Assembly (NCBI GenBank): GCA_010024875.1
Contig: RGFZ01000013.1
Span: 1-63,523 of the forward strand
Reading direction: 5' to 3'
Origin: Oxalobacteraceae bacterium
GTDB lineage: Bacteria; Pseudomonadota; Gammaproteobacteria; Burkholderiales; Burkholderiaceae_D
Length of the DNA: 63,523 bases
Shown here: positions 1 to 63,523 of the stretch, piece by piece
Layout: each line of letters starts with the position of its first letter
Position numbering within the stretch: the first letter of the stretch is position 1
Notes under the pieces: model-generated
What the model saw: the letters and a program-made list of their open reading frames with translations, nothing else
What the model was told of the DNA's origin: nothing
Database searches by the model: none
Position numbers and translations under genes: made by a program

Positions 1-942
1 CTGCGTCTGCGGCACACGCCCGGCATTGTTGGCCAGCGCCGGATCGTTGGCCATGTCGTCACGGCCTATCGCGGTCATCAGCCGTTTGAAAATCGCATCG
101 CCATTGCCAGCAATGACAATATTCTCTCCATCGCGGGTGGTGTAGGTATTGGAGGGCACGATGCCGGGCAACGCGCCACCGGTACGCTCGCGCACGACGC
201 CGGCATGGTCGTACTCGGGTACCAGCGATTCCATCAGATTGAATACGGCTTCATAGAGTGCGACATCGACCATCTGCCCCTGCCCGGCCTGACACTCGGC
301 GCCGGTCTTGCCGTTCCACCGACCACCGGTCACGTCACGATGGCGCAAGGCCATTAATGCGCCGATCGCGCCGTGCAATGACGCGATGGAGTCACCAATG
401 GAAATACCGATACGCACCGGTGGCCGGTCTGGGTGACCAGACACATAGCGCAGCCCGCCCATGGATTCACCAATGGCCCCAAAACCCGGCGCATCGCGCA
501 TCGGTCCCGTCTGACCATAGCCAGACAAGCGCACCATGATGGTCGCGGGATTGATCGCTTTGAGCTGTTCAAAGCCGAGGTTCCATTTCTCGAGCACGCC
601 GGGGCGATAATTCTCGATAACGATATCGGCATCCAGCGCGAGCTTGCGCGCGATCTCCTGCGCGCGCGGATCTTTCATGTTGAGGGTGACGCTTTTTTTG
701 TTGCGACTCTGTACGTACCACCACAGCGAATTGCCATCCTTGAGCACGCGCCATTTGCGGATCGGGTCGCCCTCGCCCGGAGCTTCGATCTTGATGACTT
801 CGGCGCCAAATTCGGCCAGCATGCGCGAGCAGAACGGGCCGGCGATCAGTGTGCCAAGTTCGAGTACCTTGATACCGGCCAACGGGCCCTTGGGTGTGGC
901 AGGAGCGGATGCGCCTGCCTGAGAAGTTGTCGTGTTGTCCAT
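1..942 (-). CDS. CaiB/BaiF family (class III) CoA-transferase, C-terminus beyond window
   Basis: The first 314 codons of a class III CoA-transferase, which moves CoA between an acyl-CoA and a free acid. The N-terminus reads GPLAGIKVLELGTLIAGPF, then FGAEVIKIEAPGEGDPIR and SRNKKSVTLNMKD, the usual CoA-binding opening of the CaiB/BaiF fold. VIENYRPGVLEKWNLG and RLSGYGQTGP follow. The catalytic Asp expected about residue 170 falls near the segment around GISIGDSIASLHGA. The frame stays open to base 1, so roughly the last quarter of the usual 400 residues lies outside. The start is the ATG at 942; there is no in-frame alternative close by. The substrate cannot be told from this sequence. Confidence 0.9.
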   Translation of the reverse strand, partial: MDNTTTSQAGASAPATPKGPLAGIKVLELGTLIAGPFCSRMLAEFGAEVIKIEAPGEGDPIRKWRVLKDGNSLWWYVQSRNKKSVTLNMKDPRAQEIARKLALDADIVIENYRPGVLEKWNLGFEQLKAINPATIMVRLSGYGQTGPMRDAPGFGAIGESMGGLRYVSGHPDRPPVRIGISIGDSIASLHGAIGALMALRHRDVTGGRWNGKTGAECQAGQGQMVDVALYEAVFNLMESLVPEYDHAGVVRERTGGALPGIVPSNTYTTRDGENIVIAGNGDAIFKRLMTAIGRDDMANDPALANNAGRVPQTQ

Positions 943-1016
943 GTCTTGTTGTTATTGTCAGGTGAGGATAAAACAGTGCTAGTCAGCTAGTCATTCTGCC
1001 AGCAGGCATCATGCCT

Positions 1017-1613
1017 TCAGGTACTGCGCCTATCGAGCATCGCACGCGCAATGGTGCCGGCATCGACATACTCCAGCTCGCCACCAACGGGTACGCCGCG
1101 CGCTATGCGACTGACATTTAGGCCACGCGCCTTCAGGGTCTCGCTGATGTAGTGCGCGGTCGCTTCGCCTTCATTGGTAAAGTTCGTCGCCAGCACGACT
1201 TCGTGCACGATACCGTCTGTCGCGCGGGCGATCAGACGGTCGAGGTGCAGGTCTTTCGGGCCAATGCCATCCAGCGGCGAGAGTCGGCCCATTAATACGA
1301 AGTACAAACCCTTGTAGGTCAGGGTTTGCTCGATCATCAGTTGATCTGCCGGCGTCTCGACCACACACAACAACCTGGCATCACGATCTGCGTCAAGGCA
1401 GGTCTCGCAGATGTCATGCTCTGTAAAAGTATTGCATTTTGCGCAGTGATGGATGTTATCAACCGCCTGCGCCAGCGCGCGCGAAAGCTGCGCCGCACCC
1501 TCGCGATCGTGCTGCATCAGATGGTAGGCAATGCGCTGCGCAGATTTTGGCCCGACGCCGGGTAGACGGCGCAGTGACTCGCTCAAAAAATTGAGGCTGG
1601 AAGGCGTCTTCAC
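1017..1613 (-). CDS. recR: Recombination mediator protein RecR
   Basis: RecR acts with RecF and RecO to load RecA at gapped DNA. The 198-residue length is standard. A helix-hairpin-helix ([15 protein letters not shown], about 15-29) is followed by a four-cysteine zinc site at C57, C60, C69 and C72. A Toprim domain follows, with VVETPADQ and the [16 protein letters not shown] segment, and then the C-terminal [14 protein letters not shown] motif. It lies 10 bases after ybaB on the same strand, the conserved dnaX-ybaB-recR order, so the three are probably one transcript. Confidence 0.97.
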
Positions 1614-1623
1614 TGCGGCTTGG

Positions 1624-1950
1624 TCAGAATGGCAGCTTGAAGCCCGGCGGCAGGGGCAAGCCGGCGGTCATGCCTGACATTTTTTCGTTGGTCGTGGCCT
1701 CGGCCTTGCGCACGGCATCATTGAATGCAGCAGCAACCAGATCTTCCAGCATGTCTTTGTCGTCGCCGAGCAGCGAGGGATCGATGGTCACACGCTTCAC
1801 ATCGTTCTTGCAGGTCATCACGACTTTGACCATGCCGGCACCGGCCTGTCCTTCGACCTCAATGGTCGCGAGCTGATCCTGCATTTTTTTCATGTTGTCT
1901 TGCATGGCCTGGGCTTGTTTCATCAGACCGGCAAGTTGGCCCTTCATCAT
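1624..1950 (-). CDS. ybaB: YbaB/EbfC family nucleoid-associated protein
   Basis: A small dimeric DNA-binding protein of 108 residues that sits between dnaX and recR in most proteobacteria. The N-terminal helix ([20 protein letters not shown]) and the conserved core [20 protein letters not shown] are clear, as is the ending LPPGFKLPF. It starts with ATGATG. The second Met could serve instead. Its exact role, nucleoid organisation or fork-linked recombination, is not shown by the sequence. Confidence 0.95.
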
Positions 1951-1988
1951 GGTTGGCTCCTTGATTCAATCAATGTCATAGGGGGCAC

Positions 1989-3848
1989 TCAGAGCGGGCG
2001 CACTGATCCCGGCACGATGGTCGCGCCGAATTCCCGCTTGAGCGTCTGTACAAAAGGATCGTTTTCCATCGCCAGCTCGGCGGCCTGCTGTCTTGCGGCC
2101 TGCTCGGCGACGCTGGCCGCATGCGCGGTATGGTTGACTGCACCGATGCGGGTATGCAGATTGACTTTTTTACCGAGGTGCTTGCCGACGGCGGCTGCCA
2201 GCTTGTCGGCACTGCCGGCTGACAGTAAGGTCTCCACAGGTACGCGCAAGTGCAGCTGAATCACGGCATCATCTTGTTCGATCGCCAGCAGTTCGCTCTG
2301 TGTGGCGAGTTGTTGCGCGACGCCGCGCAGCTTGAGTTGTATGACCAGTTGCGGCCAGTCGATCGCAATGTCGCTCTTGACATGGTCAGCGGGCGTCTCT
2401 GCGGTCAGTGCGGGCGATTCAGTTTTTTTTTGAGCGCTGTCGGACTCGGACTCGCTCAGTGCATCAATGGCTGTTTCTGCCGTTGGGAACGGCAGAAGTA
2501 CATCCTCTTGCATGCTCGGATCGTGCGCTGCCTTCACGGGCTTGCTACCGCGCGCTGCCGCCAGTGCGGCCATGGCCGGGCTGAGTGTTTTGGATGATGA
2601 CTTTGGTGGTACCACTGCTGATGCAGGCGGCGGCACCGGAACCGAAGCCGTAGCGACCGATACGGATGCCACTGCCTTGGCCACAGGTACCGTGGCTGGC
2701 TTTGTGGCAGCAGCGTTGGCGGAGGTCGCCCTGGTGTCACCGGACGAATGCAACGGCGCAAACGACAACATGCGTAGCAGCGTCATGGTGAAACCTGCGT
2801 ACTCATCGGGTGCCAGCCCGAGTTCGTTACGACCATGCACGGCAATCTGATAGAACAGCTGTATATCTTCAGCGGCAAACCTTGACGCGAGTCGCAGCAC
2901 GTCTTCGCGCTCGGGTAAATCGTCGGGTATGGCTGCGGGTACCGATTGTGCAATCGCAATGCGATTCAGTAGCGTGCCCAGGTCTTGCAATGCAGCGCTC
3001 CATGACAGGCTGCGCGATGCCATGTCGTCTGCCACCGCAAGCAGTGCTGCGCCCTCCTGATCGGCAAGCGCATCAAGCAAGCGTACAAGAAAGCTATGGT
3101 CGAGCGCGCCCAGCATGCCCTGCACTGAATCGAGTGTGACCTTGCCAGCGGAATAAGCGATTGCCTGATCGGTCAGCGACAGCGCGTCGCGCATTGAGCC
3201 CTGCGCACCTTGTGCCAGCAGGCGCAATGCGGGCGTATCGAAGCTGATCTGCTCTTGCGACAGAATGTGTTCGAGATGCGAGACGATGTGCGCCGGCGGC
3301 ATCTGCTTCAGATTGAACTGCAGACAGCGCGAGAGCACGGTGACGGGTATCTTTTGCGGATCGGTGGTGGCAAGGATGAATTTCACATACTCGGGCGGCT
3401 CTTCCAGCGTCTTGAGCATCGCATTGAATGCGTAGCTCGTCAGCATGTGGACCTCATCGATCATGTAGACCTTGAAGCGAGCATTCGACGGCGCATAGAT
3501 CGCCTGCTCCAGCAGCTGCGTCATCTCGTCGACACTGCGATTGGATGCGGCATCCATCTCTATGTAGTCGACGAAGCGGCCGGCATCGATCGCCGTGCAG
3601 GCCTCGCAAACGCCGCAGGGGCTGGCGGTAATATCGCCCTGCCCGTCCGCGCCCTGACAGTTCAGGGATTTGGCGAGTATGCGCGACAGCGTCGTCTTGC
3701 CAACACCGCGCGTGCCCGTGAACAGATACGCATGATGCAGCCGCTTCTGCTCCAACGCATGCGTGAGCGCTCGCACGACGTGATCCTGTCCGACCAGGCT
3801 GTCGAAATTCCGGGGGCGGTACTTGCGGGCTAGAACCTGATAGGACAT
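1989..3848 (-). CDS. dnaX: DNA polymerase III subunits tau/gamma
   Basis: The clamp-loader ATPase of the replicase. I set the start at MSYQVLARKYRP (ATG at 3848), the family's normal N-terminus, rather than the upstream in-frame codon at 3878; this gives 619 residues. Seen are Walker A GTRGVGKT (45-52), the zinc ligands C64, C78, C81 and C84, Walker B ending in DEVH (131-134) and the sensor LSRC. After about residue 365 comes an Ala/Pro/Val-rich linker, then the tau-specific C-terminus. A run of nine A at plus positions 2423-2431 (residues 473-476) lies in the linker. A -1 shift there reads AAC TGA, giving a gamma-like product of about 476 residues. Confidence 0.96.
   Translation of the reverse strand: MSYQVLARKYRPRNFDSLVGQDHVVRALTHALEQKRLHHAYLFTGTRGVGKTTLSRILAKSLNCQGADGQGDITASPCGVCEACTAIDAGRFVDYIEMDAASNRSVDEMTQLLEQAIYAPSNARFKVYMIDEVHMLTSYAFNAMLKTLEEPPEYVKFILATTDPQKIPVTVLSRCLQFNLKQMPPAHIVSHLEHILSQEQISFDTPALRLLAQGAQGSMRDALSLTDQAIAYSAGKVTLDSVQGMLGALDHSFLVRLLDALADQEGAALLAVADDMASRSLSWSAALQDLGTLLNRIAIAQSVPAAIPDDLPEREDVLRLASRFAAEDIQLFYQIAVHGRNELGLAPDEYAGFTMTLLRMLSFAPLHSSGDTRATSANAAATKPATVPVAKAVASVSVATASVPVPPPASAVVPPKSSSKTLSPAMAALAAARGSKPVKAAHDPSMQEDVLLPFPTAETAIDALSESESDSAQKKTESPALTAETPADHVKSDIAIDWPQLVIQLKLRGVAQQLATQSELLAIEQDDAVIQLHLRVPVETLLSAGSADKLAAAVGKHLGKKVNLHTRIGAVNHTAHAASVAEQAARQQAAELAMENDPFVQTLKREFGATIVPGSVRPL
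2421..2435 (-). promoter_or_regulatory. Candidate programmed frameshift site in dnaX
   Basis: In the dnaX frame the codons are GCT CAA AAA AAA ACT GAA. The nine-A run contains the heptamer A AAA AAA. After a -1 slip the next codons are AAC and then TGA, so termination is immediate. This is the layout by which Escherichia coli makes gamma. Nine-A runs also support transcript slippage in Thermus dnaX. I could not see a strong downstream stem-loop or an upstream Shine-Dalgarno-like stimulator, so either mechanism is possible. Confidence 0.7.
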
Positions 3849-3956
3849 GCCGGTCGGTGAGAAGGTCAAGACGGGCATTTTACCCGACGGGCAGCATCAG
3901 ACAGACATGCGTGTCAGCGCTCGGCAAAGGGGGAGAAACATGACGAGAAAACGAGA

Positions 3957-4052
3957 GGCGAGCCTTGTCTGCGGCACTTGCGGGAAATGGCTGTGGCTGC
4001 TTCGTTCCCGACCTGACCAGGTTGACCATGCCACAATGCGCAGGGGCCCGCC
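3957..4052 (-). ncRNA. ffs: 4.5S RNA of the signal recognition particle
   Basis: The RNA partner of Ffh in co-translational membrane targeting. The diagnostic apical region is GGTCAGGTCGGGAACGAAGC followed by AGCC: a GGAA tetraloop closed by CG pairs, with the asymmetric internal loop after it. The ends pair: GGCGGGCC at 4052-4045 with GGCTCGCC at 3964-3957. Further in, CTGCG pairs with CGCAG and GGCA with TGCC. About 96 nt is a normal short bacterial size. It lies directly upstream of dnaX, a frequent place for it. The exact ends are inferred from the pairing. Confidence 0.93.
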
Positions 4053-4108
4053 GGGTGTGATTTTATCAGTAATCACCGAGGCAAAAATGCTTCGGTGATG
4101 GCATCGCT

Positions 4109-5626
4109 TCAAAAACCCAGCGCTTTCCATATCTCATCAACGCGCGCTTTCACCTCTGCATCCATGCTGATCGTGCGTCCCCACTCGCGCGATGTCTCTC
4201 CGGGCCATTTGTTGGTCGCATCGATCCCCATCTTGCTGCCCAGTCCACTGATGGGTGACGCAAAATCCAGATAATCGATCGGGGTGTTATCGACCATCGT
4301 CGTGTCGCGCACCGGATCCACTCGTGTCGTGATCGCCCAAATCACTTCCTTCCAGTCGCGAATGTTCACGTCCTCATCAACGACCACAATGAACTTGGTG
4401 TACATGAATTGGCGCAGAAAACTCCAGACACCGAACATCACGCGCTTGGCATGCCCCGGATACGCTTTTTTCAGCTGCACCACGGCCATCCGATAGCTGC
4501 AACCCTCTGGCGGCAAATAGAAATCAGTGATCTCGGAAAACTGTTTCTGCAATAGCGGGACGAAGACTTCATTCAGTGCCACGCCCAGCACGGCGGGCTC
4601 ATCCGGTGGCTTGCCCGTGTAAGTCGAGTGATAAATAGGATTGCGTCGCATCGTGATGCGATCGACCGTGAACACCGGAAACCAATCTTGCTCGTTGTAG
4701 TAACCGGTGTGGTCCCCAAACGGTCCCTCTAGCGCATGCTCGTAGCCGGTGTTCGGATAAGCCGGCGCGCCTTGGGGCACATTGGGCGCAGATTCCTCAG
4801 GATAGATGTGCCCTTCCAGCACAATCTCGGCCGAGGCCGGCACCCTGAGCTCACTGCTGATCGCCTTGACCAGCTCGGTCCGGCTGCCGCGCAGCAGTCC
4901 GGCAAATTGATATTCCGACAAGCTGTCGGGCACCGGCGTGACCGCTCCTAATATAGTGGCCGGGTCCGCGCCCAAGGCAACTGCAATCGGATAAGGCTTT
5001 CCCGGATGGGCAAGGCAATGCTCGCGAAAATCCAGCGCGCCGCCCCGGTGGGCCAACCAGCGCATGATCAGCTTGTTCGGCCCGATCACCTGCTGCCGGT
5101 AGATACCGAGGTTTTGTCGCTTCTTGTGCGGCCCTCTAGTAATGACCAGACCCCAGGTGATCAGAGGCGCGGCGTCTCCCGGCCAGCAATACTGTATGGG
5201 CAGGCGGGACAGATCCACCTCCTTGCCTTCCCAGACAATCTCCTGACAGGGCGCACTGCCGAGCTCTTTCGGCGCCATATCCCACACCGATTTGACCAGC
5301 GAGCCCAAACCCAGCACATCCTTGAAGCCTTTGGGCGGCTCCGGCTCCTTCAACATTGCCAGGAGATGACCGATGCGCCGCAGTTCGCCGACATCGCCAG
5401 CGCCCATACCCAGGGCGACCCGCTTGGGTGTACCGAACAAATTGCCAAGTACCGGCATACTGTGACCCGTCACTTGAGTAAACAGCAATGCCGGTCCGCC
5501 TGCCCTCAGGGTGCGGTCGCATAGCTCGGTCATCTCAAGATGAGGAGAAACGGGAATGGAAACTTCGGTCAACTCACCGGATTGTTTCAATTTATTAATA
5601 AAATCCCGCAAATCGGAATATTTCAT
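4109..5626 (-). CDS. ubiD: UbiD, 4-hydroxy-3-polyprenylbenzoate decarboxylase
   Basis: Prenylated-FMN decarboxylase of ubiquinone synthesis. It has 505 residues, the usual size. Hallmarks visible include [84 protein letters not shown], and the C-terminal [21 protein letters not shown] and [13 protein letters not shown]. The start ATG at 5626 gives the standard [10 protein letters not shown] opening. A UbiX flavin prenyltransferase must supply the cofactor but is not in this window. A hairpin (ATCACCGA/TCGGTGAT, 4070-4098) separates ubiD from the 4.5S RNA. Confidence 0.96.
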
Positions 5627-6181
5627 CGGTTGTTGACTTTTTTCAAAGTGAAAGATGTACAGCCAGAACCCAAGCCAACTGGCTGATTTTACAATGAATT
5701 GCTGCGTCGCAACTAAGATTTCATAACTAACGGTTATAGATTATAATTTTTCCAGTATTGACTCGATATAAACACCCCCCTACAATCCGCTCAAATTTTT
5801 TCGGGCAGCTTCCGGAGCGATCCGGACCTTTGGGGAAAGGCATGCTGGCCGGTATTCGGGGAGGGGCCCGCGAATTGTAGTAGCAAGCGATTCCGCCGCT
5901 CAGACTTTCGCCCCCGAAAAAAGATTGCTCTCGCCATCCTGTACTAGGGGGCAACAAAGCAACACCGGCATTTGTCTGGCCGAAGTTTGGCCGCAAATGA
6001 TTTTTTTGTCTCGCGGTGAATTGAAGCACGAAGCACGCTTGCAATTGGCCTCATCTCAGAGTGCCTGACAAAACATGACGGGCTACTTGCCATGCTGGCA
6101 ATGGAGACGACAGCATCGCAGGGACGACACCCGGCAGGTTTTGCCAGGCGCTTTGAGGGCCGCGATGATTCAGGAGGTAAC
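5627..6181 (+). other. Intergenic region with long leader of the transglycosylase gene
   Basis: This 555-base stretch holds no gene I can support. It contains a good sigma-70 promoter at 5758-5786 reading rightward, so the lytic transglycosylase would have a leader of nearly 390 bases. Several GC-rich segments around 5810-5930 can pair locally, but no known riboswitch consensus was recognised and no poly-T terminator is present. The left part, 5630-5750, is AT-rich and probably holds the ubiD promoter on the minus strand. Confidence 0.5.
5758..5786 (+). promoter_or_regulatory. Sigma-70 promoter upstream of the lytic transglycosylase
   Basis: TTGACT (5758-5763), a 17-base spacer, then TACAAT (5781-5786), a close match to the consensus. 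The start of transcription would be near 5793, about 390 bases before the ATG at 6182. Confidence 0.6.
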
Positions 6182-7087
6182 ATGAATAATCGACGCAAAT
6201 TGGCAGCGTTGGTCAGTGCGGAGAGCTTTTCTCAGCAACTGGGTAAATTGAGCAGCATCGGTGGCAATTTTGCGGCCACCGCCCAAAACACCTTGTCTGT
6301 TCTCGGGCTTGCCGCTATCGCGGCGCTCACCCTGATGTTTTTCAGGCCCGAACTGACCGACCACCTCAAAGTCATTTCTCCCTTCTGGGAAGAGTACAGC
6401 GACGACCGCAGCGCGCAGGAGATGGCGTTTGCGAGCATGCTGGAACTACCCGAACGGAAATCTGCCGAACCACACGGCCTAATCACCGGCGTGCCGCTGG
6501 GTAACCACATCATGGACTCCTCGCAGGTGAACACGGTGGAGCAACAGCGCGTGATGGCTTGGCTGGCCAAGCGTTATCGGATCGCGCAGACTGCCAGCAA
6601 GATGCTCGTGGAAGCTGCGTACACGGCAGGTCACGAGGTGCGGATCGATCCACTGCTCGTGCTGTCGGTGATGGCCATCGAATCGCGTTTCAATCCTTTC
6701 GCGGAAAGCGCGATGGGTGCGCAAGGGCTGATGCAAGTGATGGCCAAGGTGCATCATTCCAAGTTTGATGATTTGGGCGGCACCCGATCCGTGCTGAATC
6801 CGGTAGCTAACATTCAGGTGGGTGCGCAGATCCTGCATGATGTGATTCGCCGCAGCGGCTCCGTCGAAGCGGGTCTCAAACTCTACGTCGGTGCGGGTAA
6901 TCTGGAAACGGATGGCGGTTACGCGTCCAAAGTACTGTCCGAGTACAGCAAGCTGCAGGCAGTGGCCAGCGGCAAGCGGGTACCGACTTTCACGCCGCCG
7001 CCGCGCGTTCAGCCAGAGGAGCCGATCGAAGCCAAAATCGAAAACACGCTCCCCCCGCCACGCTCGCATGCGGAAGAGCCTGCCTGA
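6182..7087 (+). CDS. Membrane-anchored lytic transglycosylase (SLT domain)
   Basis: A peptidoglycan-cleaving enzyme of 301 residues. The start is the ATG at 6182, preceded by AGGAGG seven bases upstream; an upstream in-frame codon at 6092 lacks this. One transmembrane segment (about 38-54, LSVLGLAAIAALTLMFF) would anchor it with the catalytic part in the periplasm. The SLT domain begins about residue 150. The catalytic Glu is E167 in IESRFNPFAES, followed by GAQGLMQVM and a GAGNLETDGGY segment near the end. The tail is Pro- and Glu-rich. A terminator follows the stop. It stands alone, so its cell-wall role cannot be narrowed. Confidence 0.9.
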   Translation: MNNRRKLAALVSAESFSQQLGKLSSIGGNFAATAQNTLSVLGLAAIAALTLMFFRPELTDHLKVISPFWEEYSDDRSAQEMAFASMLELPERKSAEPHGLITGVPLGNHIMDSSQVNTVEQQRVMAWLAKRYRIAQTASKMLVEAAYTAGHEVRIDPLLVLSVMAIESRFNPFAESAMGAQGLMQVMAKVHHSKFDDLGGTRSVLNPVANIQVGAQILHDVIRRSGSVEAGLKLYVGAGNLETDGGYASKVLSEYSKLQAVASGKRVPTFTPPPRVQPEEPIEAKIENTLPPPRSHAEEPA

Positions 7088-7112
7088 CGTTGCCGTCTGC
7101 GTCACGCGAAAA

Positions 7113-7141
7113 CGGAGCTCTCAGAGGGCTCCGTTTTTTTT
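7113..7141 (+). terminator. Rho-independent terminator after the transglycosylase gene
   Basis: CGGAGC (7113-7118) pairs with GCTCCG (7128-7133) around a 9-base loop, followed by eight T (7134-7141). Confidence 0.85.
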
Positions 7142-7162
7142 GGCGCAACGAGCATTCAGTGA

Positions 7163-8341
7163 TCAGCGATCGGGCTGACGCCCTGCGAGATACTTCCCAA
7201 GCCGCTCAACGGCCTCCGCAAGATTCTCCATGGAGGTCGCATAGGACACTCGCAGGTAACGTCGCGACGCATAGTCGCCAAAATCGAGCCCGGGCACCAG
7301 CACAACCCCGGTCTGGTCGAGCAGTTCGCGCGCAAATGCATCGGTATCGTGCGTGAACGCAGTGCAATCCGCGTAAATGTAAAAAGCGCCGTCGGGAATG
7401 ACCGGAATGTCAAAGCCCAATTGCTTGAGTGCCGGCACCAGATAATCACGCCGTCGCTGGAATTCTTCCTTGCGTGATTCGAATATCGCCGTCGCCTCGG
7501 GCGTGAAGCAGGCCAGCGCCGCCTGCTGAGCGATGCTGGATGCGCAAATGAACATGTTCTGCGCAAGCTTCTCGATGGCGGGCAGCATGGTCGGCGGCAC
7601 GACCAGCCAACCCAAACGCCAGCCAGTCATGTTGAAGTACTTCGAAAAACTGTTGATGACGATGAGGTCCTCACCTAGCGCCAGCGCTGATTCCGGTGTT
7701 GCATCGTAGCTCAGCCCCTGGTAGATCTCGTCCACCAGTGTGAAGCCGCCGCGCTCGCGCGCCGCGTCCGCTATCGCGCGCAATTCGCCCGTCGGTATCG
7801 AGGTACCGGTAGGATTTGACGGCGAGGCCAGCAGCACACCAGCAGTGCGCTCTGACCAGTGCGCGCGCACCATAGCGGCGGTCAGTTGAAAGCGCTCGAG
7901 CGGACCGCAGGGAATCATCGTCGCCCTGCCCTCGAAGGCCGCGACAAAATGCCGGTTGCACGGATAGCTGGGATCAGGCATCAGCACTTCGCTGTCGCGC
8001 CCGATGAGCGCCGCGCAAGCAAGCAGCAGCGCGCCGGAGGCCCCGGCCGTGACGACGATGCGCTCGGCGGGCACATCAAGCTGGAAACGTGTTTTGTAGT
8101 GCTTGGAGATCGACTCGCGCAAGGCTGGCAAACCCGTTGCATGGGTGTAGCGCATTGCGCCATCTTGTAGCGCACGAGCCGCGGCATCCAGCACAGGTTG
8201 CGCAGTCGGGAAATCCGGCTCGCCTATGCTGAGATGAATGATCGAGCGTCCGGCCTTTTCCAGATCAGCGGCGCGCTTGATCACCTCCATCACATGGAAG
8301 GGTTCAATATCGTCGAGCCGGTGCGCGAGTGTGAATGACAT
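7163..8341 (-). CDS. Class I/II PLP-dependent aminotransferase
   Basis: A fold-type I aminotransferase of 392 residues. Seen are SIGEPDFPTAQPV, the substrate loop RYTHATGLPALRESI, SNPTG (N176), the cofactor-contacting D204 in LVDEIYQG, and the PLP lysine K234 in SFSKYFNMTGWRLGW, with the C-terminal Arg in RYLRVSYATS. Known relatives handle alanine, aspartate or aromatic amino acids; the substrate is not visible here. It lies 24 bases after nusB on the same strand and may be the last gene of the riboflavin-nusB transcript. Confidence 0.9.
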   Translation of the reverse strand: MSFTLAHRLDDIEPFHVMEVIKRAADLEKAGRSIIHLSIGEPDFPTAQPVLDAAARALQDGAMRYTHATGLPALRESISKHYKTRFQLDVPAERIVVTAGASGALLLACAALIGRDSEVLMPDPSYPCNRHFVAAFEGRATMIPCGPLERFQLTAAMVRAHWSERTAGVLLASPSNPTGTSIPTGELRAIADAARERGGFTLVDEIYQGLSYDATPESALALGEDLIVINSFSKYFNMTGWRLGWLVVPPTMLPAIEKLAQNMFICASSIAQQAALACFTPEATAIFESRKEEFQRRRDYLVPALKQLGFDIPVIPDGAFYIYADCTAFTHDTDAFARELLDQTGVVLVPGLDFGDYASRRYLRVSYATSMENLAEAVERLGKYLAGRQPDR

Positions 8342-8365
8342 GCCAACGTACCGACCGGAAGGCCG

Positions 8366-8830
8366 TTAGCGGCCCGCAGCGACCTCGGTCGCGCGCAGAC
8401 TGCCAGCAAGCTTGTCGAGTACGCCGTTCACGTATTTGTGACCGTCGATGCCGCCGAAAGATTTGGTGAGCTCAACGGCTTCGTTGATCACGACCCTGTA
8501 GGGGATCTCGATATGATTTTTCAGTTCAAACGCGCCGATCAGCAGCGCCGCATGCTCGATCGGTGATAACTGATCAATGGCGCGATCGATCAGGGGGCGG
8601 ATTTCGTCGCGCAGCTGATCCGCCTCGCGTATGGTTCCGTGCAGGATCACATCGAAATGTCCGGCATCGGCTTTGTCGAAACCATGCGCATTACGAATAT
8701 GCGCATCGATGGCACCTGCATCGTCTTGGTTGATCAACCACTGGTACAGCCCCTGCAATGCAAACTCGCGAGCGCGGTGGCGCGGCGTACGGTGCTTGTT
8801 GGGATTGGCGTGCTGCGATTTGCTGCTCAT
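8366..8830 (-). CDS. nusB: Transcription antitermination factor NusB
   Basis: NusB binds boxA with S10 (NusE) to antiterminate rRNA transcription. It has 154 residues with the typical [13 protein letters not shown] opening, the acidic middle, and the C-terminal [21 protein letters not shown] motif. The basic N-terminal extension (about 20 residues) is common in betaproteobacteria. It sits 15 bases after ribH, the usual rib-nusB arrangement. Confidence 0.96.
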
Positions 8831-8845
8831 CGTGTCATACCTTAA

Positions 8846-9331
8846 TCAGTCTTCGTCAGCCTCATCAGTCAGCTCTTCCATCGCTGCTGCCAGATTTGCC
8901 ATCTCCACCGCGACGCGCGCCGCATCTGCGCCCTTGGCGGCCATGCGTGCTTCGGCCTGTTCATCGTTCTCAGTCGTCAGCACTGCATTAGCCACCGGAA
9001 TACCGAAATCCAGGCCAATGCGGGTGATGCCTCTGCCGGATTCGTTGGCCACCAGTTCAAAGTGATAGGTCTCGCCGCGAATGACCGCACCCAGCGCGAT
9101 CAGCGCGTCGAATTGTCCGGACTCGGCCATCTTTTGCAGGGCCAGCGGAATTTCCAGCGCGCCCGGCACGCTAACCAGAAGAATGTCTTCATCCTCGACA
9201 CCCAGATGTTTGAGTTCGGTCAGACAAGCTGAACGCAGTCCATGACAGACATCTTCATTGAAACGCGCCTGCACGATGCCGATGCGCAGGCCGCTTCCTT
9301 CGAAATCCGGTTCGTAAATTCCTACGCTCAT
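8846..9331 (-). CDS. ribH: 6,7-dimethyl-8-ribityllumazine synthase
   Basis: Condenses 5-amino-6-ribitylaminouracil with 3,4-dihydroxybutanone 4-phosphate, the penultimate riboflavin step. Motifs are [13 protein letters not shown], the [14 protein letters not shown] loop, the [20 protein letters not shown] active-site segment with its conserved His, and [13 protein letters not shown]. The 161-residue length fits the usual subunit. An acidic tail follows the core. It sits 25 bases after the ribBA stop, in one operon with ribD, ribE and ribBA. Confidence 0.97.
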
Positions 9332-9356
9332 AGTGCCTCCTGCTGAAATTCTTGTG

Positions 9357-10469
9357 TCATTGTTCGGGGCCAGCCTGATAACCCGTTACTTCCAGGTTGA
9401 AGCCTGCCATGGAAGGCATCTTGCGCGGATTGGCCAGCAGCTTCATCTTGCCCACGCCCAGTTCGCGCAGTATCTGTGCACCAATGCCATACGTCCGAAG
9501 ATCCATTCTTGCGTTGCGCGTGGGCGTGTCGGGCTGCGGCGCGCACAGTGCGTTGAACTGCGCGAACATCTGCTCAGCCGACTCTTCACAGTTGAGCAAC
9601 ACGATGATGCCACGCTCAGTCGCCTTGATCGCCTTGAGCGCCGCCGAAATGTTCCACGAGTGCGTAGTGGCCTGCGACTCCAGCAAATCCAGTATCGACA
9701 CCGGCTGATGTACGCGCACCAGCGTCTCTTGCTCTGCGGCGATCTGCCCATGCACCAGCGCGAGGTGTGCACCGCCGCTGGGCTTGTCTCTGAAGGCAAT
9801 CGCATGGAACTCGCCATGGCCAGTCTGCATTCGGCGCTCGGCCACGCGCTCGACAATACTCTCTGTCTGGCTCCGGTAATGAATCAGGTCGGCGATGGTG
9901 CCTATCTTTAGCTGGTGCAGTCCGGCAAATTCGATCAGGTCGGGCAACCGCGCCATGGTGCCGTCGTCCTTGAGTATCTCGCAGATTACCGCAGCCGGCG
10001 TCAGTCCGGCAAGCTCGGCCAAGTCGCAGCCGGCCTCGGTATGGCCGGCACGCATGAGCACGCCGCCGCGCTGCGCGCGCAAGGGGAACACATGCCCGGG
10101 CTGGACGATATCCGCAGGCTTTGCATGGCGAGCGACCGCAGCCTCGATCGTACGCGCGCGGTCTGCCGCCGATATGCCGGTGGTCACACCCTCGGCCGCC
10201 TCGATGGAAACGGTGAAATTCGTGCCGTACGATGTGCCATTCCGAGAAGTCATCATCGGCAGGTTGAGCTGCTCGCAACGCTCCTCGGTCAGGGTCAGGC
10301 AGATCAGCCCGCGTCCGAAGCGGGCCATGAAATTGATGGCCTCGGGCGTGACGAATTCTGCCGCCAGCACGAGGTCGCCCTCGTTCTCGCGATCCTCCTC
10401 ATCCACGAGGATGACCATTCGACCGGCGCGCAACTCGGCGATGATTTCTTTGGTGCTTGAAATGGACAT
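9357..10469 (-). CDS. ribB: 3,4-dihydroxy-2-butanone 4-phosphate synthase with degenerate GTP cyclohydrolase II domain
   Basis: Makes the four-carbon riboflavin precursor from ribulose 5-phosphate. The N-terminal DHBP synthase (about 1-200) is intact: [12 protein letters not shown] with its metal-binding Glu, [18 protein letters not shown], and [17 protein letters not shown]. The C-terminal half (about 205-365) aligns with GTP cyclohydrolase II but lacks the zinc and catalytic motif: where HSECLTGD and CDCG belong, it reads [21 protein letters not shown] infer that only the DHBP synthase is active, so a separate RibA is needed elsewhere. Such degenerate fusions are common in betaproteobacteria. 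Confidence 0.94.
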
Positions 10470-10523
10470 GAAGGGAAATCCGGAAAGGGCACGTATTTTA
10501 AAGGATTTCCCCTTCTAAGCCCC

Positions 10524-11153
10524 TCAGCCTGGCTTGGGCAATGTCCCCGCACTCAGCATGCGCTCGACGTAGCGGGCGATCAGGTCGACCTCCAGGTTGA
10601 CCTGACTGCCCGGCTTGAGATGCTTGAGGGTCGTGACTTCGATGGTATGCGGTATGAGGTTGATCGAGATCGTGCAGCCATCGGGGCTGTCGGCCACGCT
10701 GTTGACTGTCAGCGACACGCCGTTGATCACGACCGAGCCCTTGTAGGCCAAGTACTTGCCCAACCCAGACGGCGCCAGCACATCAAGACGCCATGACTCG
10801 CCGACCGGTGCAAAGTGCACGACCCTGCCCAGACCATCCACATGGCCCGACACCAGATGACCACCCAGCCTTTCCGCCAGCGTGAGGGCCTTTTCAAGGT
10901 TGACCTCGCCGGGCGCATCCAGCCCCACGGTGCAATTAAGACTCTCGCGCGAAACGTCGACCGTGAAGCTACTGTCGGTTTTACTGATGACCGTCATGCA
11001 CGCGCCATTGATGGCGATCGAGTCACCAATTGCGACATCGGATAAGGGCAAGCCTCCCGCCGAGACATGCAAGCGGACACCTGCATGGCCCTGATCGCCG
11101 AGCGGCTCAATCGTGGTGATGTGGCCGACTGCCGCAACAATTCCTGTAAACAT
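10524..11153 (-). CDS. ribE: Riboflavin synthase alpha chain
   Basis: Dismutates two lumazines to riboflavin. It has 209 residues made of two similar lumazine-binding barrels. Each begins with the family signature: MFTGIVAAVG at the N-terminus and VSGHVDGLGRVV for the second. GDSIAINGACMTV and KGSVVINGVSLTV are the matching strands. The start gives the almost invariant MFTGIV. It lies between ribD and ribBA. I looked for an FMN riboswitch before the rib genes and did not find one. Confidence 0.97.
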   Translation of the reverse strand: MFTGIVAAVGHITTIEPLGDQGHAGVRLHVSAGGLPLSDVAIGDSIAINGACMTVISKTDSSFTVDVSRESLNCTVGLDAPGEVNLEKALTLAERLGGHLVSGHVDGLGRVVHFAPVGESWRLDVLAPSGLGKYLAYKGSVVINGVSLTVNSVADSPDGCTISINLIPHTIEVTTLKHLKPGSQVNLEVDLIARYVERMLSAGTLPKPG

Positions 11154-11234
11154 GATCTTTCTCTGTCAATCGATTGATGGAACTCTACTCCGCATGAAAG
11201 CTGGCACGAGCAGCAACAGTCATTAAGATGCTCA

Positions 11235-12380
11235 TTACGGCGGCAATCTCAGCAACAGGCGCACATCATCACCGACCGGCTGCATCTGATGAAACCGGAA
11301 CGACAATCGCTGATCGAGCGCCTGCAACTCTGGCAGACGCGCCATGCCTTGCGCAGGGCCGAGCATGCAGGGAGCGAGATAGACCAGCAACTCATCCACG
11401 ACGCCAGCCCGCAGCAGCGAACCATTCAGCTTGAAGCCTGCTTCGACATGCAGCTCATTGATCTGCCGGCGGCCGAGCTCACGCATCAGTGCCTGCAGGT
11501 CAACCTTGTCTTCTTGAGCAGGCAAATGAATGAGCTCGGCGCCTGCGGCCATTAACGTGGCTTCGCGTGAGGCATTGCTTGCGGAGGTGACTATCCAGCT
11601 GCCGCCGCCTTTCAGCACCTTTGCCTGCGGACTGATCTGCAATGCGCTGTCGAGCACGATGCGCTGTGGCTGTCGAGGCGTGTCAATGCCGCGCACCGTG
11701 AGCTGCGGATCATCTTGCTCGACCGTGCCGATGCCGGTCAGTATGGCGCATGCGCGCGCACGCCATGCATGACCATCGGTACGCGCTGCTGCTGAGGTGA
11801 TCCACTGACTCTGCCCATTCGTCAGCGCGGTGCCACCATCAAGGCTGGCCGCGATCTTCATCCTGACCCACGGACGGCCGCGCTCCATGCGTGAAAAAAA
11901 GCCGATATTCATCTCGCGCGCCTCATTGGCGAGCAGCCCGACCTCGGTGGCGATACCTGCTGCGCGCAGCTTGGCGATGCCGGCACCGGACACTTGTGGA
12001 TTGGGATCTTCGATGGCAGCGACCACACGCGATATGCCCGAGGCGATCAGCGCATCGGCACACGGCGGCGTGCGGCCATGATGGCTGCATGGCTCAAGCG
12101 TGACGTAGGCCGTCGCGCCCCGCAGATCAATGCCTCGCGCCTGCGCATCGCTCAGCGCGGCCGCCTCCGCATGCGCCTGCCCCGCCGGCTGCGTACGCCC
12201 CTTTGCAATGATGTGCGAGTCGCGAACGATCACGCAGCCCACACGAGGATTCGGGCTGGTGATGTACATCGACTGCCCGGCCAGCTGCAACGCAAAATGC
12301 ATGGCCTGCGTGTCGTCAGTGATGATGACAGGGGTGGACACCGTGGATTGTTCGAAAAGTAGCAGCGAGGCGCGGCGCAT
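11235..12380 (-). CDS. ribD: Bifunctional pyrimidine deaminase/reductase RibD
   Basis: Catalyses the deamination and reduction steps after GTP ring opening. The cytidine-deaminase-like half shows the zinc site HAEAAAL and EPCSHHGRTPPC. The reductase half begins about residue 170 with RPWVRMKIAASLDGGTA and contains the NADPH-binding ILTGIGTVEQDDPQL. The 381 residues include about 25 before the core MHFALQLA; this is longer than usual, so a GTG about 14 codons in could be the true start. It is the first rib gene of the cluster. Confidence 0.93.
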   Translation of the reverse strand: MRRASLLLFEQSTVSTPVIITDDTQAMHFALQLAGQSMYITSPNPRVGCVIVRDSHIIAKGRTQPAGQAHAEAAALSDAQARGIDLRGATAYVTLEPCSHHGRTPPCADALIASGISRVVAAIEDPNPQVSGAGIAKLRAAGIATEVGLLANEAREMNIGFFSRMERGRPWVRMKIAASLDGGTALTNGQSQWITSAAARTDGHAWRARACAILTGIGTVEQDDPQLTVRGIDTPRQPQRIVLDSALQISPQAKVLKGGGSWIVTSASNASREATLMAAGAELIHLPAQEDKVDLQALMRELGRRQINELHVEAGFKLNGSLLRAGVVDELLVYLAPCMLGPAQGMARLPELQALDQRLSFRFHQMQPVGDDVRLLLRLPP

Positions 12381-12395
12381 CGGTAAACCGGCATT

Positions 12396-12956
12396 CTAGC
12401 AAGTGGCTGCCGCGGCATCGGGATCGCATATCCTCGTCCTGCCCAGAAAGCTCATCACCAGCTTGCGTCGCTCGGCGCCGACAGTAAACAGCAAGGAACC
12501 TATCTGGGGAAGGCTTGCGCCGGCCGCGCTGCGCGGCCGCCCACTCGGTGCGAACGCAAGATACATTTTGTGCACGTCGCGCAGTCTCGCCTCAACACGC
12601 AGGTCATGAACATCCAGTGCGACGCGGTAGAGCGACAATTCGCCGGGATCGAGCTGCTGATTATTGTTCGAGTCAATCAGCACGACCCAGCCCGAGCGCC
12701 AGTCATGGCCTGAGGCTGGCACCAGATCGACTCTCTCATGGCGCCGTATCGCCTCGGCACGGGCGCGCAGTATCGCTTGATGAAATTCACTGCAGGCCAG
12801 GTTCACACGCGCGCGATCGAGCAGCGACTTCATTGCTGGCAGCGTTTTTACGGCCAGTGCCGCCACCAGCGCACAGGCCAACAAACATTCCAGCAGACTC
12901 AGACCTTTGCAGCCTTGCCGGACCTGCGCAGAAAAGCAATCCAGGCACCAGCTCAT
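12396..12956 (-). CDS. GspH/FimT-like minor type IV pilin
   Basis: A prepilin of 186 residues. I chose the ATG at 12956, four bases after the previous gene's stop, over an upstream in-frame codon at 13031 that would overlap that gene. The cleavage motif is G|LSLLE, with Glu at +5, followed by the hydrophobic helix LLACALVAALAVKTLPA. The rest resembles GspH/FimT: an ARAEAIRRHERVDL helix, then GWVVLIDSNNNQQLDPGE and a C-terminal FTVGAERRKLVMSFLGR-type strand with cysteines. It is the last of four pilin genes. Confidence 0.82.
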   Translation of the reverse strand: MSWCLDCFSAQVRQGCKGLSLLECLLACALVAALAVKTLPAMKSLLDRARVNLACSEFHQAILRARAEAIRRHERVDLVPASGHDWRSGWVVLIDSNNNQQLDPGELSLYRVALDVHDLRVEARLRDVHKMYLAFAPSGRPRSAAGASLPQIGSLLFTVGAERRKLVMSFLGRTRICDPDAAAATC

Positions 12957-12960
12957 GGCC

Positions 12961-13473
12961 TCAGACTTCCTCCAGTGCGCGCCAACTGAGCAAGTGAATC
13001 TCTTTGTGGCAGGAAGCCTCGCTGTTGCCATCGGGCGGCGAGGGATCGGGCAGCGGGCAATCGCTGAGCTCGAATTCGGCCTGTAGGCGTATCGACGTAC
13101 TAGCGATGCGACCTCTGCCCTGGGCAGTCAGCTGGCAAATAGCCAGGAGTCCGTCCGACCACAGCAATGACATCTGGTAGCGAGAGAGAGAGTCGCGCGA
13201 TCCGCTGCACAGACTTGTGAAGCGGTCTGGGGCTGAGATGGAATTCTCGCTGGCAGTTACCCGCTGAAAAGCCACTCTCAAATCGTGCTCGGCATCGGCC
13301 AGCGACGACTCTGCAGCTTGTCGTGCGATACGCAAATCTTCGTTGGCTAACGTGGCATCCTGCTGCAAACGCGCCGAGCGCAGCGAGGCGCTCAGCGCCA
13401 GCAGGACCACCACCAGCATCAGTGAACAAGGCAGCAGCGCAAAGCCTGCAGGCGACAATAACATTCGGCTCAC
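12961..13473 (-). CDS. PilX-like minor pilin
   Basis: It has 170 residues. The N-terminus has a GFALLP prepilin-like site and a long hydrophobic helix (LMLVVVLLALSASLRSA), then an amphipathic helix rich in Ala and Glu. Position +5 is Pro rather than Glu, a departure known in GspK/PilX-type pilins that cap the fibre tip. Its start overlaps the pilW-like stop by four bases (13470-13473). The placement between pilW-like and FimT-like genes supports the call more than its weak sequence conservation does. Confidence 0.72.
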   Translation of the reverse strand: MSRMLLSPAGFALLPCSLMLVVVLLALSASLRSARLQQDATLANEDLRIARQAAESSLADAEHDLRVAFQRVTASENSISAPDRFTSLCSGSRDSLSRYQMSLLWSDGLLAICQLTAQGRGRIASTSIRLQAEFELSDCPLPDPSPPDGNSEASCHKEIHLLSWRALEEV

Positions 13474-14435
13474 CCCAGCGCTGCCCCGCGCGCGGGATTG
13501 CGCAAAAAAATCAGCTGCTCGTAGGAACGCCGCAAACGATGCCGCCGATGGGCAGGAAAATTATCTGAGGTGAGCATCGTGCCCCGGTCATCTTTTGCAT
13601 ACAGCGCAGAGTATTCAGCGCCAAATAAATCCCAGCGCGTTGGTACCGCCACTTGCTGTAGGCGCTGAGTACCACACATCAATAGTGCGATCTTCAACGC
13701 GACCACCTGGTTCCATAAAGAGGCACCCGATGCGCCAAGGCTGATCTCGTCAGAGATCGCCCCCGCTCGCAGGAATTGATCGGGCTGTCCATCAGCATCT
13801 CGATCGAGCCCGTACAGCACCTGAAAACTCTCGACGCCCTGCACCAGCGCCTCGGAATCCCAGCCGGTGACGGTACGGTATTTGCACCTGAGCTCGCTCT
13901 CGCCATCGGGCCCACGAGCCACATAAAAGACACTGTAGCCCTGCTCCTCAGCCGCTTTACCCACGGTGCTTGCCGCTGCCAGAGGCACCGGTATACCCGC
14001 ACAATTCAGCGCATGAGCAGTGGCTGTTGCACTGCTCATGAAATTTACGATCAGCACATCACTGCCTGAGAGACCTGGCCCTGATTTACCGCTGGCGATA
14101 TCTGTCCTGGCCGCCAGCGTCGCATCATCCCACCCTCGCAACCGGGGTTCTGCCAGTCTTGGCGTGGCGGACAGAGGGTCGTTGTGACCCGCCAGTTCGA
14201 CGACTCTGGCAATGGCATTCAATGCGAACTGCGTGTTCTGCTCCATCAGCAAACGCTGATGGGACAGCGCTTGCTCGGCAATCGATTGGCACAGTAGGTT
14301 GGTCGCACCAAGCACCAGCGGCATGCACAGGCTGACCGATAGCATGGTCTCGGTGAGCGAGAGTGCGCTCTGTCGTCGCTGGCGAACCATGCGAAGTTCG
14401 CGAAGCTGGCGTCGGTACGTGCGGTCGGCAGTCAT
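13470..14435 (-). CDS. PilW-like minor pilin
   Basis: It has 321 residues, within the PilW range. A basic leader (RRQLRELRMVRQRRQS) precedes the prepilin core A|LSLTETMLSVSLCMP. The residue before the cleavage site is Ala instead of Gly. The body contains the Trp/Tyr-rich C-terminal part GVESFQVLYGLDRDADGQPD, which is characteristic of PilW, and LGAS-type loops. It overlaps pilV-like (ATGA at 14432-14435) and pilX-like genes, so the set is translationally coupled. Confidence 0.8.
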   Translation of the reverse strand: MTADRTYRRQLRELRMVRQRRQSALSLTETMLSVSLCMPLVLGATNLLCQSIAEQALSHQRLLMEQNTQFALNAIARVVELAGHNDPLSATPRLAEPRLRGWDDATLAARTDIASGKSGPGLSGSDVLIVNFMSSATATAHALNCAGIPVPLAAASTVGKAAEEQGYSVFYVARGPDGESELRCKYRTVTGWDSEALVQGVESFQVLYGLDRDADGQPDQFLRAGAISDEISLGASGASLWNQVVALKIALLMCGTQRLQQVAVPTRWDLFGAEYSALYAKDDRGTMLTSDNFPAHRRHRLRRSYEQLIFLRNPARGAALG

Positions 14436-14973
14436 GTCGCTCGCCGCACGCTCAATTCAATCGTGGACACCCGATCACGCGCCGATATCTTGCGAGACCA
14501 TGCCAACCTGAACCAGACGACGTATTCATCGTTGATCACAGCGCCGCACGTCCCGCGATCATTGCCTGACATGACCTGCTGCTCAGGCAGCCCATGACAA
14601 AGCATCAGTCGGACACACCTGGCAACTGCGCGCGCAGACGACGAGCCCAATCTTTCAGATAAAACATTGCCGCCTCTGCAGGGTGGCAAGCGGCGGAATA
14701 ACATTCGCGCGAGCTTTCGGCAGACATGAGCAAGTCGAACGGATCTTCCGGCAACTTGCCCAGTGACTGGTCACCCCGACGCCGCAGCCATTCTGAAAAC
14801 TCTGACGCCAGCCGCCATGCCGCTTGCTCTGCGTCTGCGCGGCTTGCCGTCGATCGAATGTGCGCGCATGTGCTCATCATGCCCGCCGCTGCCATGGAGA
14901 TCAGCATCATGGTCACCATGACTTCCACCAGCGAGACACCGAGCGTTCGATGAACGACCTTCATGACTTTCAC
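14432..14973 (-). pseudogene. PilV-like minor pilin, frameshifted near the C-terminus
   Basis: The first 122 codons (14973 to 14605) have a clear prepilin N-terminus: G|VSLVEVMVTMMLISMAA. They end abruptly as LPGVSD and a stop. A second frame continues from about 14620 as VRLMLCHGLPEQQVMSG, a cysteine-containing segment, then INDEYVVWFRLAWS, which resembles a PilV ending. It stops at 14432-14434 overlapping the pilW ATG, exactly the coupling seen between its neighbours. The break lies at a GTGTGT run (14613-14618, minus strand); one GT fewer restores a single 180-residue frame. It could be a true mutation, phase-variable repeat or sequencing error. Confidence 0.7.
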
Positions 14974-15142
14974 CCCTTGGTTTTGAATTTACCGAGGGAG
15001 CACAATGATCGATATCAGCCAGCTGCACACTGTCCGTTAGATTCACGCTAACAAACCAGAGCGCACTTTTCGCCCTTAGAACGAACGTTCGCTAATCAGT
15101 GCGATTCAAAGGACAGTGCTTTTAGCCATGTACACGTAGTCG

Positions 15143-15331
15143 TTATTTCTTCTTGAATTTGGAGCACATCAATTCAAAATCAGCCTGCCTGCTCTGGACT
15201 TGGCCGTAACTCGCGTTCGGATTGCTCGCGCGGTAGGCTTGCTTTTCTTTTTCAATGCACTCGTCGTATTTGTTGGAGCAGCCCGCGATCAGCGCGGCCA
15301 GGGGTATCAACCAGATTTTTGCTGAATTCAT
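15143..15331 (-). CDS. Small lipoprotein of unknown function
   Basis: A 62-residue protein with a short signal peptide and a lipobox LIAGC (Cys at 18), so probably outer-membrane anchored. The mature part is strongly charged, with YDECIEKEKQAYR and a Lys-rich end, and contains two further cysteines. A Shine-Dalgarno-like GGAGAGA lies just before the ATG at 15331. I do not recognise the family. Confidence 0.7.
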   Translation of the reverse strand: MNSAKIWLIPLAALIAGCSNKYDECIEKEKQAYRASNPNASYGQVQSRQADFELMCSKFKKK

Positions 15332-15623
15332 ATCTCTCTCCGTAGGGTCTCAGATTCAGAAAAAATGATCGGATCGCATGACGATCGGCCGACCTCAATA
15401 GCAGGCGGTCCGCCGACGTTTGTTATATTTTTACTATTTCATGCGATGTGATTGCCTTATAAACATAAAACAATCTGGGCAGGGTGTGTGAGTTTTGCGC
15501 GTCGCACTCAAAGAATCCTGGTAGACAAGATGACCCGGCGTGCGTTCAGCAGCCCCGGCCATTTGCTTTGATAGATTCAGCGTGACCATCAACGGCCCGC
15601 ACGGCGCTGCCGAGGCGTCCGGG

Positions 15624-16109
15624 CTAGCGATTCTCTCGGGTGGCCGGCACGGGCTGACGTTCCAGGTCGATCTCGTCGATCGCATCGCGGAACTCGGCCA
15701 CATCTTCGAAGCTACGGTAGACCGACGCGAAGCGTATGTAGGCGATCTTGTCGAGGCGCTTGAGCTCGCGCATGACGAGCTCGCCAATCTGCCCGGAGTT
15801 GATCTCGCGCTCGCCCAAGGAGAGCAGCCGCTCTTCAATGCGATGAATGGCCGCATCGACCGCATCGGCAGATACGGGTCGCTTGCGCAAGGCCAGCATC
15901 AGGCTACCCCTGAGCTTGGCATGCTCGAATTCGGAACGGCTGCCATTTTTCTTGACGATGACAGGCATCGTCAGCTCGATGCGCTCATAGGTCGTGAAAC
16001 GCTTGTCACACTGATTGCAGCGACGGCGACGACGGATACTGTCCCCTTCGTCGGACGCCCGAGTATCCATCACTTGAGTATCCTCGTGCTGGCAGTACGG
16101 ACAACGCAT
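15624..16109 (-). CDS. nrdR: Transcriptional repressor NrdR
   Basis: ATP/dATP-sensing repressor of ribonucleotide reductase genes. It has 161 residues. The N-terminal zinc ribbon has CPYC (3-6) and CNQC (31-34), with the basic stretch [18 protein letters not shown] between and after. The ATP-cone follows, with [17 protein letters not shown] and [16 protein letters not shown]. It lies 25 bases after glyA on the same strand, the common glyA-nrdR pairing. Confidence 0.96.
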
Positions 16110-16134
16110 AGGGACAATCTCCTGTAGGGCAAGC

Positions 16135-17331
16135 TTAGGCTTGGTAGACCGGGAAAGCGTCGGTGAGCTTTTTCACTTCGGCCTTCACGCGCTCGATGTT
16201 GGCCGCATCATGCGGATGGTCGAGCACATCAGCGATCAGATGACCCACCTTGGCCGCTTCGGCTTCCTTGAAACCACGCGTCGTCATCGCCGGGCTGCCC
16301 AGACGAATGCCGGACGTGACAAAAGGCTTCTCCGGATCATTCGGTATGCCGTTCTTGTTGCAGGTGATGTGCGCTGAACCCAGAATCGCCTCAGCCTCTT
16401 TGCCGGTGAGCTTCTTCGGTCGCAGATCGACCAGCATCACATGTGATTCGGTGCGACCCGACACAATGCGCAGGCCACGCTCGATCAGGGCCTTGGCCAG
16501 TGCATCTGCATTCTTGACCACCTGCTGCTGATACGCCTTGAATTCGGGCGTCAGCGCTTCTTTGAAAGCTACCGCTTTCGCCGCAATCACGTGCATCAGC
16601 GGGCCGCCCTGCAGACCGGGGAAGATCGCGCTGTTGATCTTCTTGGCGATCTCTTCGTCATTCATCAGGATGATGCCGCCGCGCGGGCCGCGCAAACTCT
16701 TGTGCGCGATCAGGCCCGAGTAATGCGCCATGTCCACCAGGAACAAGGCACCGATATCTTTAGCCACCTTGGCAAAGCGCGCCCAGTCGATCTTCAGCGC
16801 ATACGCCGACGCGCCCGCAATGATCAGCTTGGGACGGCTCTCGTGGGCGACACGCTCCATCTGATCGTAATCAATCTCTTCTTTCGCATCGAGACCATAT
16901 GAGACCACCTTGAACCACTTGCCCGACATGTTCAGCGCCATGCCATGCGTCAGATGTCCACCCTCGGCCAGCGACATGCCCATGATGGTGTCGCCCGGTT
17001 GCAAAAAGGCCAGCATGACGGCCTGGTTCGCTTGCGAGCCCGAGTTGGCCTGCACGTTCGCAAATTTTGCGCCGTAGAGTTCTTTCAATCGGTCGATCGC
17101 GAGCTGCTCGGCGATGTCGACGAATTCGCAACCCCCGTAATAGCGCTTGCCGGGATAGCCTTCCGCGTATTTGTTGGTCAGCTGCGATCCCTGCGCTTCC
17201 ATCACGGCAGGCGATGCGTAGTTCTCGGAGGCGATCAGCTCAATGTGGTCTTGCTGACGCTGGTTTTCTTTCTGGATGGCGGCCCACAACTCGGGGTCGA
17301 TGAGGGCGACGGTATGGTCTTTCGAAAACAT
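16135..17331 (-). CDS. glyA: Serine hydroxymethyltransferase with an internal gap before the PLP lysine
   Basis: Interconverts serine and glycine with tetrahydrofolate. The start is set at ATG 17331 ([10 protein letters not shown]), with AGGAG eight bases upstream, giving 398 residues against the usual 415-417. Matching motifs run throughout: [78 protein letters not shown] and [12 protein letters not shown]. Between D200/H203 and the lysine, family members have about 18 residues including YPNPVP and a run of Thr. Here GLIA joins directly to [10 protein letters not shown], putting the PLP lysine at 211 instead of about 229. The frame is kept. Activity is doubtful. Confidence 0.93.
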
Positions 17332-17393
17332 CAAAAATGCTCCTATCACTCAGCAATGCGAGTTCGTTTACAGAGAGCCCGGCACAGGGGACA

Positions 17394-17516
17394 CGGGCAG
17401 CCTCGGTTGTTGCCATCGGGCTGCCCAGGCGTACGGCGGTAGAAAATCTCGCGCTTCATGGTGGTGACCCACCCCTTCGGCCATGACAGATCTGAAGTTT
17501 CGCCAGTCACGCGAGG
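17394..17516 (-). promoter_or_regulatory. Probable ZTP (pfl-motif) riboswitch in the glyA leader
   Basis: On the minus strand CTCGCGTGACTGGCGAAA (from 17515) matches the conserved 5' part of the pfl motif. Its CTCGCG pairs with CGCGAG at 17453-17448. Downstream comes CCGCC-GTAC-GCCTGGGCA (17438-17422), close to the conserved CCGCCTGGGCA with a four-base insertion. It leads into a hairpin GGGCAGCC/GGCTGCCC (17426-17419 with 17402-17395). The ZTP aptamer is known upstream of glyA and other one-carbon genes. No T-run follows, so control of translation seems likelier than termination. Confidence 0.72.
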
Positions 17517-17645
17517 CAAAATGGTGAGAAATTCTAGAGGACGAGCGCTCTTTGAGCAAGAACGACGAGCGAAGATTGGGAGGGTTTCCGCTAAAATGCA
17601 GCGGTCTCGCGTCAGCGCCCGCTTACCACCTCAGAAAGAACACCA

Positions 17646-18395
17646 ATGATCGTTTTAATTACCGGCGCCAGCTCCGGATTTGGTGCCGAAATGGCCCGCA
17701 AATTCGTCTCTCAGGGTCACCGTGTGATCGCTGCCGCCCGCCGAACCGACAGGCTATCGACCTTGTCGAAAGAACTGGGAGAGACCGTGTTGCCGATCGA
17801 GCTGGATGTGACCAGCAAGGCCTCGATCGATCACGCGCTGACGTCGCTGCCTGCGAGCTGGCAGAGCATTGATGTACTGATCAATAACGCCGGTCTCGCG
17901 CTGGGTCTGGAACCGGCTCATCAGGCCCATCTCGATGACTGGGACACCATGATCGCCACCAACTGCCAGGGATTGGTGACCGTCACTCGCGCGATCCTGC
18001 CGCGAATGGTCGAGCGCGGCTCGGGGCTGGTGATCAATATCGGATCAGTGGCCGGCGCCTACCCTTACCCGGGCGGGAACGTCTACGGCGCGACCAAGGC
18101 CTTCGTGGATCAGTTCACGCTGAATCTGCGTGCCGACCTGGTTGGCACGGGCGTACGGGCGACGAACATTGCGCCCGGCCTGGCCGGCGGCACCGAGTTC
18201 TCGAATGTGCGTTTCAAAGGCGATGATGCGGCGGCGGCGAAGGTCTACCAGGGCGCAGTCCCGCTGACCGCCGCTGATGTGGCCGAGGCCGCCTACTGGG
18301 TCAGCACCCTGCCCGCGCATGTGAACATTAATGGCATTGAGATGATGGCCACCTGCCAAGGCTTCGCGCCATTTACCGTCAAACGTAACGGCTGA
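17646..18395 (+). CDS. ydfG: NADP-dependent 3-hydroxy acid dehydrogenase YdfG
   Basis: A short-chain dehydrogenase of 249 residues, very close to E. coli YdfG, which reduces malonic semialdehyde and oxidises L-allo-threonine and serine. Seen are the cofactor loop TGASSGFG (6-13), NNAG, the catalytic Ser in INIGSVAG, and Tyr-x3-Lys in VYGATKAF. The C-terminal GGTEFSNVRFKGDD and LPAHVNINGIEMM are YdfG-specific. Its stop overlaps the ybgC start by one base (TGATG), so it may lead the tol-pal transcript. Confidence 0.93.
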   Translation: MIVLITGASSGFGAEMARKFVSQGHRVIAAARRTDRLSTLSKELGETVLPIELDVTSKASIDHALTSLPASWQSIDVLINNAGLALGLEPAHQAHLDDWDTMIATNCQGLVTVTRAILPRMVERGSGLVINIGSVAGAYPYPGGNVYGATKAFVDQFTLNLRADLVGTGVRATNIAPGLAGGTEFSNVRFKGDDAAAAKVYQGAVPLTAADVAEAAYWVSTLPAHVNINGIEMMATCQGFAPFTVKRNG

Positions 18396-18826
18396 TGAGC
18401 AAGCCTTTCCGCTGGCCCGTGCGGGTGTACTACGAAGACACAGACACCGGTGGTGTGGTCTACTACGCGAACTACCTCAAGTTCTTCGAGCGCGCGCGTA
18501 CCGAATGGCTGCGCAGCGCGGGCATTGGCCAGCAGCTGATGAGTGAGCAAGAAAATGTAATCTTTGTAGTCAAAAGCGCGACCATCGATTACCATGCGCC
18601 AGCAAAACTGGACGACACTCTGGAAGTCAGCGTGACCATCGAAAGAATCGGACGCGCGTCAGTGAATTTTTCGCAAGGCGCGTGGCGCACTGGCGGCTTG
18701 GAATCCGAGCTTTTGTGCAGCGGCCAGATACGTGTGGGCTGCATCGATGCCGAATCCTTGCGCCCTGCGGCCATACCCGTCCCCGTTCTTGAAAAAATCA
18801 AGAGGCTGTATGCAAGCAAAAACTAA
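18395..18826 (+). CDS. ybgC: Tol-Pal system-associated acyl-CoA thioesterase
   Basis: A hot-dog-fold thioesterase of 143 residues. The signature YYEDTDTGGVVYYANYLKF contains the catalytic Asp, followed by FFERARTEWLR. Its place as first gene before tolQ is conserved across proteobacteria, where it is thought to act on acyl-CoA or acyl-ACP linked to phospholipid metabolism. Confidence 0.95.
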   Translation: MSKPFRWPVRVYYEDTDTGGVVYYANYLKFFERARTEWLRSAGIGQQLMSEQENVIFVVKSATIDYHAPAKLDDTLEVSVTIERIGRASVNFSQGAWRTGGLESELLCSGQIRVGCIDAESLRPAAIPVPVLEKIKRLYASKN

Positions 18827-18882
18827 GCAGCAGACTGCCCAGACCCTCTACTGATTGACTCCTTGAGTGATCCATTAGCGCC

Positions 18883-19581
18883 ATGACAGTGACACAAGAC
18901 CTCTCGTTCGTTTCGATGATCAGCAATGCCTCGCTGCTGGTGCAGCTGGTGATGGCTCTGCTCTTGCTGATCTCTGCCATGAGCTGGACTTACATCTTCC
19001 GCAAGATGTTCACCATTCGCAGCGCAATCGCACAAACCACCGAATTTGAAAATATTTTCTGGTCAGGCGCAAACCTGAACGCTTTGTACGAAGAAGTCAC
19101 CTCGACCCGCCGCCAGCGCGCTGGCCATTCCGGCGCACTGGAACGTATTTTCGAAGCGGGTATGGAGGAATACCGCAAGGCCCGTCAGACCTTCACGGGC
19201 AAGGACATCGACACCAGCGCACTGCTCGACGGTGCGCGCCGGGCAATGCGCGCCGCTTACCAGCGCGAGATGGATGCGCTCGAATCTCATCTTGCGTTTC
19301 TGGCGTCGGTAGGTTCCGTGTCGCCCTATATCGGTCTGTTTGGCACGGTCTGGGGCATCATGAATTCCTTCCGGGGTCTGGCCAACGTGCAGCAGGCAAC
19401 GCTGGCCTCTGTCGCACCCGGTATCGCGGAAGCATTGGTCGCGACCGCGATCGGACTGTTCGCGGCGATTCCCGCGGTAGTGGCCTACAACCGCTACTCG
19501 CATGACATCGACCGACTCGCGATTCGTTTCGAGAGCTTCATCGAAGAATTTTCCAACATCCTCAACCGGCAGGCGCGCTGA
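18883..19581 (+). CDS. tolQ: Tol-Pal system inner-membrane protein TolQ
   Basis: Proton-channel subunit of the Tol-Pal machine, homologous to ExbB and MotA. It has 232 residues with three predicted membrane segments: about 18-38 (LVMALLLLISAMSWTYIF), 137-157 (SVSPYIGLFGTVWGIMNSF) and 170-195 (GIAEALVATAIGLFAAIPAVV). The last two carry the small-residue and Thr pattern that lines the proton path with TolR. Its stop overlaps the tolR ATG. Confidence 0.97.
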   Translation: MTVTQDLSFVSMISNASLLVQLVMALLLLISAMSWTYIFRKMFTIRSAIAQTTEFENIFWSGANLNALYEEVTSTRRQRAGHSGALERIFEAGMEEYRKARQTFTGKDIDTSALLDGARRAMRAAYQREMDALESHLAFLASVGSVSPYIGLFGTVWGIMNSFRGLANVQQATLASVAPGIAEALVATAIGLFAAIPAVVAYNRYSHDIDRLAIRFESFIEEFSNILNRQAR

Positions 19582-20003
19582 TGTCCAACATCTCGTCGAT
19601 GCGCGGCGGGAGAAGCCGCAAGTTCAAGTCCGAGATCAACGTCGTGCCTTATATCGACGTGATGCTGGTGCTGCTGGTGATCTTCATGGTGGTGGCGCCA
19701 CTGTCCACGCCCAGCATGATCAACCTGCCCAAGGCAGGCAAATCGAATCAGCCCCCGACTGAGTATCTGGAAATCGAACTCAAGCCCGATGGCTCGGCTA
19801 CCGTGGGCGTGCACGGAAAAAAGACGGTATCAACAAAAAAACGCGAAGAACTGGGTAACCGCCTGGAAGAATTGCATGCGAAGTACCCCGACCTGCCACT
19901 GATGATCTCCGCCGACAAGGACATCAAATACGACGAAGTGGTACAGACCATTTCGCAGGCCAACAAGACCGGTATTGCCCGGGTAGGCCTGTCCACCCGC
20001 TGA
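19581..20003 (+). CDS. tolR: Tol-Pal system protein TolR
   Basis: ExbD-like partner of TolQ, 140 residues. After a basic N-terminus comes the single membrane helix with the proton-carrying Asp in VVPYIDVMLVLLVIFMV. The periplasmic domain includes LMISADKDIKYDEVVQTISQA, the conserved peptidoglycan-binding fold. It is translationally coupled to tolQ. Confidence 0.97.
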   Translation: MSNISSMRGGRSRKFKSEINVVPYIDVMLVLLVIFMVVAPLSTPSMINLPKAGKSNQPPTEYLEIELKPDGSATVGVHGKKTVSTKKREELGNRLEELHAKYPDLPLMISADKDIKYDEVVQTISQANKTGIARVGLSTR

Positions 20004-20010
20004 GCCAGCG

Positions 20011-20979
20011 TTGAAAGAAGCGATACGCCACTACCAGATACCATCAGAGCCGGGCCGTCTGCGCGCGCTGGGTCTTGCGCTGTTCGTTCATCTGGTGCTG
20101 TTGGGATTCCTGTGGTTTGGTGTCTCATGGCAGAGCGACACCCCGGTTGCGGTAGAGGCCGAGATCTGGAACCCTGTTGCGCGCGAGGCGGCGCCACCAC
20201 CACCACCGCCACCTGAGCCGGTACCTGAACCGCCAAGGCCGGCCCCAGCGGTCGAGCCCCCCAAACCCGCACCGGTGGCCGAACCCGTCAAACCCAAGCT
20301 GCCGGATCCGGATATCGCGCTCGAAAAAGAAAAGAAGCGCAAGCAAGAAAAAGAAGACGCCGAGCGCAAGAAAAAAGAGCAGCTCGCCGAGCAAAAGGCG
20401 CGCGAGGAAGAAGATAAACGCAAAAAGCTTGCGGAAGCTCAGGAAAAAAACAAAGAAAAGAAAAAATTAGCCGAGCTTGAAAAACAGAAGCTCGCCGAAG
20501 AGCAGAAGCAAAAGGAACAAACTGCCGCAGAGGAGAAGAAACGTCTCGCTGAGGAGCAACAACGCAAGCAAGAGGAGCTTGCTGCTGAACAGCGCGCCAA
20601 GAAACGACGTGAAGACGACCTACGCCGACAGATGCAACTCGCCGGCGAAGGTGGCGCAGGCGATGCAGAGAAATCACAAGGGCCGCGCAGCGACGGAGGC
20701 TATGCGCGCAGGGTGGCAGGTTTAATAAAATCGCATACAATCCTGCCGCAGAGTGACATACCGGGTAACCCTGCGGTGGAGTACACGGTCGAGCTGCTGC
20801 CGGATGGTAGCCTGCGCGGTGAACCCAAGATGACACGCTCCTCGGGCATTTCGGCATTTGATCAAGCGGTACGGCGCGCCATCGACAAGACAGCACCCTT
20901 CCCGCCCGATCCCGCGACGGGCAAGGTACCATCAAGCATCAGCATTTCTCATCGACCGAAAGACAGCGACCAGCGATGA
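20011..20979 (+). CDS. tolA: Cell envelope integrity protein TolA
   Basis: Links TolQR to Pal across the periplasm. It has 322 residues. The start is a TTG at 20011; there is no Met before the membrane helix (about 19-40, LRALGLALFVHLVLLGFLWF), so an unusual start codon is needed. A Pro-rich stretch (residues 55-90) is followed by a long Lys/Glu/Ala helix (about 95-210), then the globular domain III with ARRVAGLIKSHTI and SGISAFDQAVRRAIDKTAPFP. It overlaps tolB by four bases. Confidence 0.95.
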   Translation: MKEAIRHYQIPSEPGRLRALGLALFVHLVLLGFLWFGVSWQSDTPVAVEAEIWNPVAREAAPPPPPPPEPVPEPPRPAPAVEPPKPAPVAEPVKPKLPDPDIALEKEKKRKQEKEDAERKKKEQLAEQKAREEEDKRKKLAEAQEKNKEKKKLAELEKQKLAEEQKQKEQTAAEEKKRLAEEQQRKQEELAAEQRAKKRREDDLRRQMQLAGEGGAGDAEKSQGPRSDGGYARRVAGLIKSHTILPQSDIPGNPAVEYTVELLPDGSLRGEPKMTRSSGISAFDQAVRRAIDKTAPFPPDPATGKVPSSISISHRPKDSDQR

Positions 20980-22247
20980 AAAGACTTTTCCTGAAGCTAA
21001 TTGCACTGCTGGGCCTCTGTTCGGTTTTGCCGCTCGCGCAGGCGCAGCTGAAGGTGGATATTTCCGGTGTCGGCGCGAACCAGATACCGATCAGCATTGC
21101 TGGCTTCGTGAATGAATCCGTCAGCGGGCAAACGCTAAGCAGTATCATCCGGGCCGACTTGGAGCGCAGCGGCATGTTCCGGCTGATCGACACCCAAGAA
21201 GCGATTGCCGAGGACACTGCCATTGATCTGCCCAGCTGGAAGAGCAAGGGTGCCGATGCGCTGGCCATCGGCAGCGCGGCGAAGCTCTCAGATGGCCGCA
21301 TCGAGATCCGTTACAAGCTGATCGACACTGTGCGGGGCGCGACGCTGACAGCCCAGAGCCTCATCGTTCAGCAGCCATTTGCACGACTGGGCGCGCATCG
21401 CGTTGCCGATGACATCTTCGAGAAGCTTACCGGCATACGCGGCGCCTTCGCCACGCGGATCGCCTATGTCAGCCGCTCGGGGGGTGAATACCGTCTGGAG
21501 ATCGCCGATTCCGACGGCGAGAACGCCTTCATCGCGCTGCGCTCGTCAGAGCCCATCATCTCGCCCACGTGGTCGCCCGATGGCGGCAGGCTGGCCTATG
21601 TCTCCTTTGAGAGCAAGAAACCCGTGGTCTATGTGCAAGAACTTGCCAGCCGCAAGCGCGTGATCGCCGCAAATTTCAAAGGTAGTAACTCGGCACCGGC
21701 CTGGTCACCGGATGGTCGCCGACTGGCGATTGCGCTCTCGCGTGAGGGTCTGACACAGATCTACAGCGTCAGTGCCGATGGCAGCGACCTTCGCAAGCTG
21801 ACCCACTCCAACGGTATCGATACCGAGCCCTGCTACTCGCCCGACGGTCAGAGCATCTATTTCACCAGCGACCGCAGCGGCGGACCGCAGATCTACCGGG
21901 TGAATGCCGATGGCGGTGATCTGAAACGGATCACCTATGGCGGAAATTACAATATCAGCCCGTCCATTTCGCCCGACGGTAAAATGCTGGCCTATATTTC
22001 GCGGCGCGAGGGCAAGTTCCAGCTGTATCTATTGGATCTGGCCTCTTCCCGGGAAATGCGGTTATCCGACGCAGCGCTCGACGAATCACCGAGCTTTGCG
22101 CCGAATGGCCGCTACATCCTGTATGCCACCGAGGCGGGCGGGCGCGGAAGTCTGGCTGTGGCCTCTATCGATGGCAGCGCGAAATACACGCTCTCGGCGC
22201 GCGCCTCGAACCTGCGCGAGCCTGCCTGGGGGCCTTTTACCAAATAA
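20976..22247 (+). CDS. tolB: Tol-Pal system beta-propeller protein TolB
   Basis: Periplasmic partner of Pal, 423 residues. A Sec signal peptide ends near LAQAQA (about 24). The N-terminal alpha/beta domain is followed by a six-bladed propeller whose blades repeat WSPDGGRLAYVS, WSPDGRRLAIAL, YSPDGQSIYFTSDRSG, ISPDGKMLAYIS and FAPNGRYILYAT. The ending NLREPAWGPF is typical. Confidence 0.97.
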   Translation: MKRLFLKLIALLGLCSVLPLAQAQLKVDISGVGANQIPISIAGFVNESVSGQTLSSIIRADLERSGMFRLIDTQEAIAEDTAIDLPSWKSKGADALAIGSAAKLSDGRIEIRYKLIDTVRGATLTAQSLIVQQPFARLGAHRVADDIFEKLTGIRGAFATRIAYVSRSGGEYRLEIADSDGENAFIALRSSEPIISPTWSPDGGRLAYVSFESKKPVVYVQELASRKRVIAANFKGSNSAPAWSPDGRRLAIALSREGLTQIYSVSADGSDLRKLTHSNGIDTEPCYSPDGQSIYFTSDRSGGPQIYRVNADGGDLKRITYGGNYNISPSISPDGKMLAYISRREGKFQLYLLDLASSREMRLSDAALDESPSFAPNGRYILYATEAGGRGSLAVASIDGSAKYTLSARASNLREPAWGPFTK

Positions 22248-22304
22248 GCAAAAACCTATAATAACAACCGTCGGATTTTTTTGACCAATCAGGGGGAAAC
22301 CAAC

Positions 22305-22859
22305 ATGCAAGGAACCAAACTCATCGCTGCCGCGGCGGCACTGGCGCTGCTGCTGTCAGCCTGCTCGACCGTTAAACTTGATGAATCAGCCCCTGTCGAA
22401 GACCGAGCCGGCAAGAATGTCCCGCAAGTGACCGCGCCCATCAGCCCCGGCGCCGTCCCCTCCTCGAGCGACAGCAACTCCGCCTCACCGAGCAGCGCCC
22501 AAAACGATCCGCTCAACGACCCGAATAGCGTGCTGGCCAAGCGCAGCATCTACTTCGACCTCGACAGCTACGTCGTCAAAGATGAATTCAAGTCAGTGAT
22601 TGATGCACATGCGCAGTATCTTGTCTCTCGCAAGGATCGCAAAATCATCATCCAGGGTAATACCGACGAACGCGGTGGCAGCGAGTACAACCTGGCGCTC
22701 GGTCAGAAACGTGCTGAAGCCGTACGACGCTCGCTGCAAGCCCTAGGTGTGCCGGATTCACAGATGGAGGCGATCTCCTTCGGCAAAGAGAAGCCCAAGG
22801 CTCAAGGCAGCAATGAGGCGTCATGGGCTGAAAACCGCCGCGCCGACATCGTTTACTGA
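22305..22859 (+). CDS. pal: Peptidoglycan-associated lipoprotein Pal
   Basis: An outer-membrane lipoprotein with an OmpA-like domain that holds peptidoglycan. The start is the ATG at 22305, behind CAGGGGGAAACCAAC; an upstream in-frame TTG at 22281 is less likely. The lipobox is LLSAC (Cys at about 23). A Ser/Pro-rich linker leads to SIYFDLDSYVVKDEFK and the peptidoglycan-binding NTDERGGSEYNLALGQKRA, then ENRRADIVY. It has 184 residues. Confidence 0.97.
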   Translation: MQGTKLIAAAAALALLLSACSTVKLDESAPVEDRAGKNVPQVTAPISPGAVPSSSDSNSASPSSAQNDPLNDPNSVLAKRSIYFDLDSYVVKDEFKSVIDAHAQYLVSRKDRKIIIQGNTDERGGSEYNLALGQKRAEAVRRSLQALGVPDSQMEAISFGKEKPKAQGSNEASWAENRRADIVY

Positions 22860-22867
22860 CACCCGTC

Positions 22868-23635
22868 ATGAAACAATATCGCTCCGCCACTGGCGCCGCC
22901 CTTCTGGCGGCGCTTTTAGTTAGTGTGCCATTTCAGGCGCATGCGCTGTTCGAAGACGCCGACGCACGCCGCGAGATCATCAAACTGCGCAAACAGGTCG
23001 AGGAGCTCGGCAGCAAGATCGATAGTCGTGCGCCCCTACTGGAGCAAAAGGCTGACAAGAAAAGTCTGATCGATCTGATCGGCGACATCGAGAAACTGCG
23101 CTCGGAGATGGCCGCATTGCGCGGTCAGCTTGAGGTACTGTCAAATGAGCTGAACAACGCTCAAAAACGACAGAAAGATTTCTACAATGATCTGGATCAG
23201 CGACTGCGCAAGCTCGAGCCGCAGCGCCTGTCGATCGACGGTCGTGATGTCGAAGTCGACAAGACAGAGCAAGTCGCATTTGACAGAGCACTAGCCGAGT
23301 TCAAAGCGGGCAATCACCAGGCGGCGAACCAGAGCTTCTCTGCTTTTCTGCAGCGATATCCCGAATCCGGCTACTTGCCCCAGGCGTATTTCTGGCTCGG
23401 CAGCACGTTTTTCGCGCAACAGGAATGCGCTAAAGCGATTCCTGCTTACCAGACAGTGGCGACGCGCTTCCCTAACAGCCAGAAAGCCCCGGAAGCCTTG
23501 CTGAATATCGCCAGTTGTCAGCTTGATCTCAAGGACAAAGGTGGTGCTCGCGAGACGCTTGAGCAATTGCTGAAGAAGTATCCATCTTCCACTGCCGCAG
23601 GCATGGGTAAAGAGCGACTCGGTGAGCTAAAATAG
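22868..23635 (+). CDS. cpoB: Cell division coordinator CpoB (YbgF)
   Basis: A periplasmic protein that ties Tol-Pal to septal cell-wall synthesis. It has 255 residues. A signal peptide ends after PFQAHA (about 26). A coiled coil follows (about 35-105; EIIKLRKQVEELGSKID and later LRSEMAALRGQLEVLSNEL). The C-terminal half holds TPR repeats, with FKAGNHQAANQSFSAFLQRYP, PQAYFWLGSTFF and PEALLNIASCQLDLKD. It is the last gene of the tol-pal operon. Confidence 0.95.
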   Translation: MKQYRSATGAALLAALLVSVPFQAHALFEDADARREIIKLRKQVEELGSKIDSRAPLLEQKADKKSLIDLIGDIEKLRSEMAALRGQLEVLSNELNNAQKRQKDFYNDLDQRLRKLEPQRLSIDGRDVEVDKTEQVAFDRALAEFKAGNHQAANQSFSAFLQRYPESGYLPQAYFWLGSTFFAQQECAKAIPAYQTVATRFPNSQKAPEALLNIASCQLDLKDKGGARETLEQLLKKYPSSTAAGMGKERLGELK

Positions 23636-23690
23636 CAACACGCTCAGGGACGAATGCAGACACAAGATGTAGTCGGTAATTTGCTTGCGT

Positions 23691-23720
23691 TTGACAAATA
23701 TTGATTTAATTGCTTATAAT
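23691..23720 (+). promoter_or_regulatory. Promoter of tRNA-Lys
   Basis: A perfect TTGACA (23691-23696), an 18-base spacer and a perfect TATAAT (23715-23720). Transcription would start near 23727, a few bases before the tRNA. Confidence 0.88.
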
Positions 23721-23731
23721 TTTGCTCTTTC

Positions 23732-23807
23732 GGGTCGTTAGCTCAGCTGGTAGAGCAGCGGACTTTTAATCCGTTGGTCGCAAGTTCGAATCTTGCACGA
23801 CCTACCA
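23732..23807 (+). tRNA. tRNA-Lys (anticodon TTT)
   Basis: It is 76 nt with an encoded CCA. The acceptor arm GGGTCGT pairs with ACGACCT through a G-T at the first position. The D arm is GCTCAGCTGGTAGAGC, the anticodon arm is CGGAC-TTTTAAT-CCG with anticodon TTT, and the T arm contains GTTCGAATC. It has its own strong promoter and a terminator 11 bases downstream. Confidence 0.97.
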
Positions 23808-23818
23808 AATAAAAAAAA

Positions 23819-23847
23819 CGCCGCAGTGTTCACACTGCGGCGTTTTT
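23819..23847 (+). terminator. Terminator after tRNA-Lys, probably bidirectional
   Basis: CGCCGCAGTG (23819-23828) pairs perfectly with CACTGCGGCG (23833-23842) around TTCA. Five T follow, and eight A precede the stem. The A-run makes it a usable terminator for the leftward transporter gene too. Confidence 0.92.
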
Positions 23848-23918
23848 GTTTTGGCCCATGTCAATTGACTGATTCGCCAGCGGCCAGAGCGTTGTTGTCT
23901 CGTCAACATCACGGAAAT

Positions 23919-25262
23919 TTACTCCTTCGGTCCGATGTGCCCGCGGATCAGCGCGAGGCTGATCACCGCAATAATCATCGATCCTCCCAGCAAATTCAAA
24001 TACGCACTGGCACCACCGGCCGTGATCATCGCCGCTCCGGCAAAAGAGCTCATCAGCGCCCCCATACGTCCGAATGACATCGCTGACGCGGTGCCTGTTG
24101 TGCGAATCAAGGTCGGATACATATGTGCGCAAAGTGCAAATAACGCACACTGAAGCGACGTCACGAACAAGCCATGAAAGCCAAGGCCCCAGAGGAAAGT
24201 CTCGGGTGCAGCACTCAAGGAAATCAGTTTCAAGCCAAAAGCGGTTACCGCGGACATCGCCGCCCAAAACACCATCGGCCAACGCGACCCGAATCGGTTG
24301 ATGGCCAGCGCGCAAAGAACCGCCCCAATAACACCACCAAAGTTGTAAGCAGTGAGCCCCATGCTAGCCAGCGCCGGGGACAAGCCCTCCGTGGTCAGCA
24401 TCGTTGGCAGCCAACTGAATGCGGTATACAGGGACAGCTGGGTAACAAAAAAACTAATCCACAGCCAACTTGTGTCAAATGCTCGACCACTTCTAAACAA
24501 ATCGGCAATACTTCCACGATGGGTTTGCTCGACACTACCGTCAGTAAATTCCCGGGCGTGGGCAACGTCGTGCGACATGCGCGCCATGACATCCCTCAAC
24601 TCTTCCCAACGCGCAGACAGGCGAGCCAGATATTTCGGTGACTCATGCAGGGTTGGAATCAGGAACAGGGCATAAGCAAGGGGAAGGCTGCCACCAATAA
24701 AAAAGAATGCACGCCAGCCCTGCGCTGGGAGGATTTGGCTGGCAGCCAATCCGGCTAGCATACCGCCCAGCGGATAACAAACGATCGCCGTCGTCACAGC
24801 CATCGTACGGAACCGAAACGGAATGAATTCAGCCGTCAATGTGGTTGCAGCAGGCAATGCAGCGCCAATGCCGAGCCCAGCAAAAAATCGGATGGCAGCA
24901 ATGGTCGTGACGTCAGGCGCCACACCAATCAGCATGGTCGCCGTGCCAAACAAAAAGACGCTTGCAATCAGCACTGGCTTACGCCCTATTCTGTCCGAGA
25001 TTATGCCGGCACTGAGACTACCTACCGCCATACCCATCAGTCCGCTAGCGACCGCCACTGAAAACGCAGCGCGGGATACGCCCCATTCCTTGATAATCAT
25101 CGGTATCGCATAACCGATCATTTGCCCGTCAAAGCCATCAAGCACGATGGCAAAAGCGGCTAGCAGATAAGTAAATTTCTGGACACGAGAAAAGCCGCCA
25201 TCGTCAATGGCTCGAGTCACATCAAAATGAGCGTCCGAGCCTTGCGTAGTTGCTGCAGTCAT
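23919..25262 (-). CDS. MFS transporter, aromatic acid:H+ symporter (AAHS) type
   Basis: A 12-helix carrier of 447 residues. The first helix carries the AAHS signature DGFDGQMIGYAIP. The loop 2-3 motif is GIISDRIGRKPVL, and ATTLTAEFIPFRFRTMA follows. Known relatives (BenK, PcaK, GenK) import benzoate, hydroxybenzoates or gentisate. It is the distal gene of the salicylate-gentisate block, which argues for salicylate or gentisate uptake. The 92-base gap to nagL is AT-rich and could hold its own promoter. Confidence 0.88.
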   Translation of the reverse strand: MTAATTQGSDAHFDVTRAIDDGGFSRVQKFTYLLAAFAIVLDGFDGQMIGYAIPMIIKEWGVSRAAFSVAVASGLMGMAVGSLSAGIISDRIGRKPVLIASVFLFGTATMLIGVAPDVTTIAAIRFFAGLGIGAALPAATTLTAEFIPFRFRTMAVTTAIVCYPLGGMLAGLAASQILPAQGWRAFFFIGGSLPLAYALFLIPTLHESPKYLARLSARWEELRDVMARMSHDVAHAREFTDGSVEQTHRGSIADLFRSGRAFDTSWLWISFFVTQLSLYTAFSWLPTMLTTEGLSPALASMGLTAYNFGGVIGAVLCALAINRFGSRWPMVFWAAMSAVTAFGLKLISLSAAPETFLWGLGFHGLFVTSLQCALFALCAHMYPTLIRTTGTASAMSFGRMGALMSSFAGAAMITAGGASAYLNLLGGSMIIAVISLALIRGHIGPKE

Positions 25263-25354
25263 GTCTCCTCCCTATGGCCGATCTTGCGTCCGGCTCGTGA
25301 ATATAAATTTTTTAATATTATTTTTATAGATCAAATCAACAAGACTACCTAAAA

Positions 25355-26002
25355 TCATTCAGCATCCATTTGACGAGATGGATGGGCAGCGGCAACCGCT
25401 GGAATGGCTTCGCACGCTGCATAGATCGCGCGCAGCGTCGGATAAGGCACCGTATCGACATTAAATCTTGCGGCGCTAAACATTTGTGGGACCAGAGTGC
25501 AGTCTGCCATGCTCGGGGTATCGCCAAAACAAAAGCGGCCGCGCGTCGGCGCCCGGGATAAATCAGCTTCGAGTGCCGCCAAGCCTTCGCTCAGCCAGTG
25601 ATGGATCCATTGGGTCTTGCTCTCTTCGGACGCGCCCAGCGTCCCAGTCAGATACTTCAGTACGCGCAGATTCTGCAGGGGGTGAATGTCGCATGAGATC
25701 GCCAGCGCGATCTGTCGCACCCTCGCCCGTCCTTCGGGTGACTTTGGCAGGAGACGGGTATTCGGAAATTTCTCATCGAGATATTCAATGATGGCTAGAG
25801 ACTGGCTTATCTGAAATCCGTCATCATCGAGAAGTGGAACGAGCTGCTGGGGATTCAGGGATTTGTACGGTTCCTTGAACTGCATACCCCCATCACGCGT
25901 GAGATGGACTGGCACATAGTCATAATCAAGGCCCTTCAGGTTCATAGCAATGCGAACACGATAGGCTGCCGAGCTTCGGAAATAGTTATGCAGTGTCAAC
26001 AT
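25355..26002 (-). CDS. nagL: Maleylpyruvate isomerase, zeta-class GST fold
   Basis: Isomerises maleylpyruvate to fumarylpyruvate, using glutathione. It has 215 residues. The zeta-class motif SSAAYRVRIAMNLKG replaces the usual SSCSxR with Ala in place of Cys, and LNPQQLVPLLDDDG, QSLAIIEYLDEKFP and the C-terminal FGDTPSMADCTLVPQ are conserved. Maleylacetoacetate isomerase is a close relative; the neighbouring gentisate dioxygenase and fumarylpyruvate hydrolase decide for maleylpyruvate. Confidence 0.9.
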   Translation of the reverse strand: MLTLHNYFRSSAAYRVRIAMNLKGLDYDYVPVHLTRDGGMQFKEPYKSLNPQQLVPLLDDDGFQISQSLAIIEYLDEKFPNTRLLPKSPEGRARVRQIALAISCDIHPLQNLRVLKYLTGTLGASEESKTQWIHHWLSEGLAALEADLSRAPTRGRFCFGDTPSMADCTLVPQMFSAARFNVDTVPYPTLRAIYAACEAIPAVAAAHPSRQMDAE

Positions 26003-26040
26003 AGTGGAATTTTTATCTCTTATCTGGACTACATCGCGAC

Positions 26041-26352
26041 TTAGAGGGCGACAAAAACACGATTCCCCTCAATCCTCACCGGATAGGTTTTTATATCGTC
26101 AATCAGCGGCGCGCACAGCGCCTTACCGGTTCGGATGTCAAATTTGCCTTGGTGTAGAGGACATTCAATTTCATGCCCTTCGATGAATCCATCGCACAGC
26201 CTTGCATTGCCGTGCGTGCAGATGTTATCTGTCGCATAGACCTCGCCATCGATTTGATATAGTGCGATGCTTTTACCGCCCACATCAACACCAATCACAT
26301 CTCCCTCAGGAAGGGTGCCAGATGCAGCCACATCAATCCATTGATCGTTCAT
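26041..26352 (-). CDS. nagAb: Salicylate 5-hydroxylase Rieske ferredoxin
   Basis: A 103-residue Rieske [2Fe-2S] ferredoxin that carries electrons from NagAa to the NagG/NagH oxygenase. The ligands are C45 and H47 in [16 protein letters not shown], and C64 and H67 in [10 protein letters not shown]. It is of the NahAb/NagAb type. It follows nagH by only seven bases on the same strand. Confidence 0.93.
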
Positions 26353-26359
26353 ATTTCTC

Positions 26360-26842
26360 TCAGATGGGGTAGATAATTGAATTTGGAATCATCTCAGTAT
26401 CATAGATACACAAGCGCGATACAAACTTCAGCTCGCCAGCGTCGCGCTTAATCTTATCGATGTAGCGCCCCACATTGAACACCGTCGAATCGCCTGATAA
26501 TTTGGTACGGAATACAGCGTAACTCGCTTCAGAAAAAATCACGCCATTCTTTTCTTCATGGATAAACGGCAGACCTACCACATGCCGCTGATAGTATGGG
26601 TCGTGGTAAAGCGTTTCATGAATACCGTACACTCTGTCCTTTAACATGTTCTTACTCAGCAGCGCCAGTGTAGACAAAGGAAATCCTCGCTCGTAATTCT
26701 CCCGAGGTTGAATTTTGTATTCGCAATCCTCGGCGAAAAAATCGACCCACTTGTCCCATTGGGCACCATCGACAGCAGCGGCATACTTGCTATAAAGCTG
26801 GATGAGATCAAAGACTGTACGAGCGTCAGTAGTCGTTGTCAT
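26360..26842 (-). CDS. nagH: Salicylate 5-hydroxylase, small oxygenase subunit
   Basis: The beta subunit of a ring-hydroxylating oxygenase, of the cystatin-like NTF2 fold, 160 residues. Recognisable features are [20 protein letters not shown] with the [16 protein letters not shown] segment, and [17 protein letters not shown]. It is structural and has no metal site. It lies four bases after nagG, so the two subunits are co-translated. Confidence 0.92.
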
Positions 26843-26846
26843 GGCT

Positions 26847-28109
26847 TCAGATCTCCATCATTTTTCGCCAGTAGTTATACATGCCTCGTATGAGTGTCTC
26901 TGTCACCATATGATCGGTGTTCTCACACGCATACCCGCCAAGTTCTGCAACTGCGCGGTGCGAGGGCTTTTGCTCAAATCCACACTGCGAGAGCTCGATG
27001 ACTTCTCCGTCATCAGCTGACACAAATCCTGCCGGACCAAACAGATTCGCCTGTATCAAGCGTCGTTGAGTCATTTCCGGCGTATCATCCTCGAACCCAA
27101 AGTGGGTCCAGACAAAGTCAAATGAACCTTGACCATTCGGTTGAATATGTCGAGTCGATACGCTATTGACTTGCTGCTGAATGATCACACTGGGGAAAAT
27201 CGTCATCATCACGGCAGTAGGACCGTTCCACCATGACTCGGGGACGATGTCGATCAACCGCTTGTCCTGGATCTCCATGTTTTCCTTGAAACTTGTCACG
27301 CCTTGCGTCACCTCTTCCTGCTTGCCCCCGGTACCACGCGTAGAGATCATGGCGGCATGACGAAATTTGTCATCCATCTTCAACTCAGACTTGTTATCTG
27401 CACGCCAGAGCCCGTAGGTGACGAACCAGGTATGCAGTAGCCCAGGATGATAAGGATCCTTGATGTTCTCTTGCATCAGTTTCCAGTTCCCCGGAATGCG
27501 CTGGCGGTTATAGCCAAGGAGCGTCAGCTTTCGGCCATTGAACAAACGATCAAAGTAGGCAAGGATCGTCGGGCCAAGATAGTCCTCGAACGGTTCAACA
27601 TCATGATCGAACGACGCGAAAATCACTCCGCCACGACTTGCCACCTTGAGCTTGGTAAGGCCATGATCCTCAATCTTGAATTCTTTCGGCATACCGCCAT
27701 TGATCTTGCCATCCTGCTTCACGCCCCGTCGAAAGGGAACACCTTGCAAATCGCCTTTTAGAGAGTAATTCCACTGATGGTAGGGGCAGACTAGTTCTTT
27801 CTTGTTGCCATGACGTTCACGGCAAAACTGCATTCCTCGATGGGCGCAGACATTTTCGACAACATGAATCTGGCCATCGAGATCGCGCGTCATCAGCACC
27901 GAACGCTCACCTATTACCGTGCGTTTGAAATCACCGGGCTTAGGTACTTCAGCCTCAAGGCCGATGTAACACCAGTGGCCTTTATAGAAAAGGCGATCAA
28001 GCTCTTTTTTATAGATCGACTCGTCGGTATAGGCCCAGAACGGGATGCGACTGGTTCCCTCCGATTCCCACACATGCGGCTGGCTGAATACTTCTGGTGT
28101 GTTAACCAT
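26847..28109 (-). CDS. nagG: Salicylate 5-hydroxylase, large oxygenase subunit
   Basis: The catalytic subunit that turns salicylate into gentisate with NADH and O2. It has 420 residues. The Rieske centre uses CAHRG (C88, H90) and CPYHQW (C108, H111). The mononuclear iron site lies in [15 protein letters not shown], giving the His-His of the 2-His-1-carboxylate triad and the bridging Asp. The overall sequence follows NagG of Ralstonia sp. U2. The product, gentisate, is the substrate of the adjacent NagI. Confidence 0.93.
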
Positions 28110-28129
28110 TTGATTCTCCTTGCCAGGAT

Positions 28130-28828
28130 TTATTTGCTAACACTGACCACGATGTCAACTAAGCCATCGATATGGCCGTGCATGACATCGCCGGGCACGA
28201 CGGCACCTACGCCTTCCGGCGTGCCTGTCATGATCACGTCGCCTGGCTCCAACGCCTCATATTGAGATAAATAGGAAATCGATTCAGCAACTGACCAAAT
28301 GAGTTTTTCAATGTCAGAGGACTGGCGCGGCTGTGTGTTGACCGTCAAAGAGATCGTGGCCGATGACAGATGTCCGATCTTGTCTGCTGTGCAGATCGGG
28401 CCAATCGGCGCTGATTTTGCGAATGACTTTCCGAATTCCCATGGACGTCCCTTTTCGCGTGCATCCAATTGCAGGTCACGACGCGTCATGTCTAGGCCAA
28501 CAGCATAACCATGGACATGATCAAGTGCCTGGTCTATAGAAATATCTTTACCGCCCTTACCCAGGGTAACGACCAACTCAATCTCGTGATGAAAATTACT
28601 TGTCTTTGGCGGGTAGGGAATCGTGATTTCTTTTTCTCCGGCCTGAACGACTGCACAGGCAGGCTTCATGAAAAAGAATGGCGGTTCGCGATCGGGATCC
28701 TTGCCCATCTCGCGCGCATGCGCCGCATAATTGCGTCCGACACAGAACACACGATTCACCGGAAATGCTTCATCGCTGCCCTGAATGGTTAAGGTATATG
28801 TTGGTGGTAAGGGGATAGCGTATTTCAT
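28130..28828 (-). CDS. nagK: Fumarylpyruvate hydrolase
   Basis: The last step of the gentisate route: fumarylpyruvate to fumarate and pyruvate. It has 232 residues of the FAH fold. The first core element is VFCVGRNYAAHAREMG, then PPFFFMKPACAVV. The metal-binding acidic residues lie in FHHEIELVVTLGKGG, and the ending GDVIMTGTPEGVGAVVPGD is conserved. It lies 20 bases before nagG on the minus strand, in the same transcript. Confidence 0.93.
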   Translation of the reverse strand: MKYAIPLPPTYTLTIQGSDEAFPVNRVFCVGRNYAAHAREMGKDPDREPPFFFMKPACAVVQAGEKEITIPYPPKTSNFHHEIELVVTLGKGGKDISIDQALDHVHGYAVGLDMTRRDLQLDAREKGRPWEFGKSFAKSAPIGPICTADKIGHLSSATISLTVNTQPRQSSDIEKLIWSVAESISYLSQYEALEPGDVIMTGTPEGVGAVVPGDVMHGHIDGLVDIVVSVSK

Positions 28829-28849
28829 AAAGATTCCTGTCAGTTGACA

Positions 28850-29905
28850 TCAGAGACGAGCTTCGCGCCACAGCCCGAGTGACTGCAGCGCTGGGCGATC
28901 GGAATAACTAAATAAAGTGGTATCGCGCTTGGCAAGGAATTTCACTGACTGCCAAGAGGGCACGACAAAGATGTCATCGCGCTGCAGCTGCCACTCCTGA
29001 TCCCCGACCGCTACCGCCGCCTCACCTTCCAGACACACATAAACGGTTCCATCAGTGCAGCGGTATGGACGGGTCTCGAAACCCGCTGGCAGACGCTGCG
29101 CAAAAGCGCCGATGGTTGGCATGGGGGATGCCCCCGTCGCTGGATTCACGAAGCGCAACTTGTGGCCAAAATGCGGATCAGGTTGACCAGCGGCGATCTG
29201 GTCGAGAGATTCTTTGGTGCGTGCATACGGATAGACAAACACACGCGTGGGCTCAGCAGGTCCCTGATAAAAATCGACAGGAACCATGTTATTGCCGTAG
29301 CGGGCCAGCGCATCCCCTTCAGGGCGCACAGTATCTTGCGAGGTGCTTTGGCCGTGCTCGGCAAATCCGGCGTCATAAAATCGCACGGTGGGAATGTCCA
29401 GACCGTCGAGCCAGACCACCGGTTGGTCGCCGAGATTCCCGTGGTCGTGAAATGTCCACGACGGCGTAATGATGAAGTCGCCGCGGCGCATGGTGGTTCG
29501 CTCGCCATCAACGGCGGTATACGCGCCCTCTCCATCCATCACCACCCGAAGGGCGGACTGTGTATGCCGGTGCGCGGGCGCGACCTCGCCAGGCAGGATC
29601 AGCTGCAGGCCGGCATACAGCGACTGCGTGATTGCTGACTGCCCGGGCAAACCCGGATTTTCCAGAATCAGCACTCTCCGCTCTGCCTGCTCTGCTGTAA
29701 TTAAACGGCCAGCCTCCATCACCTGATCGCGCAGATTGGCGTAGCGCCACAGGGTGGGCAGTGCCGGACTGCTAGGCTGCTTAGGTACCAGAGCGCCCAG
29801 TACTTCCCACAATGGCGTCATGTGATCTTTCGCGATGCGGTCGTAGTACGCCTGCCGCAGATTCCCTTGCTTCGCGTTTACTTCCGTGGTGCTTACTGAA
29901 CCCAT
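28850..29905 (-). CDS. nagI: Gentisate 1,2-dioxygenase
   Basis: A ferrous cupin dioxygenase that opens the gentisate ring to maleylpyruvate. I placed the start at ATG 29905 (MGSVSTTEVN), giving 351 residues, the family's length. An in-frame codon at 30154 would run 200 bases into nagAa. The N-terminal cupin has the metal site PAHRHTQSALRVVMDGEG and, further on, the third His in PSWTFHDHG. The second cupin, without metal ligands, contains GTVYVCLEGEAAV. Confidence 0.93.
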   Translation of the reverse strand: MGSVSTTEVNAKQGNLRQAYYDRIAKDHMTPLWEVLGALVPKQPSSPALPTLWRYANLRDQVMEAGRLITAEQAERRVLILENPGLPGQSAITQSLYAGLQLILPGEVAPAHRHTQSALRVVMDGEGAYTAVDGERTTMRRGDFIITPSWTFHDHGNLGDQPVVWLDGLDIPTVRFYDAGFAEHGQSTSQDTVRPEGDALARYGNNMVPVDFYQGPAEPTRVFVYPYARTKESLDQIAAGQPDPHFGHKLRFVNPATGASPMPTIGAFAQRLPAGFETRPYRCTDGTVYVCLEGEAAVAVGDQEWQLQRDDIFVVPSWQSVKFLAKRDTTLFSYSDRPALQSLGLWREARL

Positions 29906-29945
29906 GATCATCACTCCCGGTTTGCTTCTTGCTCGATAGCTTGTT

Positions 29946-30935
29946 TCAGGTACTGCTGGCGTAAAATGCGTCCGCATAGACGCGCTGCTCATCGATACCA
30001 CGCTGTTTGAGTAAAGTCGCAGTAGCCTCCACCATGGGCGGCGCACCACAGACATAGGCACGCCAGCCATGAAACCCTTGAATATCCTGTGCGATTGCCT
30101 CAGTAATGAGTCCGACTCGATGCTTTGAATCGAGCGTTTCATTGGTAGTGACAACGACCTCCATCTTTAACGGTGGATGAACTGCTTGAAGCGACTGCAG
30201 CTGAGCCATACCGTAGATGTCTTGTGGGGAGCGCGCACCGAAATAAAGATGAATCGGATTATCCATCCGAGCGGTGATAGCACCCCGCACGATGGCCAGT
30301 ATCGGAGCCAGTCCCGTGCCACCCGCCACGCAGAGCATCGGACCTTCATGACGCGTGCGAAGATAAGCTGTACCTAACGGACCACTCACACGCACTGCAT
30401 CGCCTATCTTGAGCTGATTGAAAATGTAGCTACTGACCCGACCATCCGGTGCCAACCGCACATGAAATTCCAGTTCGTCGTCAGCGCACAAGCCAGCCAT
30501 CGAGTAAGGGCGAATGTGATCGGGTGTGAATTGCAGTGTGGCGTACTGCCCCGGTGAAAACGACAACGGCTTTGCAGGCTTGAGCCGAACGATCTTGATG
30601 TCATGCGTCGCATCGACAATGGCTGTTACCAATGCTTTGATGATGCGTGCCGGGTGCGTGACGATTTCATCCGGCTCAGGTATCTCAATGGCGCAGCTCT
30701 GCGTCAGCACGCTGGTGCAAGCAAGAACATAGTCGCCCTCGGAGGGATTGGTAATTTTCGCTTCGCGCCCGGTCTCGATCACGCTTCCGCTGACCACCTT
30801 GCACCGACAGGTACCGCAGCGCCCCGCCATGCAGCTATAGGAGATGGGTACATCGTGGGCGCGCAGCGTCTCGAGCAGATTAGCCCCGGTCGGTACTTGC
30901 AGTACGCGCTCCAGCGGATGGACGACGAGTTCCAT
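29946..30935 (-). CDS. nagAa: Salicylate 5-hydroxylase ferredoxin reductase
   Basis: Passes electrons from NADH to NagAb. It has 329 residues. The plant-type [2Fe-2S] cluster comes first, with SYSCMAGRCGTCRC (Cys 35, 40, 43) and the fourth ligand later. The FAD-binding part has RPYSMAG, and the NAD part has GGTGLAPILAIV and CGAPPMVEAT. The ATG at 30935 matches NagAa. A GTG nine bases upstream (30944) is an alternative. It is the promoter-proximal gene of the block, divergent from nagR. Confidence 0.92.
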   Translation of the reverse strand: MELVVHPLERVLQVPTGANLLETLRAHDVPISYSCMAGRCGTCRCKVVSGSVIETGREAKITNPSEGDYVLACTSVLTQSCAIEIPEPDEIVTHPARIIKALVTAIVDATHDIKIVRLKPAKPLSFSPGQYATLQFTPDHIRPYSMAGLCADDELEFHVRLAPDGRVSSYIFNQLKIGDAVRVSGPLGTAYLRTRHEGPMLCVAGGTGLAPILAIVRGAITARMDNPIHLYFGARSPQDIYGMAQLQSLQAVHPPLKMEVVVTTNETLDSKHRVGLITEAIAQDIQGFHGWRAYVCGAPPMVEATATLLKQRGIDEQRVYADAFYASST

Positions 30936-31008
30936 GGTCTCCACGATTTCATCAGCGAATGTGGGACGAGTATAGAAACCCGACTAAAATTAAGATATAG
31001 AATTATAT

Positions 31009-31034
31009 GAATTATTTAAATTCATTTTTTGAAT
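31009..31034 (+). promoter_or_regulatory. Candidate NagR operator between nagAa and nagR
   Basis: Two overlapping inverted repeats, GAATT-N5-AATTC (31009-31023) and ATTCA-N5-TGAAT (31020-31034). They lie 10 bases before the nagR ATG and about 75-100 bases before the nagAa start. That is where a LysR protein would bind to control itself and its divergent target. The region is very AT-rich. The assignment is by position and symmetry only. Confidence 0.45.
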
Positions 31035-31043
31035 ATTACTGAC

Positions 31044-31964
31044 ATGAACCTTAAGGATATCGATCTCAACTTATTAGTAATATTTCAACAACTTCTACAA
31101 GAGCGGCGCGTATCTGCGGTGGCGACCAGCCTCGGATTAACTCAACCGACCGTAAGCAACGCCCTGAACCGTCTGAGACAGCAACTGGGCGATGAGTTGT
31201 TTCTGCGGACGTCAAAGGGTATGGAGCCGACCGCCTACGCTATGCAGTTAGCCGAGCCTATCAGCTATGCGCTGTCAGCAATTCACGAAACACTAAACCA
31301 GCGCACGCGATTTGATCCAGACAAAAGCCAGCGAAAATTCATCGTCGGCATGAGTGACATCGCTGAGATCGACTTCCTGCCAAAACTGATGAAAGTACTG
31401 GCGGAGATCGCCCCTGGCGTATCGATCGCGACGATCAGAACAACAGGGGCAGATCTGGCCGAGGATATGGAGTCAGGCAGAATCGACATCGCCATTGGTT
31501 GGCTCCCCCATCTAAAATCAGGATTTTTCCAACGACGTTTGTTTACACAGGAGCATGTATGCTTGTTTCGGCGCGGTCACTGGCTGGATAAAAGCGCGCC
31601 TCTGACAAAAGAAGAGTTCGAATCCGCAGAACACGTAGTGGTATCAGGCATTGGCACAGGTCATGCAACGATTGATGCTTCCATCGAAAAACTGGGCGTC
31701 AAACGAAAAGCCGTACTGACCGTACCGCACTTTGTCGCAGTCGGCCATATCCTTGCATCAACCGACATGATCGCAACTGTTCCAGAGCGATTTGCCAGAC
31801 ATTGCGTGAATCCATTTAATCTTCGCTACGTCAATTTGCCGCTCAATTTATCGGAAATCGGCATTAACGTTTTCTGGCACTCACGGTTTCATAAAGAAGT
31901 CGGCAACCAATGGTTTCGCACGCTGATATTCAATCAATTCAGCGATTCACAGGATGAAGCTTAA
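31044..31964 (+). CDS. nagR: LysR-family regulator of salicylate degradation
   Basis: An activator of the NahR/NagR group that responds to salicylate. The ATG at 31044 gives MNLKDIDLNLLVIFQQLL, the NahR opening, and 306 residues. An in-frame TTG at 31029 is less likely. The winged helix holds RRVSAVATSLGLTQPTVSNAL, followed by ELFLRTSKGMEPTAYA. The effector domain shares with NahR the segments SGFFQRRLFTQEHVCLFRRG, VSGIGTGHATID and VPHFVAVGHIL. It is divergent from nagAa. Confidence 0.93.
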   Translation: MNLKDIDLNLLVIFQQLLQERRVSAVATSLGLTQPTVSNALNRLRQQLGDELFLRTSKGMEPTAYAMQLAEPISYALSAIHETLNQRTRFDPDKSQRKFIVGMSDIAEIDFLPKLMKVLAEIAPGVSIATIRTTGADLAEDMESGRIDIAIGWLPHLKSGFFQRRLFTQEHVCLFRRGHWLDKSAPLTKEEFESAEHVVVSGIGTGHATIDASIEKLGVKRKAVLTVPHFVAVGHILASTDMIATVPERFARHCVNPFNLRYVNLPLNLSEIGINVFWHSRFHKEVGNQWFRTLIFNQFSDSQDEA

Positions 31965-32318
31965 TGATGTAGAAAAAGAGTTCGCCATCGATATCACTCG
32001 CGTTGCATGGCGCAACTGGCATCCCAATCAACGAATCAACCCTCTTTGCCTGCCGCTCTCGCGAACAAAACGGAACCAGAATATCCACCACCACCATCTC
32101 TTCAAGGTGAAAACCCTTGTGAGCAAAGTGGGTTTACTCAAAATCTCCTAATAAAAAAATACGGTTTTCCATGAAGACCACTTTTCCCATCAATCGATAC
32201 GCACCAATTCAGTGCGTTTCAATTGAAAGAGTTCCGTTTAGTACAAACTATCAAAAAATCTGTTGAAAACACTTGTTTTCATTTGAAGCGTGATTACGCA
32301 TCTCGGGAATTTTTCCCA

Positions 32319-32347
32319 TTGACGTGCTTATGATTACTTCCTAGCAT
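32319..32347 (+). promoter_or_regulatory. Promoter of the candidate small RNA
   Basis: TTGACG (32319-32324), a 17-base spacer, then TAGCAT (32342-32347). Transcription would begin near 32354, directly at the first hairpin of the downstream segment. Confidence 0.5.
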
Positions 32348-32353
32348 TCGCGT

Positions 32354-32427
32354 CGGGACATGGTCCCTCTCTTTGACACTTCAGTTGCGATAAGTGTACC
32401 GGCCGCGTCATTGCGGCCGTTTTTTTA
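32354..32427 (+). ncRNA. Candidate small RNA with three hairpins and an intrinsic terminator
   Basis: About 74 nt from the predicted start to the end of the T-run. Hairpin 1 is GGGAC-ATG-GTCCC (32355-32367). Hairpin 2 pairs ACACTT with AAGTGT around a 10-base loop. Hairpin 3 is CGGCCGC-GTCATT-GCGGCCG (32400-32419) followed by seven or more T (32420-32426). No reading frame precedes the terminator: nagR ends over 430 bases upstream. This makes an independent non-coding transcript the simplest reading; a leader or attenuator for the next gene is the alternative. Confidence 0.5.
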
Positions 32428-32576
32428 AACTCCGGATGTTGCTTGAAGAGTTGCGCGACCAAGTGATCATCACGCAAGGCGACATGTTTGCATTTGCGTG
32501 AAGTCGGTACCTCGAAAAATAATCGCGTTCAATCAACGTGAAAAATAGGGATACCCCAACTCAAACAGGAGACAAA

Positions 32577-33851
32577 ATGAAGAAAACCGTTTCTACACTT
32601 TCACTCACGGCGCTGGCAGCAGCTGCGTTTCTGGTGGCTGCCCCGGCATACGCTCTGAACGTCAAAGCTGAAAACTTCCAGCAGGCAGAATCCCCCTGGG
32701 ACATGGCATTCCTGCCGGATGGCACCATGTTCTTCACCGAGAAGTGCAAAGGCTTGTCGGTTCGGACGACTTCAGGTGGCGTGAATCGCCTGCTGGGCGT
32801 CGGCGGATCAAGCGGCTTCTCGCAAACCAAGGGCGACTTGTTCTGCGATGGTCAGGCAGGTGTTCAGGGCGTCGCAGTTGATCCGGACTTTGCTTCGAAC
32901 CGCTACGTGTATCTGTACTCGAGCTCGCGCGCTGACAACCGCAAGTACGGCGGTTACAGCAATATCGTGATGCGCATGAAAGTGAATTCTTCGCTCTCCG
33001 ATGTATCCGACATCGTGGAGATCATCGACGATCTGGGCTACAAGCCAAAGAAGTCGAACCACCCCTTCGGTGGTCCCGGTGCGCACAATGGCGGTCGTAT
33101 TCGCTTCAGCCCGGGTGACGGCTTCCTGTACGTAGCGATTGGCGACAATCACAATGGCCCAGGACCACAGCATCCGACCGAACTGCGCGGCAAGATCCTC
33201 CGCGTTGACCGCGATGGCAAAGCAGCGCCGGGTAACAACCCACCCGCTGGCTTCGACAAGCGCGTTTTCACGTACGGCCATCGTAATCCGCAGGGTATTT
33301 CCTTCCGCCCGGGTACCAATGAGCCTTACACGTCTGAGAACGGCCCATGGCACAGCGACGAAGTCACCAAGCTGGAGAACGGTGGCAACGCTGGCTGGGA
33401 TCCGCGCGACAACGTGAACGGACGCGGTGAGTGCCCAGATGGCTATTGCGGTTATTCGCCGAACCAGATGGGTGCGATGCCGCCGAAAGAGCGTGCAGCG
33501 TTCATGCCAATGACCGACCTGAAGGCCTATCCCAAGGCAATGAAACCCGCCTGGAACAACAATGGCCTGTCGCAAGGTATGTGCGGCAGCGTTTGGCTGG
33601 TGGGTAAACAGTGGAAAGAGTGGGAAGGCCGCCTGGCCGTTGGCTACGCGGGTATCGGTATCCACGGTACACCGACGGGCAACCGCATCGACATTCTCGA
33701 CATCTCCAAAGATGGCAAGTCCGCCAAGCGTGAAGAACTGCTCTGGCCTACTTTTGCAGGACGCTTCCGTCACCTCTCGCTGGGTCCGGACGGTGCTCTG
33801 TATGTGGCCGACGAAGCTAGCGGCATGATCTATCGCGTCACACCACAGTAA
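32577..33851 (+). CDS. Secreted PQQ-dependent sugar dehydrogenase-like (sorbosone dehydrogenase family) protein
   Basis: A periplasmic beta-propeller of 424 residues in the soluble glucose/sorbosone dehydrogenase family. The ATG at 32577 has CAGGAGAC upstream. A Sec signal peptide ends near APAYA (about 22). Family motifs are WDMAFLPDGTMFFTEK, GVQGVAVDPDFASNRYVY, GAHNGGRIRFSPGDGFLYVAIGD with the catalytic-type His, and YGHRNPQGISF. Four or more cysteines are unusual for the family. The substrate is unknown. A small cytochrome c follows after a terminator and could accept its electrons. Confidence 0.86.
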   Translation: MKKTVSTLSLTALAAAAFLVAAPAYALNVKAENFQQAESPWDMAFLPDGTMFFTEKCKGLSVRTTSGGVNRLLGVGGSSGFSQTKGDLFCDGQAGVQGVAVDPDFASNRYVYLYSSSRADNRKYGGYSNIVMRMKVNSSLSDVSDIVEIIDDLGYKPKKSNHPFGGPGAHNGGRIRFSPGDGFLYVAIGDNHNGPGPQHPTELRGKILRVDRDGKAAPGNNPPAGFDKRVFTYGHRNPQGISFRPGTNEPYTSENGPWHSDEVTKLENGGNAGWDPRDNVNGRGECPDGYCGYSPNQMGAMPPKERAAFMPMTDLKAYPKAMKPAWNNNGLSQGMCGSVWLVGKQWKEWEGRLAVGYAGIGIHGTPTGNRIDILDISKDGKSAKREELLWPTFAGRFRHLSLGPDGALYVADEASGMIYRVTPQ

Positions 33852-33870
33852 GTTAGTAGTTCTTTATCAA

Positions 33871-33900
33871 ACGCGCTGCCTTACGGCAGCGCGTTTTTTT
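33871..33900 (+). terminator. Terminator between the dehydrogenase-like gene and cytochrome c
   Basis: ACGCGCTGCC (33871-33880) pairs with GGCAGCGCGT (33885-33894) around TTAC, followed by seven T running into the GGAG ribosome site of the next gene. Some read-through would let it act as an attenuator of the cytochrome gene. Confidence 0.88.
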
Positions 33901-33911
33901 GGAGATATCCT

Positions 33912-34244
33912 ATGCAACGCGTTATTGCTGTTTTGCTTTCGCTGGGTTTTGTTTTTTCAGTCAAATTTGCCCAAGCAGACAACGAAGAGCTCAAAACCCT
34001 GCTTCAACGTAATAACTGCTCCGCGTGTCATCAGATCGACAAACGTAAATACGGCCCCATACTCCAAGAGGTCGCTGCGAAGTACGCGGGCGAAGCCGGT
34101 GCTGTGGAGATGCTCTCGGCAAAGATCAAGGCGGGTGGCACAGGGGTCTGGGGCGAGGACATCATGCCGCCGCAGGCACATGTATCCGATGCGGATGCGA
34201 AGCAGATGGCAAAATTGATTCTGGCACTCGAACCCAAGAAGTAA
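33912..34244 (+). CDS. Periplasmic class I cytochrome c (c551/c8-like)
   Basis: A small electron carrier of 110 residues. A signal peptide ends near KFAQA (about 22). The single haem site is CSACH (36-40), followed by KYGPILQEVAAKYAG. The distal Met ligand is in the EDIMPPQAHVSD segment. GGAG lies eight bases before the ATG. It probably serves the upstream PQQ-type dehydrogenase, or the alcohol dehydrogenase farther right. Confidence 0.9.
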   Translation: MQRVIAVLLSLGFVFSVKFAQADNEELKTLLQRNNCSACHQIDKRKYGPILQEVAAKYAGEAGAVEMLSAKIKAGGTGVWGEDIMPPQAHVSDADAKQMAKLILALEPKK

Positions 34245-34386
34245 GGTCTCTATCAACCGGGCGACGTCATCTCAAATCGACAACGGCGCTCGGTCAATCG
34301 CTCATGGTCAATGGGCGGTGCCCATTGGTACAAGCGCATAGCCGAGGCCGGTCGTGCGCGTCATCGGTCTACACTTGACGTTGATG

Positions 34387-34794
34387 TTAGCTGTCGTCGC
34401 CACCCGGACAAACGATATCAATGACGGCTGCATTGATGCTACTGGGCGTTATGGCGCTCCAGGCACTGGCGGTTTGATTCAAGTCGGCCGGCTTTAATTG
34501 TCTGCCTCGAGCCCAGACCTCGGTGAAACGATGCTGCTCAAGAGTGCGATATTGACGGTTCTGGCAGTCATACTCGGCGAGGATCTTTGACGAGAGCGCG
34601 CCATCTTTCTCCGGTTCAGTGAAATTACTGATCTCCCAGAGTTGACGCATGATGGCCATTGGCCCGGTTTGCTTTACATTGTCGGGGTCAATGTATTTTT
34701 CTAGTGTTGCCAGACGAGCATCGCCGACCTTTACCCATTCGGCAGACGCGGCAAGGCAAAACGATAGCAAGAGCAAGGCGAGCAGTGTTCGCAT
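34387..34794 (-). CDS. Secreted protein resembling the surface-adhesin E family
   Basis: It has 135 residues with a clear signal peptide ending in AASA (about 18). The mature part starts WVKVGDARLATLEKYIDPDNV, continues with MRQLWEISNFTEPE and has the pattern AEYDCQNRQYRTLEQH. This resembles the domain found in protein E-like surface proteins of proteobacteria. Two cysteines (in YDCQN and DIVCPGG) could form a disulphide. No function can be given, and it stands alone. Confidence 0.72.
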   Translation of the reverse strand: MRTLLALLLLSFCLAASAEWVKVGDARLATLEKYIDPDNVKQTGPMAIMRQLWEISNFTEPEKDGALSSKILAEYDCQNRQYRTLEQHRFTEVWARGRQLKPADLNQTASAWSAITPSSINAAVIDIVCPGGDDS

Positions 34795-34963
34795 GGGGCG
34801 GTCCCTGTGTTGATACTTTTTTCAAATCACTCTGATCATTGAGAACCTGTCCCGTCAGGCTAATGGTAGCCTGATCCGGGAGATGCCGAGTTTATCAGCG
34901 CTTCATCGGTTCATCATGCCGGTCTGCGTCCGGGAACAGAGAGATCTTATTACGGAGGTTCGG

Positions 34964-36124
34964 GTGGATATTCACGAGTACCAAGCCAAATCCTTATTGT
35001 CCAAGTTTGGTGTTCAGGTGCCGCCCGGGGGCGTCGCCTACAGCGCGGATCAAGCCGTGTACGTAGCCACTGAATTAGGCGGCGCACATTGGGCGGTGAA
35101 AGCTCAGATCCACTCCGGTGGTCGGGGCAAAGCCGGCGGCGTCAAGCTATGCCGCACATATAACGAGGTAACCGCAGCAGCAAAGGCCCTTCTGGGATCG
35201 ACGCTTGTGACAAATCAGACTGGGCCGCAAGGCAAGCAAGTCCATCGTCTGTACATAGAAAAGGCGACGCCTTACGAGCGCGAGTTGTATCTGGGTTTTG
35301 TTCTGGACAGAAAAATCGAACGTATCCGTGTAATCGCCTCTGTCGAAGGCGGCATGGAGATTGAAGAAATCGCGCACGAGAAGCCGGAATCAATCATCCA
35401 GATCGAAATCGAACCGGCGGTGGGCATGCAGCCCTTTCAGGCGCGTCAGATCGCCTTTGGCCTCGGGCTAAATCTAAAACAGGTATCGCAGGCGGTTGCT
35501 ATCATTCTTGGGTGCTACCGCGCGTTCCGCGATCTCGATGCAGTCATGGTTGAAATCAATCCACTGGTGGTGACCAAAGATGATCAAGTGATCGCGCTCG
35601 ATGCGAAGATGTCGTTCGACGATAACGCATTGTTCCGGCGTCCACAGATTACCGAGATGCGTGATCCTGCCGAGGAAGATCCGCGCGAGTCACGTGCCGC
35701 AGAATTTGGATTGAATTATGTCGGGCTCGAGGGTGATATCGGCTGCATCATCAATGGCGCCGGCCTGGCGATGGCCACAATGGACAACATCAAATATTGC
35801 GGCGGCGAGCCGGCGAATTTTCTGGATGTGGGCGGCGGCGCCTCACCCGAGCGAGTTGCGGCAGCATTCAATCTGGTGCTGACCGATCCGAATGTGAAAT
35901 GCATACTCGTGAATATATTTGCAGGTATTAATCGATGCGATTGGGTTGCCCAGGGCGTGGTACAAGCTGCAAAGGATCTGCGCATACCTTTGGTGGTCAG
36001 ACTGGCGGGCACCAATGTCGAGGAAGGTCAGAAAATCATTCGTGAATCAGGCCTGCCGATTGTCTCGGCCGATTCCCTGATGGAGGCCTGCGAAAAAGCC
36101 GTACAGCTCGCCAAAAGTCACTAG
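34964..36124 (+). CDS. mtkA: Malate--CoA ligase (malate thiokinase) beta subunit
   Basis: With MtkB makes malyl-CoA from malate, CoA and ATP. It has 386 residues. The start is a GTG at 34964 behind GGAGG, giving the standard (M)[11 protein letters not shown]. In-frame codons upstream at 34883 lack this context. The ATP-grasp domain includes [20 protein letters not shown] and [20 protein letters not shown]. The SucC-type ligase domain has [32 protein letters not shown] and [11 protein letters not shown]. The specific lines [15 protein letters not shown] and [14 protein letters not shown] match MtkA rather than SucC. It precedes mtkB and mcl. Confidence 0.93.
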
Positions 36125-36158
36125 CCAGACGTTACCATTTATAGAGGGGAGCACTCCC

Positions 36159-37052
36159 ATGAGTATCTTGATTGACGAGACCACCAAGATCATTGTGCAG
36201 GGATTCACCGGTGACAAAGCAAGCTTTCACGCCAATGAGATGATCCGCTACGGCACCCGTGTGGTGGGTGGTGTCACGCCAGGCAAGGGTGGCAAGGTTC
36301 ATCTGGACCGCCCGGTGTTCAATACCGTTGAAGAGGCCGTCAAGGCCACCGGTGCACAGGCAAGCCTGGCCTTTGTCCCGCCGCCCTACGCTGCTGACTC
36401 TCTGATGGAAGCAGCGGATGCCGGGCTCGATCTGGTGTGCATCATCACCGATGGCATTCCTTCGCAGGACATGATGCGGGTGAAGCGTTACCTGCGGCGC
36501 TATCCCAAAGAAAAACGCACCACTATCGTAGGCCCTAATTGTGCGGGCATCATTAGTGCCGGCAAAGCGATGCTGGGAATTATGCCCGGGCACATTTACC
36601 TTCGCGGTAATGTCGGCATCGTGTCGCGTTCCGGAACGCTAGGCTATGAGGCCGCAGCACAGATGCAGGCCCTGGGCATCGGCGTGACCACCAGCGTGGG
36701 AATCGGCGGCGACCCAATCAATGGCAGCTCTTTTCTTGATCACATGGCACGGTTTGAACAAGACCCCGAGACAGCGGCGGTCGTGATGATCGGCGAGATC
36801 GGTGGTCCACAGGAGGCTGAGGCGGCGCGTTGGATCAAAGAGCATATGTCCAAGCCCGTGGTCGGTTACGTCGCTGGGCTGACTGCGCCCAAAGGTCGCC
36901 GAATGGGTCACGCCGGTGCCATTATTTCCGGAGAAGGTGACACCGCAGCCGAGAAGGCAGAGATCATGGCTGCCAATGGACTGTTTGTGTCACCTAGCGC
37001 TTCTGAACTCGGGGCGACCGTAAAACGCGCGCTGGCCAGTATCGGCAAATGA
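36159..37052 (+). CDS. mtkB: Malate--CoA ligase (malate thiokinase) alpha subunit
   Basis: The CoA-binding, phospho-histidine subunit, 297 residues. It opens [20 protein letters not shown]. The CoA-binding part shows [18 protein letters not shown]. The phosphorylated His lies in [18 protein letters not shown], and the [11 protein letters not shown] and [12 protein letters not shown] loops are present. It is 34 bases after mtkA with its own GGGGAG ribosome site. Confidence 0.93.
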
Positions 37053-37125
37053 CGCCGTTGCGTTGCCGGGTGATCCTCCCCTAAAAGGCTAGTTGCAAAC
37101 GACCCATATTCACACAGGAAAAATC

Positions 37126-38103
37126 ATGAGCTTCGCTACGATTGAACAAGCCACAGCCCGTTTGCATCGTTCTGAACTGGCAGTGCCCGGATCGAATCCT
37201 CAAATGTTCGAGAAAGCCGCCCAATCGGCGGCGGACATTGTATTTCTGGACCTGGAAGATGCGGTGGCGCCAGACGACAAAGTGCAGGCACGGAAAAATA
37301 TCATCCAAGGCTTGAACGATATCAACTGGGGCAGCAAGACCATGATGATTCGAATCAACGGCCTCGACACGCATTACATGTACCGCGATGTGGTGGATAT
37401 CGTGGAAGCCTGTCCGCGCCTGGACATGATTCTGATTCCCAAGGTAGGTACCGCCGCCGATGTATACGCGATCGATATGCTGGTAACGCAGATTGAAGCA
37501 GCGATGGGTCGCAGCAAACGGATTGGTTTTGAAATCTTGATCGAGACCGCGCTGGGCATGGCCAATGTGGAGGCCATTGCGCAGTCGAGCAAGCGACTTG
37601 AAGCGATGTCCTTTGGAGTGGCCGATTACGCTGCCTCGACACGGGCGCGCACCACGGTGATTGGTGGGGTAAACCGAGATTCAGGGGTGCTGACCGATGC
37701 CGACGATCAGGGTCACCGTCAGTACTTCTGGACCGATCCCTGGCATGCTGCGCAAACCCGGATGATGGTGGCCTGCCGCGCCTACGGCCTGCGTCCTATT
37801 GATGGCCCCTTCGGCGACTTTGGCGATCCCGAGGGCTATCTTGCAGCGGCCAATCGTGCCGCCGTGCTGGGTTACGAAGGGAAATGGGCGATTCATCCTT
37901 CACAGATCGAATTGGCCAATCAGGTATTCACACCCTCTGCCGCCGAAGTAAACAAGGCTCGACGCATCATGGAAGCGATGGCGCAGGCAGCCAAGGAAGG
38001 CAAAGGCGCGGTCAGTCTGGATGGGCGTCTGATCGATATTGCGAGCATTCGCATGGCGGAGGCCTTGCTGGCCAAGGCAGATCAGATTGGCACAAGCCAC
38101 TAG
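37126..38103 (+). CDS. mcl: L-malyl-CoA/beta-methylmalyl-CoA lyase
   Basis: Cleaves malyl-CoA to acetyl-CoA and glyoxylate. It belongs to the CitE-like fold and has 325 residues. The ATG at 37126 follows CAGGAAA. Motifs are LHRSELAVPGSNPQMFEKA, IVFLDLEDAVAPDDK with the metal-binding Glu and Asp, RINGLDTHYMYRDVVDIVE, and DYAASTRARTTVIGGVN. The ending GKWAIHPSQIELANQVFTPS is strongly conserved. Close agreement with methylotroph Mcl supports the call. It sits in one operon with mtkA and mtkB. No other serine-cycle genes are beside it. Confidence 0.94.
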   Translation: MSFATIEQATARLHRSELAVPGSNPQMFEKAAQSAADIVFLDLEDAVAPDDKVQARKNIIQGLNDINWGSKTMMIRINGLDTHYMYRDVVDIVEACPRLDMILIPKVGTAADVYAIDMLVTQIEAAMGRSKRIGFEILIETALGMANVEAIAQSSKRLEAMSFGVADYAASTRARTTVIGGVNRDSGVLTDADDQGHRQYFWTDPWHAAQTRMMVACRAYGLRPIDGPFGDFGDPEGYLAAANRAAVLGYEGKWAIHPSQIELANQVFTPSAAEVNKARRIMEAMAQAAKEGKGAVSLDGRLIDIASIRMAEALLAKADQIGTSH

Positions 38104-38133
38104 GCGAGACGCCGAGAGAATTGACCCAAAGGC

Positions 38134-39045
38134 ATGACGCTATCTTCGCTGCCATCGCGCGATGTGCGCGCCGACACCACCGAAATCCGTATTAACGCTC
38201 ACGGTATTGACTTTATTTGCCTCTCGCGGGGTAGCGGCCCCCTGGTGTTACTGGTTCATGGCTTCCCGGATATTCCACTCTCCTGGACAGCCCAGATCGA
38301 TGCCTTGTCCAAGGCGGGATATCAGGTGGTGGCACCCTACTTACCCGGCTATCTTGCGGACGCCGGGTGCGTGCCTGCTTATTACGACAAAGCGAGTCTG
38401 GTGCATTATTTCGGCGGACTGATCAAAGCGCTGTCGCCTGATAAGAAGATCACCTACATCGGACAAGACTGGGGAGCCATCATCGGCTACGGTCTGTGCG
38501 CCGCCCGACCTGATCTGCTTGATCGAGCGATCCTGATGGCCGTACCTCATCCCGAGATCGTATCGAAACATCTGCTGGTGCCAAAACATATCCATCGATC
38601 TTTTCATTGGTGGTTCTTTCAGCAAGAGAACTTTCCCGAGCAGGCTATCTTGGCGAATGACCTGGACTTCATTGATTATCTCTGGGAGTACTGGACCATC
38701 AAAGGATACCGTGATGAAGATCATATTCGCGCTATCAAACACTGCCTGCAGCAACCCGGTGTGCTGACTAATGCACTGGCGTACTACCGGGCCATGTTCG
38801 ATCACGATCGTGCGGATCCTGCGCTGCAGTCGCTTCGATCGCAGTTATCGAACAAGATATTCATCCCCACGTTGGCGCTATGCGGTGCCGATGACATGAG
38901 GGCTGAATTAATGAGGGAGCAATCCGAGTATTTCGGTGCTGACTACGAATACCGCGAGATTGCTCATGCCGGACACTTCCTCCACAGAGAACAAAGCCAG
39001 CAGGTGAACACTGCTATGCTTAAATGGTTGTCTGATACATCGTAA
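38134..39045 (+). CDS. Alpha/beta hydrolase, epoxide hydrolase-like
   Basis: It has 303 residues. The HGFPDIPLSW oxyanion motif and an Asp nucleophile in GQDWGAIIG place it with epoxide hydrolases and haloalkane dehalogenases rather than with Ser esterases. The catalytic His lies in AHAGHFLHRE, with an acid in CGADDMRAE. It begins 30 bases after mcl, so it may be the last gene of that operon. The substrate is unknown. Confidence 0.85.
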   Translation: MTLSSLPSRDVRADTTEIRINAHGIDFICLSRGSGPLVLLVHGFPDIPLSWTAQIDALSKAGYQVVAPYLPGYLADAGCVPAYYDKASLVHYFGGLIKALSPDKKITYIGQDWGAIIGYGLCAARPDLLDRAILMAVPHPEIVSKHLLVPKHIHRSFHWWFFQQENFPEQAILANDLDFIDYLWEYWTIKGYRDEDHIRAIKHCLQQPGVLTNALAYYRAMFDHDRADPALQSLRSQLSNKIFIPTLALCGADDMRAELMREQSEYFGADYEYREIAHAGHFLHREQSQQVNTAMLKWLSDTS

Positions 39046-39188
39046 ATCCTTCCTAGGAAGATCACTATTTTCAGAAAACTTTTTTTGCCTCCATTCACGT
39101 TTCGGCGCCCTCGGAGAAAGCAGCCATGCCATTTGCAGCTATCTGAGTGCTTGTTTTAACTTGGTGGAGAGCGGCCTAAGGAAAATCC

Positions 39189-39518
39189 ATGCTGCTAGAT
39201 GTCAGAACCTATACCTGCAAGCCAGGCACGATGAAGTCGCACCTGGCCTTGTACGAACAAATCGGAAAACCCGTTCAGGTTAGTCATCTGGGAGCTCCGC
39301 TGTTGTATGCGACCTGTGAGACAGGCAATCCGAATGAGTATATTCATATCTGGTGCTATCGCAATGCTGCAGACCGCGAGCAGCGGCGGGCCGCTTTGTG
39401 GGCCGACCCGCAATGGCTAGCCTATGTGGAAAAAAGCCGGCAGCTTGGGGCCCTGGAATCTCAGCACAACAAGCTCATGAAGCCGGTAGATTTTTTCCCG
39501 GAACCCCATGCCCAGTAA
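39189..39518 (+). CDS. NIPSNAP family protein
   Basis: A 109-residue dimeric alpha/beta-barrel protein. The characteristic pattern is present: MLLDVRTYTCKPGTM, then NEYIHIWCYRNAADREQRRA, then WADPQWLAYV. NIPSNAP proteins often sit in catabolic operons, but their biochemical role is unclear. It is 140 bases after the epoxide-hydrolase-like gene. Confidence 0.85.
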   Translation: MLLDVRTYTCKPGTMKSHLALYEQIGKPVQVSHLGAPLLYATCETGNPNEYIHIWCYRNAADREQRRAALWADPQWLAYVEKSRQLGALESQHNKLMKPVDFFPEPHAQ

Positions 39519-39567
39519 GCCACTGATGCGCTCGCTGCTACCCTGACCTGATCCGGTGATTGAATCA

Positions 39568-40023
39568 TCAAGGTGGGACGCGGGTTGCCTGCCATGAAAC
39601 AAAGCTCAGCTTGTTTTGTTTTTTCTGCCAGATGCTGTGATAGCGAAGCATGAGTTTCAGTGGCTTGCCGGCGATCCGAACATCGTATCTTCCCTGTCCC
39701 GACAAGATGGCCAAGCAACCAAAAAGGCGAACCGAATCATTGGTATGTTCGATGAGGTCATAGATCGTTTCTCCGCGTCGCATGGAGTCCAGATAGGATG
39801 CTTTGGTGTCAACCACGGCGCTATTGCGTACGTACACGAGATTTTCATCCAATAACGCGGACATCATACCCAGATCGTTTTTCATCTGGGATAACAAACG
39901 CAGATTCTCTACCTGCAGAACCTCTTCGCCAGTCAGCGGCTCGCACTCTGTCGCCAGCACAGGATAGCTGGCGCAATTGGCAAGCAAAGCAATCAGCACA
40001 AGATGCACATAGCGATGCAGCAT
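39568..40023 (-). CDS. Secreted SnoaL/DUF4440-like (NTF2-fold) protein
   Basis: It has 151 residues. The N-terminal signal LVLIALLANCASYPVLA contains a Cys that could be a lipobox, though it is imperfect. The body follows the NTF2-like pattern: a helix DLGMMSALLDENLVYVRNSAVVDTKASYLDSM, then a strand-rich half ending KNKLSFVSWQATR-like. Such domains bind or transform small hydrophobic compounds. No catalytic residues are certain. Confidence 0.7.
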   Translation of the reverse strand: MLHRYVHLVLIALLANCASYPVLATECEPLTGEEVLQVENLRLLSQMKNDLGMMSALLDENLVYVRNSAVVDTKASYLDSMRRGETIYDLIEHTNDSVRLFGCLAILSGQGRYDVRIAGKPLKLMLRYHSIWQKKQNKLSFVSWQATRVPP

Positions 40024-40136
40024 AAGCTTGGATTCCCTTATCCTCCCCGACGCGTGCGCCTGTCATACTGCTCAACGCCGACACGCCAGAGAAATTCAAC
40101 ACCTATCAGACGCTACTCTGCATGACAGCGCAAGCG

Positions 40137-41138
40137 TCAACGCAGGCCTCGTAAAAGGGCAGCATGAAAGCGCTCGGGGTCTTGCATCTGTGGCGCATGC
40201 CCCAGCTCGGCAAACAAGACCAGCTGCGCCCCAGGGATCGCCGCAGCAGTGCGGCGCGCCAAGACAGGGTAATTGCCGAGCCTGCCCTTGACCTCTGCCG
40301 GGGCAATGTCCTTGCCGATGGCCGTGTTGTCCTTCTCGCCGATCAGCAGCAAAGTCGGCATGGTCAGTTTTTCAAACTCGTAAAGAACAGGTTGGGTAAA
40401 GATCATGTCGTAGGTCAGCGCGGAGTGCCACGCAACGAGGTCACGCCCAGGTCCTCTCAGCATGCCGTCTTGCATCTGTATCCAACGCTCATACTCGGGT
40501 CGCCACTCATTGGCGTAATAGGTCTGACGTTGATAATTGCGCATGCGTTCGGCGCTGGCCTGCTTTTCCCTTGCGTACCATTGATCAACCGATTGTGCAG
40601 GCACTCCCTCGGCTTTCCAGTCCTCCAGTCCGATAGGATTGATCATGACCAGCTGCTCAACCTGCTGCGGGAACATCAGCGCCATGCGTGTCGCCAGCAT
40701 GCCTCCGGTGGAGTGCCCAATCACGATGAAGCGCTTCACCCCCAGCGAGCCGAGCAATGCATGGGTATTGTGTGCGAGCTGCTGAAAACTGTACTGATAT
40801 GCCGCTGGCTTGCTCGATTTGCAGAAGCCAATCTGATCCGGGACGATCACCCGGAAGCCATTCTTTTGCAAGAATCGCAGGGTAGCTTCCCAAGTCGCCG
40901 CGCAAAAATTTTTACCATGCAGAAGGACTACCGTGCGCCCATTGAACTGCTCAGGCTGGACGTCAAGATAGGCCATCTGGACTGATTGTCTCTGCGACTC
41001 AAACTTGAATCGCTGCACAGGTAGCGGATAGTCGAAACCTTCGAGCTCAGGTCCGTAGACTGGCCCTTGATCAGCAGCGACAGTCGTGCCGCAAAGGGCG
41101 GCTATCAGTGCCATGATGAGAAGAATCTGAAGTCGCAT
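40137..41138 (-). CDS. Secreted alpha/beta hydrolase
   Basis: It has 333 residues with a signal peptide ending near GTTVAA (about 22). The nucleophile elbow is GHSTGGML. The acid is the Asp of IGEKDNTAIG and the His is in AELGHAPQMQDP. The oxyanion segment is LLHGKNFCAATWE. It resembles periplasmic esterases of the prolyl-aminopeptidase-like group. The substrate is unknown. Confidence 0.85.
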   Translation of the reverse strand: MRLQILLIMALIAALCGTTVAADQGPVYGPELEGFDYPLPVQRFKFESQRQSVQMAYLDVQPEQFNGRTVVLLHGKNFCAATWEATLRFLQKNGFRVIVPDQIGFCKSSKPAAYQYSFQQLAHNTHALLGSLGVKRFIVIGHSTGGMLATRMALMFPQQVEQLVMINPIGLEDWKAEGVPAQSVDQWYAREKQASAERMRNYQRQTYYANEWRPEYERWIQMQDGMLRGPGRDLVAWHSALTYDMIFTQPVLYEFEKLTMPTLLLIGEKDNTAIGKDIAPAEVKGRLGNYPVLARRTAAAIPGAQLVLFAELGHAPQMQDPERFHAALLRGLR

Positions 41139-41218
41139 GTGCTTGCCTACTTACATTTAACTTCCTTGCTGGCGACCCTGTTGACATCGACCTTCCCTCA
41201 GCCAGAGTCATGTTGACG

Positions 41219-42217
41219 CTACAGGTCTTTGTAGACTTGCTCGAGAAGTTTTGCGCCGATCCGCGATTCCATTTTTTTGTGAACCGGTAACAAGGCGTCC
41301 TTCCACAATTTGAGCTCAGCCGCCGATGGCTGATAAATCTCGGTCTTTCCGGACTTGCGTATGGCATCCATTGCCTTCGCACTCTCCTTGTCGATCAGGG
41401 AGTCATTCAGCCGACCGGCATCGTCAATAGACTTTTCCAAGGCAGTCCGGATGTCTGCGGGCAGTTTATCCCAGAACCGTTTATTCGTGATGACCGCAAA
41501 TCCCAGATAACCGTGATTGGTCACGCACAAATGTTTTTGAACCTCAAAGACTTTTTGAGAAAAGAAATTCAAAGGCGGATTCTCGGCACCATCCACCACA
41601 CCTGACTGTAGCGCCTGCGACATCTCGGAAAACGACATGACTTGCGGATTTGCTCCTAGGGTTCGCATCTGCTCATCCAATACCTTGGAGCCTTGAATCC
41701 GGATTTTCAAGCCGCGCATATCGGCAGGTACACGAATGGGCTTGTTGGCCGACATCATCTTGAAGCCGTTATCCCAGTAGCCTAAGCCTTTGATGCCTTT
41801 TTGTTCAAGAATCCCGAATAACTGCTGGCCAACCGGCCCGCGTGTGATTCGCGCCAGTGCAGCTCGATCGGCAAACAAATACGGCAGATCAAAGACCTCA
41901 AATTCTCGTATCCCCAAGGTTCCAAATTTCGACAATGTCGGAGCCAGCATCTGCACCGCGCCCATCTGCAAAGCCTCAAGCTCTTCCTTGTCTTTGTACA
42001 GGGTGCTGTTGGGGTAAACATCCACCCTCACCTTGCCTTGCGTGCGCTGCTCTGCCAGACGCTTGAATTCTTCTATGGCCAGACTTTTCGGGGTGCCAAT
42101 GGCCGCCGCATGGCTGAATTTGATCACGACACTTGGCTCGGCAGCGATGGCGCTCCCAAAGCTCAATGTCATCACCAGCAAAATAAAAAAATAATTAATT
42201 TTTCTCAACAGGCGCAT
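41219..42217 (-). CDS. TRAP transporter substrate-binding protein (DctP family), without permease genes
   Basis: It has 332 residues from the ATG at 42217 (42223 is equally possible); codons farther upstream give no signal peptide. The signal ends near SAIAA. Family features are VIKFSHAAAIGTPKSLAIEEF, VRVDVYPNSTLYKDKEELEAL, the ligand-binding Arg in MRGLKIRIQGSKV and GVVDGAENPPLNFFSQ. Such proteins bind carboxylates for a DctQM membrane pair, but no DctQ or DctM gene lies nearby. Confidence 0.9.
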   Translation of the reverse strand: MRLLRKINYFFILLVMTLSFGSAIAAEPSVVIKFSHAAAIGTPKSLAIEEFKRLAEQRTQGKVRVDVYPNSTLYKDKEELEALQMGAVQMLAPTLSKFGTLGIREFEVFDLPYLFADRAALARITRGPVGQQLFGILEQKGIKGLGYWDNGFKMMSANKPIRVPADMRGLKIRIQGSKVLDEQMRTLGANPQVMSFSEMSQALQSGVVDGAENPPLNFFSQKVFEVQKHLCVTNHGYLGFAVITNKRFWDKLPADIRTALEKSIDDAGRLNDSLIDKESAKAMDAIRKSGKTEIYQPSAAELKLWKDALLPVHKKMESRIGAKLLEQVYKDL

Positions 42218-42342
42218 AAGCATCCGCTTCGCTGTACACAAAATAAAAACCCGCAAGCTTCGCTGGGCATGCCCAAAGGACCAACGGCAGTTGAGCATAA
42301 AGTCTACTCAGCCTCGCGCACCAGGCACGGCAGTACACGAGT

Positions 42343-43200
42343 TTACTTCGGTCGCCAGCTGTCGACCTGCTCAGGATTGGCAGCGATCCATCGCTCGGCC
42401 GCCTGACGCGGAGAGACTTTGTCTATATTCATTGATCGATCCATCTCGGTGATGGCGGCAATCGACAATCGAATATTACTCAAATGGCTCAGCGCACGCG
42501 ATGACAATTTTGATTTCAGTTGATGGTTGGCAATCAGATAAGCGCTGTCTACACCAAAAATCTGCCGGGGATCCTCCAACACACGCAGTTTGTAGACAGC
42601 GTTCATCCACTGTGGCTGCCACAATGGAAACACTACCCATGCGCCGGTGTCGTAGGCACTTTTGAAGTTAGCGATCCAGGTCGCCGGAGGGGCCGCCTGC
42701 AACTGATAACCGGTCGCCTCAAGGCCATATTGTTTTAGTACCTCTCGCCCTAGCATTGTTAGACCGGTTGATTCAGGCAACGAGACGATAGTCGCTGGCA
42801 TGCGGGATCTGACTTCCGGTTTCAGCAGATCTTCAATCGATGATACGAGCGTGGCCGGCACATACTCAGGAACTGTCCAATACAGTCGCGCGTCAGCATA
42901 CAGCTTTGCCAGTTTGAAAGTGCTTCCCTCGACGTTCCGATACAGTGCCGCATGAGCATTGGGAAGCCAAGAAGCGGCGAGTATATCCACTTCACCAGAT
43001 CCAACCTTGGGATAGATCTCAGCATGCGAGCCCTCGATCAACTCAACTGTGTAGCCCTCTTTTTCCAGCACATGCTGGACGACTCCACCGGTAACCGCAT
43101 AAAAAGATAAAGATACCTGACCAAGTTTTATTGTTTCCGCCCCTGCGAAGAACGGTAAGCAGCCCACGAAGAGCACTAACACACGAATAAGTTTCATCAA
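42343..43200 (-). CDS. Glycine betaine/choline-type ABC substrate-binding protein (OpuAC family), without permease genes
   Basis: It has 285 residues with a signal peptide ending at FFAGA (about 21). Features of the OpuAC fold are IKLGQVSLSFYAVTGGVVQHVLEKEGY, SGEVDILAASWLPNAHAALY and a Trp/Tyr-rich ligand region (YWTVPEYVP, FPLWQPQWMNAVY). Relatives bind betaine, choline or proline betaine. The matching ATPase and permease genes are absent from this window. Confidence 0.87.
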   Translation of the reverse strand: MMKLIRVLVLFVGCLPFFAGAETIKLGQVSLSFYAVTGGVVQHVLEKEGYTVELIEGSHAEIYPKVGSGEVDILAASWLPNAHAALYRNVEGSTFKLAKLYADARLYWTVPEYVPATLVSSIEDLLKPEVRSRMPATIVSLPESTGLTMLGREVLKQYGLEATGYQLQAAPPATWIANFKSAYDTGAWVVFPLWQPQWMNAVYKLRVLEDPRQIFGVDSAYLIANHQLKSKLSSRALSHLSNIRLSIAAITEMDRSMNIDKVSPRQAAERWIAANPEQVDSWRPK

Positions 43201-43300
43201 GGAGCTCCAGTAATTAATTCACGTCGGGAGTGACTAGCGTAGATATCCCAGCGAGTGCTAGAGGGCATGACAGGGCGACAGCGACCTGACGAGGCAAGTT

Positions 43301-44080
43301 CTAGAACGTACCGGGATAAGCGCCGCCATCAATCAGAAAATTCATACCAGTGATGTAGCCGGCTTGAGCGCTGCACAAATAGGCACAGGCATCACCGAAT
43401 TCACTAGGGTCGCCAAAGCGACCAGCAGGTATGGGCAGCAAGCGTTGCTGATGAACTTCGTCGAAGTCTTTGCCTGCCGCTTGCGCCATCGATACTGATC
43501 GTGACCGCATCGTATCGGTCTCGAACAGGCCAGGTAGTAGATTATTGATGGTGACATTCTTCCCAATGGTCTTTCTGGATAATCCCGCCACAAAACCGGT
43601 CAACCCGCTGCGGGCCCCATTAGAGAGCGCAAGGATATCAATCGGCGCCTTCACCGCACTGGATGTAATATTGATGATGCGTCCAAAGCGTCGCTCCATC
43701 ATTCCATCCAACACTACTTTGATCATCTCGATGGGTGTGAGCATGTTGGCGTTCAGTGCTGCTTGCCAAGTGTCCGCGCTGAAATCACGAAAATCGCCGG
43801 CGGGTGGGCCGCCCGCGTTGTTGATCAAAACATCGGGTTGCGGGCAGTGTTGTAGTGCCCGTTCGCGGCCCTCCGGCGTAGTGATATCCGCCACCACGAC
43901 CTCGACACGACCGCTACCGAGTTGTCTCAACTCGGCTGCCGTACTTTCAAGTGCCTGAGCACCGCGGGCGACAATCACCACATTCACGCCTTCGCGTACC
44001 AAGGAGAATGCGCATGCACGACCCAAGCCTTTGCTGCCCGCGCACACCAGCGCTGTTTTCCCGTGAAGACCCAGGTCCAT
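43301..44080 (-). CDS. SDR-family oxidoreductase lacking the Tyr-x3-Lys pair
   Basis: It has 259 residues. The start MDLGLHGKTALV at 44080 fits the family; an in-frame upstream codon at 44116 adds only a tail. The cofactor loop is CAGSKGLGRA, and NNAGGPPAGDF follows. The Ser of ITSSAVKAP is in place, but where Tyr-x3-Lys belongs it reads LSNGARSGL, with no Tyr or Lys. The ending TGMNFLIDGGAYPGTF is normal. Related divergent SDRs with the same replacement exist, so this is a subfamily trait. The reaction is unknown. Confidence 0.85.
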   Translation of the reverse strand: MDLGLHGKTALVCAGSKGLGRACAFSLVREGVNVVIVARGAQALESTAAELRQLGSGRVEVVVADITTPEGRERALQHCPQPDVLINNAGGPPAGDFRDFSADTWQAALNANMLTPIEMIKVVLDGMMERRFGRIINITSSAVKAPIDILALSNGARSGLTGFVAGLSRKTIGKNVTINNLLPGLFETDTMRSRSVSMAQAAGKDFDEVHQQRLLPIPAGRFGDPSEFGDACAYLCSAQAGYITGMNFLIDGGAYPGTF

Positions 44081-44228
44081 GAACACCCCCCTAAAATGAA
44101 GATTTGAATACAACATTCTTCATAGGGAGTCCGAACACCGTCAAGCCAGAAATTCTGGGGCGGTGCCCAAGATTATGTTTGATGAGTAAAAGCTGAATAA
44201 ATCAAGTGCTTAGCCAGCGCATGTCTCG

Positions 44229-45170
44229 TCAGATCGCAGAATTGGCTTTGCTCGGGACTGAAGCGATGGCTTTCACGCCTTCTTGTTCAAAAAGCCATCG
44301 CCGGAAAATAGCGACTTTGCGACTGATGCCACCCTCTGGGTACACAAGATAATAGGAAAATGCAGATGGCAGGCTCTCTTCAAACGGTTTGAGTAACTTG
44401 CCCGATAAAATATCATCATGCACCCACTTCCCCTTGGCGAGCGCAATGCCTTCGCCTGCGATTGCCGCGTCGATCGCTAGCGACGCAGGTGTGTACGAGG
44501 GACCTTTCGAGGCGTCAATACCCTCCACACCCATAGCCCGAATCCACTGCGCCCAATTCGGTGCGGTGACATCATCTTCTGAATGCTCAGCATGTAGCAA
44601 GGTGTGGAACCTGAGGTCTGTCAGCGATCGCAAACTTGTCGTGGAGTTAAACAGCTTAGGGCTGCACACCGGAAAGATATCCTCGTTCATAAAATTTTCG
44701 GCGACCAGTCCGGGGTAATCACCTTGCCCAAAGCGGATGGACGCATCAAAATCTTCTCGATTGAAATCGATCCACTTTTTACTGGCGATCAGCTTGATTT
44801 CTAGATCCGGATACTGTTGCCGGAAATTCGCTAGCCGCGATCTCAGCCATTTGGTGGAGAAGGTTGGAGGTGCGCCAATTTTAAGTACGTTTTCAAAATC
44901 ACGAGATTTGACGCTGCTAGTCGCTTCCAGCAAGCCTTTGAATGCGTCTCGAACCGGTGGTAACAAAGCGCGCCCTGCCACTGTGAGCGTCAGTGAATTA
45001 TTTTGGCGAAGGAATAACTTCAATCCGAGATAATCTTCCAGTTGCCTTACATGCTGACTAACCGCACTCTGGGTCACGTTCAGTTCTTCGGCACTGCGAG
45101 CGAAGCTCATATGACGCGCTGCTGCTTCAAAAGCCCGCAGCGCATTCAGTGGAGGTAAGCGATTTGGCAT
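44229..45170 (-). CDS. LysR-family transcriptional regulator, GcvA-like
   Basis: It has 313 residues from the ATG at 45170 (MPNRLPPLNALRAFEAAARH), with GAGGGGG about 10 bases upstream; the further upstream codons are not needed. The winged helix reads SFARSAEELNVTQSAVSQHVRQLE, then LFLRQNNSLTLT. The effector half has IGAPPTFSTKWLRSRLANFR and the GcvA-type DASIRFGQGDYPG. It may control the neighbouring SDR, binding proteins or itself. Confidence 0.9.
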   Translation of the reverse strand: MPNRLPPLNALRAFEAAARHMSFARSAEELNVTQSAVSQHVRQLEDYLGLKLFLRQNNSLTLTVAGRALLPPVRDAFKGLLEATSSVKSRDFENVLKIGAPPTFSTKWLRSRLANFRQQYPDLEIKLIASKKWIDFNREDFDASIRFGQGDYPGLVAENFMNEDIFPVCSPKLFNSTTSLRSLTDLRFHTLLHAEHSEDDVTAPNWAQWIRAMGVEGIDASKGPSYTPASLAIDAAIAGEGIALAKGKWVHDDILSGKLLKPFEESLPSAFSYYLVYPEGGISRKVAIFRRWLFEQEGVKAIASVPSKANSAI

Positions 45171-45238
45171 GTGGCACATCCCCCTCGGCAGCTCATGCGC
45201 TCCCGGTCTGCAATGTGAACAGGGCAAAATAAAAAGCA

Positions 45239-45255
45239 GGCGCTGAAAAAGCGCC
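45239..45255 (-). terminator. Leftward terminator upstream of the GcvA-like gene
   Basis: On the minus strand GGCGCT and AGCGCC pair around TTTTC, followed by TGCTTTTTATTTT. It would end leftward transcripts from the small hypothetical gene at 45400-45597. Confidence 0.5.
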
Positions 45256-45399
45256 GGTCTCAGGTCGGTGCTTTTGGCGGGCGGGATGCATAGGTCCGAA
45301 TTCGCTGCTGCACCCTTGCCGCATGTCTGTCATGTCCGTGATACTGCCGCTTTACCATTGACCCGACAAGTCGGGCTTTACACGAGGTTTTTAAAATTC

Positions 45400-45597
45400 T
45401 CAATGATCATAGAAAGTCACTTCGGATATCTCGATGTTGTGACGTTCGGGGTATTTCTGCATAAGATAAACAAGTGCCAGATCTTCTGATGCCTTGGGTA
45501 TACCGGCTTTGATCAGTGCGGTCGTCCGCCTGCCGCCAACCACCGTTTCTGTAAAGGTATATCGGATCACTGCCTGCACGGAGCTCGTGTTTTTCAT
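45400..45597 (-). CDS. Small hypothetical protein
   Basis: A 65-residue frame from ATG 45597: MKNTSSVQAVIRYTFTETVV and later LIKAGIPKASEDLALVYLMQ, ending SEVTFYDH. The mix of residues and the alternating strand/helix pattern look like a real protein, and a leftward terminator lies downstream. Against this, no clear ribosome-binding site precedes the ATG and I do not recognise the family. The frame stays open a further 32 codons upstream. Confidence 0.45.
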   Translation of the reverse strand: MKNTSSVQAVIRYTFTETVVGGRRTTALIKAGIPKASEDLALVYLMQKYPERHNIEISEVTFYDH

Positions 45598-46358
45598 TGT
45601 CGCGTACTGATAAAAAATATAGGTATCTTCTGAGGCCGGATGGCCATGAGTGCAAAGGTGTAGATTGACACAGATGCTCTTTTGACCGACCACTTTGAGT
45701 GTAAATCACTGCGGCATGAACTTAAGTTAGCCTTTAAGAAAGCGCCGGCGTGTCGCCTTTTTACTCGAATTGGAGATTCTATAGCCCGGCCAGAAAATGG
45801 TGGGGATTTTGTGATTTTTGATTCGAGGTTGTTCAGCGGATTGGCGGTAATGGCTCGGGTGATATGGCCCAGATCCCGCCGGCACTCGCCCAAGCGGCGG
45901 CTCGCAAAGCATTGCCGCTAGGGAGTCATCTTGCTTATATCGACGTTCAAACGATAGCTTTTATGAAATTCATGTTTACATCCGACCTCATGGATTTTTT
46001 CAGCGAGTTTTCATAATTGAAAACAAAACCACACCCGGGCTCTCGAACCGCGCCCAAGCCTGGCTTTGTCGGACCGAAAATGTGCGGCGGAATTGCAAGG
46101 ATTGCCGCTCCGACCTATTGAATAAAGCCCCAATGTCGTATAGGGTCTTCCTGTTGATCGCTGGCTCTGGCGCAAGCAATAAAGCGATCCAGCTCTGCGT
46201 GGATGGCCAAATTCGGCTTGCATTACCAATGCTCCGCGAGTCACGATTCCAGTCGAGTTGCAAGAGCCGTTGACACGATTTATTCGATGCAGCAAAAGAT
46301 CGCGACAATTGAGGTTGATATCCTTCAGCATCTGAAAGATTCGTGAGGAGACCCGTCG
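45598..46358. other. Non-coding or decayed stretch left of the MORN gene
   Basis: About 760 bases of lower GC content with no reading frame of convincing composition on either strand. The frames present are short, rich in Ser, Arg and Cys and lack ribosome sites. GAGGAG at 46346-46351 serves the MORN gene. No repeats, tRNA or integrase fragments were seen that would explain it. Confidence 0.4.
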
Positions 46359-47231
46359 ATGAATTTTTCTAAAAAAATATATTTTTCCTTCATTCAGGCC
46401 GTCTCTTACCCTGTCAAGTTTCTGACGCGACGCAGAGACAAATATATCGGTGAGTCCCATTACGGCCAGCAACACGGCAAGGGCATCATGTCGTATGCAG
46501 ACGGTGAAAAATACATCGGCGAGTTCTTGAATGGCGTTCGACACGGCCGGGGTAATTATGTCTTCGGAAATGGCGACAATTACATAGGCGACTATAAATT
46601 TGGAAGCCGCCACGGCCATGGAATTTACGTAACGACTGATGGCTCGATCTTCGCTGGACAGTTCGAAAATGGCTTCCCCAATGGACTGGGAACGGAAGCG
46701 TTCGGAAACGGGAACAAGTACTTCGGGGATTTCAAACTGGGCGTCCCCCACGGCAAAGGGGTCTATATCTGGTCAGACGGGGCGACGTATTCCGGAGAGT
46801 TCAGAAACGGACTTCCCGACGGCTACGGCGTGTCTATTTCTCGGACCGGCAGTAAATACCTTGGTGATCACCGGCATGGCCGACAACATGGCACGGGCAC
46901 CTATACCACCGCAAATGGCGATGTGTATTCCGGTGAGTATCGAAACGGTCTGCGGCACGGTGAGGGTGTCGAAGTCTTTGCCGATGGCGATCGATACGAG
47001 GGCCAATGGGCTGATGACCATTTCGAGGGCATGGGCACGTACGAATGGGCTGACGGATCACGTTATCACGGCGAATGGGAGGCTGGGCTGTTTCATGGCC
47101 TCGGCACCATGATTCACGCGGACGGTCGCAAGGAATGTGGCATATGGCGCAATGACATTCTCGTACAACACTACGAAGAGAATTCGTATGCGCAGCATCT
47201 CCAGGTGGTCAAACAATTGAAGAGCGCCTGA
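46359..47231 (+). CDS. MORN-repeat protein
   Basis: It has 290 residues. After a short N-terminus (1-27) with no convincing signal peptide, ten consecutive 23-residue MORN repeats fill residues 28-257. Examples are KYIGEFLNGVRHGRGNYVF and VYSGEYRNGLRHGEGVEVF. Each has the Y-x-G-x-(F/W)-x-x-G-x-x-H/N-G-x-G pattern. A partial eleventh (KECGIWRND) and a 28-residue tail follow. MORN domains bind membranes or proteins; bacterial members are poorly understood. It converges on the APH-like gene, with 12 bases between the stops. Confidence 0.9.
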   Translation: MNFSKKIYFSFIQAVSYPVKFLTRRRDKYIGESHYGQQHGKGIMSYADGEKYIGEFLNGVRHGRGNYVFGNGDNYIGDYKFGSRHGHGIYVTTDGSIFAGQFENGFPNGLGTEAFGNGNKYFGDFKLGVPHGKGVYIWSDGATYSGEFRNGLPDGYGVSISRTGSKYLGDHRHGRQHGTGTYTTANGDVYSGEYRNGLRHGEGVEVFADGDRYEGQWADDHFEGMGTYEWADGSRYHGEWEAGLFHGLGTMIHADGRKECGIWRNDILVQHYEENSYAQHLQVVKQLKSA

Positions 47232-47243
47232 TTCACGAACACA

Positions 47244-48230
47244 TTACTTGCCTAAAGAGTCTGTCCCGCTGGGAAGGTGGCAAGGCGGCAGTAACGCAGA
47301 CAGTACAGACGTACGGCAAGGTACTGCCAACGCGAACAAGATCGCCGACATGCGGAACAAGTTAAACGCAAGATAGAAGCGCCACGCCGCAGGATCTATC
47401 GCTGCGCGGTCTGCGAAATACAGCCGCTGATAATCCGGCTCTGCAGGGATGCCCAATGACGGCAAGTCGAGTCCGGCAATGCCGCGCCACAGAGAATGCG
47501 GTATGCGCCAGCTCATGCAGTGATACGCAAAATCTGCGACGGGATCCCCAATCGTCGACAGCTCCCAGTCAAGCACGCCGATCACTCTTGGCTCTGTCGT
47601 GTGAAAAACCAGATTATCGAGACGGAAGTCACCGTGAATCAGCGCCGCGCGCTGCGGCGCGGGCAGATGCACTGGCAGCCACTGCGTCAGTCGCTGCAGA
47701 CCATCGGGCACCGGGATCGTTGCGGTGCTGAGCTGAGATGACCAGCGATTGATCTGACGTGACAGATAATCTTCCCGCTTGCCGTAATCGCCCAGTCCTT
47801 TCGCATCGATGTCGATCTTGTGCAACTCGGAGATCACCCGGTTCATTTCGAGATAGATAGCCGCACGCTCCGCCGGTGACATGCCCGGCAAGCTCTGATC
47901 AACAAATACCCGGCCATCCAGAAATGACATCAGATAAAACGGCGTGCCGACGATGCTCTCGTCGTCGCACCAGGCCAGTGCCGCTGGCACGGGCACAGCA
48001 GTATCTTTCAATGCGCTGATGACCCGGTATTCGCGATCAATGGCATGTGCAGACTTCTGCAGCACACCATCAGGTTTTTTGCGCAGCACGAATTGTTCCG
48101 TACCTGCGGTGAGCAAAAATGTCGGATTCGATTGCCCGCCGGTCAGGGATTTGACACTCAGATCGCCGGTGCTGATCAATCCCTGCGCCCGCATCCATGC
48201 GCGCAGGCGCGCTTGTATCGTCTGGTCCAT
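47244..48230 (-). CDS. APH-family kinase resembling ACAD10/11 N-terminal domain and LvaA
   Basis: It has 328 residues. The kinase-like fold shows SLTGGQSNPTFLLT, FVLRKKPDGVL with the ATP-binding Lys, the catalytic loop LIHGDFRLDNLVF and the metal-binding GVLDWELSTIGDPVADFAYH. Relatives include the kinase domain fused to acyl-CoA dehydrogenase in ACAD10/11 and LvaA, which phosphorylates 4-hydroxyacyl-CoA. The adjacent SDR and acyl-CoA dehydrogenase fit that. The last 30 residues (after FRMSAILFALA) do not follow the usual helical ending of the family, so a late frameshift is possible. Confidence 0.86.
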   Translation of the reverse strand: MDQTIQARLRAWMRAQGLISTGDLSVKSLTGGQSNPTFLLTAGTEQFVLRKKPDGVLQKSAHAIDREYRVISALKDTAVPVPAALAWCDDESIVGTPFYLMSFLDGRVFVDQSLPGMSPAERAAIYLEMNRVISELHKIDIDAKGLGDYGKREDYLSRQINRWSSQLSTATIPVPDGLQRLTQWLPVHLPAPQRAALIHGDFRLDNLVFHTTEPRVIGVLDWELSTIGDPVADFAYHCMSWRIPHSLWRGIAGLDLPSLGIPAEPDYQRLYFADRAAIDPAAWRFYLAFNLFRMSAILFALAVPCRTSVLSALLPPCHLPSGTDSLGK

Positions 48231-48235
48231 CGTAT

Positions 48236-49009
48236 TTACAAAGAGCTGAGCAAGTGGCCGTGATCAACGGTCAGGCATGAACCCGTCATGCCCGTGCCCG
48301 CGTCGGAGCACAACAGCAGCAAGGGGCCGTCCAGATCAGTCATATCACCAAAGCGACGCGTGGGAATACGGCTACGAAGCTTCTCTCCGGCTTCGCTCTT
48401 GAGAAAATCGCGGTTCAGATCGGTGACGACATAGCCCGGCAATAGGGCATTCACTCGGATCTGGTAACGGGCGAGCTCTAATGCCATCACTTTGGTGGCT
48501 TGTATCACCGCTGCCTTGGAGATTGCGTAAGGCGCAACACCGGCGGCCACCCGTTCGCCCAGGATGGAAGCCACGTTGACGATCGCACCGGGCTTCTCTG
48601 CAGCGCGAAGGCGGCGCGCGGCTTCGGTAGCCACCAGCCAGCAACCCTTGAGGTTGGTATCGATCACGCTGTCCCAGTCTTCTTCGGTCTGATCGAGCAA
48701 AGCTCGGGTGACTGTGATACCTGCGTTATTGATCACGATATCGCAGGCACCGGCGTGATCGAAACCAGTGATGACACTCTCACGCGAGCTGACATCCATG
48801 CTGATCGCTGACGCCTTGCGACCCTTTGCCTGCAAGCTCTGCTGAAGTTCGGACAGCTTGTCGGCGCGGCGCGCTGCCAGAATGACTTCCGCACCTGCAG
48901 CCGACAACAGATTGGCGAAATGCGTACCAAAACCACTGGACGCACCCGTAATCAGCGCACGCTTGCCATCAAGATGAAAGCGCGAGACAAGCTCTGCTGC
49001 CATCATCAC
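48236..49009 (-). CDS. SDR-family oxidoreductase
   Basis: It has 257 residues. The cofactor loop is TGASSGFGTHFA, with an Arg-rich AARRADKL that favours NADP. The NNAGITVTRALLDQ segment, catalytic Ser in VASILGERV and YAISK complete the active site. The ending CLTVDHGHLLSSL is normal. Its start overlaps the acyl-CoA dehydrogenase stop (49006-49009), and it lies five bases before the APH-like gene, so the three are co-translated. It may handle a hydroxyacyl or ketoacyl intermediate. Confidence 0.9.
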   Translation of the reverse strand: MMMAAELVSRFHLDGKRALITGASSGFGTHFANLLSAAGAEVILAARRADKLSELQQSLQAKGRKASAISMDVSSRESVITGFDHAGACDIVINNAGITVTRALLDQTEEDWDSVIDTNLKGCWLVATEAARRLRAAEKPGAIVNVASILGERVAAGVAPYAISKAAVIQATKVMALELARYQIRVNALLPGYVVTDLNRDFLKSEAGEKLRSRIPTRRFGDMTDLDGPLLLLCSDAGTGMTGSCLTVDHGHLLSSL

Positions 49010-50169
49010 GCTTTGCCGCCCGCGATTTTTTTGGCCATACTCCAGCGATGTACCTCGCTGGGACCGTCATAGATGCGAAACGCGCGCATGTCGGTAAATA
49101 TTCGCATGACTGGCGTATCACCCGTCACGCCCAGCCCACCCATGATCTGCACGCTGCGGTCCACCACGCGCCACTCGGCCTCGGAACAGACTACTTTCGC
49201 ACGACTGGATTCAAACGCACCCTTCTCGCCTTTGTCGAGCAACCAGGCGGTATGCCAGATGTGCAGACGCGCAGTCATCAGGTCCATGTCATTGTCGGCG
49301 ATCTGGAAACCCACACCTTCATGCTCGACCAGCGGCTTGCCGAAGGCTTCACGCTTGCGCACGTAGTCGAGTGCGATCTCGTGCGCGCGTCGCGCCTGAC
49401 CGAGCCAGCGCATGCAATGCGTCAGCCTCGCCGGTGCCAGACGCACTTGCGCATAGCGGAAACCTTTGCCGATCTCGCCCAGCACATCGGCAGCGGGAAT
49501 GCGAAGGTCGTGGAATTCCACAACGCCATGCCCACCCGAAAAGCAACGATCCATGGCATCGAGATTGCGCACCAGTTTGATCTCGGGGCGATCCATATCT
49601 GACAAGAACATAGTCGCGCTGCCATCTTCCATGCCCGCCATAATGATCGCGTAGGAGGAACCTTCGGCGCCCGTGATCAGCCATTTGCGACCGTTGATCA
49701 CATAGTGGTCGCCATCCAAAATCGCCTTGGTTTTCAGCATGCTTGGGTCCGCGCCCGCGCCAGGAGAGGGTTCGGTCATGCAGAAGCAGGAACGGGTATA
49801 TCCCTCCACTTGCGGGCGCAGCCAGCGGGCTTTCTGAGCCGGTGTCGCGACTTCTTCCATCAGATGGATATTGCCCTCGTCTGGCGCGTGAATATTCATC
49901 GCCGTCGGGCCCAACCACGAGTAGCCTGCCTCTTCAAACACGACCGCTTTTTCGACATGCGTGAGCCCCAGTCCGCCCAGCTCGCGCGACGCATGTGGGG
50001 TCAACAGACCGGCTGCACGCGCGCGACTGACCAGTTCTGTACGCAGTTCGGGATGCGGGCCATGGCTGTCCTGACGCGGATCGTTCTCCAGCGGGATGAC
50101 TTGTTCAGCAATGAATTTTCGGGTGCGCTCGCGCAGCTCCTCGGCTCTCGGGGGAAGGGTGAAGTCCAT
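49006..50169 (-). CDS. Acyl-CoA dehydrogenase family protein
   Basis: An FAD enzyme of 387 residues. Seen are FCMTEPSPGAGADPSML and INGRKWLITGAEG for flavin binding, FDDLRIPAADVLG-type strand (as VEFHDLRIPAADVLGE), RAHEIALDYVRKREAFGKPL and QIMGGLGVTGDTPV. The usual catalytic Glu region reads MRIFTDMRAFRIYDGPSEVHRW. It is the partner type of the APH-like kinase: in LvaC and ACAD11, such enzymes remove phosphate from a phosphoacyl-CoA. It is co-translated with the SDR. Confidence 0.92.
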   Translation of the reverse strand: MDFTLPPRAEELRERTRKFIAEQVIPLENDPRQDSHGPHPELRTELVSRARAAGLLTPHASRELGGLGLTHVEKAVVFEEAGYSWLGPTAMNIHAPDEGNIHLMEEVATPAQKARWLRPQVEGYTRSCFCMTEPSPGAGADPSMLKTKAILDGDHYVINGRKWLITGAEGSSYAIIMAGMEDGSATMFLSDMDRPEIKLVRNLDAMDRCFSGGHGVVEFHDLRIPAADVLGEIGKGFRYAQVRLAPARLTHCMRWLGQARRAHEIALDYVRKREAFGKPLVEHEGVGFQIADNDMDLMTARLHIWHTAWLLDKGEKGAFESSRAKVVCSEAEWRVVDRSVQIMGGLGVTGDTPVMRIFTDMRAFRIYDGPSEVHRWSMAKKIAGGKA

Positions 50170-50228
50170 GTCGTCTTAGTCAGAAGAAAAAGGGGGGATG
50201 GTGGTTATCGATGCTTGGCGTAAGGGTT

Positions 50229-51530
50229 TCAGCGATTCACGACCGATGCCGGCAAGCGCAGCACCATCATCGCACCCGCCACCAGCAATCCAGCGAACAG
50301 ATACAGGCTGCTTGACGGGCTGCCGGTGAGATCCGTCAACCAGCCCACCAGCGACGTACTCGCCATGCCCGCTATGTTACCAAGCGAGTTCACCAGCGCG
50401 ATACCTGCCGCTGCCGCAGCGCCCGTCAAGAACGACGAAGGCAGGCTCCAGAATGAAGCTTGTGCAGCGGAGGCACCTGCTGCAGCCAGTGTGAGCGCCA
50501 TCATGGCGACGACGAGCCCGTAATCGGGTGTGGCGCACAGTGCCAGTCCGGCAGCGGTCAGCAGGCAAGGAATCGCTGTGTGCCAGCGACGCTCGCGCAA
50601 GCGATCTGCACTCACACTCGTGAGCACCATCGCCACGATGGCGACTGAATAGGGAATCGTCGTCAGCCAGCCGATCTGCAAGGGATCGGACACGCCCAAT
50701 TGCTTGATGAGCGTCGGCATCCAGAAGCTGGCGATATAAATCGCGCTGGCGATGCAGAAGTAGGCGACTCCCAGCATCCAGACACGACCACTCTTTAAGG
50801 CATCCATCACATTCACATGTTCGCTCTGGTTGGCTTCGTGCGCAATGTCTTCATGGATCACGCGTTTTTCGTCATCGCTCAGCCAGCGTGCATCTTCGAC
50901 GCGATTATCGAGAAACATCAGAATCGCGATACCCAGCAGGATAGAAGGTATGGTCTCTACGATGAACAGCCATTGCCAGCCAGCGAGCCCGGCAACGCCG
51001 CCGAAGCTCTTGAGAATCCAGCCCGACAGCGGACCGCCGATGATGTTGGACATCGGTATCGCCGCGAGAAAAAGCGCGATGATGCGCCCGCGCCATGCTG
51101 CAGGAAACCAGTAGGTCAGATAGAGCAGCACGCCGGGGATGAAGCCCGCTTCGGCCACGCCGAGAAGAAAACGAAGAATGTAGAACTGCGTCGGTGTCTT
51201 GACAAAGGCCATCGCCGCGCCAATCAGGCCCCAGCTGACCATGATGCGGGCGATCCACAGCTTCGCCCCAACTTTATGCAGCAGGATATTGCTCGGTACT
51301 TCAAAGATCACATAACCGAGAAAGAAAATACCCGCGCCCAGACCATAGACGGTATTACTGAATGACAGATCGCTGAGCATTTGCAGCTTCGCGAAGCCGA
51401 CATTCACGCGATCCAGATACGCGGCCAGGTAACACAGGCATAGGAAAGGCACGAGCCGCCATGCGACTTTCTTGTATACGTGGCCATTCGATTCGGCGGC
51501 CATCTCCGATGCGATACTGCTCACTGCCAT
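50229..51530 (-). CDS. MFS transporter, anion:cation symporter type
   Basis: A carrier of 433 residues and about 12 helices. The ATG at 51530 (MAVSSIASEM) follows GGGAGGAGACCCC; the frame upstream of this runs into the terminator. Family features are WRLVPFLCLCYLAAYLDRVNVGFAKL, YVIFEVPSNILLHKVGAKLWIARIM and RFLLGVAEAGFIPGVLLYL. Relatives carry tartrate, phthalate, galactonate or other organic acids. Its mRNA leader contains a structured region and terminator, and a GntR-type operator. Confidence 0.9.
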   Translation of the reverse strand: MAVSSIASEMAAESNGHVYKKVAWRLVPFLCLCYLAAYLDRVNVGFAKLQMLSDLSFSNTVYGLGAGIFFLGYVIFEVPSNILLHKVGAKLWIARIMVSWGLIGAAMAFVKTPTQFYILRFLLGVAEAGFIPGVLLYLTYWFPAAWRGRIIALFLAAIPMSNIIGGPLSGWILKSFGGVAGLAGWQWLFIVETIPSILLGIAILMFLDNRVEDARWLSDDEKRVIHEDIAHEANQSEHVNVMDALKSGRVWMLGVAYFCIASAIYIASFWMPTLIKQLGVSDPLQIGWLTTIPYSVAIVAMVLTSVSADRLRERRWHTAIPCLLTAAGLALCATPDYGLVVAMMALTLAAAGASAAQASFWSLPSSFLTGAAAAAGIALVNSLGNIAGMASTSLVGWLTDLTGSPSSSLYLFAGLLVAGAMMVLRLPASVVNR

Positions 51531-51590
51531 GGGGTCTCCTCCCGATGATTTCTTTTTTATTTTTCGACGTGGTGGATCCGTGCAGGCATT

Positions 51591-51619
51591 AAAAAAAGGC
51601 CAGCCTCGTGAGGCTGGCC
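51591..51619 (-). terminator. Leftward intrinsic terminator in the MFS leader
   Basis: On the minus strand GGCCAGCCT (51619-51611) pairs perfectly with AGGCTGGCC (51606-51598) around CACG, followed by seven T (51597-51591). It ends transcripts either from gntR or, if they start at the operator, the transporter leader itself. Confidence 0.88.
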
Positions 51620-51659
51620 CTAACCCAACGCGGAAACTCATCTGTCAAAACTCAGCCGG

Positions 51660-51825
51660 ATACAACTTGGCTGTTTACCACCTGCTGCTTCCTGCTGATT
51701 CCCTACACTTGCATTCCGCAGCCTTGCTGCTCAGCCCGAGACCGTGAACCTTGCAAAGATCACGCGCCGAACCCTGGATGGGACAAGACCTGACTGAGGC
51801 GCCAGCATGGCGAGCCAAGCTTGAT
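51660..51825 (-). ncRNA. Structured leader RNA, possible riboswitch or attenuator
   Basis: On the minus strand AAGCTTGGCT (51822-51813) can pair with AGCCAAGTT (51673-51665), closing a domain of about 150 nt. Inside are hairpins CGCCA-TGC-TGGCG, a GTGA...TCAC stem with CTT-TGC-AAG inside, and GCAGC-AAG-GCTGC. A strong terminator follows within 50 nt, then the transporter ribosome site. I compared it by eye with cobalamin, glycine, ZTP, FMN, SAH, 6S and SRP RNAs and found no match. An sRNA or the 3' end of gntR mRNA are alternatives. Confidence 0.45.
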
Positions 51826-51855
51826 CCAAAATTACATAAAAGCAACTTATTTTAT

Positions 51856-51875
51856 GAACTCTGAATTCAGAGTTC
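51856..51875. promoter_or_regulatory. Operator site 1: 20-bp perfect palindrome
   Basis: GAACTCTGAATTCAGAGTTC, perfectly symmetrical. It lies upstream of the leftward MFS gene and downstream of gntR. It shares the core CTGAATTCAG with sites at 54635-54644 and 56476-56485, all in promoter regions of one catabolic block. The FCD-type GntR protein encoded next to it is the likely binder. Confidence 0.7.
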
Positions 51876-52020
51876 GAATAGACGAAGAGTAAGGCGTTTG
51901 AATTCCGCCTGTCAAGCGAAGATTATTCAGGGTGGAAAAGGAAGCAAAGCGCAGAAAGTATAGTTATTTTATTAATTATTTCTGCGCAACAGCTCATTCA
52001 GGGGGAGGGAAAGCGGCAAA

Positions 52021-52698
52021 TCAGGCGGCGTTTGCAGAGCCAGACGGGTCGCCCATACGCGCGATCATGAAATCAGCAGCGTCTTCGAGGTGCTTTCGCG
52101 CCGCCTCCTCCGCGCGAAGGCCATCACCACTGGCGACGAGCTCAAAGAGGGCCTCATGCTCATCCCAGATGTCGCGCGGCTTGTCTGCAGACAGCAGCAC
52201 GGAGCCCATCACGCGCTGAGCATTGACCCACTGCGTCTCCATCACCGGGCCAATCAGCGGATTGCCTGCCAGTTCGTAGATAAAGGTATGGAAGGCCATA
52301 TCAGCAGCGATCATCTCGGCGACCGAACCCTTGAGAACAGCCCGGCGGCCTGCTAAGAGCAATTGCTCGCCCTGGGTTTTCGCGGTGTCGGTGAAGTGCT
52401 CGGCAGCCTTGCGGAAGGCCAGCCCTTCGATCACTGAGCGCATCTCGTACATCTGACGCACAAGCTGCGGATCCAGCGGCGCCACCAGCAAGCCACGGCC
52501 AGGTGCATCGCGCAGAACGCCCTGATTTTTGAGCAAGACCAGTGCCTGCTGCACCGGCTGCCGAGAGACGCCGAGTTCTTGCGCGATCTGCTCTTGAATG
52601 ATGCGCTCGCCGGGACGCAGCTTGCCCTCTGCAATCTCGGCAAGAATGGCTTTGTGGACTTGCTCCACCAGTTTGGGCTGGGATTCGAGGATTTTCAT
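52021..52698 (-). CDS. GntR-family regulator with FCD effector domain
   Basis: It has 225 residues. The winged helix (about 1-70) has the typical HKAILAEIAEGKLRPGERI, IIQEQIAQELGVSRQPVQQA and LKNQGVLRDAPGRGLLV. The FCD domain holds the metal- and ligand-binding positions: ADMAFHTFIYELAGNPLI, then DEHEALFELVASGD and RAEEAARKHLEDA. FCD proteins usually repress until a carboxylate ligand binds. It is 68 bases after the ThDP-enzyme gene and central in the block carrying three shared palindromes. Confidence 0.93.
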   Translation of the reverse strand: MKILESQPKLVEQVHKAILAEIAEGKLRPGERIIQEQIAQELGVSRQPVQQALVLLKNQGVLRDAPGRGLLVAPLDPQLVRQMYEMRSVIEGLAFRKAAEHFTDTAKTQGEQLLLAGRRAVLKGSVAEMIAADMAFHTFIYELAGNPLIGPVMETQWVNAQRVMGSVLLSADKPRDIWDEHEALFELVASGDGLRAEEAARKHLEDAADFMIARMGDPSGSANAA

Positions 52699-52766
52699 CA
52701 GGACAGATGTTGTTGGTGTTTTAGTTCATCCATGACGCGAGTGCTAACTTACTAATGATACGCGAA

Positions 52767-54491
52767 TTACTTACCCGACCGCCAGCGTTGCTCTGCCTCG
52801 TCCCATAGGGACAAGGGCTGCAAATCAGGCACCCACGCTAGACCTGATTTTGCATCGGATGAGACGGCCTCAGGCGTGACCAGCACGTCGAGCAGCGCTG
52901 GTCGATTGGCCATTGCGCGTTCGATCGCGCCCTCCAGATCCTCTGCACGCTCGACACGCTCCGCATACAGTCCAAAAGCTCTGGCCATTGCCGCGTGGTC
53001 CGAAAACTGCAAGCGGGTGCCGACCACCTTGCCGTGTGTTTCCTGCTGGTCGCGAACTTCGATCGCCCACGAACCGTTGTTTGCCACCACCACCAGCACC
53101 GGCGCTTGATGCCGCACTGCGGTGTCGAGCTCCATCGCATTGAATCCGAATGAACCATCACCAGTGGCGACGACCACCGTTTTGTCAGGGCACACCAGAC
53201 TCGCCGCCACACCGAATGGCGTGCCGACCCCGATGCACCCGAGTGAGCCGGGATCCAGATACGTGGACGCTGGCAAACCAACGCGCGCAAAGCTGAGAAA
53301 GTCGCCACCGTCGGCAACGACGACAGCATCTTCGGGCAAGGCATCGCGCAACGCCGCCAGCACTCGATTGGGATGCATCAGACCATCACTGCCGGGTGCT
53401 GCATCACGCATGCTATTGATGAGTTTTTTCGAGCGCTCAAGATGTTTCGCACGCAGTCCCTCGGTCCATGAGGCATCGACTGCAGAGGTTCGGTCACCAG
53501 CGGCATCAAGCAACGCCCTCAACGCCCGCCTGCCGGTGGACAAGATCTCTACCGTACCGCGGCGATTGTCTCTGAGCTCAGCAGCACAATCCGCGATACG
53601 GATGAATTTGGCTTCGCCGAATACCGCAGGCGATCCGTACGCCAGCTGAAAATCAAGACGACGGCCCACAGTGACGACCACATCCGCCTGCTGCATCACG
53701 GTACCGCGCATCGCCGCGACCACACTGGCATGGCTTTCGGGCACCAGACCTTTGCTCTCACCCGTGTCGAGATAGGCAGCGCCGACGCGCGAGAGCAGCT
53801 CGCACAATTCTTTGCTCGCGCCCTTGGCACCACGACCGGAGATCACCAGCGGGCGCTTGGCGGACCACAGCAACTCCACCGCTGCGCGAACCGATGCGTC
53901 ATCGGGCATCATCTCGATCGTCGTTCTCGGCGTAAACCGCTCCTGCATTTGCATGGCGGCGCTGACACGTGCGCGCACAACATCTACTGGAAAATCCACG
54001 TACACCGGACCGGGTTCTCCACCCTGCCCCAATGCGCGCGACACGGCTTCATCAATTTCTTGTAAAGCCAGATCAGCGTGGCGCACCGTGCGCGCATAGC
54101 GCGTGATGCTGCGCACCAGATCGGTATGCACGATGTCTTGCAGCGCGCCGCGGTTCTCTTGTGGCATGGGTGGCAAGCCCGACAGCACCAGCACCGGTGC
54201 GCGCGACACATGCGCATTGGCGATGCCCGTCATCGCATTCGTCACGCCAGGCCCGGCAGTGACCAAGGCCACACCCAGACGTCCGGTGAGGTCTGCTTCG
54301 GCATGGGCCATATAAACCGCTGCGCGTTCATCACGCACGTCGATGATGCGAATGCCTTCGGCATCGAGCCGCATCCACAACGGCATGATGTGACCGCCGC
54401 ACAAGCCGTAGACCCGCTGCACACCCTGACTTTTGAGGTAGCGGGCGATCAGTGCGGCAACGGATTGTTCATGAATTTCGGGTGCGGACAT
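52767..54491 (-). CDS. Thiamine diphosphate-dependent enzyme (acetolactate synthase/2-hydroxyacyl-CoA lyase superfamily)
   Basis: It has 574 residues with the three-domain layout of the superfamily. The N-terminal pyrimidine-binding domain has YGLCGGHIMPLW and the cofactor-activating Glu in VRDERAAVYMAHAEA. The central domain has PLVISGRGAKGASKELCEL. The C-terminal domain has the ThDP motif starting GDGSFGFNAMELDTAVRH and ending VVANNGSW. Relatives include acetolactate synthase, oxalyl-CoA decarboxylase and 2-hydroxyacyl-CoA lyase; which applies cannot be read directly. It diverges from an acyl-CoA ligase, so I lean to a CoA-linked lyase. Confidence 0.88.
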   Translation of the reverse strand: MSAPEIHEQSVAALIARYLKSQGVQRVYGLCGGHIMPLWMRLDAEGIRIIDVRDERAAVYMAHAEADLTGRLGVALVTAGPGVTNAMTGIANAHVSRAPVLVLSGLPPMPQENRGALQDIVHTDLVRSITRYARTVRHADLALQEIDEAVSRALGQGGEPGPVYVDFPVDVVRARVSAAMQMQERFTPRTTIEMMPDDASVRAAVELLWSAKRPLVISGRGAKGASKELCELLSRVGAAYLDTGESKGLVPESHASVVAAMRGTVMQQADVVVTVGRRLDFQLAYGSPAVFGEAKFIRIADCAAELRDNRRGTVEILSTGRRALRALLDAAGDRTSAVDASWTEGLRAKHLERSKKLINSMRDAAPGSDGLMHPNRVLAALRDALPEDAVVVADGGDFLSFARVGLPASTYLDPGSLGCIGVGTPFGVAASLVCPDKTVVVATGDGSFGFNAMELDTAVRHQAPVLVVVANNGSWAIEVRDQQETHGKVVGTRLQFSDHAAMARAFGLYAERVERAEDLEGAIERAMANRPALLDVLVTPEAVSSDAKSGLAWVPDLQPLSLWDEAEQRWRSGK

Positions 54492-54617
54492 GGCGCTGCT
54501 CCTGTGTGTTCAGCGGGCGGGCGAGGTGATGCGCATCGCCAAGACTGATGCGAAGCGCTGCTTTCCACTCGCCTTCGACGGCCATCGCTGAAAAAGTTTG
54601 ATTTGAATACGGTAAAG

Positions 54618-54650
54618 TATACTAGAATTGCACTCTGAATTCAGTATTCA
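54618..54650. promoter_or_regulatory. Operator site 2 in the divergent ThDP enzyme/ligase promoter
   Basis: CTGAATTCAG at 54635-54644 within CACTCTGAATTCAGTATTC, an imperfect version of the 20-bp palindrome. A -10-like TATACT (54618-54623) lies 11 bases to its left, so a bound protein would cover the start of rightward transcription. GAATACGGTAAAG (54605-54617), directly before TATACT, recurs beside site 3. Confidence 0.65.
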
Positions 54651-54694
54651 AAGTACATTCATAATCCGTTGTCCATTAGTTTCTATTTGACAAG

Positions 54695-56269
54695 ATGAGC
54701 CAATTCCTCACTCTCTCTGATGCCATCGCCACGCATGCCCGGCTGATGCCCAAGAAACTCGGCGCACGTGATTCGCGCAGGTCGCTTAATTATGCGCAGT
54801 GGAATGATCGCGCAAGCCGTCTTGCCGATGGCTTGCTGAGTGCGGGCCTTAAAACCGGTGACCGTGTCGGCCTGCTCGCCTACAACTGCCTAGAATGGAT
54901 GGAGATTTATGTTGCGCTGGCCCGCGCGGGGCTGGTTGCGGTGCCGGTCAACTTCCGCCTGACCGGCCCTGAGATTGCCTACATACTGAACAACGCGGAG
55001 GTCGGCGCAGTGATTGCAGGCATCGAATTTTGCGAAACGCTGGATGCGCAAAAAACGGAGCTGAAGCTTCCCCAAGGCCGGCACTTTGTGCTGGGCGAGG
55101 CACCCCATGGCGGCTGGATCACTTATGAAGCGCTGATCCACGCCGGTAACCCGGCCAGAGTATTCCCCGCCGTTGATCCGGAGAGCCTGTGCGCGCTGAT
55201 GTACACCTCGGGCACCACCGGCAAACCCAAAGGCGCGATCCGCAACCATCAGGGCAGCTATCTGATCGCGCTGGCGACCGCGCTCGAAATGGAATTCAGC
55301 AAAGCAGATACCGGCTTGCTGGTGATGCCGATGTGTCATGCGAATTCTTTGTACTTCGCGACGACCTTCATTCACCTCGGCGCACCTTGCATCATTGACG
55401 ATCGACGCAGCTTCGATCCTGAGGCCTTGCTGGCGACACTGTCTCAGGAAAAAGTCACCTTCACGTCACTGGTACCGACGCACTACATCATGCTGCTGTC
55501 GCTGCCCGAGGAGATCAAGAAAAAATACGATGTCAGTTCAGTCGGCCGACTGCTGGTGTCCTCGGCGCCCGCGCGCAGAGATACCAAGCTCGCCATCCTC
55601 GACTACTTCAAGAACGGCCGACTGTACGAACTGTATGGCTCCACCGAGGCGGGCTGGGTGACACTGCTGCGCCCCGATGAACAGCTGACCAAGCTCGGTT
55701 CTGTCGGTCGCGAATGGGCGGGCAGCGGCAACATTCGCATACTGAATGACAAGCGTGAAGAAGTCGCCGATGGTGAAGTCGGCGAACTGTTCTCGCGCAC
55801 GCCTTATGTGTTCGACGGCTACTGGAAAAACCCGGAAAAAACCGCCGAAGCCTTCGATGGCGGTTGGTGCTCGGTGGGCGACATGGCGCGTCGCGACGAA
55901 GACGGCTACATCTGGCTGGTCGACCGCAAGAGCAACATGATCATCAGTGGCGGCGAAAACGTCTATCCCTCCGAAGTAGAGGGCGTGATTGGCGCGCATC
56001 CGGCGGTCAAAGATGTCGCTGTGATCGGCATGCTGCATGAAAAATGGGGCGAAAGCGTACACGCGGTCGTGGTGCTGCATGAGGGCGAACAGGCCACCGA
56101 AGCCGAGATACGCCAGTGGAGCCGAGATCGTCTGGCCGGCTTCAAATGCCCGAGCCGGGTGAGCTTCATCGCCGATAAGGACATGCCAAGAACCGCTACC
56201 GGGAAGATTGTCCATCGCACCCTGAAACATCAGTTTGAGGAAGAAGCAGGCAGTTTGCAGACCGCTTGA
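54695..56269 (+). CDS. AMP-forming acyl-CoA synthetase
   Basis: Activates a carboxylic acid to its CoA thioester. It has 524 residues. The nucleotide motif is MYTSGTTGKPKGAIRNH, followed by LYGSTEAGWVTLL, the hinge-type GWCSVGDMARRDEDGYIWLVDR, KSNMIISGGENVYPSEVE, and the adenylation Lys in PRTATGKIVHRTLK. It is the first rightward gene behind operator site 2. The substrate is unknown; the context suggests a hydroxy acid. Confidence 0.93.
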   Translation: MSQFLTLSDAIATHARLMPKKLGARDSRRSLNYAQWNDRASRLADGLLSAGLKTGDRVGLLAYNCLEWMEIYVALARAGLVAVPVNFRLTGPEIAYILNNAEVGAVIAGIEFCETLDAQKTELKLPQGRHFVLGEAPHGGWITYEALIHAGNPARVFPAVDPESLCALMYTSGTTGKPKGAIRNHQGSYLIALATALEMEFSKADTGLLVMPMCHANSLYFATTFIHLGAPCIIDDRRSFDPEALLATLSQEKVTFTSLVPTHYIMLLSLPEEIKKKYDVSSVGRLLVSSAPARRDTKLAILDYFKNGRLYELYGSTEAGWVTLLRPDEQLTKLGSVGREWAGSGNIRILNDKREEVADGEVGELFSRTPYVFDGYWKNPEKTAEAFDGGWCSVGDMARRDEDGYIWLVDRKSNMIISGGENVYPSEVEGVIGAHPAVKDVAVIGMLHEKWGESVHAVVVLHEGEQATEAEIRQWSRDRLAGFKCPSRVSFIADKDMPRTATGKIVHRTLKHQFEEEAGSLQTA

Positions 56270-56279
56270 CGATCTTCTT

Positions 56280-56316
56280 GCCCGGCGCAGGCTTTCCTGT
56301 CGCCGGGCCGCTTTTC
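56280..56316 (+). terminator. Probable terminator after the acyl-CoA synthetase
   Basis: CCCGGCGCAG (56281-56290) pairs with CTGTCGCCGGG (56297-56307) through one bulge around GCTTTC, followed by CCGCTTTT. The short T-run makes it weaker than the others. Confidence 0.55.
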
Positions 56317-56445
56317 TGCAGAATTGTGTTTTTGAAAATCTACCAGCAATCCTTACCGATTCACGATAAATCCTTGATTCATCGATGAAAATTAATCACT
56401 GATCGCAGACGCGTTGCCCGACATTTCAGCACGTTGACCTCTTTA

Positions 56446-56504
56446 CCGGTACGCAAAACTAACGTTATACTCATACTGAATTCAGAGTTCCGAATACCGT
56501 AAAG
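56446..56504 (+). promoter_or_regulatory. Promoter and operator site 3 of the Rieske-PQQ dehydrogenase operon
   Basis: TTACCG, a 17-base spacer and TATACT (56466-56471) form a likely promoter. The palindrome core CTGAATTCAG (56476-56485), in CATACTGAATTCAGAGTTC, begins five bases after the -10 box and so overlaps the transcription start. GAATACCGTAAAG (56492-56504) follows. The layout is that of a repressed promoter. The region 56317-56445 shows nothing else. Confidence 0.65.
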
Positions 56505-56580
56505 CGGTCAGGAAGGCTGGAGAGGGAGACAAGCAACTGGCCTGTGAATTTGTCAGATTGCCAAAACAACGAAGAGACAC

Positions 56581-57168
56581 ATGAATAAGCAAACCTGCGC
56601 TACTTCCGCCGCTTGCGGATGCGAGAAAACCCGTGGCGGCATCAACACCGACCGCCGCCGCGTCCTGAATATCGTTGCCACCAGTCTGGTCGCTCCCCTT
56701 CCTTTTGCATCGTCGGAGGCCCTCGCAGAGCCCGCCACGCTACTGCTGGTAGATGCCGATGCCGAAGAAAATTTCAAACCGCTGCGCCCGTCTGATCTGG
56801 CGCTCAGCAAGCCACTGCTGGTATTTCCTTTCGATGCAAAGAGCGGCGCGCCCAAGAATGAATCACGCCTGAACAAAGTCGTGGTGGTTCGTTTGCCCGA
56901 AGACCAGATGACGCCCGAGACTCGCGCGCGCTCTGCGTCGGGTGTGGTCGCCTACTCGAGCATCTGCACGCACCAGGGTTGCGATGTCAAGACCTGGATG
57001 TCGAAAGAGAGTGTGCTCGCGTGCTACTGCCACGCATCCAAATTCAATTTGTTTGATGGAGCCAAAGTCGTCAGCGGTCCGGCTCCCAGCCCCTTGCCAG
57101 CGATTCCCCTGAAATTAGCGGGAGAGTTTCTAGCGATAGCAGCACCCCCAGTGAAGCCGGGGGAGTAA
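56581..57168 (+). CDS. Secreted Rieske [2Fe-2S] protein
   Basis: It has 195 residues. A Cys-rich cytosolic start (CATSAACGCEK) precedes a twin-arginine-like signal, TDRRRVLNIVATSLVAPLPF, so it is probably exported folded. The cluster site is CTHQGC (119-124) and CYCH (138-141). C119, H121, C138 and H141 would bind iron, with C124-C140 forming the stabilising disulphide as in respiratory Rieske proteins. It is 41 bases before the PQQ alcohol dehydrogenase gene. I infer that it takes part in that enzyme's electron chain, in place of the usual cytochrome c. Confidence 0.88.
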   Translation: MNKQTCATSAACGCEKTRGGINTDRRRVLNIVATSLVAPLPFASSEALAEPATLLLVDADAEENFKPLRPSDLALSKPLLVFPFDAKSGAPKNESRLNKVVVVRLPEDQMTPETRARSASGVVAYSSICTHQGCDVKTWMSKESVLACYCHASKFNLFDGAKVVSGPAPSPLPAIPLKLAGEFLAIAAPPVKPGE

Positions 57169-57209
57169 CAACAGCTTCACAAAACCCCGTGATAAAGGAG
57201 ACGAGATAA

Positions 57210-58943
57210 ATGAGTCACACATTAAAAAAATTGACGCTAGCGCTAATCAGCGCCACTGCAGTAATGGCTCATGCTGGCGACAAGCTGGGCCCCTACTCCC
57301 CGGTGACCGATTCAAGGCTTCAGAATCCTGAGCCGCAGAATTGGCTGATGTACCGTGGTAACTACGCAGGCTGGGGTTACAGCGCGCTAGAGAAAATCAA
57401 CAGCAAGAACGTCAAGAAACTGACGCTCGCATGGTCGTCAGCAACTGGCGTGACCGAGGGCCACCAAGCGCCTCCGATCGTCAACAATGGCTACATGTAC
57501 GTCACGACACCGAACGCGCAAGTGATCGCACTTAACGCCGTCACTGGTGAGGAAATCTGGCGCTACAAGAAAGAGATCCCTGCCGATCTGCTGATGCTGC
57601 ACAACACCAACCGTGGTGTGGCGCTCTACGGCGACAAAGTCTATGTCGCCACAGTGGATTCGCACTTGATCGCACTCGATGCCGTGACCGGTAAAGTTGT
57701 CTGGGACACCACCGTCGGTGACGTGAAGGCCCTGTCATACATCACGCTCGCACCGCTGGCTGCCAAAGGCAAAATCCTCGTCGGCTCTTCCGGCGGCGAA
57801 ACCGGCGTGCGCGGCTTCGTGGCAGCATTTGACGCCGCGTCAGGCAAAGAAGCCTGGCGCACTTACATGACCGCTGCTCCGGGCGAGCCAGGTGGCGATA
57901 CCTGGCCTGGCAACTCGCACAAGCACGGCGGCGCCAGCGTCTGGATCACCGGCACCTATGACTCAGCAACCAATATCGCTTACTGGGGCACGGGTAATCC
58001 TGCACCATGGCCGACAGAGGGCCGCGTCGGCGACAACCTGTACAGCACCTCGGTGGTGGCGCTGGATGTCGACTCGGGCAAGATCAAAGGTCACCATCAG
58101 TACCATCACAATGATGCATGGGACTGGGATGAGGTCAGTGCACCGATCCTGATGGACACCGAAATCAACGGCAAGAAAGTCCGTGGCGCCGTGCATGCAG
58201 GCCGCAACGGCTATCTCTGGATGCTCGACCGCCAGACCAATGGCAAGATCGACTTCGTCAATGGCGTGCCTTATGTTCACAACGACGTCTTCACAGGCAT
58301 CGACAAGAAGACTGGCCGTCCGAGCTACGACCTGGCCAAGAAACCCGGTATGGGCAAAGCTGTAACTTTCTGCCCATCGCTGTGGGGCGGCAAGGACTGG
58401 CCACCAGAGGCATGGAACCCAAAGACCAAGCTGTTCTACATCCCTGCCAACAACCATCTGTGCTCGGAACTGCCGAAAGCTGACGAGATCACCTACAAGA
58501 AGGGTGACCTGTATATCGGCTACCCAATCGATGGCGTGCTCGGCAGCCTGCGCTACGAGAACGGCAAGCCCAGCACCATCGGCGAGCTGCAGGCCTGGGA
58601 TCTGAACACCGGCAAGATGGCCTGGGTGCACAAGTTTGATCGCGCGATCTGGGCACCGCTCTTGACCACAGCAGGTAACCTCCTGTTCACGGGCGGCACG
58701 AATGACCGTATCTTCCGCGCATTCGATGCATCGACCGGTAAGGTCCTGTGGCAGTACAGCATGCCGTCTGGCGTGACCGCGGTGCCGTCGTCGTATGAGG
58801 TCAACGGCGAGCAGTACATTGCGGTTCAGGCGGGCTGGGGTATCGATGCGCAGCGTATGCAGAACGGCATCGATGCACTGAATGGCAATGTGACCACCGT
58901 TCCGCAAGGCGGCACGATCATGGTGTTCAAACTGGAAAAATAA
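57210..58943 (+). CDS. PQQ-dependent alcohol dehydrogenase, lanthanide-type Asp pair, no vicinal Cys
   Basis: A periplasmic eight-bladed quinoprotein of 577 residues, in the methanol/ethanol/polyethylene-glycol dehydrogenase family. A signal peptide ends at VMAHA (about 22). Tryptophan-docking blades are visible, for example LDAVTGKVVWDT and FDASTGKVLWQYS. The usual adjacent Cys pair before xxNRG is replaced by Met129-Leu130. The catalytic Asp lies in NDAWDWDEV: D305, with a second Asp at D307. That Asp two residues on is the published sign of lanthanide binding. There is no C-terminal cytochrome domain, so an external acceptor is needed. Confidence 0.92.
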   Translation: MSHTLKKLTLALISATAVMAHAGDKLGPYSPVTDSRLQNPEPQNWLMYRGNYAGWGYSALEKINSKNVKKLTLAWSSATGVTEGHQAPPIVNNGYMYVTTPNAQVIALNAVTGEEIWRYKKEIPADLLMLHNTNRGVALYGDKVYVATVDSHLIALDAVTGKVVWDTTVGDVKALSYITLAPLAAKGKILVGSSGGETGVRGFVAAFDAASGKEAWRTYMTAAPGEPGGDTWPGNSHKHGGASVWITGTYDSATNIAYWGTGNPAPWPTEGRVGDNLYSTSVVALDVDSGKIKGHHQYHHNDAWDWDEVSAPILMDTEINGKKVRGAVHAGRNGYLWMLDRQTNGKIDFVNGVPYVHNDVFTGIDKKTGRPSYDLAKKPGMGKAVTFCPSLWGGKDWPPEAWNPKTKLFYIPANNHLCSELPKADEITYKKGDLYIGYPIDGVLGSLRYENGKPSTIGELQAWDLNTGKMAWVHKFDRAIWAPLLTTAGNLLFTGGTNDRIFRAFDASTGKVLWQYSMPSGVTAVPSSYEVNGEQYIAVQAGWGIDAQRMQNGIDALNGNVTTVPQGGTIMVFKLEK

Positions 58944-58973
58944 TCAAAACAGTAATACGCAAGACTTTAAAAA

Positions 58974-58998
58974 CCCGCCAGCCTGGCGGGTTTTTTTT
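58974..58998 (+). terminator. Terminator after the PQQ dehydrogenase gene
   Basis: CCCGCCA (58974-58980) pairs with TGGCGGG (58984-58990) around GCC, followed by eight T. Confidence 0.92.
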
Positions 58999-59084
58999 AT
59001 CTCCCGGCTCAAAGCAATGAAAGACAAGTTATCGTGTAACCTGCTAGCCAGGTCGATAACAATTTTTTGTCAAAGGCGGTTCGA

Positions 59085-59618
59085 ATGAGAACATGGGTAG
59101 AGTTGTTAAAGAAATTGTCGGTCGCATGTCTGATTCAATGCGCAAGTCTGCCTGCCTTCGCATTCGTCTTGTCCAATGGCGATGAAGTGCAGTGCCATTT
59201 TTCCCATGAGGGCTTGTCCGGCACGGCTACCGAAATCTGGAATGCCTACCAAAATGGCGATGAGCGTCATCCCGAACTCGGTAGAGCCGTCGCTGTGATG
59301 CGACTCGCTGCGGATGGCTGGCCCACTATCATTATCGATGCCGAGGCCCACAAAAAAACCGCCAAAGGCACACCGGCGATCTGGGACTTTGTTTATTTTC
59401 ATGAGTGCGCGCACGCGCAACAACCCAGTCTGAGCGAAATTGAAGCCAACTGCGCCTCGTACAAAGAACTCGAGCGTCGCGGGCTGATGAACTACCATCG
59501 GATGAAAGAACTGGAAGCGATTCATCTGAGCATGCTGATGCTGCCCGAGGAGTACGGCGGATCAGGGGCGATGTTCTGGCATAAGACCATGCAATGCGTG
59601 AAGGAGAGCCGGAGATAG
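59085..59618 (+). CDS. Secreted protein with an HExxH metallopeptidase-like motif
   Basis: It has 177 residues from the ATG at 59085. A signal peptide ends near PAFA (about 26). The only familiar feature is FHECAHA: H106, E107 and H110 form HExxH, with acidic residues E118 and E120 close behind that could be the third zinc ligand. Several cysteines suggest a disulphide-bonded periplasmic protein. I do not recognise the family; a small zinc peptidase is the best guess. It may be the first gene of a transcript with the histidine kinase. Confidence 0.68.
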   Translation: MRTWVELLKKLSVACLIQCASLPAFAFVLSNGDEVQCHFSHEGLSGTATEIWNAYQNGDERHPELGRAVAVMRLAADGWPTIIIDAEAHKKTAKGTPAIWDFVYFHECAHAQQPSLSEIEANCASYKELERRGLMNYHRMKELEAIHLSMLMLPEEYGGSGAMFWHKTMQCVKESRR

Positions 59619-59678
59619 CCCGGCCATGAGGCCCTTGGTTTCATGCCTGGCCTTGCTCTGGGCAACTACAATACCCGG

Positions 59679-61727
59679 ATGCTGATCCGCGATTGCCTTT
59701 TCAAACTGGTTGGTGCGCTGCTCCTCTCGCTATGTGCGCTGCAGGCCCACTCGCTGACGCTTTCAAAAAATGAACGCGTCTATCAGCTCTCTGCCGAGAC
59801 ATCGCTGTTGGAGGATCCCACCGGTGAGCTCAGCTTGGCCGATGTCAGCTCACCAAAATTTCAACAGAAATTTCAACCCTGGTCCAAGCCCGGCGACATC
59901 AGCCTGGGGTTTAGTCAATCCGCCTACTGGATCAAGCTCTCCCTGTCGCGTGCTGAAGACTCGCCAGCGGACTGGCTGATTGAAATTCCCTACCTGGGCT
60001 TGGAAAATATCGAATTCCATGCACCAGATCAGCTCGCGGTGCTGACAGGCTCGGCCCGCCAGTTTTCCTCCCGCCCGTTGGCACACCGCTTCTTTCTTTT
60101 TCCGGTAAGCGTCACGACAGAGCCACGCGATTACTACTTCCGGCTGCAAAGCCACTACGCGCTTACAGTGCCGATCAATGTGTGGAAGCCCGGAGCATTT
60201 TATGAAGAAGTACAAAATACGCTGGCCCTGCAAGCACTGTACTTTGGCGGACTGATCGCGCTGCTGCTCTATAACTTCTTCCTTTGGGTATCCCTGAAGG
60301 ACCTTCGCTTTCTGCTCTACACCCTGTTCGTTGGCTTGCTGGGTCTGGGCATTTTTGCTGGCAATGGTTTCGGTCGTTTGTTTATCTGGCCGGACGCTTC
60401 CGATTTCGATGTCATTTCGCAGACGCTTTTCCTTAGCGCTGCGCTGGCCTTTGCTATCGAATTCGCGGTGGTGTTTCTCAAGGGTCGGGATATTGCACCA
60501 CGTATTACGCGCTTGCTGCATGTAACAGCCACATTGTGCGCTCTGATCGCATTGCTGTTGACGTGCTCGTTGTGGCTGGAGATACCTCGATACTGGATCT
60601 ATCAAAGCTTCGTCTTCACGTCACTGATGGCCACCCCACTGATCATTGGAACCGGCATCATCGCGGTGCGGCGAGATATTCCTGGCGCTCGCTTTTTCTT
60701 GCTCGCCTGGTGCATCCTGCTGGGGGGCGGCGTAGTGGCCAGCCTGCGTATCTTCGGTCTGGTGCAAACCAATGCCTTCACCGCGTACAGTGTACAGATT
60801 TGCTCTGCGGCGGAAATGCTGCTGCTTGCTTTTGCGCTTGCCGATACCGTCAGGCATGAGCGAGATGCGCGTGAGCACGCGCAGCAGCGCGCGCTGGCAT
60901 CCAACGAGCAGCTGATGCAGGTGATGAAAGAAAGCGAGCAGCGTCTGGAATACGCCGTCGAGGAGAGAACTGCGCAGCTGAACCTGTCCTTGGCGACTGA
61001 AAAAGCCGTGCTGGCACAGTATGTACGCTTCGGTTCGCTGATCTCCCATGAGTTCCGCAATCCGCTGGGCATTATCGATAGCCAAGTGGCGCTGATGAGA
61101 AAATCACCTGCCACAGACACCCCGGATCATCTCAGCCGACTCGATGCAATTACCGGCGCCACGCAGCGTTTGGTGAAAATGTTCGACCAGTGGCTCGCCG
61201 ATGGTCAGGTCAGACCTGACTTGCGACCCATGACGGTCGTGTCCGTCTCTGTGGCGACCTGGTTGCCGCAATTCCTGACCGAGAATCAAGCCTTCGTCGG
61301 AAGGCACAACGTAGAAACCCGGATCGACCCTGCGGCGCCGCTGCTACACGCGGACAAGGAATTGCTCGATATCGCCCTGCTGAACCTGATCGACAATGCG
61401 TGCAAATTTTCTGAGTTGGGCAGCACGATCACGATCGCTTCTTGCCGCAAGCCGGGCTTTGTGGGGATCAGTGTTACAGATCTCGGCAGGGGGGTCGCCT
61501 CTGAATATCAGGAGAACATCTTCGAGGAATACTTCCGCGTACCGTCCGAGGAAGAAGCCCGTGGCACTGGACTCGGACTGCCACTTGTAAAGAGTATCGT
61601 CAATAATCACCACGGCCATATCGAACTGATCAGCGAGCCCGGTCATGGAAGCATGTTCACGATGTGGTTCCCGGAGACGACCCGCGAATCAACCGCCAAA
61701 CAAACCATCACAACCATCAGCCCATGA
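59679..61727 (+). CDS. 7TMR-DISM sensor histidine kinase
   Basis: It has 682 residues from the ATG at 59679. After a signal peptide comes a periplasmic DISMED2-type domain (about 40-175, including FQPWSKPGDISLGFSQSAYW and PADWLIEIPYLGLENIEF). Seven membrane helices follow (about 180-400), then a coiled coil and the kinase core. The phosphorylated His is in LISHEFRNPLG, and the ATPase boxes are LLNLIDNACKFS, VTDLGRGV and RGTGLGLPLVKS. DISM domains are thought to bind small carbohydrates or similar. It overlaps its response regulator by four bases. Confidence 0.93.
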   Translation: MLIRDCLFKLVGALLLSLCALQAHSLTLSKNERVYQLSAETSLLEDPTGELSLADVSSPKFQQKFQPWSKPGDISLGFSQSAYWIKLSLSRAEDSPADWLIEIPYLGLENIEFHAPDQLAVLTGSARQFSSRPLAHRFFLFPVSVTTEPRDYYFRLQSHYALTVPINVWKPGAFYEEVQNTLALQALYFGGLIALLLYNFFLWVSLKDLRFLLYTLFVGLLGLGIFAGNGFGRLFIWPDASDFDVISQTLFLSAALAFAIEFAVVFLKGRDIAPRITRLLHVTATLCALIALLLTCSLWLEIPRYWIYQSFVFTSLMATPLIIGTGIIAVRRDIPGARFFLLAWCILLGGGVVASLRIFGLVQTNAFTAYSVQICSAAEMLLLAFALADTVRHERDAREHAQQRALASNEQLMQVMKESEQRLEYAVEERTAQLNLSLATEKAVLAQYVRFGSLISHEFRNPLGIIDSQVALMRKSPATDTPDHLSRLDAITGATQRLVKMFDQWLADGQVRPDLRPMTVVSVSVATWLPQFLTENQAFVGRHNVETRIDPAAPLLHADKELLDIALLNLIDNACKFSELGSTITIASCRKPGFVGISVTDLGRGVASEYQENIFEEYFRVPSEEEARGTGLGLPLVKSIVNNHHGHIELISEPGHGSMFTMWFPETTRESTAKQTITTISP

Positions 61728-62416
61728 ACGATATCCCTGAATCCTCCGCTCACGTGCTGGTTGTCGAAGATGAAACGCCGTTGCGCGAGGCGATGGTGAC
61801 CTTCCTGACCATGGATGGTCTAAATGTCCACGGCGTCGGCACGCTAGAAGCCGCCACTGCCTGGCGCGCCTTGCACACGGTCGATCTGATGATTCTCGAC
61901 CTGGGTCTGCCGGATGGCGACGCGCTAGCTTGGCTGGCATCGCAGCCAGCGGGAAAAGCCGGGTTGGTGATTTGCAGTGCGCGTGGCCATCCTCAGGAAC
62001 GAATCGCCGGCATGCAATCGGGTGCTGATGCCTATCTTGTCAAGCCAGTGCAACTCGAAGAGTTGTCGCTGCTGGTGCAGAAGCTCCTGAAACGCCTGAA
62101 GGCGTCTGCGAACAACACCTGGACGCTGGACAAGGTCCACTGGACTCTGGCAGCGCCATCCGGACGCCAGCTGAAACTCACGCATTCGGAGGCACAAGTG
62201 ATTCAGATGCTTGCGCAATCGCCGGGGGCAGCGGTACCGAAAAACGATATCGTGCTTGCACTTGGTCATCAGCCAGCGAGCTACGACATGCGGCGCATGG
62301 AAATACTCATACGCCGACTGCGCAACAAAGCCAAAGAACAGCTCGGCACCGAGCTACCGCTGGAGACTGCGCACCGACTGGGTTACGCGTTCACAGCGCC
62401 GGTCGAGTCGCGTTGA
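61724..62416 (+). CDS. OmpR-family response regulator
   Basis: It has 230 residues from the ATG at 61724, overlapping the kinase stop. The receiver shows the acidic VVEDETPLREA, the phosphorylated Asp in LMILDLGLPDGD and Lys in YLVKPVQ. The winged-helix output domain has QLKLTHSEAQVIQMLAQSP and RRMEILIRRLRNKAKE. Targets are not evident; no direct-repeat binding site was recognised nearby. Confidence 0.92.
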   Translation: MNDIPESSAHVLVVEDETPLREAMVTFLTMDGLNVHGVGTLEAATAWRALHTVDLMILDLGLPDGDALAWLASQPAGKAGLVICSARGHPQERIAGMQSGADAYLVKPVQLEELSLLVQKLLKRLKASANNTWTLDKVHWTLAAPSGRQLKLTHSEAQVIQMLAQSPGAAVPKNDIVLALGHQPASYDMRRMEILIRRLRNKAKEQLGTELPLETAHRLGYAFTAPVESR

Positions 62417-62913
62417 ACCACTGCCTGCACCGCGCGAACAAGACCGTCCAGATAGTCCTGTGCCGCTGCACTACCCTCCTCGGGTGACCAAGACGCAAAT
62501 TCTTTGGGCGCCTGCGGGTTAAAGGGTCCGGCCTTGATTTCCATGAGTATCGAGCCCGGTACCAGCGCGACCAGGCTGTGCCAGGTGCCTGCCAATAGCT
62601 CCACACCCACGCTGCATTCGGCGGTCTCGAGGTATTTTTCCGAGCCGAGGCGAACGATATCCGTGATCTCGCCGTGATCATCGAAGGTGATCAACGCAAA
62701 CAGACCGCGTACCGCGATCAGCGTCTCATCTCGCGGTTCGCTCAGGTGCCTGTGCGGACGAATGTAACTGTCCGGCTCGATCGCATTGAACAAGCGCTGA
62801 GCAGGCTCGGCCATGGAACGATGCACATTCCTGAATTGCCGCCGTCTCGGGGAACGCTCTGCTTCGGCGATCAGTGAATCCAGATAGCTAGTCGAAAACT
62901 TCAGCGGGCTCAT
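62383..62913 (-). CDS. WbuC-family cupin protein
   Basis: It has 176 residues from the ATG at 62913 (MSPLKFSTSYLDSL). An in-frame upstream codon at 63024 adds a segment without family resemblance. The pattern SPRRRQFRNVH, then NAIEPDSYIRPHRHLSEPRDETLIAVRG has the cupin metal site (HRH, Glu). GTWHSLVALVPGSILMEIKAGPF supplies the fourth His. WbuC is found in O-antigen clusters, with no proven reaction. Its 3' end overlaps the response-regulator 3' end by 34 bases. Confidence 0.82.
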   Translation of the reverse strand: MSPLKFSTSYLDSLIAEAERSPRRRQFRNVHRSMAEPAQRLFNAIEPDSYIRPHRHLSEPRDETLIAVRGLFALITFDDHGEITDIVRLGSEKYLETAECSVGVELLAGTWHSLVALVPGSILMEIKAGPFNPQAPKEFASWSPEEGSAAAQDYLDGLVRAVQAVVQRDSTGAVNA

Positions 62914-63118
62914 GAATTGGCGGTCTCGGGAAGTGACCGATCTCAAAGGACATGTCAGTGGAGTATAGATCAGCGCACGGGCCGCAGCCGCGATGGTTCG
63001 GCCGCGCTGGCTAGCGTCAGACACGAAACGCGCATTGGTGGTAACTTTAAGTGGGCGTGATGCCCTGAATCTCTGGCAATCAACGAATCCCCTAACTAAT
63101 TTGATAAAAATTTACATT

Positions 63119-63523
63119 ATGAACAAGAGACTGAAATCACTTGGCCTCGCGCTGTTGCTCAGCCTGCCGCTGGCCACGCTGGCTGCCGACGTCGATTGGA
63201 TTACCGACAAACGCGGATGCAAGGTGGCGAATATCTTCCCGCAAGAGGGCGAAAGCATCAGCTGGAGCGGCCCCTGCAAGGATAATTTTGCGCATGGTCA
63301 GGGCAAGCTCACCTGGTACATGAAGGGCGTACAGAAAGAAGTGTACGAGGGCAATATGGTGCGCGGCTGGGCCGAGGGTAAGGGCAAGCTGACCCGGAGG
63401 GACGGCGTCTACACGGGCGATTGGAAAAACAGCCTGCAGAACGGCCAGGGCCGCTATGAACACGAGGATGGCAGCTGGTATGAGGGCGCATGGGCCGACG
63501 GGCACCCGCATGGCCATGGCCAG
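63119..63523 (+). CDS. Secreted MORN-repeat protein, C-terminus beyond window
   Basis: It has 135 codons up to the window end. A signal peptide (LGLALLLSLPLATLAA, to about 22) marks it as exported. A first domain with two cysteines (RGCKVANIFPQEGE and WSGPCKDNFAHGQGKL) leads into MORN-type repeats: VYEGNMVRGWAEGKGKL, VYTGDWKNSLQNGQGRY and WYEGAWADGHPHGHGQ. It is the second MORN protein in the window. It differs from the first in being secreted. Confidence 0.88.
   Translation, partial: MNKRLKSLGLALLLSLPLATLAADVDWITDKRGCKVANIFPQEGESISWSGPCKDNFAHGQGKLTWYMKGVQKEVYEGNMVRGWAEGKGKLTRRDGVYTGDWKNSLQNGQGRYEHEDGSWYEGAWADGHPHGHGQ

Follow-up and report, generated by a model that had tools for sequence, protein, structure and literature searches.

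A 54-nucleotide in-frame deletion beside the active-site lysine of an nrdR-linked glyA gene: very probably a very young null allele or an assembly error in a genome with a second glyA

Serine hydroxymethyltransferase (SHMT) is described as binding PLP in a pocket to which one subunit contributes five loops, including the TTHKTL stretch that bears the PLP lysine, and the other subunit two, the active sites being shared across the dimer (PMC6294363). The same paper describes the suppression of glyA loss in E. coli by multicopy LtaE. Concerted evolution is described for duplicated prokaryotic genes such as tuf, and its partial-gene form has been called interesting to investigate (PMC6053082). The words "glyA" and "hydroxymethyltransferase" are absent from the main text of that paper, and no report of glyA gene conversion was found there or in one literature query for glyA and gene conversion; a paper on ntrX conversion mentions a point change in glyA (PMC9937504).

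The glyA gene analyzed here lies in a window of 63,523 nucleotides, by which we mean the whole stretch of DNA from an Oxalobacteraceae bacterium that was analyzed. Its product matches PF00464 (profile search, 507.6 bits, cut-off 27) and NCBIfam PRK00011 (600.2 bits, cut-off 335), and its nearest relatives in the PDB are the SHMTs of Burkholderia cenocepacia (4mso, 4n0w and 4ot8). Compared with these and with GlyA of E. coli (1dfo), the protein matches over the whole length, with 59–72% identity in the structural alignment, and keeps the PLP lysine in the HK[ST]L motif expected of an SHMT, but it lacks the YPNPVP loop and the Thr-run strand preceding this lysine. Since nrdR adjoins the gene, it is the nrdR-linked glyA of the genus, which we call glyA1; its sequence also places it there, the protein being 92–93% identical to the glyA1 products of G001, G007 and G020. 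The features of the locus are as follows.

15624..16109, minus strand: nrdR, the downstream neighbour of glyA1 (NCBIfam TIGR00244, 199.9 bits, cut-off 124.65)
16138..17331, minus strand: glyA (glyA1), serine hydroxymethyltransferase, 398 aa without the stop codon, which is at 16135-16137
16699..16701, minus strand: codon of the retained PLP-binding lysine (Lys211), by alignment with SHMT of known structure
16704..16705, minus strand: junction of the deletion, where 54 nt (18 codons) are missing between Ala209 and His210, position uncertain by at most 2 nt
17416..17520, minus strand: ZMP/ZTP riboswitch upstream of glyA1 (Rfam RF01750, 60.5 bits, gathering score 39)

The ZMP/ZTP riboswitch scored above the gathering score at one of six relatives' glyA1 loci (L119, L120, L128, L146, L148 and L153), namely at L153 of G019, and at none of the seven relatives' glyA2 loci scanned.

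The reading frame of glyA1 starts with the ATG at 17331 and runs without interruption to the stop codon at 16135; this ATG is aligned with the family start and gives 398 residues, and the listed ORF, starting at an upstream GTG, has 404. Full-length glyA genes of genus relatives encode about 415 residues (1245-nt matches). The coding strand at the junction reads GGC CTG ATC GCG / CAC AAG AGT TTG CGC, with Ala209 at 16707-16705, His210 at 16704-16702 and the PLP lysine at 16701-16699. The first-pass annotation had reported an intact frame that lost 18 codons between GLIA and the lysine motif while retaining the lysine, and its coordinates, length and count all proved correct.

In genus relatives, the space between GLIA and the lysine motif is filled with 18 residues of the GGVYPNPVPFADVVTSTT type, and in the alignment all relatives' copies covering the site, both glyA1 and glyA2, carry them. 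A motif count over 209 loci yielded 110 context strings: 108 strings, some of which may be one gene cut differently, have 18 residues and an Asp-Lys spacing of 29; the other two have no residues there and a spacing of 11, and both are the window's own glyA1, one of them shortened by the locus end. The motif was not found at 65 of the 209 loci, nearly always because the site was not covered; at L013, L072 and L106 it was missed by one or two residues and the 18-residue segment is present. At nine of the 18 lost columns, the 31 aligned relatives all have the same residue. The genus comparison covered 20 relatives, with one genome per species and some glyA pieces ending short of the site. At the family level, 392 genomes were searched with the junction pattern, which accepts only GL[IV]A followed directly by HK[ST]L-like codons; it matched glyA in the window's own genome and in none of the 391 others, this set being a sample of a larger group in which some assemblies may lack the glyA site. 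Three matches outside the window's genome lie in sequences that do not look like SHMT. A shortened glyA common to relatives was thus found neither among the loci compared nor in the 391 other family genomes.

Removal of the same 18 codons from 112 DNA contexts left a microhomology at the junction of 0 nt in 61 contexts and 2 nt in 51. Hence no repeat collapse explains the deletion, and slippage at a direct repeat was rejected on the same grounds. A pattern search for the missing segment elsewhere in the window's assembly gave no exact matches, and with one mismatch allowed it gave six matches, the same number as for the reversed control.

The deletion would remove a loop and a core beta-strand positioning the PLP lysine, so that productive cofactor binding would be lost. 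In the AlphaFold model of an intact control, the glyA2 product of a relative (L033), a strand at residues 220–224 stands just before the lysine and the block pLDDT over residues 201–240 is 82–93; the model of the window protein has no counterpart to this strand and a pLDDT below 50 at residues 203–217. The overall pLDDT is 69.2 for the window protein and 75.4 for the control, and the pTM is 0.66 and 0.79, respectively, both models having further weak stretches and shallow input alignments (32 rows for the window, 31 for L033). The fold of the window protein is still matched to SHMT by structural alignment. The earlier suggestion of a badly impaired enzyme is thus supported by the alignment, with its nine invariant lost columns, and by the lost strand in the model. 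The element that is gone appears to be required for catalysis; we expect the glyA1 product to be inactive, and as an enzyme it is probably dead.

The rest of the gene bears no sign of decay. The window protein has the expected residue at all 189 columns outside the gap at which 31 relatives show no variation. This is normal rather than special: in the leave-one-out analysis, the 11 other rows printed likewise had zero violations of the 189 columns each. It differs at one of the 258 columns outside the gap that are at least 90% conserved. The dN/dS ratios of the window glyA1 against four relatives are 0.037–0.049; the ratio is 0.044 for the window and G007 and also 0.044 for the intact G007 and G020. 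The relaxed constraint expected of a pseudogene is thus not seen outside the gap (dN/dS about 0.04), and, judged by these substitutions, a long history of relaxed selection at glyA1 is unlikely. The 189 retained residues together with the normal dN/dS suggest that the lesion is either very young or artefactual. A new role for the protein, one of the possibilities raised initially, found no support, the remainder of the gene being under ordinary purifying selection.

Good support was obtained for another of the initial suggestions, a second glyA. In 16 of 20 genus relatives, the match tables contain fragments of two glyA genes with different surroundings; a single glyA was seen in the other four (G010, G011, G012 and G014). 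One copy adjoins nrdR in 19 of 20 relatives, and in G002, where this was not seen, the contig breaks first. In the window's genome, the search for a second gene succeeded in part: both flanks of glyA2 were found, together with its first 21 codons at the end of a contig, but no second complete glyA is assembled, as judged by protein search, PF00464 and the missing-loop pattern. Contig C169 ends 64 nt into glyA2 (MLQKVASALGAFPNSQTIEQA, preceded by AGGAGG), and contig C32 starts within the aminotransferase gene following glyA2, so the body of glyA2 falls into the gap between them. We infer that this glyA2 is intact. Between the end of C169 and the window there is at most a 10-nt match attributable to chance; hence the break of C169 differs from the repeat break seen in relatives (see below).

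The neighbours of glyA2 were read from ORFs in relatives, family scans being made on the contigs of the window's genome only. The gene following glyA2 is an aminotransferase gene beginning MAGRNFLFVPGPTN in G002, G003, G018, G019 and G020, and in G003, G019 and G020 it is followed in turn by a 2-hydroxyacid dehydrogenase gene. On the other side, formate-THF ligase and threonine aldolase are found in G019 and in the window's genome, and different genes in G003 and G018. In the window's genome, positions 330-6947 of C169 (L165) carry formate-THF ligase, threonine aldolase, 2-oxo-tetronate isomerase and L-threonate dehydrogenase on one side of glyA2, and positions 1-1948 of C32 (L166) carry, on the opposite side, an aminotransferase of the Sga or BhcA type together with a 2-hydroxyacid dehydrogenase. 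The best match of this aminotransferase is BhcA, below the cut-off (514.1 against 650, with a truncated query), and the best score of the dehydrogenase likewise falls short of the cut-off (345 against 448); the two may be Sga and hydroxypyruvate reductase, respectively. At positions 2517-3473 of C32, an open frame with repeated units that look ankyrin-like by eye runs off the contig end, which is perhaps why the contig stops.

The two glyA copies of several relatives are partly homogenised. In seven relatives, contigs end within glyA, and nine contig-end pairs from these, chosen because both contigs stop at the same glyA residue, share 119, 121, 127 or 141 identical bases each. Lengths of 119–141 are typical assembler k-mers. 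Within the genomes of G002, G006, G017 and G018, the two copies are identical at 81–94% of third positions in the middle of the gene and at 36–53% at its ends (the C end of G002 glyA1 was left out of the end comparison), whereas five ortholog pairs among G006, G017 and G018 have 62–73% mid-gene. In the mid-gene tree, the two copies of G006, G017 and G018 pair as sisters within each genome (support 0.85–1.00; 81–90% of third positions), and the trees of both gene ends separate them. In G002, 94% of 101 third positions are identical mid-gene and glyA1 is too short for the tree. The G020 copies are alike over the whole length (79–92% of third positions) and those of G007 weakly alike (55–68%); no conversion was seen in G003, G004, G008 and G015 (24–48%), ten genomes being compared in all.

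Paralogs closer to each other than to orthologs, at silent sites and within a bounded tract, were thus found in G006, G017 and G018, and in G002 by identity. The sequence comparison indicates that glyA1 and glyA2 are homogenised mid-gene by gene conversion in several species of the genus. Paralogs more alike than orthologs, silent sites included, are common to this case and to the concerted evolution of tuf and other duplicated prokaryotic genes; the glyA case, in contrast, is restricted to the middle of the gene and to some species, the focus of that paper being full-length cases (PMC6053082). The ectopic conversion in G002, G006, G017 and G018 (L115-L117, L124-L127, L146-L149) is centred on the active-site region, and the deletion in the window falls within the tract converted in relatives.

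Taken together, glyA1 of the window is very probably an ordinary nrdR-linked SHMT gene in which the 54-nt in-frame deletion is either a very young null allele or an assembly error. On either reading SHMT activity would be supplied by glyA2, in the case of an artefact by both copies. An assembly error would lie at a locus made hard to assemble by a second glyA, which in several relatives is partly homogenised with the first. Several observations fit this explanation less well: the body of glyA2 is unseen in the window's genome; C169 breaks unlike the contigs of relatives, and C32 starts inside the next gene; simple assembly collapse needs a repeat, and there is none at the junction; the lack of decay also fits a shortened enzyme still under selection; and one fifth of the relatives show only one glyA, four others showing no conversion.

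An artefact of assembly or consensus, likewise among the initial suggestions and still plausible, in which the true glyA1 is intact and the deletion came from co-assembled reads of glyA1 and glyA2 or of a strain variant, has a probability just short of even. The assembly is a draft of 243 contigs with 96.7% completeness and 3.19% contamination. The glyA gap stands alone among the window ORFs compared in exceeding 7 aa against two or more relatives, and it lies in a gene whose second copy is unassembled; of the other gaps, one of 23 aa in ORF 1992-3896 is seen against G003 only (70% identity), and the rest are up to 7 aa. This comparison drew on a single contig from each of G007, G003 and G008 and on a small number of G019 pieces, covered mainly positions 1-12.4 kb and 15.5-23.6 kb of the window, and contained antisense shadow ORFs; it does not support a generally bad contig. 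An artefact could also account for the contigs of seven relatives that break in glyA with shared ends, and for the absence of molecular decay in glyA1. It fits less well with a junction without a repeat, with a contig that continues through intact neighbours, and with the end of C169, which does not overlap glyA1. Moreover, de Bruijn assemblers output only k-mers found in reads, which we counted against an artefact.

Two RNA genes were identified elsewhere in the window. The first accounts for a region that matches places near the contig ends of several relatives, and the initial assignment of positions 23729-23853 as a dispersed repeat was overturned.

23732-23807: tRNA-Lys (TTT)
3954-4052, minus strand: bacterial small SRP RNA (Rfam RF00169)

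A real and young null allele, in which an illegitimate 54-nt deletion in glyA1 is tolerated through glyA2 and possibly also through threonine aldolase, is a substantial possibility at clearly less than an even chance; conversion from glyA2 could erase such a deletion again. The second copy in most relatives and the glyA2 flanks in the window's genome agree with it, as do the threonine aldolase gene on C169, a junction unlike repeat collapse and the intact neighbours on the contig. The deletion was, however, found in none of the other family genomes searched, and the lack of relaxed evolution means that it must be very recent.

A shortened SHMT that remains functional or has acquired a new catalytic role is very unlikely, and glyA1 probably does not represent a new type of enzyme. 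The open frame, the conserved residues and the riboswitch in place would suit such an enzyme, but the strand and the Thr run beside the PLP lysine are gone, the Asp-Lys spacing is 11 instead of the 29 of the 108 other contexts matched, the AlphaFold model is disordered at the active site, and no relative searched shares the form. It is highly improbable that a real deletion has become fixed and that glyA1 persists as a non-catalytic partner of GlyA2. In such a case, the active sites being shared across the dimer, a dead glyA1 subunit that lacks its own lysine pocket and has loops 1 and 7 could still complete the site of its GlyA2 partner and tune activity, and the ZTP riboswitch would control how many dead subunits are made per live one.

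When an otherwise perfect gene of a draft assembly shows a striking loss in its active site, an unassembled paralog should be looked for first; taken by itself, the present finding is a warning to this effect. Gene conversion of glyA, a by-product of this analysis more interesting than the deletion, explains contig breaks within glyA in at least seven draft genomes of the genus. If confirmed in complete genomes, the two-copy system would provide an example of partial-gene concerted evolution in a metabolic enzyme, and it merits a study of its own.
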